Shown here piece by piece: positions 1 through 64,000 of a stretch of 64,000 bases of DNA. Within the stretch, counting starts at the first letter, position 1. Each line of letters opens with the position of its first letter. The translations under genes were made by a program, and so were the position numbers. This DNA is from Stercorarius parasiticus (taxonomy: Eukaryota; Chordata; Aves; Charadriiformes; Stercorariidae). The notes beneath the pieces were generated by a model. That model made no database searches and was not told the DNA's origin. It was given only the letters and a program-made list of their open reading frames with translations. The stretch lies in NCBI GenBank assembly GCA_013396915.1, contig VWZL01005058.1, positions 234,876 through 298,875 on the forward strand, given 5' to 3'.

Positions 1-407
1 GTCCACCTGAATTTGACCATGAGCAAGCTTCCTTTCCCGCTTCCTCTCTTTCTGTTGCTTTGTATATCTGCTTAGGCACAGAAATTGAGCTACCGAAACA
101 ACTACAGCTACAGTCAGTTGAGAAACCTCGAGCCAGGCTGGTCCAAAGCTTCACAGGTAATGAGTTAAAGAAAGTGGCTGTTGACGTATGTAATGAGGTA
201 GATAAGAAGTTTGTATTTTTCGTGTTATGGTTACCATCAATCTAGGAAAGAATTTGTAACATAGAGCTGGCTGGCTGGGCTAGTTTCAGTTATACTGAAA
301 CAGCAGAAGTGGCATAGCTTGCCCTAAAAGCTGGGTGAAAAAATAGCTGGTAAATACCTATACTGAACTGTGTGCTCCCAAGGCTATATTGCTAACGCCA
401 CTGGAGA

Positions 408-428
408 CAGCTAGCTTAAAGCTAGCTG
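408..428. repeat. Perfect 10-bp inverted repeat with one-base spacer
   Basis: cagctagctt, a single a, then aagctagctg. The arms are perfectly complementary. The text around it (265-445) repeats AGCTGG/CTGGCT words, so it may have arisen from local repetitive sequence. A second perfect palindrome, gtttcagt-tat-actgaaac, lies at 283-301. Confidence 0.9.
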
Positions 429-1790
429 GAATATATCTCATGAGCTGGCTTGTCACATCCTCAGCCTACCTTTTCTTTGCTCCAGAGAGGCAGCTACTAC
501 AGGTCCATATAAATNTGAGGGAAGGAGAGGCTCCAGCCACCACAGCACCCTTCCCAACACTCCCTTCAGCTCATGGCCCATCCCTGCAGGGAAGCACATA
601 CCATGTGCTCATTCCACAGCACAAGCCATCTACTCCCTGTGCAGATACGGAGGGTCAAGGTAGGACAGCAGGCAGCGCGAAGGGGTTGGGCACACAGGCC
701 AGCTCATATTTCTATTGTTCAAGAAACTGATTTTTGGACATACCCGTGGTTCAGTTAATAAGGTAGATCCATGTCATGTCTCTTTGCCATTAGCAATGAT
801 AAATGATTCTGAAGCCGCTATCATGGGGAGTTACGCCATCTGATCAGAACAGAGCATCATCAGTGTAATCCACAAGCCTGATAGATCAGGCTGCTCTATT
901 TTTGTGTTTCTCTCTCATTCTCTTATGCAAGCACTTTGTGTGACAAGAATCTTCATCTAAGGAACCTGGTTCCCAGCTCTTTATCCATAAGTTTTGCATT
1001 TAATACTGCGTCCTTTACAGCTGAGACGCAGCTCTCAGAGCAACAAAGACATGTGGCAAAGACATCCAGCAACTCCATTCCCTTTCTGTCTGTCCATTTG
1101 CAGTGATGATTTCACCAATTTAGATTAGACTCGGGAGTCATAATTTGCATGACTTTTACACTTGTTATTCTTACTCACATCACACACAGAGCATAGTGTA
1201 CATAGAGGTACATCAGTATATCAAGATGCTCATGAGGTCTTATTCCTCCAGAGGCAAGCGTGGCAGTTCAGGTTAGAAGTCACTGCACTGGAGCCAGTTG
1301 GGTATAGCAGAGATAAAAACAAAATTGGACTCGTACTCCTTCCTTAGGAATTGCTGAGTCTTAGCCACTACACTTCATATTTTATGTTGTGCCTTTAGAC
1401 ACGCGCCATGGTATTTGAGTTAAATGCCTGATTTCCTCTTTTTTTGCCTCTCTCAGACCTCTCTCTGTGCTCTACACCTTAAAATTGCCTTGCAGATACT
1501 AATGTATGGCTGTATGCTTGTATCCTGATACTAGAGGTCGATGAGGAATAAGGACACCTGTCAAATATGGTATTACCTGCCTTGTCTCTTTTAGCTTTGG
1601 GAATAGCAGAGCTGCTTTGAGGTATCAGAAGAAAGCATGGCAAGATTTTTTAAAATCAGTCTGAATGCATATATGGGCAGAGTGCTTTCAGGTGGCACTT
1701 CAGTACATAAGAGTTGAATTGATTTTCTTTGGTTTAGCCATTCTAGTCACAAAACACATTAAATACAAATGTAATAATTTTACAATGCAT

Positions 1791-1806
1791 CCACTAGATG
1801 GTAGCC
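1791..1806 (+). promoter_or_regulatory. CTCF-like motif (candidate)
   Basis: The text ccactagatggtagcc differs at one core position from the CTCF consensus CCASYAGRKGGCAG. It is in plus orientation and therefore convergent with the candidate at 38831-38846. Chance matches of this quality are expected in 64 kb. Confidence 0.33.
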
Positions 1807-3601
1807 TACCCTTATCCTTTCCATTTACCAATTACATCAAGACATTTTATATGATGACCAATGATCCATCTCAAGAAATCTCATTGTGTATATTTCTACT
1901 GTAAAGGAGATGCTTGCCCAGTGGATCCTTGGGTGTGAGCAGGGAAATGCAACTCATAAAAATTCCTCCTTGTCAGAAATGCATTTGCCCACTGTCCCAG
2001 TTCAGATCTGGTGGAGGTTTTAGTGATCCTTAGGAAGTATCCAAGGAGTATAAACTACATAATCCTGGCATCTGCAGTTACGCTCTTTTCATTACTTCAA
2101 ATTCAAAACAGTCGTTCACATTGGTCAACACAGTGGTTTTCCTGCCTACACTGCTACCTGAAATTATGATATTTCTCATTTAAACCAGCTTTTCTAGAGC
2201 ATGATTAGCCTTTTACTGAAGGTCAGATCCTGTACAGAAAGTCTAAGAGGTTTTTCCGCATAACATTTTTGAAAAAGATAATCAATAGTGGGTCAATGTA
2301 TAAGTCTTCCTCTGAGCCTTCCTGAAAAAGACCAGAATAGCCATGAATTTTTGTGTCTCCTAAGCAAAATGCACGTATTTGATCCATTTTTCCCAATACA
2401 AATAAGAAAAGAGAGAGAGAAAGGAAGAGAAATACATGATTAAGAAGTATCATCCCTCTTGACAATGGTATCTATGTACTGACAAAGAGAAATACAATTG
2501 CCAAGGACTTTAAAGGAGAATTGAAAACAATAAAGATTGCAGTATTTTGTGCTGTGTGTGGCATACACTGGTTGAAATAAAGGCATGCCACACGGCAGCT
2601 TTTCTGCTGTGCATGCCTCTAATCTCTGTCCTCACAGTGCTGCCAGGTAGGAGGTCGTAGAGAGCAGCAGGTGTTTGACAGACCTTTCACTTTAATGGCG
2701 TTATATCAACATGCCACAAAATGTAGCAGCTACCCCTAATTAGCTGCATAAGCATTTTCTACTCATATATATGTACACAAAAATATCTCCCCAGCAATTC
2801 CACTCCAAGCTGGTTCCACCAGCCCCTGTGAGGGACTGCAGATGTGTCTGAAGATCAAGGCTCTCCAAGGCAGTTGACAGGTCTCAGATACTGAGGTTGA
2901 AGGCATTCAGGTGAAAACCTGGGACAGAAGACATCTCAGAGACCCAGCATGAGCCCTGACTTCTGTCCAATGCAAGGAGGTGACCATCAACCATTACAGT
3001 GTGGCACAGATTGCAGGCTATTCTTAGCCTTGAAAGCACACTGACTAGATACAAGGATGATCCTAGAGCTGTTGTGTCATGAATTTCTCTCCTAAAACTT
3101 TTTAAAAAATAATAAAAATTAACAGACGCCTAATTGGCAGGATTCCTATGTGCAGATCTGGAAGTACATTTACACCCTAAATTGTTTTTACTCAGCAACA
3201 GAAAATGCTTCCCTAGTTTCTGCATCTCATTTGTATGATACACGGCAGTTAATAGAACACTTAGGAGAGTTATTAAAAGCGCTCATTCCATACCATCTTT
3301 GCCATTTTTATATTATACCAAGGGGAGTGAAACTCACTAATGCAATACTAAAGCCCTTCAGAGTTCTGACTACTGTACTTTTCTTGCTTGGTTCACGTAC
3401 CATGAGTTCATATAATGTGGTCTGAATGAAAAGAAGAGAAATATTATAAGGAAAGTCTCCTCTTACTTAAACTTGTGCTTGGTCATTCAGTCAAGATGAG
3501 GTAGAAAGGAAGCTGACGGGAAGCGCGTGGCATGTCCTTCTATATTAATCTATAGGAAGGCAACGATGGTTAAATACTACAGATTAATGATAAGGTATTT
3601 G

Positions 3602-4774
3602 TGCATTACCTACTGTGGTGGGCTGACCTTGGCTGGCTGCCAGGTGCCCACCCAGCTGCTCTCTCACTCCCCCTCCTCATCAGGAAAGGGGAAGAAAATA
3701 AAATGAAAAGCTCATGGATTAAGAATGAGGATAGGGAGATTGCTCAACAACTACTGTCATGGGCAAAACAGACTCAAGCAGGGGAAGATTAATTTACTTT
3801 ATTGCCAGTTAATAACAGAGTAGGACAGTGAGAAATAAAAAAAAAAAAACTAAAACCATCTTCTTCACCCTGCCACCTTCTTCCCAGGCTAAGCTTCACT
3901 CCTGACTCTTCTCCTCCTCTCCTCCAAGCAGTGCAGGGGAATAGAGATTGCGGTCAGTTTCATCTGCTTCATCTCTGCCACTCCTTTCTCCTCATGCTCT
4001 TCCCCTGCTTCAGCTTGGGGTCCCTCCCACAGGATACAGTCCTTCATGAACTTCTCCAACACGGGTCCTTCCCACAGGATACAGTCCTTCATGAACTTCT
4101 CCAACACGGGTCCTTCCCACAAGCTGCAATTCTTCAAGAACTGCTCCAGCGTGGGTCCTTTCCGGGAGGCACAGTCCTTCAGGAAGGGACTGCTCCAGTG
4201 TGGGTCCGCCATGGGCTGCAGTCCCTGCCAGAAAGCCTGTTCCTGCATGGGCTTCTCTGTGCAGGCTACATCTCCTGCCAGGAGCCTGCTCCAGCATGGG
4301 CTTTCCATGGGCTGCAGCCTCCTTCAGGTCACGTCTGCCTGCTCGAGCATGGGGTCGTCCATGGGCTGCAGAGAGGATATTTACTCCAACATGGTCCTCC
4401 ATGGGCTGCAGGGGGACAGCCTGTTTCATCATGGCCCGCTCCAGGGGCTGCAGGGGAATCTCTGCTCCGGCACCTGGAGCACCTCCTCCCCCTCCTTCCT
4501 CACAAACCTTGGTGTCTGCAGGGCTGTTTCTCTCACAGTTTTTTCACTGCTCACTCTCACAGCTGCTGCACAGTGTTTTTCACCCTTTCTTCGATACGTT
4601 ACCACAGAGGAGCCACCAGCATCACTGACGGGCTCAGCTTTGGGCAGCAGCGAGTCTATCTTGGAGTCAGCTGCAACTGACTGTCCAACATGGGGGAAGC
4701 TCCTGGTCTCTTCTCACAGAAACCAAACCTGCAGCCCCCTTGCTACCAAAACCTTGACACATAAACCCAATACA
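3602..4774 (+). mobile_element. LTR-like element (probable solo LTR of an avian endogenous retrovirus)
   Basis: About 1.17 kb of sequence built from repeated ctgcag/tgctccag-type words. It begins near tgtggtgggctgacc (3614) and ends aaacccaataca (4774), which is TG...CA as LTRs do. It resembles a long LTR family common in neoavian genomes. If the left end is taken at 3602, a 4-bp TTTG flanks both ends (3598-3601 and 4775-4778) as a possible target-site duplication, but that is weak evidence. AATAAA-like strings lie near 3697 and 3834. No gag, pol or env frames lie inside or beside it, so it would be a solo LTR. Open frames of 140-260 residues across it are repeat artefacts. Confidence 0.6.
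4028..4210 (+). repeat. 45-bp tandem repeat array inside the LTR-like element
   Basis: Units begin at 4028, 4073 and 4118 (period 45 bp), each with the order cacagg/cacaag, a cttca core, ctccaa/ctccag, and gggtcctt. The first two units are identical and the later ones are progressively diverged. The array yields the repeated EKFMKDCILWEGP-type artefact peptide on the minus strand. The identical pair suggests recent expansion. Confidence 0.93.
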
Positions 4775-4778
4775 TTTG

Positions 4779-7700
4779 CTTTTTTATCACACCAAATGAA
4801 ACTCCACATCTTTCTACATTTAGGATAATTATAGAGTTGCTCGCCCTGCTGGACTAGAAAGGATCCCTAGTTGTTCTCTTTCTCCTCTGCCTCTGATGCA
4901 CAGACATTACAGGCCTTATTGCTACTCCAGGATAATTCACAGTCTGAAGGACTGTCTCCTTCATTTCCTACATCCCCTGCCAGGGATATCAAAATCCCAG
5001 AAGAGAATAAAATGGAGAAATGCAGCCAAATGCAAAATGTGCTCATCAGTTGTTAAATTTTAAGTGCTAATATCTGACACAAGAAAATGGAAGTCTGTAT
5101 AGTGTGATCTCAGGCATTTTGTACTGGCACATGAAGAATGCAGTTATGCTGATGTTTAAGGAGAAGTCCCCAAGCAGCACTGTTGATCATTTAATGAAAA
5201 GTTCTGCTCAGAATTTAATTGCCTTTAAAAGAAAAATAGTTGAACACTATCCTGATTTTTAAAGAGAGGAAAAGAAAGTAGAGATTACACAGTCCCACAA
5301 TAAGCATCAATCATGCTCATCCTGCAGCTACAGCATTCTGTACACCCAGTTTTTGAAAGGATACGGTAGAGGCAGGAAACAAGATGAATAGAAGCCTGAT
5401 GTGGTTTCTGTATGAAAGGAGCCAAAGAGAATGGGACAGTTTAGCACAGAGAGATGAATAGGAACAGGCAAACTGCTGTACTTAGAGCGGTATGTTATAA
5501 AGAAGGAAAATTACATGCTCATAGTTATCATAGAGTACATTAAATTATTCTGAAAGGCCAGTAAAAGGAAATACCTTCTACATACCCTGCAATTAGGCTT
5601 GTTGCATCAAGATAATATCAATGTGAATCTCTGGTATGATCCAAAAGAGGATGCTTCAGAGAGTCCAGCTCCCGATCTGAATCTGAACTTTATAGCTAGA
5701 ATGAACTTGAATGTATCTTTTAAAAAGTGTTAAGACTTGTCAGAGAGAGAATGTGTGTCGCAGAAACAAGCATACAAAAATGGCATCTGTATTTCATGTT
5801 TATCTGCTGCTCTGCACTATACATGAAGGCTATAGTTCCCATTTAACATGACATCACTTATCAATGAAGTCTGAAAAGAGAATGCCGTTTCAAAGGAAAC
5901 CCTTGCCCTTGACAGTAGCAGTGGCTGCAGAAGCAGCCTGTAAATGCTTAAGGACTTATTTGCCTAAGGAGGTCCTTAGGAGTAGAAGCTGTTCTTTAAA
6001 TTTGTATCTTATTTCATCCAAAATAATGTAGAAGGGTCAGCAAGGCCTAAATCCCAGAGCTTATGCAAACCCTGGTAAGTTGCAGGCAGCATCAAGCAGC
6101 GCAGTGTGGACAGCTGCACCCGTGTGCTCATCACATGCCATTGATCATGCCATTAGCAACTCCCCAGAAGGACCCACATCAACAAAAATTTCCACCTTGT
6201 TAGAACAGCAGGCCAGTCCCCCTTCCTCGGGTGATCTTTCACCCCAGTGTTGGCATGCCATGCACAAGAACAGCCTCCTACCAGAGTAAATTGGTGTGCA
6301 ATCAATAATGGTTTGGATTAGTGATAGCTACAGTGGGGCAAAAGCAAACCCTCACTGCAGACAGGCCCCAGCTGAGATCTATGAGGCATTCAAAGTGGGC
6401 CAGGATGTTTTATTGGTAAGGCAGGTCAATCAACATGTAATTGATTTTAATTATCACTCTCTTAAACTCTTCACATGCAGCCAGCTGTTAGCTCCATCAC
6501 CAGCAGGTGAGTTTCATAAAAAAAAATATGTACAAAATACTTTCCTGCAACATGAAAACTTGAAAGTAAATGATTTCTAAGCTGGTCCTTAGATGTAGAA
6601 ACTTTCACCAGTTGTTCATTAGCGTGAAGGGCAAACACTCCAGCATCACTGGCAGCTGGATTTTTAAGGTAGCTTTTGAGCCTTGGGGGTCTAATGATCA
6701 TTAAATAATGACATATAAACCCAAACCACATTGTGCTGGATAATCTTTCTGCAACCAGACAGTTACATTCACATAACACAGTGATGTGACTATTGATTAC
6801 ATTACAGGCTAAGCCACGGCTATTTAATTAATTTCTGTTGAAGTCTACTGGGTAATTTGCTGAGGAGTGCTCTGCAGGAAGCACTGCGGCTGCTGCTATA
6901 TGTTTGCTTCAGGGCTGGTAACTCTGATAGTGACCAGCAGCTTTTCCCCAGGACCCTGGGAGGATGCTGGAAAATATAAGATCTCTGCAGGACTGTAAGA
7001 GACATCTCATGTCTTAGTTCAGTTGGGCTGAGATTTACTCATGGGCTAAATCAGGTTGAAAAACTGCTACTAAGGTAACTCTGGTTTAAGTACTCATTTC
7101 TTCTGCCTTAAGTGGTTTCTTTTGCCCTCACGTTCCCTGCTTGTCTCCTCCCTAATTTTGAGTGTCTCACGTGCTCTCCTCACTTTCTCTTCCCACTGCA
7201 TAGTGAGAGACAGGGAAATGCTATCCCATACAGCACCTTGTTATATACCTTCCCATATTACAGGTGAGGAGGTGATGCCCTAAAGTAAAAGTTCCTAAGT
7301 ATGTGCGAGTACCTCAGCCCTATTGATTACAGAAAGATTTATAAACTAAATCCATTTAAAAATTCATGCAAGGTTTTAGAGCTGCAGCTATCAGAGCCAA
7401 AATCCCACATTCAGATCATCCAGTCACCACCTCTCAGCTCCTGTCTCAAACCCTGCAGGAGTTTTCTGTACAGAAGTGTCTACATCTTCAGTTTTAATTT
7501 CATTAAGAGCCTTGAAGGGCTGCCCTTGAGCACTTTACTCTTGACAGAGCTGGGCAGGTTGGCACCAATTTCATGCGTCAGCCTGGCTGTTGCTCATGAA
7601 GCAGACGTTTCTCCACACCTCTCCTCTTTGCATGACTCAACACAAAAAGCGCTCCGAATGCCAGCCAGCAAGCTGGAGGCTACATAAAGGCCACTCAAAG

Positions 7701-9240
7701 AGCACATGGGTGGTGAGGGCACCATTCCCTGTGCTGCTTTTCCAAGGTGTGAGGTGTCAGAGGGAGACAGAGGGATAATCCCTTCCTCTGCCAGAGAAAA
7801 CTTGGAAGCAGCCTTGAGACAACCAGGTGGTGGCAGAGGGCAGGGGGAGAGGAGCGTTCATTCCCTCCTGGGGAAACAGTCCCACTGAGGGTGGAGGAAT
7901 TATATGTGAAACAGGTGAGAGAGGAAATCCTATTCTCAAGGAGTGTCCCTCAAGGAGGGATGGCTGCGAATGCAAGTCTTTCTTCCAGCAAACACCTCGC
8001 TAGCTGAGTTTATGGTAAAGGTGCATCCCATGCAAAAGGGAATGGCCACAGCAGGATGGAGAGGGAGCAGATGTGCACACCCCCATGCACAGGGCATGTC
8101 ACCAACTGGTAAAAATCACCCTTCAAATCCCCTCAGGGGACTCAAGCAGGACAGCATATGTGCTGTGCAAGAGGGAGCAGATCCTCACTGGTCTTAGAGA
8201 GGCTCCAGTGCTCAATTGCAGGTGACAGCGGAGGATTTGGGCTTGGAAGGGGCAAAAAAATTCTTTGTAGCATGAAATAGCATGCCTGCCTCCTGGAGCA
8301 GGTTGGACACTGCTCTGACATCTCCTGAACAGAGGCCAGATCTGCTGGGCCACTATGGACCCTGTTTTGCCCCCAGTGTGCTGAGACCCTGTGTTTGCTG
8401 CAGGGGAAGCATGGGTCACCAAACCCAGGGCTGCAGAGGTAGCTCAGACCTCAGGACCGGGAGTGCTAAGGAAATGTGTGCTGTCAGAGCGTGAGCCTTT
8501 CTGTGCTCTCCCAGCAGGAGCTTGGCCGCTTTGGACCTTCGCTGGTGGACATTTGGATGCTACAAAGAGCTACTGTCACAGGTTCTGAAAATTCATATTT
8601 GGGCCAACAGCTGTGTACCTGGGTCCCAAGGAGCTTCCCATGCAGTGGGCATGCAGAAAGTCTGCAGTGGAGCTGCGGGTTCGTCCTAAACCTCGAGGTG
8701 GAATGACTGAACCACTTTTCTTCCTTCTCACCTCAGTGGCGACATGAGAAAAATGAGTTTCAGACTTGGCATTTAGTGCTCAGGCAGCCCCTGAGTTGTC
8801 ATAGATTTAATTCAGGTACACCAATAGTCCACAGACTAAATTGCATCAAGTATCTAGGACTACTCAGGAAAGGCAGCTGGCATTTTTTCACATTTTTACA
8901 CGACAAAAATACAAAATTTCACTGAAAAAAAAATCATTTTGGTAAAGCTTTTCCCATTCTTTAGGGGGAAAAAAATTGTTCATTTTCATTTGTCAAGTTT
9001 TCCTTCTTGTTTTTTAATGTGACCCAGTAATGGATTATGCAAGCTTCGTCCCAGGCATGCAATAATTACTCTGTGGATGAAGGATTTATAGTCAGGGCAT
9101 GTAATTGGGAACTTTTCACACACGCTTATTTTCAAACACATAAATAAATAATCTCAGAAGCAGCTAAACTCAGTATTAGTAGCCGAACTTCCCTTGCATA
9201 TTTCTGCAGTTCACAGTCCCATTGCCTGAGGAAAGAGTAA
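4779..9240. other. Unannotated intergenic stretch
   Basis: No gene or clear repeat was recognised. The segment at 7.6-8.7 kb is GC-richer with several short overlapping open frames on both strands and no domain. The rest is AT-rich ordinary intergenic sequence. Confidence 0.5.
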
Positions 9241-10090
9241 GAATCATAGATTCATAGAATGCCAGGTTGGAAGTGACCTAAAGGATCATCTGGTCCAACC
9301 TTTCTTGGCAAAAGCACAGCCTAGACAAGATGGCCCAGCACCCTGGCCAGCTGAATCTTAGAAGTGTCCAATGTTGGGTAATCCATCACTTCCCTGGGGA
9401 GATTATTCCAATGGCTGATTGTTCTCCGCGTGAAAAATTTTCCTCTTGTGTCCAGTCGGAGTCTCCCCAGGAGTAACTTGTACCCATTACCTCTTGTCTT
9501 TTCCACGTGACTCCTTGTAAAAAGGGAGTCTCCGTCTTCTTTGTAGTCACCCTTTAAATACTGCAACATGGTGATAAGTTCTCCCCTAACCCTTCTTTTC
9601 TCAAAGCTGAACAAACGCAGTTCTGTCAGCCTTTCTTCATATGGCAGGCTTCCCAGTCCTCTTATCATCTTTGTGGCCCTTCTCTGGACCGTCTCCACTC
9701 TGTCCATATCTTTTTTCATAGCGGGGACCAGCACGAGACACAGTATTCCAGGTGTGGCCTGACAAGCGCTGAGTGGAGCTGCATCAGCAGCTTTTCAGTA
9801 GCATGCATCATCTTTGCCGCATCAGCACACTGTTCACTCATATTGAGCTTGTTGTCCACCAGGACCCCCAGGTCCTTTTTCACAGAGCTGCTCCCCAGAC
9901 AGGTAGATGCCAGCTGGTGCTGCACTCATGGATTATGTTTTCCCAGGTGCAAGACCTTACACTTGTCTGTGTTGAACTTCATAAAGTTCTTGTTAACCCA
10001 CTCTTCCAGCCTATCCAGGTCTTCCTGCAGGGTGGCTTTCCCTTCCCAAGTGCCCACTTCCCCACTCAGTTTGGTACCATCATTTGGTAA
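9241..10090 (-). mobile_element. CR1 LINE fragment, reverse-transcriptase 3' half
   Basis: On the minus strand from about 10090 down, the translation follows the C-terminal half of the CR1 reverse transcriptase. In order it shows LDRLEEWVNKNFMKF and KCKVLHLGKHNP (to 9926), KKDLGVLVDNKLNMSEQC and SALVRPHLEYCV (9925-9716), then VQRRATKMIRGLGSLPYEER, FSFEKRRVRGELI, KTRGNGYKL and HWNNLPREV (9734-9321). It ends in the CR1 3' UTR, with the ATTCTATGATTC terminus at 9241. The frame shifts at least twice and part of the thumb region looks deleted, so it is an inactive 5'-truncated copy of about 850 bp. It is more diverged than the copy at 52.0 kb. Confidence 0.95.
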
Positions 10091-13000
10091 GAGAGTGTGA
10101 GACACTATAAAGTGGCAGAGAAGTACTGAATTGGTTGGAAAAGCTGCCTTTCCCATTTTGGTACTAGCGCTTGCTGTGACAGCACCCAGCAGAGCTTGGC
10201 TTTGGTACCAGAATGGCATTAAAACGTAATTGCGACAAAGGTGACCAGCCTGATACATGGACCCATGTTGTGGGGACTTTTTTCCTTGGGCATGAAAGAG
10301 AAGAGAAGCGCTTAACAGAATGAAGCTGAAACGAAGAGGCCAGGGTCTACGGTGCAGGCCAGCTTGGAAGAAAGGATGAGGTTAAAAACCATGTTGAGTG
10401 AGATCCATTTTGCCCCCATTTTATTCACTTACCACCACCTACACGATGACTAGTTAAAGCCTCATGGGGAAAACCACTGCACAGACTTTTTCTGGCAGCT
10501 GAAGCGAAACTTCATTGATTTGACAGCATCTCAGATAAATCACATACAGATCTAGAATGCAAGATTTCCCTGACAAAAACCACAGTTTGAAGGGAACTCA
10601 AATAACTCCATCAATAGCGACTGATATGGCTGAATATCCAAAGGGAACGTATAAAGCAGTAAAAGGCTTTTCTGGGGGGTCAGAAAATTGCCTATGAGAA
10701 ACACGTGATAAATGTAGATTTCAAAATGCCTCTAAATTTGATTGTGCATGGAAGCTGGCTGAAACAGTGTATTGGACCAGTTTTGAAATTTTAAAATTTT
10801 ATTTCAGCAACAAGTATTTGCTTATTTATTCTAAAGCAAGAAGGGGAATGGCACAAGATTGCTCACAGAAATTTGGGAGACAGGCTGAAAATAAGTCTTG
10901 GTGGTGTCAATATGGACTTTTGTAAGTTTTGTATGCCAGGCCCAGACAAGAAGAGACCTGCTTTAGGCACAGTGGATTGAAGAATAGAAGATAGCTCCTA
11001 CCTGGAAGAGCTTACTCTGACCAGCTGGGTTTGAGACTCATTTTTCTTTGCCATTTGTCTTAATGATGTCTATAAATGTATAAAACAGCTCTGCTGTTGC
11101 TATTACTATTGTAGTATCATAATTTACTGTTTGATCTACAGCTCTCACTTTACTACTGCTCCAAGAAATGATGTTGAGGTGGAGAAGCAGGCTGAGTCTC
11201 TCACAAAGTGGTTCCTCCCTGGAACAGGACATGTGTCACTGGAAGCCAGAACCAGCTCCTCGGTCTGCTCCTGGGGCAGACAGTTTAAACACGCCTTGTG
11301 TATGGAAATAGATAACAGTTTTAGAAAGCTTGGAGTGTCTCATCAGATCTAGCCCACGGCTGTCTCGGACACTGATCTCTGAAGTGACCTTTCAGAAGCT
11401 CATCAAGTGCCATCTTCGTTTGGTAGGTCTTTTTGACTTCACTGTTAAAGGGCTGATCCAGAATCTAGTTTTACTAGAGTCCTTTTTTGTGTTTTACTCC
11501 CTCATAGCTTTCATTTTCCGAACACAAGCAAGCCAAAATCTTCTAGTCTTTTCTATTGTGAAGAGCTCCCCCGCTCCCCATCCCATCCCTTCACAGCATG
11601 TTTTCCAGGCTCAGTTCATCCTTCTTGAACTGGGGTGACAGTTCCAGTTTATGGAATATGCAACATTCCATAATATGGAACATTCCAGTTCAAAACTGTT
11701 TCACTATTTAAAAGCACTTATAAATAGCAGTTTACCCAACTTCTTATTCAATTAGGAACATAAAATACGACCCCAGCCCCCGAAGGCTCTCATACCACCT
11801 CTTTCACTAAAGGGACACCCAAGAATATATGGCAAGACCATGGGTTATTTAAAAATTCTAACGCCCTCCCTTCTGAGCCTTTGGCTTTGCACTTTGGTTA
11901 GGCTAATTATTCATTGAAAAGGGGATATGTGGATTCATTTTTTGAGAATTAATCTATTTGGTGACAGTTCTAAACTGGTGGTTACATTCCCTTGATCTCT
12001 TTTTAATTTAATGTGTGAACAAATGAGTCTCCATGCTAGTCTTCTGAAATTATCACGTTGGGTTATCTGTCAATATATGTATTGGACAGTGTGCTTGTTC
12101 AACAGGTGTGCTGAACATGGAAAACCATTAATTATTTCCTTATTTTTCAGGATAATGTTAATTAGCCTTCATGACAAATTAAGACCTTCCATACTTCAGT
12201 AGTCCCACACCGACACCATCCCAAATGTGATAATAACTTACTACAATAAAAGAAACACCAGTCATCTAGTGGGTGGTCTCTAAGCAGGGAACCAGAAGAC
12301 AAACTATTCCTAGCTTGCTTGCTTGCCTACAATATGAATAATGATTCTCTTACCCCTGTGTTTTTGTGTGTATATGTGTATTTTCTTCTTGCCTTGTCTC
12401 CTTGGATTTTAAGGTGGTTGGGGCATAGCAAACTGCATTAGCAAGTAATTTGTTACAACATGTATGTAACCACAGTGCAAAATTATCATAACTGACAAGC
12501 TGAGAGCCACACAATTCATCTTTTTTTTTATGCAGCAGATTTTATTCTACGCATTTTGTTCTAGTCTGATTCGAAGCACCAAAATCCCCTTAGCAGCCAG
12601 GGCACCAGTGTTTCTCGTTCAGCTTCACTCAAGAGCAATCCAGTTTGTTCTCTCTAAGACCATTGCAAACCAGATTGTGGTAAGCAGAGGTGGTCAGTAG
12701 CCTTGCTTGACAACTGCACTCCTGCTCTGAGCTAAAATACTCTTTCATCGTATTGTATATTGCAAATTTTCTCAACTTTCAAAAGCTAAAGCAACATAAA
12801 TAACACAGAAAGACAGGGCAAATAGCAACAGAGAGGTAGAATAAAGGTATGCTCCACATCATAATGAAAAAAACATTAGACCAAACCTATGCATAAAGAC
12901 AAACTTATTAACCAAATATGTTCATTTGGGAATGTTTGCAATCTTAATAGAAAATGCTGGCATTCCTGAAATTATACCTTTTTGAACTCTTCACTTCATG

Positions 13001-16000
13001 ATAATTAATTTTTTCTCCTTCATTGGGACACAAACCCAAATATTTAATACTAGGATCTAACATGAGCCACAGTTTCCCCTTTTCAGTCAGCTGTAACAAG
13101 TTCTTTTTTCTAAAAGCATGCAGACTGGTCATTTTTATCATTTTCTACCAAGCATTTTGGTTTTTTAGATTGTGGCTTTTAATGAGTAAATAGTTTTGAA
13201 CACATTGGGCCAAAAATTGGCATTTGTGTATTGCAACTCCAAGAGAGAGACAGTAATTTGGAAGACGATGGCAAAAACTAGATCAGAAACATGATATTCA
13301 GAGGTCTTGTCTCCAGCACTAAAGCCATCTAATCACAGCTGCTCCTGACTACCAAAGCAGGGCTTGATCTGTGGGAGTTAAAAATCACAGTGTAACATCT
13401 CCTCCTTCCTTCTGTAGAAACTTGTTGACATTTTGGAGTGAAGCAGGAGAAAGTTATGCTGAAAAGTAGCTTATTCCACAGAATTCACTTAATTTACTTG
13501 AAATCTTTTGCTTTCCTTGGATTTGTTCACCTAAGTAGTAACTTGTGAATCTATCTTATTAGGCATTTGCTTTTTGCCATTAGGTGTGGAACACTGTTTG
13601 ACAGCCACTGTCGCACAGGGTAACATTTGTATATAGTAAATGGAGGCTTAGCAATTGCATATCATCCTCTACCCCGGAGAACCAAAAAATGATGATTCCT
13701 GATGCACACAGATGGCTTTTTATCTTCAGGGAAATACCAAGCAACTCTCTTTGCACCAGCCTCTGATGCTGTTAATGTTCATAATTACTATATGTTTTCA
13801 TAACTGCATATTAAGTTTTTTTCTTCTTTATGAGCATTTTCATTAGCCTTTGTTTACTTCCTAAAATGAACCCAAGTTCATTTTAGTTCGCTGCCACACT
13901 TTCTTAACTTTTCTTCACATTTGTAATTACCAACGGGTTGCTTGATTTTAAGCTAGGGCAAATGTCTGCTGAATAGCACCACCTCCCTGCAAAGCTAGAG
14001 GGGACAGAGATTTGCAGGTTGTAAGCCAGGTCAGGCACCCGGCAGCAGAGAGAAGGTACTGTATAACCAAGGCTGAACGATGGGTGCCCAAAGATTATAG
14101 CTGTGCAAAAGGTTGTTTGTTCTCAGAACATTTACCTGTTGGTGTCTAGACTACTTTGTTTATAAAAAGAAGATTAAAGAGAGAAAATAATCTCTCCCTT
14201 CTGAGGCATCTAGGTGGAGGATGAATTTAGCTCATTTTCTTTGCACCATCAAGACATATCCGGTGGTATATCAGACGTACTGTGCACACACCTTGTGAAA
14301 GCCTCAAGAGTAACGCAAACCCAGGAGCTTCCATATGAAAGCAGCGGGAACATTCAGAAAGACAATGTTTCAGCCTATCAGTCTTGATAAAGGCCCAGAT
14401 GGGTAAAAATGTCAGCTTTATGTGTGTTCCAGCCACTCTCAATCAATCTACTTTTGTATGTAGGTTACTGAGTGTGTCTTCCCCAAAGCCTTGAAGGCTT
14501 TAAATCTTGTGCCCAGAGTGATGCCATTATTTTCATGATAAAATTGATCCAGGCAGACATCAACTTTCATTTTCATGGTATCAGACTGGTGGGATTGTAC
14601 TTTTCAGCTCAATGGTTCTAGAAATTCGCATTGCAGTGGTGATGTATTAAATTGATTCTCCTTTGCTTTATATATAGCTAACGCTGCACAGGACGAGTGG
14701 GGTTTTTTTCCCTTTCTGCCCACATTTGGTATGATGTAACTGAATTGCTCAAAACTGGGGGAATTAAATAAACTTTCCACAAGGTCTTACAGTGAGTGCA
14801 ATTACTGAATTATAGGTCAACCATTGTATTATTAAATGCACTGAAAAGGATTCAAGAATGAGGGGAGAAAAATAACATTTTAAGGCCTGATATGTAGCAC
14901 GCCTTCTCTGTTTGCTTGTCTTTTCCCACATCTGGTTCTGTCCCTTTACTTTCTCTTGGAAGTTCCACCTCCACTTCTATAGCCTCTACTGCCATCATAT
15001 ACTGTATTTATAACTCATCTCATAAATGCCTTTTGTCTCCTTCCCATCTCTTCCCACTTCTCTCAAAATATTTCTTATGAACTCCCACGTCTTGTCGATC
15101 CCAAGTAGACTTTGTCTGGCAGGTTGTCCTGTCCTTGGACTCTTCACCGTCGGTACCTTGCCAAATTCTCATATAGTAGCAAGGCTCTGGGTATCACAAA
15201 AATCACTAAATGTCTTCACTGCTCAAAAGAAAATGGAAGGAAATCTGTAAGCAGATGACAATCTCTGTTCAAGGGAGCAGACACAAAGTTCAAGTACATC
15301 TTGTCCATTTAGACTGTGGGTTTTGTACTGTGTGGGGTCCTTGTCATTCAAGCAGCGTGCTGGGGTGGGAGAGGCAGAAAGCTTTTCTCCCCACTGTCAC
15401 ACATCTCAAAACCCCTGGGGACTTTCAGGCCACCAGCCACTTTAGTTTTATATCCATCTTCTTGTTAGACACTAAAATAATCTTTTCTGTGGCATACTCT
15501 GAACTTGAGGAATTTCCCCACAGATTTAAACCTTCGCTGATCCACAGGGAGTTGATCAATAAGTGGTGTCTTTCTGTCACCTGCAATTCCATTCTATTTT
15601 ACCCAGATTCTTCTCAGAAAATACCTGCAAAATTAAATACATTTCACGGTTTTTAAACTTTTCTCAAGGATGTTATAGACATAAACACATACCTTGGTAT
15701 TTATATGCTAGTGCCATAACATGTCCATGCACCTACGATACCTAAAATTAATATGTTTGTTACAGGGAGAATAGTATTCTCCTTAAATCCTCAAGGCATT
15801 GAAAACATTTCCAGGGGATGCCTTTTGGTTTCTGTAGAACCCTGCTGCTTCCATCTCTATCAAAGTCTGTGACACTTCTCCTGAGGATTTGCTTCTGCAG
15901 AAACACAGGTGTTAATTCTCAGCAACTCTGCATGTCCAACCTGCTGTGAAAATTACAGAAACTCAGGGCTGTTCTAATTTATTCTGTGCTTCCCACTGCC

Positions 16001-19000
16001 TCCGAGGGAGCAGCTCACCAGCATTGTCCCATTTCTTCTCCCTGTTTCCTTCCCTGGTGTCTCTTGGACTTTACAAGGGAGATAGAAGTTGTAATGCTGC
16101 ATATCTACAAAAAGCAGGGAGTCCCTGAGTGCAACAGCTACATCCTACTGTGAAGATACAATGTCACCAAAGCCCCTTAACCTAAGCAAGTTAATACAAA
16201 GGTTCCCTACGGTAGCTGAGTCTCAAGTTCATTTTCTTAATAGAAATAATTGTTCAAGCAGCTTGAGGAAGTGGGAGTAAATGTTGATGTTCAGTTCTAA
16301 AAGGGTAAGATGGAAAATTCCTTTCCTTACTGAGTAACGTTTTATCTGCCCATGCAGACCTTTTACGCTTATCTGAACTGTGCAGGAAGATTGGACTGTT
16401 ATATATATTTCCCGTTTCACTAGCCTTGTACTGGAGTTTCATAGCTAAACTCCTCCAAGTCCATAATTTAAATAACACTGGAACATCACAACAAATCAAG
16501 CTTCCCTTCCCAGGACCACGGGATGCCTTAAAGTCTAGATCCAAACCCAAACCGGCCCAAAGTTCTAAGAAGCTCAAACGTTGCCCCATTAGTGATTAAA
16601 AGCGGAGTTTTTCTCTGTAACTCCCTAAGCCTGGTACCTACTTAGGTGCTATCTAACACAGAACTATTTGGGAAGCCATTGCATCAGGTGTGCGGAGAGC
16701 GTTGTCTATCATACTTGAAGTAAGTCCACTGATACTTGAGGCTTTTCAGGCCATTCTGGATTAATATTGCTCAAAGTAAGAACTCTTAGCTAATTTATTG
16801 GTAGGAATATTCTGATTAGTCATATATAGGTCCCTGCTCTATGCCTATGGCTTCAACACCCACGCCCTTCCCATCCCCTAGCCTCTCTACCTTCATTTAA
16901 TTTTTAAACTGTCAATCTTCCTTCTCCTAGTCCTTTCTTTCATCCCATTTTCCTTCAAAATTCTCTCTCTTTTTGTTGTCTTTCTTAACCTATTAAAAAA
17001 TAAATTGAACTACCATGACATTTACTGCTACCATGACATACAGAATCACGGTGGGCCACATCCCTCCCAATACTGTATCATCTGCATTGTTTTTATAGAT
17101 TTAAGGCACAGACTATATTCCACTGTCTGTGCCATGTAGCACAACAAGGCCTGATTTTTCCGTTGGCCCTTATGAATTATGGGTAATTATTACTCATGAT
17201 TAACAATATTAAAATTTCTAAAGCATCCTTCTCACTAAGATCTTGATTCTTAGAGGAAGGACTCCTGCTGATGTGAACGGTCCTCACATTAGATGTGGGC
17301 ACTGTGGTTGATATAGTTCAAAATGAGAATTCAACACTTGGGAAGCCAATGCAAACTAAATCAAATCTTTTGAGGATGAGTCATCACTATTACTCAACTC
17401 TGTTCAGTGACATTTAATAATAGTGTTACAGATTTCCCAAAGTAGCCTTTTATATCTGCATAAAAATGTAAAGAAGCAAATACTGAATCAGCTTGTTGTA
17501 TAATGAAGAGGGTAGAATCGTGCAGTCTTTACCACTGTGATTCTTTTATCTCCTTTCAATTTAACATTCAGAGTTGGTGCTTTTGAAATAGAAAGCAGTT
17601 TTCTTAAGGGACAACAACACTGCAAGGCTTGGAATTGTACAACTGAATAAGAATGTTGAGAAGGCTGCATACATCTCCCAGTCAAACTCTTCCAAGTAAC
17701 CATCATCGGTAAATGAACATAGTCCCCCAGCCCATCTTGATGTGAATATGGTTCTCAGAAAGTACTGGCTCTTGCAGCACTGTTGCAATAAAAATATTTA
17801 TTTATAGACTTTTAATAGTTTCTCTGCCACAGTTGCAAATTGTGACTTCATTCTTATGCTCCACTAGGGCATTATTTGCTTATGGAGGAAGTACAGAAAT
17901 ACAAGGGAAAACAACCCATTAAAAAAAAAAAATCTATTTGATTTCATCACTTGATATGCACTACTTCGTGGTTTTCCAAAGGATGATGTAAAGCATCAAA
18001 CCACAGTTGTCCAATACATCCTGCAAGTTCTGGGATTTCAGGCAGGCTGGTAGGTACTAACTTCTCCCAGGACCATGGCCTGCTGCTGGAAGAGAAGTGA
18101 TGCTGAGTTCCCTGAGATCAACTCCAGTGGGAGATGGAATCTATTTTGAAGAAGTCAGCAAGCGCACAGATAAGTGGCATTCAGTTCACTTACTAGGGTT
18201 TATTGGAGGCTACCAAGCCTGATGAAACCTCCAGCTCACAAACATTCTAGGCTTTCAGTTGATGAAAGATGGATGTCTTTCTTAGTTTTATAAGGCAGCA
18301 CATGATGATTCCCCAGGGCTCTCAGTGATATCCCCGCCTCTACTCCACCAGAGTGAATGGAAGTCTTGTTAGGAGCAGGATGAGGCTGGGAGCTTTTAAG
18401 TTTTTTCTGTTTTGTCTGTGCATCTGCATAGCCACATCTTTCCTCCCTGTCTACTTCTTCCATATGTACTTGATTTATTATCTTTCTTGTCCTCATTTTA
18501 ATGAATTATTTTTATTTGAATTCTATTTTTCAGTTGCTTATCACCTCAAGTGCCTCTGTAGGAGAGTGGGGCATACTGTGCCCTTTATAAATTAAGTATT
18601 AATTACATGATTAATTATTATTATGTTCAGTTCCCTGGAAGGTTTTATACAAAGACAGTTAAAATGCATATATTCTCTAAGGTACGTCTGTAGAGAGATT
18701 ATGGACTTCATGCTTATACAAAGCTATTGATTTCTCTCATGTACTCTAGTCTATAATACCATGTTCTGTTCCAAATAGACACTGGTTTAATATGTTCCTC
18801 CTCTTTATGATCAAGTTTTGTATAAAATTTTATGGAAAGGGAAAAAAGAAAGCTGTATAATTTCTCATGCATAGACAGGAATTTGTTTCCTGAAAAAAAC
18901 CTGTTCCCTTGGGAAACAGGGAAATTGTACTTAACCTTTGTTTTCATTAATTGCTCTATATTGCCATTTTGCTTCCACACAACGCAATGATTACATTAAT

Positions 19001-22000
19001 GAACCTTGCAGGCAGCGAAAGGATTTGCACTTGTGGGTGAACTCATAAGAAACCTTGCAGGTATTTTTAAGCAAGGTCTGCTTTGGCTGTCAGTGACACC
19101 TCAACAACAGCCTTGGGCTGTGGGGAGTTTACACTCTGTAATTTATTTCAGAGGCACTTGTGAACCCTTTTGGATTTTTGTGCTCCCTGCTATTTATCCA
19201 GTTCTCCCTCAGAAGCTGAAAAGCAGCGCCTGCATGTTGGATGGTGAGCAGAGCCCTTCCTGGGCTCAGGAGCACCCTATGCTCACCCCACCATTGGGGT
19301 TCACAGCATTCAAACACATGAACCTCTCTCCAACAATTTACTCTCTTTCAGTAAAGCTAAGAAGGTGGTTATGAAAACACCGAAAGAAAGAGATGAGATG
19401 AGGGCTATGGAAATGCAGGGCAACGTAGGGGCACAGATATGGCATGGGCTGGGGACTCTTCCCCATGGAGCTTCTCCAAGAGCAGCTCTCCAACATGGCA
19501 ACCCACACTCCTGGGGGACACAGACATGGAAAATGGGGCTCCCTGCACCAGGGAGGGTTTTGCCGCATCCTCCTCCCATCTGACTCAAGCTCCTCCTGAG
19601 TTCTGTTCCTCCTCCTCCTGATCCTTATGTGGTGGTGGTAAAGGGGGAAGATCTTAGTTAAAGGATCAATTTGAGAGAGCAATTCTCTTTCCCAGCAGTA
19701 CCCGAAGTTTATCGAACCTTATCAAACCTCATTGCTACTGTCATAACATACATTCATCAGCAATAATCAAAACAACATGAAACCACACAACATCCCTTCC
19801 CTGGGGAGAGGGATGTTCTGATTTGTAGATGAGTAATATTTTTTTAAAAGCCAAAGATTGTCATCAATTCGTCTTAAAATGATCTTGCCTGACAACATGC
19901 AAGTAGAGAAGTGTCTCCTCCTCATGCAATAGCATGGATGCCATTCGCCTCACTCACAATCAATCCTCTGCCCTGGCAGGAGAAATCCATCTGCTCGTAT
20001 GTCTGTCCTTTAAACCATTTGACACTGGTAAGCTAAGCTAAACAACCTCGGCACCGTTAGTCAATTGGAGCTCATGTGTAATTCTTGTAGGCAATTTAGA
20101 AGCTATATTAAAACCTTCTGCTAACTTTCCTGTAGTCTGTGGCTTCTGGGCAGGTGACAATAAGGTGGACAAGCACATTGTGGTAAATATTTGCACTGTG
20201 ATTTTCTTTTTTCTACCAGTTCTTTTAAAAAAAGGATACTGTACAACCTTTGGTTGTGCAGTAACAGCCTTAGATTAAATTGGTCATTTTATTGGAAATC
20301 ATGTAACTAATCTTCTTCAATTATTTACATATGTTTACATGCAAAATAATAAATTATCATATTAGTAACTACAGTGTGATGAGGGCAGTACTGTCTCTCT
20401 GAGTTGTCGCAGTGGCCCAGGGGTCAGCATCTACCTCTGATCAGGTTCAGACTCTGGATTTTGTACAGAATCTAGATATTGATACCAGAGCCAGTATATT
20501 TATGCTTTAAGACTGTTTCTCTCTTGAATATCAGGCTGGAGAAAGAGGTTGTGTGTGCCTGTGCCTGCACTCCCACTGAGATGAGTTAGAAACCAGGGAG
20601 AGGAGGCTGTTCTTTCATCGTAGCAGCAGGGCTAACCACTGCCAGGCATCAGCCACTGCTGAAATGTGGTACGGCGGGTAAGTGAGAGCAACCCTCCGTA
20701 AAACGATGAACTAGCGCAATCCAGCTGTCACCACTAAGTTTGAAGTCCCATTAGAGAGATGGAAAAACACTGCTAGAGAACAGCCGAGTAAGTCATACTT
20801 TAGATACGCGGCCGACCAAGTAACCATCGCCTGGAGAGAACACCTTCAGCTGACCTACTTGTGCAACGGGAGCTGCAGTCCTGGTCTGGACTCCTGCAAG
20901 GAGCCAGAGTGAAAGCAAAACCTCTTCCTTCCAAGCAGCTTCAACACATGAATGTGAGTGCTGCTGGAGGGGAACGGCTTCAGTTCACAGGTCACTCCTC
21001 CATCCAGCAGAGCCAGAGCAGGGAAGGAGGGGTGGCAGGAGACACAAGCTCCAGGGCTGAGGAGATGAGCCAGCTGCCCTCATTTGCCTCCAGTGCCTAG
21101 ATTTGAGGCACTTTCCCATTACACATCCTGCAGTAGCACATGAAGCACCATCCCAAAGCATCCAGCGTGTACTGAACACAGTCACTGCAGGCCGAAAGTG
21201 GCAGGAGAAGAAAGGCGTCGCAGATATCACAACAAGGGAGCAGGGCCCAGGGAGGACTGCAGCGATAAGTGAGAGCAGCAACACCTCTACTGCCCTTCTC
21301 TGGGGCTGAAGAGATCATCCTCATCTCCCAGAGCTTGGCCTGCCAGCCCAGGACCCCTGTCCTGGCTCTGCCCTCCATGCTGGGTGGCTGCTGGTGAGGC
21401 CACCCCATTGCGGTGCCACTCGGCAGCTCAGCCATGTACCAGCTGGTGCCACCACCGTGGCAGCACATCCAGGAACGGCCGTGGCCAACAGTAAGTAGCA
21501 GTTATAAAGCAGGGATGTTCACGGGCTCAAACTTTAAGCTCTGTCCCTAAAATGAATTGGAAGCATCTGGCTGTTTTGCTGTCGGTGGGTAATGATGCAG
21601 CCCCGTCGCAAGCCCAGATGTGATTCTACATTCCTGCAGCTGTTCTGGTGGGAGTTTCAACACCCGAAACATCTGCTACTGGGAATCAGAGGCACGATAC
21701 TTACATGATCTTTTAGGGCTGTTATTTTTGTATGTTTGCGATTTTGGTTTTTTCCTTCCCTTTGGAAAATACATTTTATTTACGTAACATCATTTGCCGT
21801 TTGTCCGGCAGTGACCGCTCCCCCAGTTGAAAGGGGATCCCCACGTAAAGCTGTGCTACGCGTCTGCAGCACCGGGAGCCAAGCACAGCAGATTCAGGGT
21901 GTCACAAATGAGGTTTATGGGGGTTGACGCTGCAGAACATTATGGTCTGTCATGTAAATATATATGTAGGGAGCTGCTAAAATGAAGTCATTACTGTCTG

Positions 22001-23324
22001 CTGCATAAATATGTATTTAGACCATCTTAATAATACAGAAATGCCCATCGATCAGGTAATCACATATTTAGACTGTGGGAGAAAAGGCTGTTTTGACATC
22101 CAGCAGTTTCTTACATCCATTTAAAAAAAATAAATCATCAAAGCAAAAAAGATGAGAAGACCATATCATGACTTTACAAGGGCAATAAAGGGAAGATGAG
22201 AATGTGCAGGAGAAAGCAAACTCTGGGCTGTAGGGAGGTGGTAAAGCCTTATAATGTCCAGACTGATCTACTGAATTTTGTAGGGGGGAAAAAGAGCGGT
22301 CCGTCTGGGACTTCTAAATACCAGGATTAATCCTGAAGTGAAAGTTCACGATTATATTACTCAAACCCATTAGAAACAGATTTTCGAATGGAAATGCTGA
22401 CTTTGCACTGTAACACAAGCAGTCAATATTATAATTTCATATTTCCTGTTACCATGGACAGTTAATACACTAAAAAGAAACAGAGGACCTGGAAAATTTA
22501 TACAAGAGACCGCGTCATGCCATTTGTTACCATGCTGTTAATTACACTTTGGTTCCCACTGCGTGACTCAGCGCAGGCTCGCCAGCCCCCTGCATCTGGA
22601 AGCCATCCCCTGCCCTCCTGCTTTGGGCAGTTAACCCTACACCTTTTGGGTGCTGCAGAGGATGTGCCACCCTGCCAAGTCTTCTGCATGCTGATCAACT
22701 CCCAAACACCCATCAAAGTGATAATCAGCGTGCCGTGTGTTACTGGAGACAAGTGAGGCGCCAGGAGGCCACGGTGGTGGTCACAGGGCTGGTGGGAGGG
22801 ACCGTCAGGCAGCACCACACCCAGGGGAGATAGGGAAAAGCCAGAGCAGGTGGTAGAAGTTTGGACAAGGTCGTATGGGTGGCAAGAGAACGGGGGGGGA
22901 AAAGGCAAGGAATGAGACGATGAGAAAGGTAGGTCAGAAAAGGAAGGAAGGCAGTCTGGAAAAGCTGCTGCCCTCAGAAACATTGCCTTATTCATGCACT
23001 ACATGGTGGGGCTGCCTGGAGAAGAGCCGCTTCTGGACAGGGTAAGGGCTCTTGGGACAAACTGGGAAGCCCTGAATTATCCACCCCAGCATAGGGAAGC
23101 AATGAGGTAATGGAGCTGAAGGGGGAGGCGGGGGAGCGGAGGGAAAAGCGCATCAAAGAGATAAAGCAGAAATATTATCTTCTTTTGCAGTAGGGGACGA
23201 AGCCCCCATTTAACTTTTCCATGTTTTCTTTGGACCGTTTTCAAGCGAGGCACACTGGGTTGTGTGCTACGTCTCAGGCAAAGAAACTCCAGCAAAGCAA
23301 GCCCAGCTCCTTGCTTTGGCATCT
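10091..23324. other. Long intergenic stretch, no supported genes
   Basis: Thirteen kilobases without a recognisable exon, RNA gene or datable repeat. Much of 11.6-20.4 kb is AT-rich. Some AT-rich, TAAT-containing stretches (for example 18480-18620, 20080-20380 and 21930-22110) have the look of conserved non-coding DNA, but this cannot be judged from one sequence. The GC-richer parts at 20.8-21.5 and 22.5-23.1 kb give open frames on both strands with no domains. Confidence 0.5.
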
Positions 23325-23720
23325 CAGTCGGCAGTAATTTATATTGCTGTTCCTCCTTAATAAAATCCATCGTGCACTCCAAAAGAGTAACTAGGACACT
23401 TAGTTTTTATTCCACATGCATCTCATTTGTCTTCAGCAGGTTCTTCCATAATCTCATCATTATTGCAATCACCCTCTGAGGACAGCTGACTTGCATTAAT
23501 CAGCTAGGCCTCTCATCCCTCACTAGATTCTTTACAGTTTTACTGTGCCCCTGGGCATCCTAACTTTACTTGAAAAATTAATAAACCTCCCCTCTCTTAT
23601 CTTACCTTATTAATGTCTGTCTTTGTAACCCATTATCCCTGCATCTCTTTGGTGACCATTTGAGGATGTGGTTACCACCAAAGGATTGTGCCCTGGTGAG
23701 GCAGCACACAAGAGTGCCCT
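23325..23720 (+). repeat. Duplicated non-coding element, copy A
   Basis: This is the partner of copy B (28009-28390), in direct orientation and 4.7 kb upstream. The conserved blocks occur in the same order, from ttcctccttaata near 23351 to a cacaagagtgccc end (cacaccagaatgccc in B). Homology starts and ends sharply near both limits, which favours duplication of a defined element or a repeat insertion over duplication of a large region. No reading frame is shared between the copies. Confidence 0.85.
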
Positions 23721-26700
23721 ACATAATTGAAAAAANAAAGAAAGAAAAAGACCATAAAAACTTTCAAGTCCAACATCATTGTTTACAAGACAGAATAAAA
23801 ATATGGGAGTTGCTTAGAACCCAATATAGGCTCTTAGGACTCATCAGATAGTTCCTTCTTGCCTTATTCCTCTTTCTATGTAAGCACCCCCTTGCCCTGC
23901 AGCCCCACCCATACATACCCCAGCGCCCACCCATCCCTTCCCTCTCATGCACTCTATTAAACCTGACTCGTTCGTTTTAGATGTTTTGAAATCCTGGTAC
24001 ATTAATCACTTGTGTTTGCACACACTTTATGTGGGTTGTTGGTCATGGTCTGTAGTTATACTGGCTGTCTCCCTTGCTTACTTAAAAGTACAATCCAATT
24101 GAAAATAAAGATTTTGCAGGTTTGCTCATTTCACACAGCGATAGCAGCTGGTAAGTGTCTTTTGCAATTCATCAGAGGCCTCCCAGACCACCTGCTCTTG
24201 GCATCCTGCAAACAGCTGGCTCTGTGTAAGTACCATAAGCTATTATCTTACTCAATAAATAATGAAATAAAGAAAGAAAGCAGGACAAAACCACATCTTT
24301 GTAAATAACGTACATTCACGACTAGTCATGTCTCCTGTTTCAGAGAAGAAGAAAATCAAGTTAAGATCCTTTGCTGCATTTAACAGTACCTTATGACAGA
24401 AGATGGAGATAAACCAACGCCAATACATAGGGCTCTGTTCTTTCTTTCTTTTTGAAACCTGCTCTATTTCTGAAAAGACCATAGGGAGCTTTTATGAAAC
24501 TTCAGCTAATGTCACCAGATGTCCCACTATTGAGAGGTGACTCTCGGTCTTTGAAAGACTGCCCCACTTGGATTTTTTCGAAATGAACTTTTGTCACCTC
24601 TTTTTGGTCCCAAGAGCAGATACGAGGTCATTTTCTCCTCCCCAGTGCTCTGCTGCTCGTGAGGCTGCTGCTAGGTCTCCTCTGGGCTGGAGGAAGAGCT
24701 GCCGGCTTGTTCGATAGGAGATGGGCTGGAGCTGAAATCGGAAGGGCCATGGGCCACCAGAGCTGGAGCATGAAACGCATCCCTGTGACTGGGAAGGAAC
24801 TTCAGAGGTGAGAAGGAGGAAGAAGATGATGGGGGAGACGGTGCCAGAATATTCCCTCTGAAGATGAATAAAGGTTTTAACAGGAAAGTGCTGCATTTTG
24901 GGCACAAAGCCTGTATCTCATAAAGATTTTTATTTTTTAATCTATGAATTCTATGAGGTGCGTCTAACAGATTTCTTGCACTGCAAACAAAGGCAATAAA
25001 TAAATGCAATCTGTTGCATGAATGATTTATATCAGCACAATTTAAATTTAGGGTCTGATTTATCTTATTTTTTTTAAAATGGCCTCCTGTTTTATGCTCG
25101 CCATAAACTGAGGATGCGAGAGATGGCAGTTGGAGACCTGACTGCCTGAGAGGCAGAGAAAACTGGGCAGTTCAGTGCCTGCCACGCTGCGCGGGCACAG
25201 AGCCGCTCTTTCTCCCGCAGAGGAAAGCCTTGCTCGGCGGGCTGCCTCATTCCCTTTAATGGCAGTCCTCTTGTAGTAAGGTATTAATCACTGTGAGAAA
25301 GGACGCCTGACCCCAGCTCCTGTTATTGCAAGCGAGGACTGGGAGAGGAATGTTTAAAAGCCGGCTTTTAACATCCTGTAAAAAAAAAATACTTGTGATG
25401 GTTTTCAGAACGACTATTTTCTCCCTCTTGCCTTGCAACCACCATACGGGATTTGCTACTGAGAGTGCGGACGGAGGTACCATCCCCTCTCCTTAAATCA
25501 GACGGAGCGGCGGACTCCAAAAGTAGGGTGGAAGGGAAGGAGCCCTCGTTTGATCCCATCTGTGCCAGGCAGCACAGCTGAGCTGGCACTGGGGTGTTTT
25601 AGTTTGCTCCTGTCATAGATCAGTGGTGAGTTAATGCCTTTCTGACACAGCGTGTAGCCAGGAGGGGGGCGAGGTAGGTACTCTGCCTCAGAGAGATGTC
25701 TCTGATGGGCTCCTTAAAATCCTGTGATTGACAGGGCCATGCCATGCACTTCTAACGAAGCATTTAAATGCCCCGGAAAGTCCAGCAAATGTGCATGACA
25801 TCCTTGCAGGTTTTTCTGTTTCATTTCAACCTTCCTGCCCTTTCCAGTCTCTCTCTCTCTCCTCTCATTTCCAAGAGCAGTCAATTCCAGAGGCCAATTC
25901 GCACGTAAACATGAGATGCAGACAAACCTGCCCAGCACTTACCTCTCCTTTGGGTCAATGCTGGGGACAAGTAGCCAGGAAGAAAAGTCTTACGAAAACC
26001 CTGGTGCAAACACCACCAGGGGCTGTTTTCTGATAATGCTTTTCAGGACTGGCTGCCAAGCCTGCGACATGGCAGACCATCTCTTTGGGCCATTGTCATG
26101 ACGGCATGGCCATTGGGCCATTATTCCAGCAGCAGGGCAAGCCCATTCGGGGATCATGGCTGGCCAGAGGCTGTACAGAGGGAACCACTCACCCCAGCCT
26201 CTGCAGGCGGTGGTTTTCTGGTTAAATGGGAGCAAAGGAGCAATGGACTTTGACAAGAGTTGAGCACTTTGACTGCTTTGATGAATCCTGCGAGGTGTTG
26301 GGAGAAAAATAGCAGAATGGGTGGCAGCACCTCCGTGGGTGTCTATGGGATCTGCGGAGGGTGGAGAGAAAGATCTAAATCGGTCTCAGATACTGAATGT
26401 TTTGTGCCTCCTCTTTGGTGGCATTTATGTACTTTTGCCACTAAGGAGATGAATCCTGTTCTACCGAACATTATGTGGTTTCTTGCGCTTGCACTAAACT
26501 GGAGCCTGAAGCAAAAGCCCAGACCTAAATGTTCCTCCATTCTGCGTATCAGATTTTCTTTATGCCCTATATCTTGCAGCTTTTTCTCTTTTTGCCACTA
26601 AGCATTTTCTGAAACTTGTGGCTAGAAGCTATAGTTTTTATGATATTTTTAGTACACTGCATGGTTGTTTAAAGTGCACCTTATAAAACTTCAGTCCTCA

Positions 26701-28008
26701 GCCAGCTCCCTATAAACTGGTTCTGTTTTACATCAACAGGCTTCAAACCTTCCTTGCCATTCCCCACCCTCCCCTTTTAATAACGAGGCAATCTATAGCA
26801 ACAATTTCTCTTGCATGTGCTGATGCAGCCTACTCAGAATTCAAGACAGGAGGCTTTTACTTTACTTTATTATTTCACCAAGACTAAAATCCTCCAGACA
26901 CTATTTTCATTTTTAAGAGCAGCCTGGGTAAACACTGAAGGTGGAATTAAGAATTTTGCTCTTGACAGAAAGAAGCTGGAATAAAATGAACATGGGACAT
27001 AGCATAACCTAGCCAGGAACCCGAAAAAATTAGCTAGCAAAAAAAAAAAGCTAGCAATTCATTATGAGCACAGGCTCAGTCTGTCATAACTCATGCTCCA
27101 AAAGTCCTGAAACACATGGGCAGTTCAGATCTCATTTCTGGTCTGGCCAAATCTGCGGTCGAACTGGTCTTTCGATATTAATTTTGAAGAGTTTGGCTTT
27201 GCAGCCAGCAGCTTGTGTTTTTCTATAAAAAGCAATGATGGGCAAAGCTCAAAGGGTATGAGGTTTGGTTTACATCTACCCTTCAACAGCAAGGATATTT
27301 ATTTGAGGGTTAAGTGAACTACTGCAAGATCTGCAAAAATGGGTTAGAAACACCACGTTTTTTCCAACGATACTGACCGCTTCTTTTCCATCAGGATGGA
27401 ACTATACAAGTATCCTCTCCTGTATGATACTGATGTCTCCAATTAATATATATTACAATTCTTCTATTGGAGAATGCCTGGAACACCCAGCCAAGGCCAG
27501 AGCACCACTGCAGCAGGCACATGGCATATATATGTAATAAGAATCTTAATGCTGTTTAAAAATAGGCATCAGTGAACCCCATTCATCACTTTTGCACCAA
27601 CCTCAGTGGGGTTTCTTTTGCTTGGATGGAGGGCACATGCTTGTGAAAGTGGAACCTCATCAGACTAAGGATGCCAGAAAGGAAGTATTTCTACTTTATC
27701 ATGGTTATTGTTATTATTTTGTTTCAGTGTTATTTTCACTGAGGGAACGGAGTATCAAATTCTCACTTGTGGAAGTTCTTCCCGGTCTCTTCTGCATATC
27801 ATATTCCACTCCAGCACTTGCTTCCCTTTCTCCAAGCACCGTCATGCGCAAGGCAACATGTTTTTCAAGCTGTCTGCAACTGCCGTTGAAACTGCCATAC
27901 TTTAGTTAAAAACTAAAAGTAAATGGAGGATATGGAGTATCAATGGGAGGTAGCACTCAAGCTGATGGTGCAGCACTGTTAATTACACAATACTTTTATT
28001 GAGCAATT
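23721..28008. other. Spacer between the two duplicated elements
   Basis: About 4.3 kb with no supported gene. Small CpG-containing parts occur near 25160-25250. Open frames of about 100 residues occur on both strands and overlap each other without domains. An A-rich stretch (aaaaaanaaagaaag) with an ambiguous base at 23736 follows copy A. Confidence 0.5.
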
Positions 28009-28390
28009 CAGTGGTAATTCTTACTGCTATTCCTCCTTAATAAGATCCATTGTGCACCATAAAATAGTAACTAGGACACAGTTTGTATTCCACATGCATC
28101 TCATATCTCTTTAGCAGGTTCTTCCATATCCATAATCTCATCATTATTACTATTACCCTCAGAAGACAGTTGACTTGCATTAATCAGACAGGCTGCCATT
28201 CCCTTGCCAGATTTTCTGCAGTTTTATTGTGCTTTTGGACATTTTAATTAACTTGAAAAATTAATTAAAAATCTTACCTTATTAATATCTCCTACCTTCC
28301 CCCTACTCAGTAATCCATTATCACTGTTTATCATCACTGACCATTCAATTCCAGAATGGTCTTGTAATGGGAGAGCACACCAGAATGCCC
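28009..28390 (+). repeat. Duplicated non-coding element, copy B
   Basis: This segment aligns collinearly with 23325-23720 over its whole length. Shared blocks include ttcctccttaata, agtaactaggacac, ttccacatgcatctcat, agcaggttcttccat, aatctcatcattatt, gacttgcattaatcag, acttgaaaaattaat and tcttaccttattaat. I estimate about 70% identity with several indels not in multiples of three, so it is not a coding duplicate. Copy B has a 6-bp insertion (atccat duplication) near 28130. The AT-rich words include TAAT/ATTA homeodomain-type cores. It could be a paralogous regulatory element or an unlisted old interspersed repeat. Confidence 0.85.
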
Positions 28391-31254
28391 AGGTAATGCT
28401 AAAATGATAGGGTGACTCTGAGACGTCTTAAAACGCTCAATTTGGTCTTTTACTTAAAGAATACATGACTGTCGGAGAAGTAAAACCAAACAGCTACAGC
28501 TCATTAAAGACTATTCCAATTCCTTCCCACTCACAATCCAACTTAAATGCTCAGATCTTTCTTCTGTTCTTATACAGTTGGTTGGAGATTGCCAGAGAAT
28601 GGACTGAAGGAAATGAAGGCCAACTCATTTCAAGATGCCATGACACATCCCTGAAACTTGGTCACCAATCACATTAGTTAGAGTTTTACAATCTTTTTTA
28701 TGAAAAAAAAGAAAATTAAACAGGGAGCTATAGAAATTAACAAGGAGCCCGTGGAAATTACTCTTAAAACATATGTAGTTTAATAGAGAAAAAAAGCCTT
28801 TCTACTGATATATTTAAAGCAAGCTACAGAGCTTGGTAAAGAACAGTTGCCCCAGCATTAAATTCTTTAGGGTGGTTTTAAATTCCCAAGAGGCTGCAAT
28901 ATTTTGGACAAAAAAAACCAAACAGTGATTCCTTTAGCAGAAAGGATATTTTTCATGCATTTTTGTCTTTTCTGCCATTCTTCTCTCAATTGCTCAGCAC
29001 TATTAATATGATTAAATCATGATTGCACTAGCATGAGCAGTTCCACTGGAGCCAGCTAAGCTGGCTCTAACTAACAGCAAAGAAGAGCACACCATGCCAC
29101 AAGGGTGCAAAGCCTTGCCCTCAACATTTCTGTTTGAGGTGCCAGCTGGGATCTTACCTCTGTTCTCCAGCTCATACAAAGTGTGATGCCTGGACTGAAA
29201 GATTTGGAAACAGAACCGCAGATTTTTGATTCAGTGCACCATTATTTTGAATTGTCTGCTTTTAGTGACCATCCAATGGTACGTCAGCAGAGCTGATACA
29301 TTTTACCTCAGCTTTAAAACTTACTCAACGCTGTCTTTTGTTAAGAAGGGCCAAGACACACCTGAGCCAATTCCTCAGGTTTCAGGAATGGGAATCTCAA
29401 GCTGCTGAAGTGATAGACGATCATCCTCCTTGCAAGGGCATATCTCCCTTTTCCCTGGGAAGGAGAGAGACAACATCTACAGAGGGTTTCTATAGGGAAA
29501 ATAAAGAAATAAGCCCAGGTTCCTACAGACGTTGCTTGTGACGATGAACTTCTCTTAGAAAGAAATGGGACCTGCTGGAGACCTGGTGAGATTCAAGCTT
29601 TACTTTCCTAACAGTAAGGAAAGCTTGTCCCAAGGTAAAGGCACTTGGTTCAAGGAGAAGTGGGTTAAATTCCACCTATGGGCATCCTGAGTGTGCAAAT
29701 AATTTAGATATTGCCTGTCTCTGTCCCTCGCCTGCAATCAGAGCCGTGGAAGCAGCTATAACTAACACTACTGCTCAATGGAGAGAGCCAACAGCAGAGA
29801 AAAAGTGAATCGATTATTGATAATTTAAAAAAAAAGAAAAGTTAAAAGTTCCCAGCAGATAAAATGCAAATATTTAGAGCAAGCACAGCAATTTGCAGCT
29901 CCTCCCAAACAGGACAATTCCAAGAGCTCTCCATAAAGGAGGATGATCCAAGAAAGAGATACCCAAACTGCCTGTGGTTCTAGTCCTTCCAAGAACAAAA
30001 AATTTGTTTTTAAACTGGTGTCAGAGTTTCACGCACAAAGGCCTTCACCCACTTTTCATCCAAGTAAACACACAGATTACCAGAAAACAAAGAAAAAGGA
30101 GTGACCGGTATAGCTTAAATCCTAACAAAAAGCACTTTGAGGTAGTTTAAAGCTGCAGATCCTATCACAGCCAGGAGAGAAGCTTCTGAATTATTTAGTA
30201 ACCTCAGGCCTTTCAAAAGGAGAAGAAACTCATTGCCCGGTTCCATGGGACTTAGATGAAGTTGTGTTGGTAGGAGTATTAGATATTTATTCACCATGGA
30301 CTTTGATAAATAATTCACCAGTTCAACCGCGTCTAACAAGATCGCTGAATGGTGAAATCTCTGCAGTAAGCAAATAGAAATGTTTCCTCTGCCGACTGCA
30401 CAGGTGAGGTCCCAAACTCATCAAAAGAAATCCAGACTGCATTTTGTAAAAATCAGACAGGTAGTCAGAAAGCTTCATGGCAGTGGGCAAAAGTATTCTG
30501 CTTCATAATTATCGTTACAGACCCAGTCTTACCTGGCATATGGTAAATTCAGAGGTTTATTAATATAAGCCTGGACTACTGGATCAGAGGGGCCCTCTGC
30601 CCAGTACCACAACGCTTTTCACACAAAGGTGTCAGAGAGATGAGGAAAATGTCTTGTTCTTACAGTGAACAAGCAAAAATCTTACAAATCCTTCTGCTCA
30701 AAACCCAGCCATGCGCACAGAAGGGGAGTTATCCACTAATGCTGCTAAATGTACAGAAGCAGAATTTATGCGCATTCCTAAATAGTGTATCTTTCTCATT
30801 CTTTTTAAATAGATGGCCCAGAGGCCTTCTTTAAACCCCCTGTCCCGGTCTTCTTTTGAACTAACCCCATTTCTACTCTTGCAGTCGCATTTGCACATTG
30901 TCAAGCAATAGTGACATCAAGTGGCCTAGCTTACCTGATCGCTAGCATTTTTGTTTCCCCACTCATCCCGAGGGCAGATATCGATCGTCATCAATCCTTT
31001 GTGTAAACAGATCTGAAATAAATCCAGTATCAGACATTTATCCTGTTGAGGGTATTGCTCATCAGCTTGATTTAAGTTATGTTTATATGTGAGTATAGTA
31101 TGATTTACAAGAGACCTTCCAACTTTTCACTGTATGGTAGTTTAAAAGTTCTCTATCAGAAATATACCTGTATAATCCTGACAGTAAGAAGATTAAAAGC
31201 CACCTTCTCCCATCTGATCTATAGTGCAGGTACACCAATGCGGCAGAAATGAGT
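28391..31254. other. Unannotated intergenic stretch
   Basis: No gene was recognised. It contains one perfect short palindrome (29049-29067: gagccagct, one base, agctggctc) and A-rich runs. Open frames are under 75 residues with no domains. Confidence 0.5.
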
Positions 31255-31395
31255 AATATTTATTGTTTGTATTTCCTGAGTGCCTAGTATCCACCAGCAG
31301 AGATCAGGGCTCTGTTGCGCTAGACACTGCAAACGCATAAGGAAAAATGTTCCCAGCACCAAGAGACCTTGTAGTCTCCCTGGTGAGAAATGAAA
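31255..31395 (-). mobile_element. Ancient amniote LINE 3' tail (probable), reverse orientation
   Basis: The plus-strand text has tttattgtttgtatttcctg, tgcctag, gatcagggctctgttgcgct, agacactgc and cccagcaccaagagac. This corresponds to the reverse complement of a common old amniote repeat tail (GCGCTAGGCACTGTACAAAC-like). The same tail is present in plus orientation at 46.7 kb. The assignment comes from memory of the repeat rather than a search. Confidence 0.5.
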
Positions 31396-31539
31396 AAGGC
31401 AGAAGCAGCCAGCAGATAGGAGAGCACAAGACTATGAAGAGACAAAAACAACTTAGCAATGTATTCCTGCCCCACCAGCTTCCTAAGTAACAAGGAGGTA
31501 TAAACCCCTCTTTTATGGCTACACAACCCCTAAAAATAT

Positions 31540-31660
31540 GAAGGCAATTGGGATGGCAAAACCACCACTGTTGGCTGAAGTTATCCGGCAATGGAATGAA
31601 CTGCCAGAAGAGATCCGATAAATACAAGGTCTAACCACCACCTGCCGCCACAGCCAAACC
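31540..31660 (+). mobile_element. Old LINE reverse-transcriptase C-terminal remnant
   Basis: The plus-strand frame through 31580-31618 reads VIRQWNELPEEIR and then hits a stop. WNxLPxxIR is the conserved C-terminal signature of CR1/L2/L3-type LINE proteins; the CR1 copies at 9.4, 52.2 and 62.3 kb show the equivalent HWNxLPRE. The rest is too decayed to align by eye. It lies next to, but in opposite orientation from, the LINE tail at 31255-31395, so these are probably separate insertions or a rearranged one. Confidence 0.45.
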
Positions 31661-33991
31661 TTTTCCCTAGTGATACCCACAACGGCAGGTCCACCTCTGC
31701 TTCCCAAAAACAACAGCTGAAAATGTTTCGCCTTTCCCTCAAACCTACCAGATCTTGGAAGATTTCAGAGAGATGTGCTAGCTGATGAGTACAAACTATT
31801 TTAAAGATATTTACAGCATATCCACAGCGATATATTCAATTTGCTATTTCTTGTGAGCAATCAGTCACCTGACATATTTGGATGGCTGCAAATGCTACTT
31901 CAGTAAATTCTCCCTGAATTCTGAAAGTTTTCTGGGCCAAAGGGTTAAATTCACAAAGGTGTCCATTCCTCAGAAGTACCCTGACCAGCATCCGACAGTG
32001 GGGCACGGAAAAGGAGCTGCTTAGCAGACAGTGACTCTACGACACACATTCTCCTCTAAATCACAGGCTTTATGAGCCCTAGCAGCTTTAACGCATGCCT
32101 TCAGTCCCTTTGGAGAGAGGGCTAAGCGCAGCACACGAGGAGGGTGAGCATATGCCAGTGCATGAACTGAAGATGTCAGTACAGAGAAATAAGGACAGAT
32201 GCTTTCGAAATGAGAATGCTTTCCTCCACACTCCTTCATCAGTGACTGTGATGTTTTATATGAAATATACTTACCACACTTTCAGAGGTACCTTTGGGTT
32301 TCAGCAGCAGTGGACATGGCTGCAAAGCAAATTGGGGGAGGTGATATGAGCATGCCAGCTTTAACCTAGTAGTGGCAAGCGTAAGATCGTGGAAGACAAA
32401 AGAGAACACGCCTAAAAAGGATGAATAAGGCTGGTAAAAGGAGAAAAGTGCATGATCAGGGATGCTTTTGCATTCCACATTAAAGGTGGTGGTCACAGCC
32501 ATACGACTGCACAGCCTCTCTAGTTTGGCTGCAGCTGTCCAACCTCCAAGCTAGTCACCAGACATATACCCGAGTCTCTGGTTGCCAGTGGGTTTTGAAG
32601 CCTATGCAGTGCATCTTCAGGGGTAGTCATGCTGGTTAACTGGCACCTGGCATTTATTCCACTTCTTGTGCTAAAAACACACCTTCAGTTTGCTGTGGAG
32701 GTACATCCGTGGCACCACTTGGTTCCTCTTCACCAGAACTGCAACATGAGGGAGCTGCATTTCCTGCTTGAGTAAACCATGAGGGGCTGGGTTGACCATG
32801 GTCTTGTCCAATGTTTCTTTCCTGTTTCATAACATTTAAATAGCCAGATTCCCATTTCATTCCCCCTGTATTGAGAAGTTAGCTGGTTACACATACCAGT
32901 ATCTACTGGTAGAGCACTCATATGGGTTCCTGAGGCCCCCAAATCCAGCTGAACAAAACAGTAGTGTCTCATGGCACACAGCAACATGCTGCACATCCAG
33001 AGTGACCTGTATGGCACATGCACAGCAATCACAGTGCCACATCAGAGAAAAAAGAGGCCTTTGGAGCTGGGAGGCCCGGATTATGGGCCTCACCAACCCA
33101 TGCTGTAAGACAGCCCTGGTTATTGCTGAGTACAGGTGCAAGTGAGAGAACATGTTCCTCGTTATTAGCTATTCACCATGTGTGCTCCAACATTCATTAG
33201 TCTCCTGTTTAACTAGAGTTATTCAGGTAAGGAGCAGAGACAATACCATATGACTTATGTGAACACTCACACACTGAATAATGAATAGTGAATAGCCAAA
33301 GTGAACCTCTCACTGGACTGAAAATGCTTTGTCCAAGCTGTTTAACAAATACTTAGGAATAATATTCCTGTTGACAGAAATTGGATCTCGTTGAGGAATA
33401 ACTGATGCACGCACAGAAAAAATGAAAAAAAATATACCCCCCCCGCCCATACCCTCGATTTACTGAATTTACTCACAGTGAGTCATCTCAGTAGGCTCTA
33501 CTTTCCTGCAACTATGGGAATCCTCCCTTGGATCCACAAAAGGGAGAAATGTAGCTTTATATATCTACACGCCACCCATTGTTTTGTTGCTGTTATGGCT
33601 TTTTGTAGTTTTCTAGACAGTAGTAGTACTGAAATAATTTCCTCTGACAGCAGACTGCTAGGTGGAGGCACAGTGGAAAAGTAGGACAATGTTGCGGCCA
33701 CGCAGGGGCTCATTCACCCTTTCGGGTTTTGAGGGGAGGGATGTTCCTTCTAGTAGCAGGTTGACCAAATAGGATGCAGGGACTATGCAAAAGTAATGGA
33801 GAAGCCCTGGCACAGACTCGCTCCATCATTCAGGTCTATCAGGGGATGACATTTACTCCGGCTTTCTCATGTTGGGTTGTCATGTTGTGTCAAATTCAGT
33901 TCTCGACCCAGAAATGAGAGGTGGCAGGATCAGAATGGTGAGACAGCTAACAACAAAGATTACATGAGCTGGAAATTCTCTCTTACAAAGC

Positions 33992-34013
33992 AAAAAAAAA
34001 AAAAAAAAAAAAA
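33992..34013 (+). repeat. A22 homopolymer
   Basis: An uninterrupted run of 22 A. No SINE or processed-transcript body was recognised upstream of it, so it is best listed as a simple repeat. Its length should vary between individuals. Confidence 0.95.
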
Positions 34014-35535
34014 TCCAAAAAACTAAAGCTAGCTGTATCTCCTGGTTGTTATATTAATAACAGGTAGGCTGGACAGATATGCAGGGGCAATGCATGGATG
34101 CATTGAATAGCAGCTTGAAAACTGCTCCAAATGGCTTAGGGGAGCTGCTGAGGAGAAACTAATGTGTAAGACTTTCAAAGCAATCAAAACCCCAACAGAC
34201 TCTGAAATGGCTGCATCTTCTGCATCGTATTCTGCCACAAAGTGCTGTGAGCCTTGAATTAAATCACAGAGACATAAGCTGAAAGCGAGGAGCTGTAGCC
34301 ACAGCTTGATCCTAATGTAAAGCTTACCTCACCTCACCAGAAGGATCCAGGATAGCATTATGAGCCAAATTTTCACATCCTCTGCACTCCGGCATAGCAC
34401 ATAGCATCATCCTTGGAAAATATGTGACCTGCCAGAAGTAGAAATGTATCGACCCAGGATGCCGAAAAAATTTACCTTTGCAATCAGGATCAATTTTTGT
34501 TCTTAACACACCTCTTTGGTCCATTTTATTTCATATTGCTCTGTTTTGTTTTTTGCACGGGAGCCATGGGTAGTGCTGCAAATAGAGGAGAAACTCCCAG
34601 GGCTGTGTTAAAAAAATTCCAGATGTAAAGCAAAATGGATTAATACACTTTTCTAGAAAGTGGTAAAATGAAAACACATCTGATGGACTTCCACACAGTT
34701 TGCCTCAGGCAAAGAGCATTCCATTAAAATAAAAATACATTTGGTTAGCGCAAATTAAATGTTCCCAAGGAGGAATAGCTTGAGGTCAAAGGTGAAGCCA
34801 CTTTACTTGCACACATGTTTTCAATCTGTTTGACCTCTGTGATCAGCAAAGCTCAGATGTGCAAAGGGGAAGAAACTTAAAAGAGATCGGGAAGAATAAA
34901 AAAACAAAATACAAAGAAATGCATAAAAGATCTGCATAACATAGCTGTAAACTCCCTGTACTGAAAGAGGAAAAGGTGTGAGGAGTTTTTTCTGTGATCA
35001 TTCTCTGGGTAATAAAAGACCTGGAAGATCTTAACCATATTGCAGAATAATGTTTTTTCTCATCAGCTGGGACAGAAAGAATCAATCTTAAGCTGTTGTG
35101 GCAGGGATTTGTGTGGCTGATTGTGAGCACGCCTGAAAAGACTCAAGGGAAGTGGATCAAAAAGAAAAAAAAAAGAGCAAGTGAAAGACTTTCTGCTGAA
35201 CCAGTGCCCCGTTGCATGCACGCTCCCCACTGAATATGCTCTGGCTGCTCTCTTGCAGGCAGGCTTTTGGGGTAGGTTAGTGCCCAAGAAACCAGGAGGC
35301 TGGAGCAACCAGGCAGAGGAGAGCACCCTGCCAGTATACTGGGTGACAGACAGCTTCCAACGCAAGCTTCATGGTGGCCTAAATCCACAAGGGAAGAGCA
35401 GTTGTGCCATGCCTCCTTCGTAAGACGAACCTGACTGAAGATCTTATTCCTGCACTCCGGAGAGATCCGGCAGGCAGGGGAGACAGGGTGAGCAGGGGGC
35501 AGGGAAGATGGGGTTGTGTGTTTTGCCTCTCAGCT

Positions 35536-35606
35536 GCCTCCTCTCCTCTCCTCCGCTGTCCTCTCCTCTCCTTGCCTCGCCTCGCCTCACCTCTCCTCAC
35601 CTCTCC
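35536..35606 (+). repeat. Polypyrimidine tract (CCTCT/CCTCG repeats)
   Basis: About 70 bp of almost uninterrupted C/T on the plus strand, built from cctctcctc, cctcgcctcg and cctcacctct words. It is a degenerate pentamer-like simple repeat. Such mirror-like pyrimidine tracts can form triplex DNA. The GA-rich reading frame on the opposite strand is an artefact. Confidence 0.9.
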
Positions 35607-37323
35607 AACAGATACCATGAGCTGGGGTCTTCTTCAGCACAACGTGAATGTTTTGAACCTGGTCTCAAATATGTCCAAAGAAAAGCAAAAAAATCCAAAC
35701 AAACCTCAGCTGAAGGCTCATCTGGAGCTTTCTCCCTTCACCGTATACAGCCCAGAATGCTACAAATGACAAACCCTTTTATTGCCAACCACGGGTTTAT
35801 GATGCCTGCTAACGCTGAATGTTCACTGCCCTGGCAGCTGGCGTTAGACTGTCTTTCCCCCGCGGCTGGTGCTTGAGAGAGGAGCCTCTCAGCAGTGGCT
35901 GTTCCTTGCAGCCGAGCCTTAATCAGGTCAACAAGAATGGATTTTGCTTCTCACTCCCAATGAAAGGCTGTCGCATAAGCAGACTAGAAGTCCACAGATC
36001 CTTTGGACAAACTAGACTTACCCAGGAGCCACGTTTGGTCAGACTGCTGTTTTGAAGCCAGCCAGTTTAGCTACCCGATGTTTCACAACTCATCTGTTTG
36101 CTATGGGTTAGCAAATCCATTGGCCCCTCTCCATCTATGACAGCTGTGTTATTGCCTATGTCACTGCAGGAAAAAAAAAGAAAGGTGCTTTACATCTTTC
36201 CCAGGTTATTCCTGTGGATTGATCCATCTACAGCCCTGCGGCTGCAGGTTGCATCCCCGGTGGCTAACTACCCACCCACATGCTAGCAGGCACCAGTGCA
36301 ACCAGTGCATCTGCTGTGCAGAGCCCTGGACTCAGCTGGGGGCTCAAGGATTGTCTGTGCACCCATCTGGGCTCAGAAGGTTCGAGTGGCATTTCCCCCA
36401 GGACTTTCAGCGCTCTTTTGTCTTCTCAGCTGCTTCAAAGCAGCAGAAAACCACAAAGGAGTTTTTCAAAAGGGGAGTGTGTCTGCATCTCTACTAACTC
36501 CTGATCAAGAAAAGCAGCTCTGCGTTTGTCACAAATCCATGTTCTCACTGGTCCTGAAATCCCAAAGCCAGCACCTCCGCCAGCGCGAATGAGAGGGGCT
36601 GCATCAATTTCAATTATATAATACGGGTTAAAATCAGCTGAAAATCTGGGAGGCGGTGTTCAGAAAGTGCATGACCACTTCACATGTGCTTCAGCTGCAA
36701 ACGAAGCCCGAACTTCTGACCGTAACTCGCCCTGCTTGGAGTCACTCCCAAGCCTCCCACCCCTGAGCTTTGGCGCAGAGGGGATCCTGAAATCAGGCTT
36801 GAACCGTCTGCAAGATCAATGCTGTTTATGCCCTACCCCATGGCAGCAAAACATCCAAAAGGGGTTTGCTACACCTCTCTTGGAGTCACCAGGATCTGTG
36901 AGGTCGGCTTTTTTATTAACAGGTAAGTCCGTGCCATGTAAGGAACAGCAGAATTTACACTTGCCATCTGCAAAATGAATTACCAGTTCCAGGCATCTGC
37001 GGCTTCATAAATTATAACGCAGTGTCAGCGGTGCACCTGTGAGGAGATTTTAGACAACAGGAGCAAAGAAACTGCCAGCGTGCTGAGGGGATGCAAAGGC
37101 AGAGAGGCTGGAAAGGCATTTGGCCGCTACCTGCTTGGGTTTGCCCAGCTTTTCCCTCCTGCCTGCCCATCCACCAGCAGACTTGCACCACCCGCACCGA
37201 GAGTGGGAGAGGGCACTCTTTTATCAGCCTTTTAAATGTCCTCTCTGTAACTAGGTGTGGTGATGAGGCTCTGCTTGGCATTCCTCTGTGTCCCCCCTTG
37301 AGCACGGCTGGTGAGGACCCCTT

Positions 37324-37364
37324 GGGAGAGAGGGGGGCAGGCAGGGGGGCCGGGGGGGCTGGGG
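37324..37364 (+). other. G-rich tract with G-quadruplex potential
   Basis: Five runs of three or more G (GGG, G6, G6, G7, G4) occur within about 41 bp, separated by short loops, fitting the G3+N1-7 quadruplex pattern. An ambiguous base at 37365 directly follows the last run, consistent with sequencing difficulty at this site. Confidence 0.8.
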
Positions 37365-38830
37365 NTGTGCTGTAGCACTGAAGTCTCTGCTTTCCCTGTG
37401 TTATGTTCAGTGTGCAGAGTGACTCATCTGCAAGCGCAAATTACCTTTCTAAAGTATTCTTAGGAGAAATAATTAGCCACAAGCACCTCCTCTCCAGCCT
37501 CCTGTATGTGCCTCCAGGGACTGGGGCGCTTGACATAAATCATTTAGTCCCGAGCCCTAGCACACACCTTTCCCAAAGGACTCCATAATTGGCAAAGTAG
37601 TTGCCAACCGGGTTTAAAGTGATTTGAAATTGTTTTCCATACAGCCTTGCTGATAGCAAAAGGTTTCCCCCTTTCCTCAAGCATGAGTTACAGTAACATG
37701 ATTGAATGTAACCCGTTATTCAGTTCAAGCTGTGATTCTGATACGGTATAGACAATATAAATTCCCCAGAGCTCTGTGAGGCCACCTCAATGGTCCATTT
37801 AAGTCCAATTCAATTAGGCTCACTATAGTTCTTAGGATTTCTTAGGTATGTTTGCAGCAGCCTTGGGGTTTGAATGTGAGAACAGTATTCATCTAGGAGT
37901 TTTAAATTAGGTCTCAGGTGTCATCATTCTAAATGAATTATTACAGTGGTGTGTTCATGCCATTACAGGTAAGGTTATGTTAGTATCTCCACTCAGCCAT
38001 ATTAATGCACCGAGGGCTGGAGCTTGGTACGTAAGGTCCTTGCCTTACAGTGACTTTTTTAACCCACTTTTCAAAATAATCGGGCTGCCAGGCACCGAGC
38101 TGTATTTAAACTGCATGTAAATAAGTTGTTTACTTTCAGCTTCTGCCTGATCGTCAGCGGTGTGGTTTAGGAGGTGCTGTTAGGCCTGCAGCACTGCCAG
38201 TGCGCTCCCCTCCACTGAGAGTCAGGGGGAAAGGGTCCCTGCCCTGCCGGCCTCACCGTCACTGTCCCCGGAAAATAAGTGGGCAGTGGAGAAGGGAGCG
38301 CTGGGACGGGCAAAGCGATGGGGGAAGGAGTGAGAGCCCCTGCCTTGCTCATGCCTTCCTTCCCATCATTGGATTTGGGAGTCCTTCTGGTGCTGCATTA
38401 TTTCCCTAGCCACAGCTGGTGGGGAGGGAAACATAAAGATGATGGTTTATTTTGCTTTTCCCAGCTTTTCGCCGTTTGTGTCTGAATCTGATCTCTCTCC
38501 GGTACTTAACGCTCCTCTCAGCGGTTTCAGGAATGAGCGTGGTGAGGGGAGGGAAACACTTCAGAAGCCCAAATGGCCCCTCCATAATTTGTGCCTGCAG
38601 ATGGACACCATTTGGCTCCTCTAACGAGGCAATGCAAATGCCAGGTATGCAGATGAAGCTTACTTCAAAGAAGGAAGAAAGAAGAAGCAGAGAAGATGTT
38701 TAATTTTTGGCAGGTAACTCTGGAAGCCTAACTGACATTTGAGTTGATTCCTGAGACCGGTATTTAAAGGCTAAAGATAACATGTCTTTATTGGCCTACA
38801 TGGCAAAATTATTTTCATTATTTTACTCTG

Positions 38831-38846
38831 GTCCCCTCTAGTGGCT
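38831..38846 (-). promoter_or_regulatory. CTCF-like motif (candidate)
   Basis: The plus-strand text gtcccctctagtggct is, on the minus strand, agccactagaggggac. This is close to the CTCF core consensus CCASYAGRKGGCAG, differing mainly at its 3' end. Single-motif matches of this quality arise by chance, so the call is tentative. Confidence 0.35.
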
Positions 38847-41389
38847 CCAACAGAAAGTGAGACCCCCTTGGTCCACCACTGTATTAACAGGAAAAGTCAC
38901 AGTCCTGCTAGAGCTAAATAGAGAAGGGGCAGGGGACATTACACAGGTGGGGAGCCGAGGAACAAAACAATCAGGTGGCCTTTACATAGTTTTACACAGG
39001 CTGTCAGGTCTCCTGGATCCAAGCCTCCTGAGACCCACGTCGTACTTTTCTAGAAGAGTATCCTACCCCTCATAGCCCTAACCTTTTCCTGTTGCTTTTA
39101 TCCTAGAAATCTCACTTAGTTTCTCTCCATTCAGATTTGCTATGTCCTACCCCTATGCTCATGGGAGAAACATGCCAATATTTTGCCTGTGTTATGTAGG
39201 GGAATAGTCGGAAGAAAAGACTCCAAATCTCTTTTCTCTGCTCTCTGTCATATCTTTGCTAGGGCAGACTGTAGCCCTAAGATCCTTCCAAGATCAAATA
39301 AATGCCTCCAGGAAGAAAAGATCAAAGGAGAAAAAAGCTTAAGAAGTCACTAGTCTGGGTATTTCCTTGTATTAGAGTGGCCCATCATGATTCAAGCAGT
39401 CTCCTGGGTTACAAAATTTAAGGCGCAAAGCGTGCTTCTCCGGGGACAGAGGCCCCCAGGTGAGGGAGAGCATCCGTAGGGCACATCCACACAGACAGGA
39501 GGAGGCCTTGTGCATTCACTTTTCCCTTCTCCCAGACATCTAGAAAAGAGTCAGACTCTACCCGCAGGCCAGGTATCAATGTTAGTACCGATTATTTCCA
39601 AGATTCACAGCAAGTCTTGCAAGCAGCACGGCGCTAGCATGATGGGCTCAGAGAGCCACACACTTCTAGGCACCTTGCTGCCTCTTCTGCCTGCCACAGC
39701 CAGGGTCCTGTTCTGGCCAAGCACAGAGACATGGGGACCAGGAAGGTCACAGTTCTTCCAAAGGCATTCAGGGAACACACCGAGGAATGGCTCACTTGTT
39801 TCTAGACCTGAGCCGGGATGTCCTGACTGCCCCGTTATGCCAGGAGGGCTTTTCCGTGCATTCAACACCAATCGAGGGATGCCCGCACTGCACACAGATT
39901 ATCTGCTAGGTGCCGGATGTTTCCCAGCCTTTCTTCAGTATCTGTTTCTGGGAATGGAATTTCAGCAATTCGTTTTCTTTTAGCTGCCTTCACTTTTTCT
40001 CCCTTAGTTTTGTTTTCCATGGCATCTTCCTCATTCCTTTTAATACTGCTACTATTAAAGTACAATAAAGGTCACCTTAGGGTGTCACTCATGGGTCTGT
40101 ACCTTGCTTGCAGAAACCCAAGGGAATTTGATCCAAATGACTTAAAGTTAGTCACACATGCAGATATCTTATTCAGTCAAGACTCTAGTGAAAGGGAATG
40201 TGTTAAAAGAGAAAATAAATATCTCTTAAGGAGCAATGTTGCTTTGCAACATTTTACCTTCTTCACCAGAATGTACTTTCTTCAGGAACTGGAAAAGCCT
40301 ATGCCTTACTGAAGTTTTATTTAAGTAATTGATTTGTACAGATGTATTTTCTTACCATTTAACAATCTCCTTTTGCTAGAAACACTTTCGAAAGTTTCTG
40401 CACCAGCTGGACAATTAGGATTTAGTAGGAAAACAACAGGCGCCCACTTTATACCGTAACAAAGGTAGGACATTTCACATGAGAAGACAAATCTTGACAT
40501 CCCTACACAGTTAATCCAAAGCCATCCTGGCAAATGGGAGCAAAAAACCTTCCCCAAAGCACAAATGCATGACAGCTTTGTTTTGGAATCCCAGATCTAG
40601 AAACCAATCCTCATCCGCGAGGGGCTTGTGTTCAGAACAAGTACTAGGGAGGAGGGAAAGAGAAGAAAAATTACTTCTCCACTGTCTGTCTGCTTCTCCA
40701 GCCCTACAGCCTGCTGGGGCCCTACACAGAGCAGGAGTATTCACAGGTTTGACTAATGTTGTACTGGCTGCAGTCATTCTCTCTGGACAGACCCAGTGGT
40801 CTGGGTTTGCTGGTGTTTGTTGAGTGTTGTCTGCACTGGGAGCACCCGAGGTCTCTTCCCAGCTCCTTAACTGGGCAGCCCAATTGCAGCCCAGCCCCTT
40901 TCCTGGCACTCCGCAGCTCAGCCCCCACATTCGCTGGTCCATGAGTTGCAGCCCAGGCGCCCTCGCCAGATTCCCACTGCCCCCAGACCGCCCAGAAGAG
41001 ATTAAATGAGCAGCCACAGGAACTGTCAGAGGCACCCTAAAGCTGCTGCTGGGGGACCCTGTCAGCTGTCTTGCCGGGACTGGCTGAAAAGAGGCTTTGT
41101 TAGGGCCAGAGATCTGTGTCCCCTGATTTCTTCACTCCTTGTGTCTATTGCATTTTTGCAGGCTGTGTGCTAAGCAGCTGAGAACCCTCTGAACCGGTCC
41201 TCAGCCCAAACCTGTCATTCCAGCGAAGCTCTTTCTGTCCTGTAACTCAGCTAATTTCGTCACGGTTTCCTGCCAGCATCAATAAGAAACAGACTCTATC
41301 ACAAACAACGCACAGCACCAGCACCGGCCTCGGAGCTGGCAAAATGTGGCACCCACTGCATCCATACCCCACACCCACAGCATCCCTAC

Positions 41390-41670
41390 GGACCCTTTGC
41401 GTGAGAGGGGGCTGCTCGGAACCACTTAAAGCGGCAGATTCCCGCAGAGGGAGTGAAAACCTGTGCTCTGCCGCCACCTCTCCTCCTTCGGTGGCTGCTG
41501 GGGGGTTTCCACGGAACAACAGTGACACCCAGTGGCCGCGGCCACCCGGCCGAGCCGTGTAATCCCTGCTGCAGGCATCGCTCGGGAGCGGGCAGATGCT
41601 TTGCCTTCGGTATGTGAAAAAATGTTGAGCAAAGTACTGCCAGGCCGGCGAGACAGCAGCCTTACGAGAA
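41390..41670. promoter_or_regulatory. Small CpG-rich patch (candidate orphan CpG island)
   Basis: I count about 20 CpG dinucleotides in roughly 280 bp, including clustered sites at 41537-41556 (gccgcgg, cccggccgag). The surrounding DNA is strongly CpG-poor. No recognised gene starts here. It may mark an unannotated transcript start, an enhancer, or simply local GC-biased sequence. Open frames over it lack domains. Confidence 0.45.
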
Positions 41671-44600
41671 CTGCAGGGCTGGCTTTTCAGCAGCAAACCT
41701 GTGCTTTACTCAAGGCAAGAGCAAAGGAAGAGTCGCGGTTCAGCCAGGGAGTCTTGGGATCCGGAACTATGCAAAGAATGCGGGATAAAATGTTTTGGTG
41801 AGCGGGTGGAGGGTATTTATAGGAGGAGGAGGTCACCTCCATGCCTCTGGCCGCTAAATCCTCAAACAAAAAAAAGTGATGGGGTGTAGCCCCACATTAG
41901 TGAAATTGGCTTGGGGTTATTTTTCCTTCTCATTCTTTCAAACTTTACAGACGCGGTTGCAGATCTTCCAGCCACAATCAAGGGACTTTAAAAAAAAAAA
42001 ACCACAAATGCTGTGATTCTCCTGATACCTGCCCATCTCTGGAACCTTGGCTCCAAAATAGTGAGTACCTGGAAAGAGGCAAAATCAAAGGGTCAGTGAT
42101 GCTGCAACCTCTCTGACTTCTTTTCCCCAGCAGTCCAGCTTCAGTGTAAACGATGACAAGAGCTACCCTTACAAAACTGACCTGAGGCTAAGTCTGCACT
42201 GAAAACCTCTATCTGTGGAACCACATTGGTTTAAGCAGTGACATTTTTATTCCTGTTTTTTATTCCTGCTGAATCCCTAGAGCAGGATTAGCTGTACTAG
42301 CAAAAGCTCCTGTGCAGGAGTGATGGGAGGCAAGTTAACAGGCAGCAGTCTCCGCTCACTAGCGGTGCCTGGGGCAGCCCTAGCTCAGCCTCAGTGTCCT
42401 TTCCTCCTCACCCTTCTCCCTCTGAACCACAGCCCATTGCCCATGAGCTGTGCCTGTGCTGGAGGGCTCTGCAGCTGCGCCAGCTCAGCTCTCCTGCTAC
42501 AAAGCAGCCCTTCATCCTCACCCTTGCCTGTAAGTTCCCTTATACAGCAACATCCCAGTATTTCCATTATGAATTCACTGGTGATAGTACCGATTACAAG
42601 TGCTTCAAGGCAATTTACCACAACTCCTACACCAATCTTTCCACTTTCAAGATCGCTAATAGTAAAAATACTCATCGGGGGAAAAATGCCATCATAAAGG
42701 AAAGAGAAGGGCTCCTTGCATCTGAGTCACTGCTTGTGCATTAAAGATCAAGGACTGGAGTAACTACACAAGAAGCCACGTCCCGATGTCATCATCTTTG
42801 GCTGCACCGTAGATATCACAGATCTAACATTTAAATAAGTTACATGGATGCTGAGAAAGGAATCCATGACCCATGAATGTTGATAAGTGGCTTCTTGGTT
42901 CCTGAGAGGAAAGAAAAATAGATGATTAATTAAGGTAACTAGTAGCTTTATTTCTAGCTTTCCCAGTAGCTCCAGGGGTATTCAGGACTGTCAGTGAATT
43001 GGAAGAAAATCAATAACTAATTGAGAAGTAAACATTTGCTGTTACAGGTCATCCCCTGAAACCTCAAGCCATGGAAGGGGAACCCTGTTCTTGTAAGATC
43101 TCCATCCCTGGGGCTGGTTGAAGACATTGGCAGGACGTTAGTGTGGCCCCCTCCTCCCACCATGTGGTAGATCTGAGGGAGGACAGATCTTGGGGCCTCC
43201 TGCTAGAGTAGGAGGTTGCAATCTCACTCCAAATCATTGCCTGCTTCTCCCATTTTTGTGCCACTCACAACAGTGCCTGGGATGTCCCCAGCCTTACCTC
43301 AGCCCTACTCATGCCTCCTAAGAATCACTTTCTTTCTAGAAATCCTGAAGGTGGGTTCCTCACTGTCAGCGAACATTTTGGGGATGCCATGGGACACCTG
43401 AGCAGAGCTGGAGCTATTCTGCATGAGCTGGCATCAGCAGGTGACTGATGGCACAGGTGCCACTTCTAGAGGCATGTCTGCGGGTGGACGCCCAGAACAT
43501 GAAAAATTCCCCTTTCGCAGGATACACCCCACTGATCTCATGACAATGAAATGGCTTTTTACCACTGCCGCTTTTGTAGTTACCGTTGCTCCTGCCCTGG
43601 CAGGCAGGCAGAGGGATATGCTCCCTGTCCTCATCAGGGAGATACTCCCACCGCAGGGCACCTGTCACTGCTCCATGTGTGGAGGCCAAGGAGGAAGAGG
43701 ATAAGCTCTGCTTTTCCACCCCTCACTCAGCAGCTGCAGCAAAAGGTCAACTCACCCAGCCTGGAAGAAAAACCTTCTCACCCAGGTTACTTGCTGGCTA
43801 CTGCTGCTGTCTTCCCTCCCCAAGCTTAACAGGGAAAAACCCATGGGAAACCAGCTACTGCTAGATGCACAGCAGCTCCAGTGAGGGGCCCGGGTCAGCA
43901 GCAGCAGTGGTAATGTGCCAGGACTCCTGGAGACAGGGTACGGCTGTCAGCACAAGAGGCGGGTGCCAAAATTACGCCAGCACCTCATTAACCCAGAGAG
44001 GCATCTCTGCGCAGAGGAGGAGGCAGGGATGGCCGAGGAGGGGGAGGCCAGGCTGCTGCTCGGGTGTCAAAGCACGGGCAATAATTGACAGCTCCATGCT
44101 GGCAGGCAGCAACGAAGGAGAAATCTGTAGACTTGTCCTCCCAACGTGAGGAAAGAGCCGTGCGGTTCTCTAACAACCTCGCTTCAGCATCGCCTTCCTT
44201 TTCATGCAAGTAACAGCTACCAGCAGCAGCATCTCCTGTCAATCGCTGACAAAGGATCCCACCTGGCACCGCGCAGATGCTGCCTCATGAACAACAGGCC
44301 ACCAGGAGAGAGGTGTTGAGTGTTGGAAGATCTATAGGCATCAAACTCTTCTTTGTAAAAGAGAAAAAATGTGGGTGGCAAAAACAAAAAGGATGGGAAT
44401 AGAAAAAAGACAGGGAGAAAAACCTGCTGTGAGGAAGTACAATAAGGGAATAAATCACAGGAAAGAAGATGGTGGCCCAGCCAGGCTGGTGTGGTGAATT
44501 GTAATGCTTTGCTGGTTTTGGTTCCCCCTCCCGATTTGGTCCTGCACTGATGCTGCTTACTGTCCCTGGGCACCAGAAGTGAGGCTGTGATGGAATTCCA

Positions 44601-46609
44601 CTGAAACACCAGTAAAGTCCATCGCTTGTTGCTCTTTGCTGTCATGATCCTACTGACTCCTGGTATATTTAGCCCAGGAGTCCTTCACAAACTCATGATA
44701 TCCCATTGGGTTTGAGTGGGGAATGTTTTGCTTATGTGTGCAATAACATGTGATTCTTAAATCAGTGCATATTCAACTTGGTCTGGCACCAAGATGGTGT
44801 TACAGCAGCTCTGTCCTCTCCCGAAGTCTCTGCAGCCAGCAAAAATCTGCAAATCTGCTTACTTCTACCCTGTTTTGTCTTTAGCTTTTAAACTATGTCA
44901 GAATCTTCACTCACAGATACTGTCTTCTAGATAGCTCATACAACTCTTTTTAACTCAGAAAACTCCCAAGTAGTTGTCATATCCCTTCCTCCAGAGGGAC
45001 CCAGGAGGTGAAAGGAAAGACACAGCATGGAGCGGCATTTTACCTGGATACCATCCTTTCTTCTCATCAGTTTAAGTTTCAAAAGTGCTGAGGACTTTTC
45101 CTCCCCTCTAAATGTCAGTAAGTGTTGTCAGGTACCCACTGCACCTATGCCCACAGACAAAGCTCTACAACATGTCTTCATTTTTCACCGTTTTGTTTTT
45201 CGGAGGCACAGCCCCTCTTGCTCACCTGGCAGACTGAGTTATCTGACATTACATTTGCACTTTCCCAGAGGCCAGAAGGCTTCAGCTACTAAGCCATCAT
45301 CATCTAGCCTCCCCCTATGGGCATAATATGCTAATTTATACCCACAATCAAGCATCTGTGATACCATTTGTGTTGCAGATACTGTGGAGGGAATTGATGG
45401 TTATTCAGATCTTGTGTTAACTGAGGAAAAACTGATTTATTTCCCCACTGAGTGGAACAGTTACTAAAACCAGCGTGGATGAACTCTTCTTTTTCAATGT
45501 GCCTTGGCTGCATGCTAATAGTTTGGAGTCTAGGTGACTCATTCATTGGAGAAACTTTCCTCTCTGAATTATTCACTTATTCAGCCTACTAAGCCAGATA
45601 ATAGGAGATGGCAGAACCTTTCCTCATCTCTCAGAGGGTATATTAGTATCTTTTAAACATTCATACTCTGCCCAAATATATATATTTCAAGACTTATTTG
45701 TGCCTGCATTCTTTTTCTTTAGTTAATTTAACACTCTCTTGTTCTAACTTGTATCACCAAAGTTTGGCTGAGGATAGAGCCGTGCTTCCATATAAAGAAA
45801 GAAGACTGGTTTCCTTTTTTACACAAACATCTTCTGTGTGAGGACACTCAGAATTTATTCACTATGATGGGGAAAATCCTAACACCACCGCCCTCTTTCC
45901 TGCCCTATAGATGTTTTCTGTATCCAAATATACAGTCACTTCAAATTTATTTTAAAACACAAACATCTCCATCTATATGACTGAATCCTTCATCAACGTT
46001 TACACTGATCACAGCAGCTTTTCTCTGAGGTAAAATCCAAGATACACATTACTTCTCGTGTCTATTCAAAACAGATCTTATGACACCTTTGTAGCTCTCT
46101 GCCCTTTTCCTGATCCCCATTTTGAGTTCACCTCCTTTGCTGCGCCAGTCCTTTGCTGCACCAGGGTCAAGATTCCTGAAGTGCAGACCCCCTCTGTCTG
46201 CCCTCCTTTTCCCAAAGGCCCCACTCCTCTGCTTTGCTTCCCCTTTTGAGTCACAAGCAGCAAAATGCACCTACTGCTCCTCCTCTCTCCTTTTCACACT
46301 TTCTTCTGTGCTCATCCCTTCTCCTGGAGCACCCTCTCCCCACCACAACGTCGGTCACTTACTGGGTCACCAAGCTGCTCCCAGCTTCTCCAACAAATAC
46401 GAATCATCAAACTCCCACACTGGGGAGATTCAAGCCCCAAAGGAGAGAGAGAAAGAGACCAGAAGACCCTGTGCACTGGCCTGGATTTCAGCATTGCTAT
46501 TGCTCTTACATATGTATCACCATGTATTTATATATTACCCTATACTCTGTTCATGAGAACAATACTGGACCCAACAACAGACAGATAGACAAGATAGGTC
46601 TGACCCACC

Positions 46610-46835
46610 ATTCTAGATCCCTCTTCAAGACCCACCTCTCAATCTCTGAAGGTTGAGAAGGAGTTGCAGATGGCTGAGATGATCTTCATGTACTAATTTT
46701 ACTTTATTTTATGGCATGAGTTTCAAGGCTGTTAACACTTCTTCAGGCAAGGACCACATCATTCTTTGACTATAAAGCACCTAGCACAGCCAAATCTTGG
46801 TCCAGCCTCCAGTTACACAAATCATGATAATATCT
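46610..46835 (+). mobile_element. Ancient amniote LINE 3' tail (probable)
   Basis: The segment near 46624-46650 reads RSLFKTHLSIS, the FKxxLKTHL-type C-terminus of old LINE proteins. It is followed by a 3' UTR with caggcaaggaccac, then ataaagcacctagcacag and a tggtcc motif. These resemble a tail common in turtle, crocodile and bird genomes. The same tail occurs in reverse orientation at 31255-31395. The family name is not certain. Confidence 0.5.
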
Positions 46836-49009
46836 GATTGCATGCCTCTCTCTTCATTGCTGCCTCGGAGCATCAGGTCAGAAAGTCAATCAGGGACTGA
46901 GTCACCTTTTGCATTGTCTATTGCAACAGACTCTTGTCCCAGGTTCCTCTACAAAACTAATAAAACATAATAATATATAGAAAGTCTTCACTCTTACTGG
47001 TTTTTTTCCGTTTACTTTTACTATAGAAACTAAGCAAGATTACATGTGATGATAATGATCATGAGATTAAGCGTAATTTTGAACATATATGAGGACAGTT
47101 TCTGATCACAATTAAGGTGAAACATACTCTTTTTTTTCCTGCTGAGGCCTATTTGCTCAGTATCATTATTTACCTCTAGCTTTTCACAACCCTGCTGTGC
47201 TAATACTGTTTCAAACGAGATTTTTAACATTTAACGAAGGCACTATGTTAGCTTTTAACCAACTGATTGCTATATTCTGCATTGCTGAACTTAATTTTTT
47301 GCCTTTGCTTTTTTTCAGCCTAAGCATTACATTTCATTTCAACCAAGCCAGGCCCTGAATAGCCCATATTTAAATATTTGCAAACTTTCTTGGTGTTCTC
47401 CACTTTGGGATAGTAAAGCAGCGCATGAAGTGAGTGTTTCTGAAGTTTAGTGCTGAATGACACATTGAGAAATAAACAACTGACGGCGAGAGAAAGAAAT
47501 GACACAGTGAGTGCTGTTTTAAGAAGAATTAACACTTTCAAGGAGAACAGGAGACACACAGGGACTGTGCCTGGCCCATGAGCATGGGAAAGACTCAAAG
47601 GAATTCCTTCTTGCACAGCCAGTGTAAGCCACAGCAATACCTTTTGTGTCTGGTTGCTCCTTGTAGGGGTAGGGTAGAGAAGCAGGAAAATCCAGTGCAT
47701 ATATGTAGAGAGAGACACTGGTAGACACAAAAAAAGAGATCCTCCTCAGAGGTTTTCGGAGTCCTATGGGTCCTTGCTACTGCACTACCTAGATCAGAGC
47801 AATTGCCTTCCCTTTTCGGCAGGTGAATAAAGGAGAGACAGTGTTAAATTTTCTGGCATCTAGTTTAACACATCTTCCATCCTGGGACCCTAATTATATC
47901 CAGGTGGTGTCCAGGTGCAGGTGTCTGGACTATCTCCATTGGGCACACTTGCTTATGGAATAGTCTGGTTGGTGGTTTTTTTGTTTTAGAAAAATGTGTT
48001 CTCCTGGCCATTCATTATGGGCTTCCACTCTTCCCCAAATTTCCCTGTGTCCCCAAACTGAGTAACAGCTAATCAAAGCCATAAATAAAAGAAGCCCGCT
48101 TTGACAACTGAGAACACTTCTAACATAGCTTATACAATATGCTTGGCCTCACTGATTTTTCCAAAATGCACAGCAAGGGTACATTTTAAAACATGCAATA
48201 TTATTCCTGAGATGAATGTAGTTGGGCTTTTCTCTTTTTGTTCTTGAGACCGCTGAATTTCACTATGAAATTTAAAAAATAACCAGAACTTTATAAGGCA
48301 GCTATATAGGAAGGACGCCATAATAAGAAAGAAAGATGGCACCGATATACAAGAAGAGCTTGAGGACAAATAAAATCACTGTTGGGGGACAAAGACATTT
48401 TCCAATGATCGGCCACTGAATTCCACCACCACATTTGGTTACGCCCAACAATCTCACTAAGGTTGTTCAAGAGTAAACACTGTCAGAAATGTTTTTATGG
48501 CAAACTATGACAGCCCAGGTATAGGTTAGCAACCAAATGCTTCTAATGGTAGCATGGTCTGACAGTACCATTAGCTGGGATGGCCAACAAGTGTCTTCAT
48601 CCTCAGCAACCTTCATTCAACAAACATGAGATGATCACAGTCTAGACTTGGTTTGGTTCATATTAAAGACACTATAAAAGACATCTGATCACAGAAAATA
48701 TTTTTTGCAAAGTTATTACAAACTGTTTCAGCCTAAATTAAATGGGAAACAGAGCAGAAATATTATTTTTAAGTAAGATCATTGATTTCAAAGAACATAA
48801 GTGCAGGTGAGTCAAACTGAATATTGAATACAAAAAAAATGTACAGCTTCCCTAAGACAAAGGTGACCAGCGTGCTCACATAGGAAGGATGAGGAAATAT
48901 CTTGTTTTAAGTTAAGAAATTTCTGTCAGGTGATTTTTCAAATCCGTTAGTAAATCTCTTTGATGAAGTAATCAAGTTGCGGGCCGTGCCATTGGACTGG
49001 GGAACAGCA
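46836..49009. other. Unannotated intergenic stretch
   Basis: No gene, RNA or clear repeat was recognised. The stretch is AT-rich in parts (for example 46950-47300). Open frames of up to about 135 residues on the minus strand (47320-47730) lack domains and show compositional bias only. Confidence 0.5.
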
Positions 49010-49620
49010 AGGGTATGACCTGCCATTAAGAAGGTGAAAAAATTGACCCATATTTACAGGTCTATTAGAGCCACTTGAATAGCTTGCGAGGCTTTAAAAT
49101 AGCATTCTGTGGGGAGTATAATTAATGATGCAGAGGTAAAAGCAATATGGGATAAATTGCAACATGGGTTTATTAAAAGTAGACCTTGCCAGACACTCTC
49201 AATTTCTTTTTTTGAAAAGGTAACTATGAGGGCAGCAGGGGAGGTATTTCCAGTAAAAGTAGGGAAGCATTCATGTCTTTGTACGAGGCCCAGGTGATAC
49301 CATATGGAAAACTGCATACAATCCTGGTCACCCACATTGCAGGGAGGTACCTTCCAGCTGGAAGAGGCGCAGAGAGGTCAGCGGGAAGGTTAGGAAAATG
49401 GATGTGAGATGTCTGGCTGTTCAGCCTAACAAGGGGTGGCTGACTGGGGATGCGGCTGTGAGAAGCAGCCTGGGGAAAGGGATCCTATCTAAAATAAAAG
49501 ACAACACTGGCACAGAACCTATGCATACGAAGCGGTCAAGAGTAAATTTAGGCCGGAAGGAAAATGAGCTGCAAAAGCTTTGCAGCTCCGGCAAAGGTTT
49601 CCAAGAAGAGCTGTGAGACA
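49010..49620 (+). mobile_element. Decayed LINE (CR1/L3-like) reverse-transcriptase remnant
   Basis: On the plus strand the peptide QHGFIKSRPCQT at about 49160-49195 matches the QHGF motif of non-LTR reverse transcriptases. Further on, NCIQSWSP near 49305 resembles the later YCVQFWSP segment of CR1-type proteins. The RVNLGRKENELQKLCSSGKG-like end up to 49616 fits a LINE C-terminal region. Stops and frame changes interrupt it throughout, so it is old and inactive. The lineage is uncertain: it differs clearly from the young avian CR1 copies in this window. Confidence 0.6.
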
Positions 49621-50305
49621 GAAAGCTAATTACATATCAGGATAAGCAGTGGGTATTTGAGAATTTGTTAAGAAATACAGCATAAAACTAGCATTACTAC
49701 TGATTTTGCAAAATGGCAATTAAATGCGAGGTTGTTTGAGAACCAATATAACTGGGTCATTTTAATACGTCACATAATTTGTATTCAAAAATTCCTGCAT
49801 TTTAATGTCCATTAATATTATCTTGAAAATAATTTATCACCTGAATAAGTTAATAAAATTAGGAATGGAAATAAAGCCCAGCAGCAGTACACAGTTATTG
49901 GTATAGGTATAGGCTGGATGTTACTAGCCGTTAACATTGGCTTCCCGTGTGAGTAAGAGAAGATGCAAAGCACCCAATTCTGGTTCCAGTTAAATCAGTT
50001 GGACAGGAGTCAAACACTCCCCCACTCTTTGGTTCAGTTTCCCCATCTGTAGCACTGTAACAGGGCACAGCATTTTCCATCAAAACTTTATTAAGACTGG
50101 CCAGGCTGTGAAAGAAATTGCGATGGCTCACAGTGCTCTGTAAGCGCACAAAATATGGGAGACATTGACACAGTAAATGTAGGCAAAGCCCTGGAAAGAA
50201 GCAGAAGAAAAAGTTGTTTTCATGTTATGTCCACTACCACTTTTAATACTTGCCACCTTTAATGGCTGGTTTTCACTAGACTACATCTGGTTTTCACTAG
50301 TTAAA

Positions 50306-50388
50306 GATGTCCCTGCTTACTGCAGGGGGTTGGACTAGATGAGCTTTAAAGGTCCCTTCCAACTCAACGCATTGTATGATTCTATGAT
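50306..50388 (+). mobile_element. CR1 LINE 3'-terminal fragment
   Basis: This contains the CR1 3' UTR hallmark gggggttggactagatgag, then aggtcccttccaactc and the terminal gattctatgat. It is about 80 bp, severely 5'-truncated and in plus orientation. A 14-bp direct repeat, ctggttttcactag, occurs twice just upstream (50266-50279 and 50287-50300). Confidence 0.88.
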
Positions 50389-50784
50389 CACGTAACTAGT
50401 CAACAAAACAGGACCTGTCAGCGGTGGCCGGCAGGAGGTGAGGTGACAGGAGATGTTGCTGGCTGCTCGCAGAGTGCCCTGGACCCATGACAGACCCATT
50501 CCCCCTTCCGATGGGGCAGCGTGTGGTGGGGAGGTACGTACCATGCTGTGGTGGATCCCATGCATAGCGATTCCTATTTCGCTGCTTCAGAAACATTCCC
50601 CGCCATTTAAAATTTGTCTTTCTTTGGAAGTCTTTTAAATAGGAAAACAATTGTGAATTGTAGTACTGTACTTTCTGTGCTTTCACTGATTATTCACTTC
50701 CTCAGAGAATCAAAAGAACTGCTATAGAGAGAGAAATGACCCAAAAACCACGTAAAACCTGTTTACACATTTAAAGTATTCTTT

Positions 50785-50842
50785 CTTGAACTAGATGACC
50801 TCCATAGGTCCCTCCCAACCAAAATTGTTCTGCAATTATATG
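50785..50842 (+). mobile_element. CR1 LINE 3'-terminal sliver
   Basis: The text gaactagatgacctcc, aggtccctcccaacc and a decayed terminal repeat match the last ~60 bp of CR1. No coding part is retained. It is the same orientation as its neighbours at 50.3 and 52.0 kb. Confidence 0.8.
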
Positions 50843-52013
50843 AAGTGGTACCACTGGCCCCTTCAGCCTCTTCTCCCAGCGGATCACTCTCAGAAGCTGG
50901 AAACAACAGGGAGCAGGAGAGCTCCATTCACGGCCGGGTACAACCTACCTACAAGGGTGACACTGCAAAACTGAGCCATAAGAAAACTGCTTACTCCATC
51001 CCTAAACTCATGAATGTTTGGGGGAAAAAATTAAACTTAGGCTAACAGTCATTTCAGTGGCATAGATCACTTCGAGAGGGACATAATGTATAACCGAGTC
51101 AGCTTTGAAACATGCTGGATTTGAAGCAATCTCTGCTGCACGAGGAAGACTTAAAATGTATAAAATATCTGAGGGATGGCCTGCAAAGCTGCAGCTAAGC
51201 TGCATTAAAGGTTTAAAGACAATTTATTATTTTTTACTGATCTAAATCCTTAAATCACCTTAAACTCCTAGCTCACCTAAGACTTTAAAATAAAAGATCT
51301 TTAACTCCCTGTGTCGCTGTATCAAGCATTAATCTCATCATATTTATGAAACTTAAGTATGTAAATAAAAGTATAAACTTTATATTATTAAAAAGTTGTG
51401 AGATTTTAGAAATGTCACGACTGAATGTGGTTCTCAGCTGACTTCACAAAGGCAGTCTGCATTTGTGTAAAGGTTCAACCTTCAGAGATATTTTACTCTC
51501 TGTATTGCAGACATCCCTTAAGTTTGGGCACCCTTCTTTGTCATTTATAAGTTGGGGATCACTATAAAGAAAGAGTAATAAAATGATACCATGCATTCTT
51601 TTTTATGACTAAGGAATGCATCCCACAGTATTTGAAGCTTGTATAAATAACTGCACTTTATGATTTTCTTTTTCTTCAGTGGGTTTTAGTCACACATTAC
51701 ACAAGGGTCACCAACATTGTGAAACGCACATAGGCTTGCAGCTAATCTTCTGCTTTCTTTTTGAAATCTTAAGTCATTTTCCAGAGAAACTTTACTTTTT
51801 CTACTCAGTGTTAAGTAGCTTCCTATCACATCTTCTGTTGTAAGTGAAGGGTAGCTTTGCTTCTTCTTTCTGTTCCTTTAACAAAACCACACAGATGGTG
51901 AGAGAATTTTGCTTTCCCCAGCACTGAAGAGATGTCCAGAGCAGTTAAGGATGAGAGAAGGAAAAGGAGGAAAGAAAAGAGGCTTTGAAGGACCAGCAGC
52001 TCCTGTTACTGTT

Positions 52014-52357
52014 ACCAACGCTTATAAATACTTAAAGGGTGGGTGTCAGGAGGATGAGACCAGGCTCTTTTCAGTGGTGCCCAGTGACAGGACAAGAGGT
52101 AATGGGCACAAACTTAAGCATAGCAAGTTCCATCTCAACATGAGGAGGAACTGCTTTACTTGGAGGGTGGCAGAGCACTGGAACAGGCTGCCCAGAGAGG
52201 TGGTGGAGTCTCCGTCTCTGGAGACATTCAAAACCCTCCTGGACGCGTTCCTGTGCAGCCTGCTCTAGGTGACCCTGCTCTGGCAGGGGGGTTGGACTAG
52301 ATGATCTCCAGAGGTCCCTTCCAACCCTATGATTCTATGATTCTATGGTTCTATGAT
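52014..52357 (+). mobile_element. CR1 LINE 3' end, relatively well preserved
   Basis: Read on the plus strand, this encodes the C-terminal end of the CR1 polyprotein ([53 protein letters not shown]). The stop is followed by the conserved 3' UTR (gttggactagatgatctcc, ggtcccttccaaccctatg) and four ATTCTATGAT-like terminal units ending at about 52357. The reading frame is intact over the retained part, making this the best preserved CR1 in the window. It is a 5'-truncated, dead copy of about 340 bp. Confidence 0.96.
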
Positions 52358-55300
52358 ACTGGAGCCACCTTGAACATTGCAATGGAAGGGGAATTCATGG
52401 CTCAGCAGTGTAAAGGGACTGCGGCACCTTCATGCACCCCAACAGTGCAGGGGTGATGGGGCAGCCTAAGGACCCAACCAAAGTGTCTGCTCAGCCAAAG
52501 GTCCTCCGTGCTGGTGCTCATCTCTTTGCTTCACCCTTCAAGCAAACACCTCAACCACACTCACTCTTGACCAGCAAGTAAACAGATTATAGGCTGGAAA
52601 CCTCCTGAGAGAACATTTGTAGCATTAATTTGAGGTATTAAAGAGGAGTCAGTACATTTGGGTGATAAATTGGAGCAGAAATCAAACAAAAGGCTGCAGG
52701 CAAAAAAAAAAAGGAGGTTGGTTTTGGGGTTTTTTTTTTGGTAAAGCCTGAAATTTAGTGCAAACCCAAAAGAATCAGAGGACATTGCCCAGCTTTGAAC
52801 CCACAAGCCCAAGGAAAATCGTAAATTAGGCAAACCTGCCCTCAATGCTTGCTGGTCCATGCGATGATAATTGGAGCCCCTGCAGGCTGGGCCATGCAGG
52901 TCCCCGTCCACAGGGTACCCAGCTCCTGAAAGGTGCCTCCTGGGCACGGTGCCATGTTGCCCACCTCACATCTCTGCCCTCCTCTCTCTGGGGCAGGACA
53001 CAGCTTTCAAATTCACCCCAGAGCTGTGGAGCCCTTTTTGCCTATTAGAAAAGCTAAATTGGATGCTAACTGCCCTGACTGTCAGCAAAGCACAGCTGAC
53101 GGCAAAAGCCACCAGGGCAGTCTGAAGCATGGCACCTCTCTTTGCAGGCTGCTGCCCCACCTCAGGCTCGACCAGCAGCCCTTCAGGTGCCATGGTGGCA
53201 GCTTTCCTTTCAATTAATAAATCTAAACTGGGAAGAGCCATGGAGAGGCAGGAATTATGCAGGGCGGTCAAAGGGGAGAAGGCAAAAGCTAATGGCCTGA
53301 AACAAGAAAGAAAGACAATCCAAGATTAAAAGATCCTAACAGCAAGGTCCGCCAAAATGCACCCACAGGAACTCTGACACTGGTGATTTGTGCTTTGGGA
53401 GGATCAGAGGGAGGAAGGAGAGGAGGCGATGGCCTACCTGAACACTCTGTGGCTTCAAGTGCAAGAAATAAACAGACTTGCTCCAGGAATACTAATCACT
53501 ACAGAGAGACTTTGAGTTGCTCCAGTGCGTGTGAGGTAGAACCCTCTCCCCGACCTGACCATAAAGCTGTGATAGTATCAGCAGTGCCAAAGTCCAACTC
53601 ACACTTTTCCCTCTCTGGATATTTCTTTACACAGCTGACAAGTCAAAAATTAGAGAAACCATTTTTTTAATCCCAGCAATCTAATAAACTACACCCATGT
53701 TACTAACATCCTTTTTAAAAGGCACTTAGCTAAAAACCTAGCAAATTTGGGGAAAAAAAACCAAAACACCCAACAACAAAAAAACCGCCACCAACAAAAA
53801 AAAAACAACAACCAAATAAAACCCAACAAAGACCCTATTTAACCTGTCAGATCTTTTCCAGCCCAGAACTGGATATAACATAGCACCACATCACACCTGT
53901 TGCTCTGCTGGTTCCCTTTCTTATGAAAAATACGTTCAAAGAAGTCTGCTAGATCTCACTGTGGTAATTGATTCAGCTGATCTTCAGACAGTCCTTTTTA
54001 GCATCTAGGAATATGTGTGAGAAGAGACGTTCAGATACTGCTCAAGGTCTTTATCAAAACCAGAGGGTTTTACCTGTTTGCTGTTTTAACAGGCAACTAA
54101 TTACTCCTCCTCACATCCCCCATTTGGTTCTGGGCTTTCCTTTCTACCTTTCAAGACCTGTGTGGTCCAAACAGGAGTATGGCAATTCAACACGTTGCAT
54201 TTGGATATGCCAGTAGTCTGTGTATGCTAGTCTACGTGTCTTTTATTCTATGTGTATTTTATTATACAAAACGCACAATCACTCCTTAAATTGAGCTATA
54301 ATTTTAGTGCCATTTGCCTTCCACCTCACATCACCACCAGAAGCCTGAAGTCCCATCAGCGTGAGTGTCAGTAAAACCATCGATTTCAGCCTGTGAGCCA
54401 AAACAAATGAGACATGAGTTTTTCCCTAATAAGCCCTGCCCTGGTCAGCAAGTGACCAGAAGAAATCTCCTTAGCTCCATCTGAAAACTCATTGCCCTCT
54501 CCAAGTTAGTCATGGGTTTATTCTATATGTTAAATGATAAAGCGGCCTCTCAGCTCAGCATCACAGGTTTTTGCAGGTCTAATACCTCGGCGATTTTTTC
54601 TTCCTACTAGCTCCCCAATGGAGTTCAGGTCCTCTTTTAAGGCTCAAAAGCTGGAATAAGTTTAATCATAACCTTCTGCTTTTCCTCCCTGTGTAGATGT
54701 GCCCTCCCACAATACCCAGGACCAACAAATCTAGTGACCTCACAAGAAATAACTTGCACAGAGACCAAGGCCTAAGCTCTGGACATGGCAAGAATCTCTA
54801 AAGGAAATTAAAGCACTATTTTCCTCCAGTTTTGGTTTAAACTCTCCTTTCTTCATTCTCTTATACACACAGATTTAAGTAGCAAGGAATACATAAACCT
54901 GCATGCTAGATGGGAGGAATATTTAAGAAGATAATATTGCCATTCTTCATCAAGAAAATATAACAGACATTTACACACAGCTCCTCAAAGGACTCTGTTT
55001 CCAGTTCCTCCAACATGGTAGAGAGGAAGGGTACAACACTAGGTGGAAGGTTGTAAAAGGAGGTGAGCCAGAGGCCGATGCTGTTCGCTCTCTATCAGGA
55101 TACACCTCACCCAGTGGTCTGGTGCAAAGGGGCAACCGCCCAGGCAGAACACGGCAAAGGAAACTCGATGTATAATAATGAAAAAAATTAACCAGAGCAT
55201 TGTGACATTAACCAGTGTGAACAACTCAACAACAGAGAACAGAAAAGAAAGAGTGTGCCCATCAGTATAATACCAGAAAAGCCAGGCAACGAGTTAACCT

Positions 55301-56963
55301 GAAATAGCAATAGTAGAACAGGTTGAAAAATGATTGATCCGCGCACACCAGAAATTATTACTGAAATATAATACAAATAATGCAGTTAAACTTCAGAGGC
55401 CATACCCATTAACTTCCATGGCATTATTCCAGAAATTAATTTGGCTCATGTACTGTAATGCAGGCATTTGCACTGATGTACTGTCTTTGTATTTACTTGA
55501 GGACTGACTCTACTTGTAGTCAGTTGTCAAAAGCGGCAGAATCAGTTGAATGTAAATGTCTCAGCAGGGAACTCCACTATTTTTAACATTTACAGACAGT
55601 TTACCTGATACAAAGGACTCGAGACAGACCCTTAGCACATCAGGGAAAGCAGTGCAACTGAGATCTGTCCTGCTGGGGAAGTCCTCCATCTTAGGGATGG
55701 AGAGCAGATCCCCTTGAAGTTCTCCACCATACAGATCAAGCAAGGTCCTACTCCGTTCTAGTTTGGCACAACTTTGCTAAAGTTGCTGGAGGTTTTCCAA
55801 GACAGCCAAGCTAAAACTCTGATCCATAGAAAACGACTGAGAAACATATCCAAGTACTCATACCCAAAGTTGGAGCTTCATCATTACTTTAAGCTGACCC
55901 AAAAGTAAGCTGCTGACAAAGGGAGAGGTCTTACCTCTTCTGTTAGACCAGCAGCTAGCGCTTCTGTGCTTATGTGGTAAACTAGATAAGGTACTTGCCC
56001 TAAACTAACCAACCAAACTGAAAAACGATTACTTGTCTCCTGGATCAGCCCCTAGATGGAATTTCCTGCGCAGCTGCACAAGCCCTCAGACAGGATGGCA
56101 GTGGGGCAGGACGGCGGGGCCAGAAGCAGCAGCAATGGCAGGAAGGGTAGGAGAGATGCGGGAAGAGTAGGAGAGACAGACAGACGACTGGTTTAGCAGC
56201 AGTCCTCAGTTAGAATAGCCTTAAAGCAATCATGAGAACAAAGCCTTTTATATGAGAGGAGATGACATGTTTTTTCCATGAGCCAAGACTGAGGACCTGC
56301 TCTCAGCTCGGTATGACTCTCTCTCCTTTTCCGTGGGAGATTTAAGGCAAGGCTCTGTTTTAAATGCAGAGCACAGGATGGTTTCTACACAGGGCAACTC
56401 AGGAAGAAGTTCTGCACTGACTTACGATTATCTGTATGACTAAAGCCTCCCTTTCTTTGCCAAGGTAATAAGCCCTACCCCTAATCTTTTCTGCAGCAGA
56501 GTAAATATTAGATGTAATGTAACAGATCCGGTGGCGTTTCTAGCAGAAAGCTGCTGGTGTCATATCATGCAGGATTGTACATACAAATGACACCTTTTGA
56601 AAAACCCACGGATTTGCAAGGTTTAAAAATACCATGTAGCACTAGTGACATCTGCAGGTGCATGTTGGTTGGAACAGCGAGAGGAAAAATGACAAAAATG
56701 AGACCTCTGTGAGAGCTATCATAAGGAAAACCAGCAGATGCACTCACAGCCCCTGCCTTTACAGGCAAAGCCAGGGATGAACAGGCCCTCTCAACTGCTG
56801 TCTTAAGGGGTTAAGTCAGACCCTTCCTCTAAGTCATGCTCTGGAGGAACCTATTTTGTTGGCAATACGGGTGGTGGGGGAAACCTGGCCTCCTGTTTTC
56901 CAAGGCACCTACACAGCAGTGTGGCTGTCCTCCTTCCTAGGAGCAAGAAATAAAAGCATGAAT
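52358..56963. other. Intergenic stretch without recognisable genes
   Basis: No exon, RNA gene or dated repeat was recognised apart from the A/C-rich tract listed separately. A small local duplication occurs near 56140-56175, where a ggaaggGTAGGAGAGA-type unit appears twice, and a poly-T run near 52730. Open frames are short and overlap on both strands, as expected by chance. Confidence 0.5.
53753..53833. repeat. A/C-rich low-complexity tract
   Basis: About 80 bp are composed almost only of A and C on the plus strand, with repeated CAACAA and CCAAA words and several A-runs. It looks like a degenerate simple repeat or an old A-rich tail. It has no coding meaning. Confidence 0.9.
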
Positions 56964-57048
56964 CTTACGTTACTGTTTTCTTTCTCATTTCCTGTACTGT
57001 AAAAATATCTTTTTTTAAGAGTTCTACACAGAAATGGAATATTCCCTG
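56964..57048 (+). repeat. 85-bp inverted repeat, left arm
   Basis: This is the partner of 58240-58324 in opposite orientation, with one mismatch in 85 bp. The segment runs from cttacgttactg to gaatattccctg. The high identity implies a recent event, or gene conversion between the arms, compared with the decayed repeats elsewhere in the window. There is no coding potential. Confidence 0.95.
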
Positions 57049-58239
57049 GGAGATTGTGTCGCTTCCTCGGTCAGACCTAGGTAGGGTGACCAAAAGACAC
57101 CAGCGTGAAGAAGAAAAACACAAACCGTTGCACCATGTCCTACAGAAAATGAGGGAAAGGAAACAGCTGATTTTAAACGTTTCCACAGCTCAAGAGAGAG
57201 AACATCAGTGAATAGTCGCTATTGGTTATATTGAGTCTTGTTGCAACTGATAGGTCTAACGAATGCTCTTCTTTAAAGATAGAGTGATAAGGGAGAGTTC
57301 CTACCAAATAAAATGCATACTCAAGATAAAAACTTTTGGCAGAGTTGTTTAGCAAGGAGAGAAAATGAGTGAGCAAGTATGCACACGAGTGAAGATCAGA
57401 GCATTGCACAAACACTTGAAGGCAAGAAAGTTTGATCCATCTTGAAGTATAGTAGCCAGATTATGGAAAAAAAGGCTGGAGGGGAAAAGCCTTGAGAAGG
57501 CATTACATAGATTTGGTGATATAAGGAAAGAGACAGTCTGCTTTTTTCATTTCCCCTCCATTCAAGAAAGCGGTCCCCTCCGCACGGTAAAAAATTGAGC
57601 TTCACCTTCATCTTCTCTCATTATGTGATGCTGTTCCAGTTTCTCCATACACAAATCCAGCCACTCTACTTTGTAACACTTGACCCTATTTACACTAGGA
57701 AAGCTATTTCTAACTCACTTCTTTAACTCTCCTGTCAAAACATTGTTATTAAACTAAATGCATGCAGGTACAAAAAAAGACCAAAGAGGAATTGGATTTT
57801 TCTGGTCTGGATACATCTGTTGTGTTTCTTTGCTTAAAATGTCTTAATTTCTAATCTTGGTTGATTTTTTTTTTTAAACACTTTATCTTAAATAAAAATT
57901 TGGCATTTTAGATCATGTTTAATCCAGGTTCTCAAAACCCTTACAAAATGTTATGCCAGAACCTCCGCACCATCAAAGGGAATCAGCTATGACTGTTTAT
58001 ATTTGTTAGGAACACAGGTTGTTACATTTTGGCATTTGTGAGATAAGGCAGCACTGTAATTTTAGAAATACCGGGAATGAGACCTGTTCTGAAGTGATGA
58101 TACACAAGAACCCTGTGTTCTACCCCAAAATTACAGCAGCCTAACAGCAGGTAGGCAATGAATGGTAAAGTTTGTATAATGTAAGGGGGGGTATTTATGG
58201 TTGTGTTAGACTGCTAACATGTTAACAACAGGTTTTACT
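57049..58239. other. 1.19-kb spacer between the inverted-repeat arms
   Basis: This segment separates the two 85-bp arms. I see no transposase-like reading frame or other long open frame in it, and no further inverted similarity beyond the arms. It includes AT-rich text and a G7 run near 58188. If transcribed, the arms could pair into an 85-bp duplex with this segment as the loop. Confidence 0.6.
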
Positions 58240-58324
58240 CAGGGAATATTCAATTTCTGTGTAGAACTCTTAAAAAAAGATATTTTTACAGTACAGGAAA
58301 TGAGAAAGAAAACAGTAACGTAAG
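58240..58324 (-). repeat. 85-bp inverted repeat, right arm
   Basis: The reverse complement of this segment matches 56964-57048 at 84 of 85 positions; the single difference is G versus T, at 57036 in the left arm. Both arms have the same T7/A7 run and no indels. Homology stops abruptly on both sides. The outer flanks show no obvious target-site duplication, and the ends do not match a DNA transposon terminus that I recognise. Confidence 0.95.
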
Positions 58325-58599
58325 TGAGAACAGCAATCAGCTCTATGATATGTTTAGTGAAAAGCTGTACCAATATGCCCGAGGAACTGTTGAGGAAGGC
58401 CCACAGAAATATGTGCCATAGCAAATCTATAGGCACTACAACAGTATGGAGGAACACGAACTACCTGATGCAAAATGGGAAACCAGGCACTGCAGGAATA
58501 CGAGAAATGTGGTGAGGCTGCAAGGAAAAAAAACAGCACTGAAGGATGCAATTGAAGGGAAAAACTGATATAATGAAGTATTACGATAGCACTGATAAA

Positions 58600-59030
58600 A
58601 ATAATAAAAGAAACAGGTGGGATCTGGAATTGTTTTGGGGGAAGATGGACAAGAGACCTTTGGCAGATAGAGCTGGGAATCTCCTGGGGAGACCCTGATC
58701 AGACTGGACTTGCTTGGAAATCGCTTATGTGATTTCTTTCTTCCACTTTGGAGGACTTCAGTTCCCCAGGTATGACTGTGGGAGATCACAACACAAACAT
58801 GAGATGACAAGCTGGGTCCAAGGCCAATCTCAGAAGTCCAGTCAAAACCTCCAAATAATGCCAAAGGCAGAACTGAGAGCAGCCTACAGGCACTCATGTA
58901 GCTCGGGCCAAGACCACCCCAGTCTAACAGTGCTCCAGGGCCTAAAGTTGATGTCAGGAATGGGGGTCCAGGTGAGGTTGGTCATGGCAGTTGAGGCCTG
59001 TTGGGTGCCCACAAGGCCCTCACACAAATA
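58600..59030 (+). mobile_element. Possible ancient LINE remnant (endonuclease-side coding region)
   Basis: The stretch around 58745-58790 reads like the GDFN-type segment found in CR1-family endonuclease domains (ggaggacttcag, then ccccagg and ctgtggga). Flanking text is also compatible with a decayed LINE, but stops and frameshifts prevent a continuous translation. This is pattern recognition against remembered CR1 structure, not an alignment. It could also be unique sequence. Confidence 0.28.
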
Positions 59031-62000
59031 GCAATAAGACTCAATTGTTCTTGACTAGGATTTGTTCAGCAAGATGTCCTTCCCTTCATCAGTTCTTTTG
59101 CTTAGAGACCAAAGAAGATTTTTTTATGAACGATTACGCTGTTGTTCAGTAATGAAACTAAAACGCCATGTCTCCAGAAGCCAGACATATTCCTCCAAAA
59201 AAAGTGACACTATCTTTTATTCAACTCCAGTTTTTGCTTTTTAACACAACTGAATTTTGTTTATAAAAGCTTTTTCTTCACACATTTTCATAGCCATTTT
59301 CAAGTAAATTCTGTACTTCAAAGGCAAGTTTTACTTTGGTATTTTGAAACAGTTTTGTTGGGTTTTTTTTAATGTCTAAGAAAGACCGGAAGTTGTCTGG
59401 TCACTCTCACTTACCCAATAATGCATATGTGAAAAAGCCCATGTGGTTCTGTCAGTCCAAGGGAGAAGTGAAATTTGCATCTGACAGCGCTATCACTTTT
59501 CCCTCTAACCAGCACCCTTATTGATGCCTTTCATCAGTGCAGACCCTGTGCCATGGCTTGCAGGACCTGCACTGACCATGAGTTTCAGAGCAGGTGTAGG
59601 GAGAATTTCATGTCATCGACACTTAGGGCAGTAATGCAGCTTACTTGTGCAACTTCTGCGGGGACCCTTGATCCAGAAGAACCTTCTTGGACTAAACCCT
59701 CCCTCTGACGGTTCCCAGTATTTCTGCTGTCTGGCTGAAGGATGAGGAGTACAATATAGAGAGATCCCCTGTCTTTCTCTATTGGAAATAACAACTACAT
59801 CAGAAGAATAAAGAGACTAATCTACCCCCTCACCTAAACCACTCAATTTTTCTTGCCCAACAGCTTCTTTCTTACTCCTCTATCCTACAAACAACAGCTC
59901 ACAAAAAGTGAGGAAGACAAGAGCAACCAGATTCTCAACTCAGTTGCCAGTACAGTTGCAAAGGGTGCCCGAAATAAGCCAGAGGTATTAATGAAATGTC
60001 TACCCATGCCCTTAAACCCAAGTTTTCATCAAGAAGCACTGTCCAGTTAGAGTAATTATTCTGACAACTTCTAACATGTCAAGTAAGCCCGAATGGAGGC
60101 AGCGTTAGATACTCCACTGCCCCTCAGAGGAGCTAGGCTTGTGCTCAGTTATCTTCTATCAACTAACTTCAACTTGCTTTTCCTAGGCCTTGCACAGGGC
60201 ACTGACGCAGACTTCATGAGGCCTCAGGCTGCTTAAAAATAAGTCCCTGTTGATACCAGCATTCAGCCCTTGTTCTGGCCTGTACCAACCAGTTGTGGCA
60301 GAGACCGGGCTGGTATGAGAAGCAAACAAAAGATGGGAGCAAGCAAGAGGAAGAACAACAAAAGTAAAAAAAAAGCATGACATAGATAGAAGAGTATGTG
60401 TCCTTATCTGCCCATGGCAATGGCTTGATTTCATAGATAGCCTTTTGATAAGCTAACCAGAATGAGATTTCTAACTCCATATTGCTAACACTATTAAAAG
60501 TATGTCTTATAAAGCATTAAGGAGCCATTTGCTTTTAAAGCTGACACAAAAGGATTTGTTTGCCCATGTTCAACATTACTGACTTTACAAGTTGCATTTT
60601 AAAAGAATGACAAAAGCTTTGCAGGGTAAAAGACTGGTACACACTGTGCTTAAAGAAAACAGATGGGTGTAGTGGGCACTTGTGTTTTGTGTTCTGACCT
60701 CTTTGGATTTATCTGTTGACTTTCAGCAGTAATTACAAGCCCAACACATTGGCCAAGATCCTATAATGCCCAGTGCTGTTTAGGCATCTAAAAAGATTAC
60801 ACCTAGTCTAAAGAGCAAACAAGAACAGTATTCAGAGAATGCTGGGGAGAAGGTAGAAAAGCCCATATGCTTTTGTAAACATCTCAGTTACACCATAGTC
60901 TTTGTAAATTTACATTCTAGCCTCTGTTAGTCCAAAAAGAAATGTAACAGAAAGAAAAAAAAAATCAAAGGAAATGGTAATGGGCCAGAGTCTGTAGAAG
61001 GAATAAACTTTTCACTTCGACAGCTGGGTGTGACAGTGGAACAAGATCAGTCTGGGATGGATAATCACCTGATCTGTCTGAAGACGATGTCAACAGAAGT
61101 ACATCTTCTTGCTGTATTTGTCATAATGCAGCTTTTTATAAGTGATTAGACAGTCAAACAAGGGCTGTGTCCCTGGCCATCATTCTCCTGACACTGAACT
61201 CGCTTTCGTGTTTCCACCTGCATGTATAAGAATGACCCTTCTTCCTCAGCACTTCACACCTCAATCTTGGGCAAGTTTATTCCCAAAAGGCTGACTGCCC
61301 ATCACTGTTTCCTAGCATTTAAAAAATTCTAAAAATATCAAAACTGGGATTATTCCTTTCAAGTTTGTTTTTTTTTTTAAAGTTACATCGCTACTTTCAC
61401 GCATTCTTTGCATTACGTTATTTTCAGTTGATTTGTTGTATCCCATGGTTAACATCTTCAACAAAGCTCTGTTTAAAAAACAGGTCTTTGAAGTAGTTTC
61501 TATTGACTCTTACGGTTCTCAGCTCATGTTTGAGAGACAGCACTTCCTACATTACTGAATACACGTGTAATTTGTGTAAGTAGATGAGTTTGGATTACCA
61601 TATAGTATAGCAAAACAAATAACTGTGATTAAGTGGTAGTTCAGACCAGAAGGATAACATTCAGATGAGTGTTCAGTAAAATATACTAATATACTGTATG
61701 AATATACACTAAATAAAATTGGAAGATAAAAGGTACATCCACTACCTCTCATGTTTCTTTAGTATTTATTCTTCCATTTATTTGCTAGCCTTATATTTAC
61801 TGACAGTGTGATGAAAAGAAACTATTTGTATTTTAAGGAGTTACACCTGTTTATTTAGTAAGGAATCTAGTACCTGGTAATTCCGGAGTTGTGCAACTAA
61901 ATAACCCTTAACAGTTCGGAGGAGAAGATAACATCCATGCTGTCTCAGCTAAGGCACCACGCACACTATAGGTAGTCATCAAGGTCTGTCATTTTCCTGG

Positions 62001-62090
62001 CTCATGCAGCAAACGAAACACAGCCTTACACCATGTGTAAGAAATTTACCCATTTATCATAACCTCCAACAAAAGGCTTGTAACAGAAAT
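59031..62090. other. Unannotated intergenic stretch
   Basis: Nothing coding or structured was recognised. The stretch is AT-rich with short open frames lacking domains, poly-T/poly-A runs (for example near 61368) and AT-rich text near 61680. A stretch near 60757-60800 has a faintly repeat-like character, but I could not assign it to a family. Confidence 0.5.
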
Positions 62091-62490
62091 AGAATCATAG
62101 AATGGTTTAGGTTGGAAAGGACCCTAAAGATCATCTAGTTCCAACCCCCCTGCCATGGGCAGGGACATCTCCCGCTAGACCAGGTTGCTATAAGTTCCAT
62201 TTGACCTGGCCTTGAACACTTCCAGGGATGGGGCATCCACAGCTTCTCTGGGCAACCTGTTCCAGTGCCTCACCACCCTCACAGGAAAGAATTTCTTCCT
62301 TATATCTAATCTAAATCTACCCTCTTTCAGTTTAAAACCATCATCCCTCGTCCTATAGCTACATGCCCTTGTAAAAAGTCCCTCTCCAGCTTCCTTGTAG
62401 GCCCCCTTCAGATACTGGAAAGCTGCTATAAGGTGTCCCTGGACCCTTCTCTTCTCCAGGCTGAGCAACCCCAACTCTCTCAGCCTCAGA
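62091..62490 (-). mobile_element. CR1 LINE fragment, 5'-truncated 3' end
   Basis: Read on the minus strand, this encodes the C-terminal end of the CR1 reverse-transcriptase protein ([43 protein letters not shown]), then a short 3' UTR ending in the ATTCTAT-type terminus at 62091. Only about 400 bp remain, as is usual for 5'-truncated CR1 insertions. The frame is open through the retained coding part, so the copy is not very old. It lies about 1 kb downstream of the receptor stop, on the same strand as the receptor, so it could fall inside a long 3' UTR. Confidence 0.93.
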
Positions 62491-63528
62491 AATACAGAAG
62501 AGGACAAATGAGATATAATATTCACATTTAGCCTGTTTCTCAATTATTCAAAATGCTTACCCACTGGGACGCTGAACTGAATCGGGATATTCTTAGGTGT
62601 GGAGTACAGTTGGTCCCTGTGCATTACGTCATATTTGGAAGTGGGCAGGACTTGTAAGACCAGCATTTTTCACAGTGGGGGTTAGAGCTTCGCTCGGAGT
62701 TACAAAAGGATCCAGAGGGGGCTACGCAGTGTTAGAGCCACTCAGACTGCTGTACACATTCTCCCCTGGGCCAGCAGCAACATATTTTGTCCCTCAAGGA
62801 CTAAGAACAAATACTACTTTTTTCTATGATCTCTCAAAACTATAGCCATAGAAGGCTTGTTTCTTGAAGACTAGCTCGAGATGCACATAAATGCTTTACA
62901 CGCCTAAATTCTCTACTGCTGCCTCTGAGCAAGTAGGCGGATTAAAGCCCTTCTGCAGAGAACACTTTCACTTCAGTTTTTAAAAGTAGTCCCTGTGTTT
63001 CACTGATGTTGGAACATCCTTAGCAAATGGAAGTAATCCTGCTATGTGCCTGACAACTAAAGTCATAACTTAACTGGATGTTTTATGGTAAGGAACAAAA
63101 TGCTTCTGAATGCAGTACAAACTGTTCAAAAGAAACAGAACAAAGATACTAACTTTAGAATACTATCGACCTTATGGCAAATACCCACCTTTACTGTATT
63201 TTTAACTAATACTACCCACGAACACAAAGACATGCTGCACTGCAATTGAAGATAGTATCTTCAACAACCAGAATGAAGATAATGTGGATAGACTGCTAGG
63301 GGAAGTTGGACAGAGGCAATATCCTTTATCCAGCCAATTGAAATAGCTGGAAAAAAGTACACAAACTTTCGGCATGTGTGTTTGTCTGAAGGAAGACATA
63401 CCTCATGGAAAGCTGGTCTAGGCTTTCTAACTGGGCTAATCTCCTGGAAGAGACTAACTCTAATTTCCAACTGCAGCTACGTACATCCCTCATCCAGCTG
63501 CTCTTGAGCCTTTTTTTTTTTCCCCCTT
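62491..63528 (-). other. 3' UTR / downstream flank of the histamine receptor gene
   Basis: This is the sequence immediately 3' of the receptor stop codon on the minus strand. It presumably starts as 3' UTR, but no AATAAA (TTTATT on the plus strand) was noticed close to the stop, so the transcript end cannot be placed. The next clear TTTATT strings lie near 61.76 and 61.85 kb, beyond the CR1 copy. Short open frames here have no recognisable domains. A polypyrimidine run on the plus strand at about 63509-63526 lies just after the stop. Confidence 0.4.
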
Positions 63529-64000
63529 CTAAAAAGAGCCTGATCTCAATGTTGCAAACTTTTTGGGACATAATATTTTCATGAAAGCCATTCGAAATTT
63601 ATCATGACAGAGAGGATAGAGAAATGGATTCAGAGAGGAATTGAGCCACAAAAGCCAAAAGGTTATTTCATACAAGGAGTTGTGAACACAAGTTCCTTTG
63701 CAGGCCCCAAGAATAATCATTAGTAAAGTGTATGGGGCCCAGCAAATGGCAAACACACACACAATTATGGCAAGTGACTTCGCTATTTTCTTGTCCTGCT
63801 GCAGTTTTGATCTGGTCTTTGTACAGAAAGAAACAGAAAAGTCATTTACTGGAGTTACAGAACTGCCTCTGGATGGAGATGAGCTCTCAGCTACCAAGGA
63901 GTCTTTCTTTGGCCTCATGGAAGAAGAAACACTGTCCTCTGTTTCCAATGAAGGCGAAAACACTCCTAGCCTCAGCGAGAAGCAAAGTCTCCAGGACAGG
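63529..64000 (-). CDS. HRH4: Histamine H3/H4-type receptor, C-terminal part of last coding exon (partial, probable HRH4)
   Basis: The minus strand is open from the window edge to a TAG stop at 63529-63531, giving 156 visible residues; the N-terminal part (TM1-TM5) lies beyond 64000. Visible residues 1-71 are a Ser/Thr- and basic-rich stretch fitting the long third intracellular loop. Residues about 72-99 are TM6 with the aminergic CWAPY motif (63730-63744). Residues about 110-130 are TM7 with NPFLY, the NPxxY motif (63616-63630), followed by PLCH. Helix 8 (FRMAFMKILC) ends in a Cys that could be palmitoylated, and a short tail follows. By family knowledge this is a plasma-membrane Gi/o-coupled histamine receptor; mammalian H4 acts mainly on immune cells. 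CWAPYTLLMII and FWLLW resemble H3, while the KKIAKSLAI and FMKILCPKK stretches fit either paralogue. The symbol HRH4 rests mainly on the gene-poor DNA downstream. The first residues near the edge could be intronic if a splice site lies close by; no stop or obvious acceptor was seen. The GPCR call is firm; the paralogue is less so. Confidence 0.85.
   Translation of the reverse strand, partial: LSWRLCFSLRLGVFSPSLETEDSVSSSMRPKKDSLVAESSSPSRGSSVTPVNDFSVSFCTKTRSKLQQDKKIAKSLAIIVCVFAICWAPYTLLMIILGACKGTCVHNSLYEITFWLLWLNSSLNPFLYPLCHDKFRMAFMKILCPKKFATLRSGSF

What the first reader, a model, noticed from the sequence alone, without database searches (positions are those of the whole stretch)
23325..28390. 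Two diverged direct copies of a ~390-bp non-coding element 4.7 kb apart
Segments 23325-23720 and 28009-28390 align end to end in the same orientation. They share many exact blocks of 13-17 bp (for example ttccacatgcatctcat and gacttgcattaatcag) at an estimated 70% identity, with indels that rule out a coding duplicate. Flanking DNA does not align. Such a pair within a gene desert next to a receptor gene would fit ancient duplicated enhancers with conserved homeodomain/POU-like cores. An unlisted ancient interspersed repeat is the main alternative.
Basis: seen in the sequence. Interest (0 to 1): 0.75.

Follow-up and report, generated by a model that had tools for sequence, protein, structure and literature searches.

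The report
Duplicated noncoding element near ZNF521
A stretch of about 390 apparently noncoding letters occurs twice, 4.7 thousand letters apart, with no third copy found in this bird-like genome, in a gene-poor region beside a developmental control gene, so it looks more like a locally copied, possibly regulatory element than a scattered repeat, although its function is untested.

Summary
Copy A (23325-23720) and copy B (28009-28390) are direct copies. The core is identical at 229 of 269 aligned bases (85%); the last ~100 bp are related but more gapped; the flanks do not align. No third copy was found in the 1.138-Gb genome: A and B as queries return only each other (2 candidates each), and two core patterns with up to 3 mismatches return only A and B. 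A CR1 3' end of the same window gives 5,164 candidates. This speaks against a dispersed repeat and for local duplication.

The "receptor gene" is a histamine H3/H4-type exon at the window's right end; about 153 kb to the left of A a ZNF521-type gene ends. My exon scans were insensitive, so "gene desert" is likely, not proven.

Core-tail contrast and TAAT/ATTA density fit a duplicated homeodomain/POU-type enhancer; block clustering and a direct core-tail identity test are not significant. No other vertebrate genome could be searched, so conservation and activity are untested. A neutral local duplication, about 28-78 million years old at recalled rates, is a close rival.

The parts
23325..23720 (+). 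Copy A of the ~390-bp element
   Evidence: Alignment with copy B; no third copy found
23334..23618 (+). More similar core of copy A
   Evidence: 229 of 269 aligned bases identical to B
23619..23719 (+). More gapped tail of copy A, ends in AGCACACAAGAGTGCCC
   Evidence: Local score 27, not reached by random pairs; alignments
28009..28390 (+). Copy B of the element
28014..28290 (+). More similar core of copy B
28291..28390 (+). More gapped tail of copy B, ends in AGCACACCAGAATGCCC
23410..23426 (+). Exact shared block TTCCACATGCATCTCAT in A
   Evidence: (contig 258285)
28088..28104 (+). Exact shared block TTCCACATGCATCTCAT in B
   Evidence: (contig 262963)
23488..23503 (+). Exact shared block GACTTGCATTAATCAG in A, with GCAT-TAAT (POU-like, label recalled)
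28172..28187 (+). Exact shared block GACTTGCATTAATCAG in B, with GCAT-TAAT (POU-like, label recalled)
63529..63999 (-). Neighbouring gene: 3' exon (TM6, TM7, stop) of a histamine H3/H4-type receptor; frame open to the contig end
   Evidence: PDB sequence search: H3 receptor 133.5 bits, H4 receptor 95.4 bits; Pfam 7tm_1 60 bits

Best explanation
The pair is a locally duplicated, probably cis-regulatory element. A ~390-bp unit was copied once, in direct orientation, to a place 4.7 kb away in the interval between a ZNF521-type gene and a histamine H3/H4-type receptor gene, and both copies were kept. The core diverges more slowly than the tail because it carries homeodomain/POU-type binding sites. 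The most likely mode of action is as two related distal enhancers (a shadow pair) acting on ZNF521, with POU-III and other homeodomain proteins as likely binders. Shown: two copies found, local, related end to end, TAAT-rich, gene neighbourhood. Inferred: selection, enhancer activity, ZNF521 as target, POU binding.
For: Only two copies found in 1.138 Gb: two DNA queries (2 candidates each) and two patterns with up to 3 mismatches (2 forward, 0 reverse, 0 control hits each). Core-tail contrast of the alignment 0.74, reached by 0, 4 and 2 of 300 simulated uniformly diverging pairs at three settings; the mean scores of settings two and three bracket the observed score of 246. TAAT/ATTA count 11 in A and 18 in B, against means of 3.6 and 5.6 in GC-matched windows (1.9% of 479 and 0.6% of 312 overlapping windows reach it, A's and B's own windows included). 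TAAT/ATTA of A kept in B: 10 of 11, against 22 of 42 for other A/T-only 4-mers. ZNF521-type 3' exons at contig 75029-75172, 77886-77999 and a stop at 104929. A 40-UCNE cluster is listed with KCTD1, PSMA8, SS18, TAF4B and ZNF521 (PMC3436827, passages). HRH4 and ZNF521 are listed for one 1-Mb interval in cattle (PMC4198703, passages). Pou3f1 binds the mouse Zfp521 locus and raises its expression (PMC4095939, passages).
Against: No cross-species conservation shown. K2P 0.187 is also what a neutral copy 28-78 million years old would show at recalled avian rates of 1.2-3.3e-9. Mismatch clustering in the core is not significant. Base identity of the core (229 of 269) and of the 36-bp tail match (27 of 36) does not differ significantly (Fisher P 0.14), so the core-tail contrast rests largely on gaps. 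From B to A only 10 of 18 TAAT/ATTA are kept, against 22 of 52 for other A/T-only 4-mers. GCATTAAT occurs 5 times in the window, 2.6 expected. The receptor gene is nearer (about 35 kb from B) than ZNF521 (about 153 kb from A). Nothing places A or B in the published UCNE cluster. Gene conversion could also keep the cores alike.
Confidence: 0.45

Rival explanations
1. Unconstrained local duplication: a ~390-bp piece was copied 4.7 kb away some tens of millions of years ago by template switching or a similar accident, and both copies drift neutrally. The sharp edges are the edges of the copied piece.
For: K2P 0.187 gives 28-78 million years at recalled avian rates; the flanks do not align; block clustering is not significant; core and tail base identity do not differ significantly (P 0.14).
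Against: Core-tail contrast including gaps exceeds uniform simulation (0, 4 and 2 of 300); copies are TAAT-rich. The simulation takes the tail as part of the same event and uses simple indel settings.
Confidence: 0.37
2. Ancient interspersed repeat of an unlisted family, of which two copies survive recognisably.
For: End-to-end similarity between non-aligning flanks; an A-rich stretch follows copy A (23730-23749).
Against: Two copies found in 1.138 Gb where a CR1 3' end gives 5,164 candidates; two random survivors 4.7 kb apart would be a large coincidence; best terminal inverted matches 5 bp and best flanking direct matches 5 and 6 bp; no A-rich tail on B. Dfam/Repbase not available.
Confidence: 0.1
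3. Remnant of a larger ancient tandem duplication (unit about 4.7 kb) in which only the element is still recognisable, held similar by selection or by gene conversion between the copies.
For: Direct orientation at about 4.68 kb spacing is what a tandem duplication gives.
Against: No colinear similarity in flanks (600 bp left, 1500 bp right), so it must be very old, or the unit was never larger than the element.
Confidence: 0.07

Closest known systems
Duplicated conserved noncoding elements (dCNEs; McEwen et al. 2006, not held; known here from passages of PMC2020477, PMC5728398 and PMC3436827)
   Same: Noncoding elements with a significant relative in the same genome, near developmental regulators.
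   Different: dCNEs are described as lying near paralogous genes after whole-genome duplication; here both copies lie 4.7 kb apart at one locus, and cross-species conservation is not shown.
UCNE cluster listed with ZNF521 (PMC3436827, passages)
   Same: The pair lies on the 3' side of a ZNF521-type gene.
   Different: Whether A or B correspond to listed elements could not be checked; the table row names other neighbouring genes, not HRH4.
Pair of CNE enhancers of Sox21, CNE6 and CNE17 (PMC3480646, passages)
   Same: Two elements of one locus acting on one gene.
   Different: The passages seen do not describe the Sox21 elements as copies of each other; activity is shown there and not here.

Membership tests
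Duplicated conserved noncoding element (dCNE) | noncoding | tested here: inconclusive
   No segment of A or B passed the codon scan and no candidate internal exon lies in them; but these scans missed known exons, and frames of 104 and 109 aa overlapping A were not scanned with Pfam
Duplicated conserved noncoding element (dCNE) | significant similarity between copies within a genome | tested here: met
   E 3e-59 in the genome searches
Duplicated conserved noncoding element (dCNE) | conserved across distant vertebrates | not testable with these tools
   No other vertebrate genome is held; searched viral and prokaryote collections only, 0 matches
Duplicated conserved noncoding element (dCNE) | copies near paralogous genes after whole-genome duplication | tested here: not met
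   Both copies are at one locus; no third copy found. It is therefore not filed as a classical dCNE
Interspersed repeat family | many dispersed copies | tested here: not met
   2 copies found; CR1 control 5,164 candidates, 40 scored, 40 matched
Interspersed repeat family | terminal repeats, tail or target-site duplications | tested here: inconclusive
   Only 5-6 bp matches; A-rich stretch after A alone
CR1 retrotransposon (label recalled) | similarity to CR1 copies of the same contig | tested here: not met
   In the self-comparison of contig 84876-298875 (20 pairs listed) A pairs only with B; 18 pairs link CR1-type copies to each other; one is an unrelated inverted repeat
Regulatory element of a developmental gene desert | large noncoding interval beside a developmental transcription factor gene | tested here: inconclusive
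   ZNF521-type stop and receptor stop lie about 193 kb apart; no exon recognised between them except one weak candidate at window 24646-24807, but the scans are insensitive
Regulatory element of a developmental gene desert | enhancer activity or chromatin marks | not testable with these tools
   No functional data held

The most novel reading that the evidence does not exclude
An old in-cis enhancer duplication: two copies of one POU/homeodomain-type enhancer, 4.7 kb apart and without detectable relatives elsewhere in the genome, both kept under selection and acting jointly on ZNF521, perhaps specific to birds or sauropsids.
Probability: 0.3. Interest if true: 0.55.

Novelty: new member of a known kind. 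Interest (0 to 1): 0.4.

Why it matters
Most conserved noncoding elements are described as single-copy, and the known non-unique ones as stemming from whole-genome duplication (PMC5728398 and PMC2020477, passages). A two-copy pair at one locus would be a natural experiment on how an enhancer and its copy share or split work at a single gene. Zfp521 is reported to promote early neural development (PMC4095939, passages) and to be antiadipogenic (PMC3507953, start of abstract in the listing).

Tried and rejected
Dispersed repeat: set back with control. CR1: not met. Structured RNA: 0 Rfam families at gathering score in the window. Coding duplicate: thought unlikely because of the indels, but these scans are weak; ten of the 112 listed long ORFs were scanned with Pfam and none passed a cut-off (one, 22498-22998, had a 17-bit match to Anti-TRAP, cut-off 32). 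Block clustering as proof of selection: not significant. Core-tail base identity: not significant. Strings of the cores in papers: 1 unrelated yeast paper. Core patterns in viral contigs and prokaryote genomes: 0 matches. Three further genome queries (a control fragment, a tail-only query, the inverted repeat) did not complete. A covariance model of the core was built but could not be used on the genome and served nothing. Paper searches: no listed title or abstract start named this pair; of six papers only passages were seen (PMC2020477, PMC5728398, PMC3436827, PMC3480646, PMC4198703, PMC4095939), and of PMC3713010 one passage that does not give the GCAT-TAAT spacing rule I recall. No claim is made that the pair is absent from print.

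Full report
The observation. Segments 23325-23720 (A) and 28009-28390 (B) are two direct copies of one sequence. blastn aligns 23334-23618 with 28014-28290 at E 3e-63 to 9e-63; the local score is 269 against 20.6 +/- 2.3 for 200 shuffled pairs. Counting aligned bases only, 229 of 269 are identical (85%), with 28 transitions and 12 transversions. The remaining ~100 bp at the right end are also related: their local score of 27 was not reached by any of up to 150 random pairs from the window. They are more broken by gaps: 21 gap events over the whole alignment, 7 of them in the core. Flanks on either side show no relation.

Copy number. The genome holding the window (1.138 Gb in 3,254 contigs; the window is the last 64 kb of a 298,875-base contig) was searched with A and with B. 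Each gave two candidates, A and B themselves. Two core patterns of 35 and 31 places with up to three mismatches gave the same two places and none in the reversed control. The same kind of search with a CR1 3' end from this window gave 5,164 candidates; 40 were scored and 40 matched. The tool warns that common words are skipped and that no match does not prove rarity; still, A finds B at 78%, so a similar third copy should have been seen. A profile of A and B over contig bases 84876-298875 finds nothing else with E below 2. Two copies 4.7 kb apart in a billion bases point to a local copying event, not to transposition.

Where it lies. Solved H3 receptor sequences match at 133.5 bits and H4 at 95.4, Pfam 7tm_1 at 60 bits. 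By sequence it is closer to solved H3. I call it HRH4 only because of its neighbour: HRH4 and ZNF521 are listed for one 1-Mb interval in cattle (PMC4198703, passages) and, as I recall, are neighbours in human. The neighbour: contig 75029-75172, 77886-77999 and an exon ending with a stop at 104929, plus strand, spell C-terminal zinc fingers that I recall as those of ZNF521 (paralogue ZNF423); Pfam confirms C2H2 fingers, and the PDB search shows only other zinc-finger proteins among the 60 rows listed. A lies about 153 kb from that stop codon; B lies about 35 kb from the receptor's stop codon. Both genes point towards the interval.

How empty the interval is. My codon scans and the splice-site scan (contig 134876-298875 only) used recalled tables. 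They listed low-complexity or both-strand segments that I judged noncoding by eye, and one weak candidate internal exon, window 24646-24807 (+), between A and B, which I took for chance and did not test. They did not list the receptor exon or the ZNF521-type exons; those came from motif searches. So the absence of other exons is only weakly supported, and contig bases 1-44875 were not read. A published survey lists 40 ultraconserved elements with KCTD1, PSMA8, SS18, TAF4B and ZNF521 (PMC3436827, passages); whether A or B is among them is unknown.

Is it constrained? The tests are mixed. (i) Clustering of mismatches in the core: P 0.09-0.12 for four window sizes, 0.23 for the longest run, 0.14 for summed squares; not significant. 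(ii) Core against tail: the contrast of 0.74, gaps included, was reached by 0, 4 and 2 of 300 simulated uniform pairs at three settings, whose mean scores of 341, 267 and 203 compare with 246 observed. It assumes one event and a simple indel model, and gene conversion would do the same. Base identity alone does not differ (229 of 269 against 27 of 36 in the best tail stretch, Fisher P 0.14). (iii) Site content: TAAT/ATTA is dense in both copies, 11 and 18 against 3.6 and 5.6 in GC-matched windows, A's and B's own windows included. It is kept in 10 of 11 cases from A to B but 10 of 18 from B to A, against 22 of 42 and 22 of 52 for other A/T-only 4-mers (a looser script gave 11 of 11 for A to B). 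Age if neutral: K2P 0.187, 28-78 million years at recalled avian rates.

How it most likely works. The exact block GACTTGCATTAATCAG contains GCAT directly followed by TAAT, which I recall as a spacing accepted by POU-III proteins; the one passage I found on Brn2 sites does not state it, and the pattern is not rare (5 in the window, 2.6 expected). Pou3f1 binds the mouse Zfp521 locus and raises its expression (PMC4095939, passages). I propose a pair of related distal enhancers for ZNF521 with homeodomain/POU input, at 0.45; target, activity and binder are inferred. The main rival is a neutral local duplication (0.37). Dispersed-repeat origin is left at 0.1 and a larger ancient tandem duplication at 0.07.

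Relation to known kinds. It works, if at all, like a duplicated CNE or shadow-enhancer pair. It is not a classical dCNE, since those are described near paralogous genes (PMC2020477, passages).

Noticed in passing
56964-57048 and 58240-58324: Inverted repeat of 85 bp with 98.8% identity, arms about 1.2 kb apart; longest open frame across the region 95 aa. Probably recent. The genome search for it did not complete.
   Followed up: partly
52140-52346, 62089-62303, 50305-50386, 9240-9300, 9513-9632: CR1-type 3' ends and reverse-transcriptase fragments (label recalled); 62089-62400 has 5,164 candidate matches in the genome.
   Followed up: yes
4018-4148: Short tandem array, 45-bp unit, 2.3-2.9 copies, inside overlapping long open frames on both strands.
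   Followed up: no
24646-24807: The only candidate internal exon of the splice-site scan of contig 134876-298875, between A and B; weak and taken for chance.
   Followed up: no
41251-41750: Only stretch of the window that passes a loose CpG-island test (GC 0.58, observed/expected CpG 0.64), with long open frames on both strands; the one scanned there (41247-41705, minus) matched no Pfam family.
   Followed up: partly
63529-63999: The receptor exon is closer to solved H3 (133.5 bits) than to solved H4 (95.4 bits) sequences, although its position beside a ZNF521-type gene suggests HRH4.
   Followed up: partly
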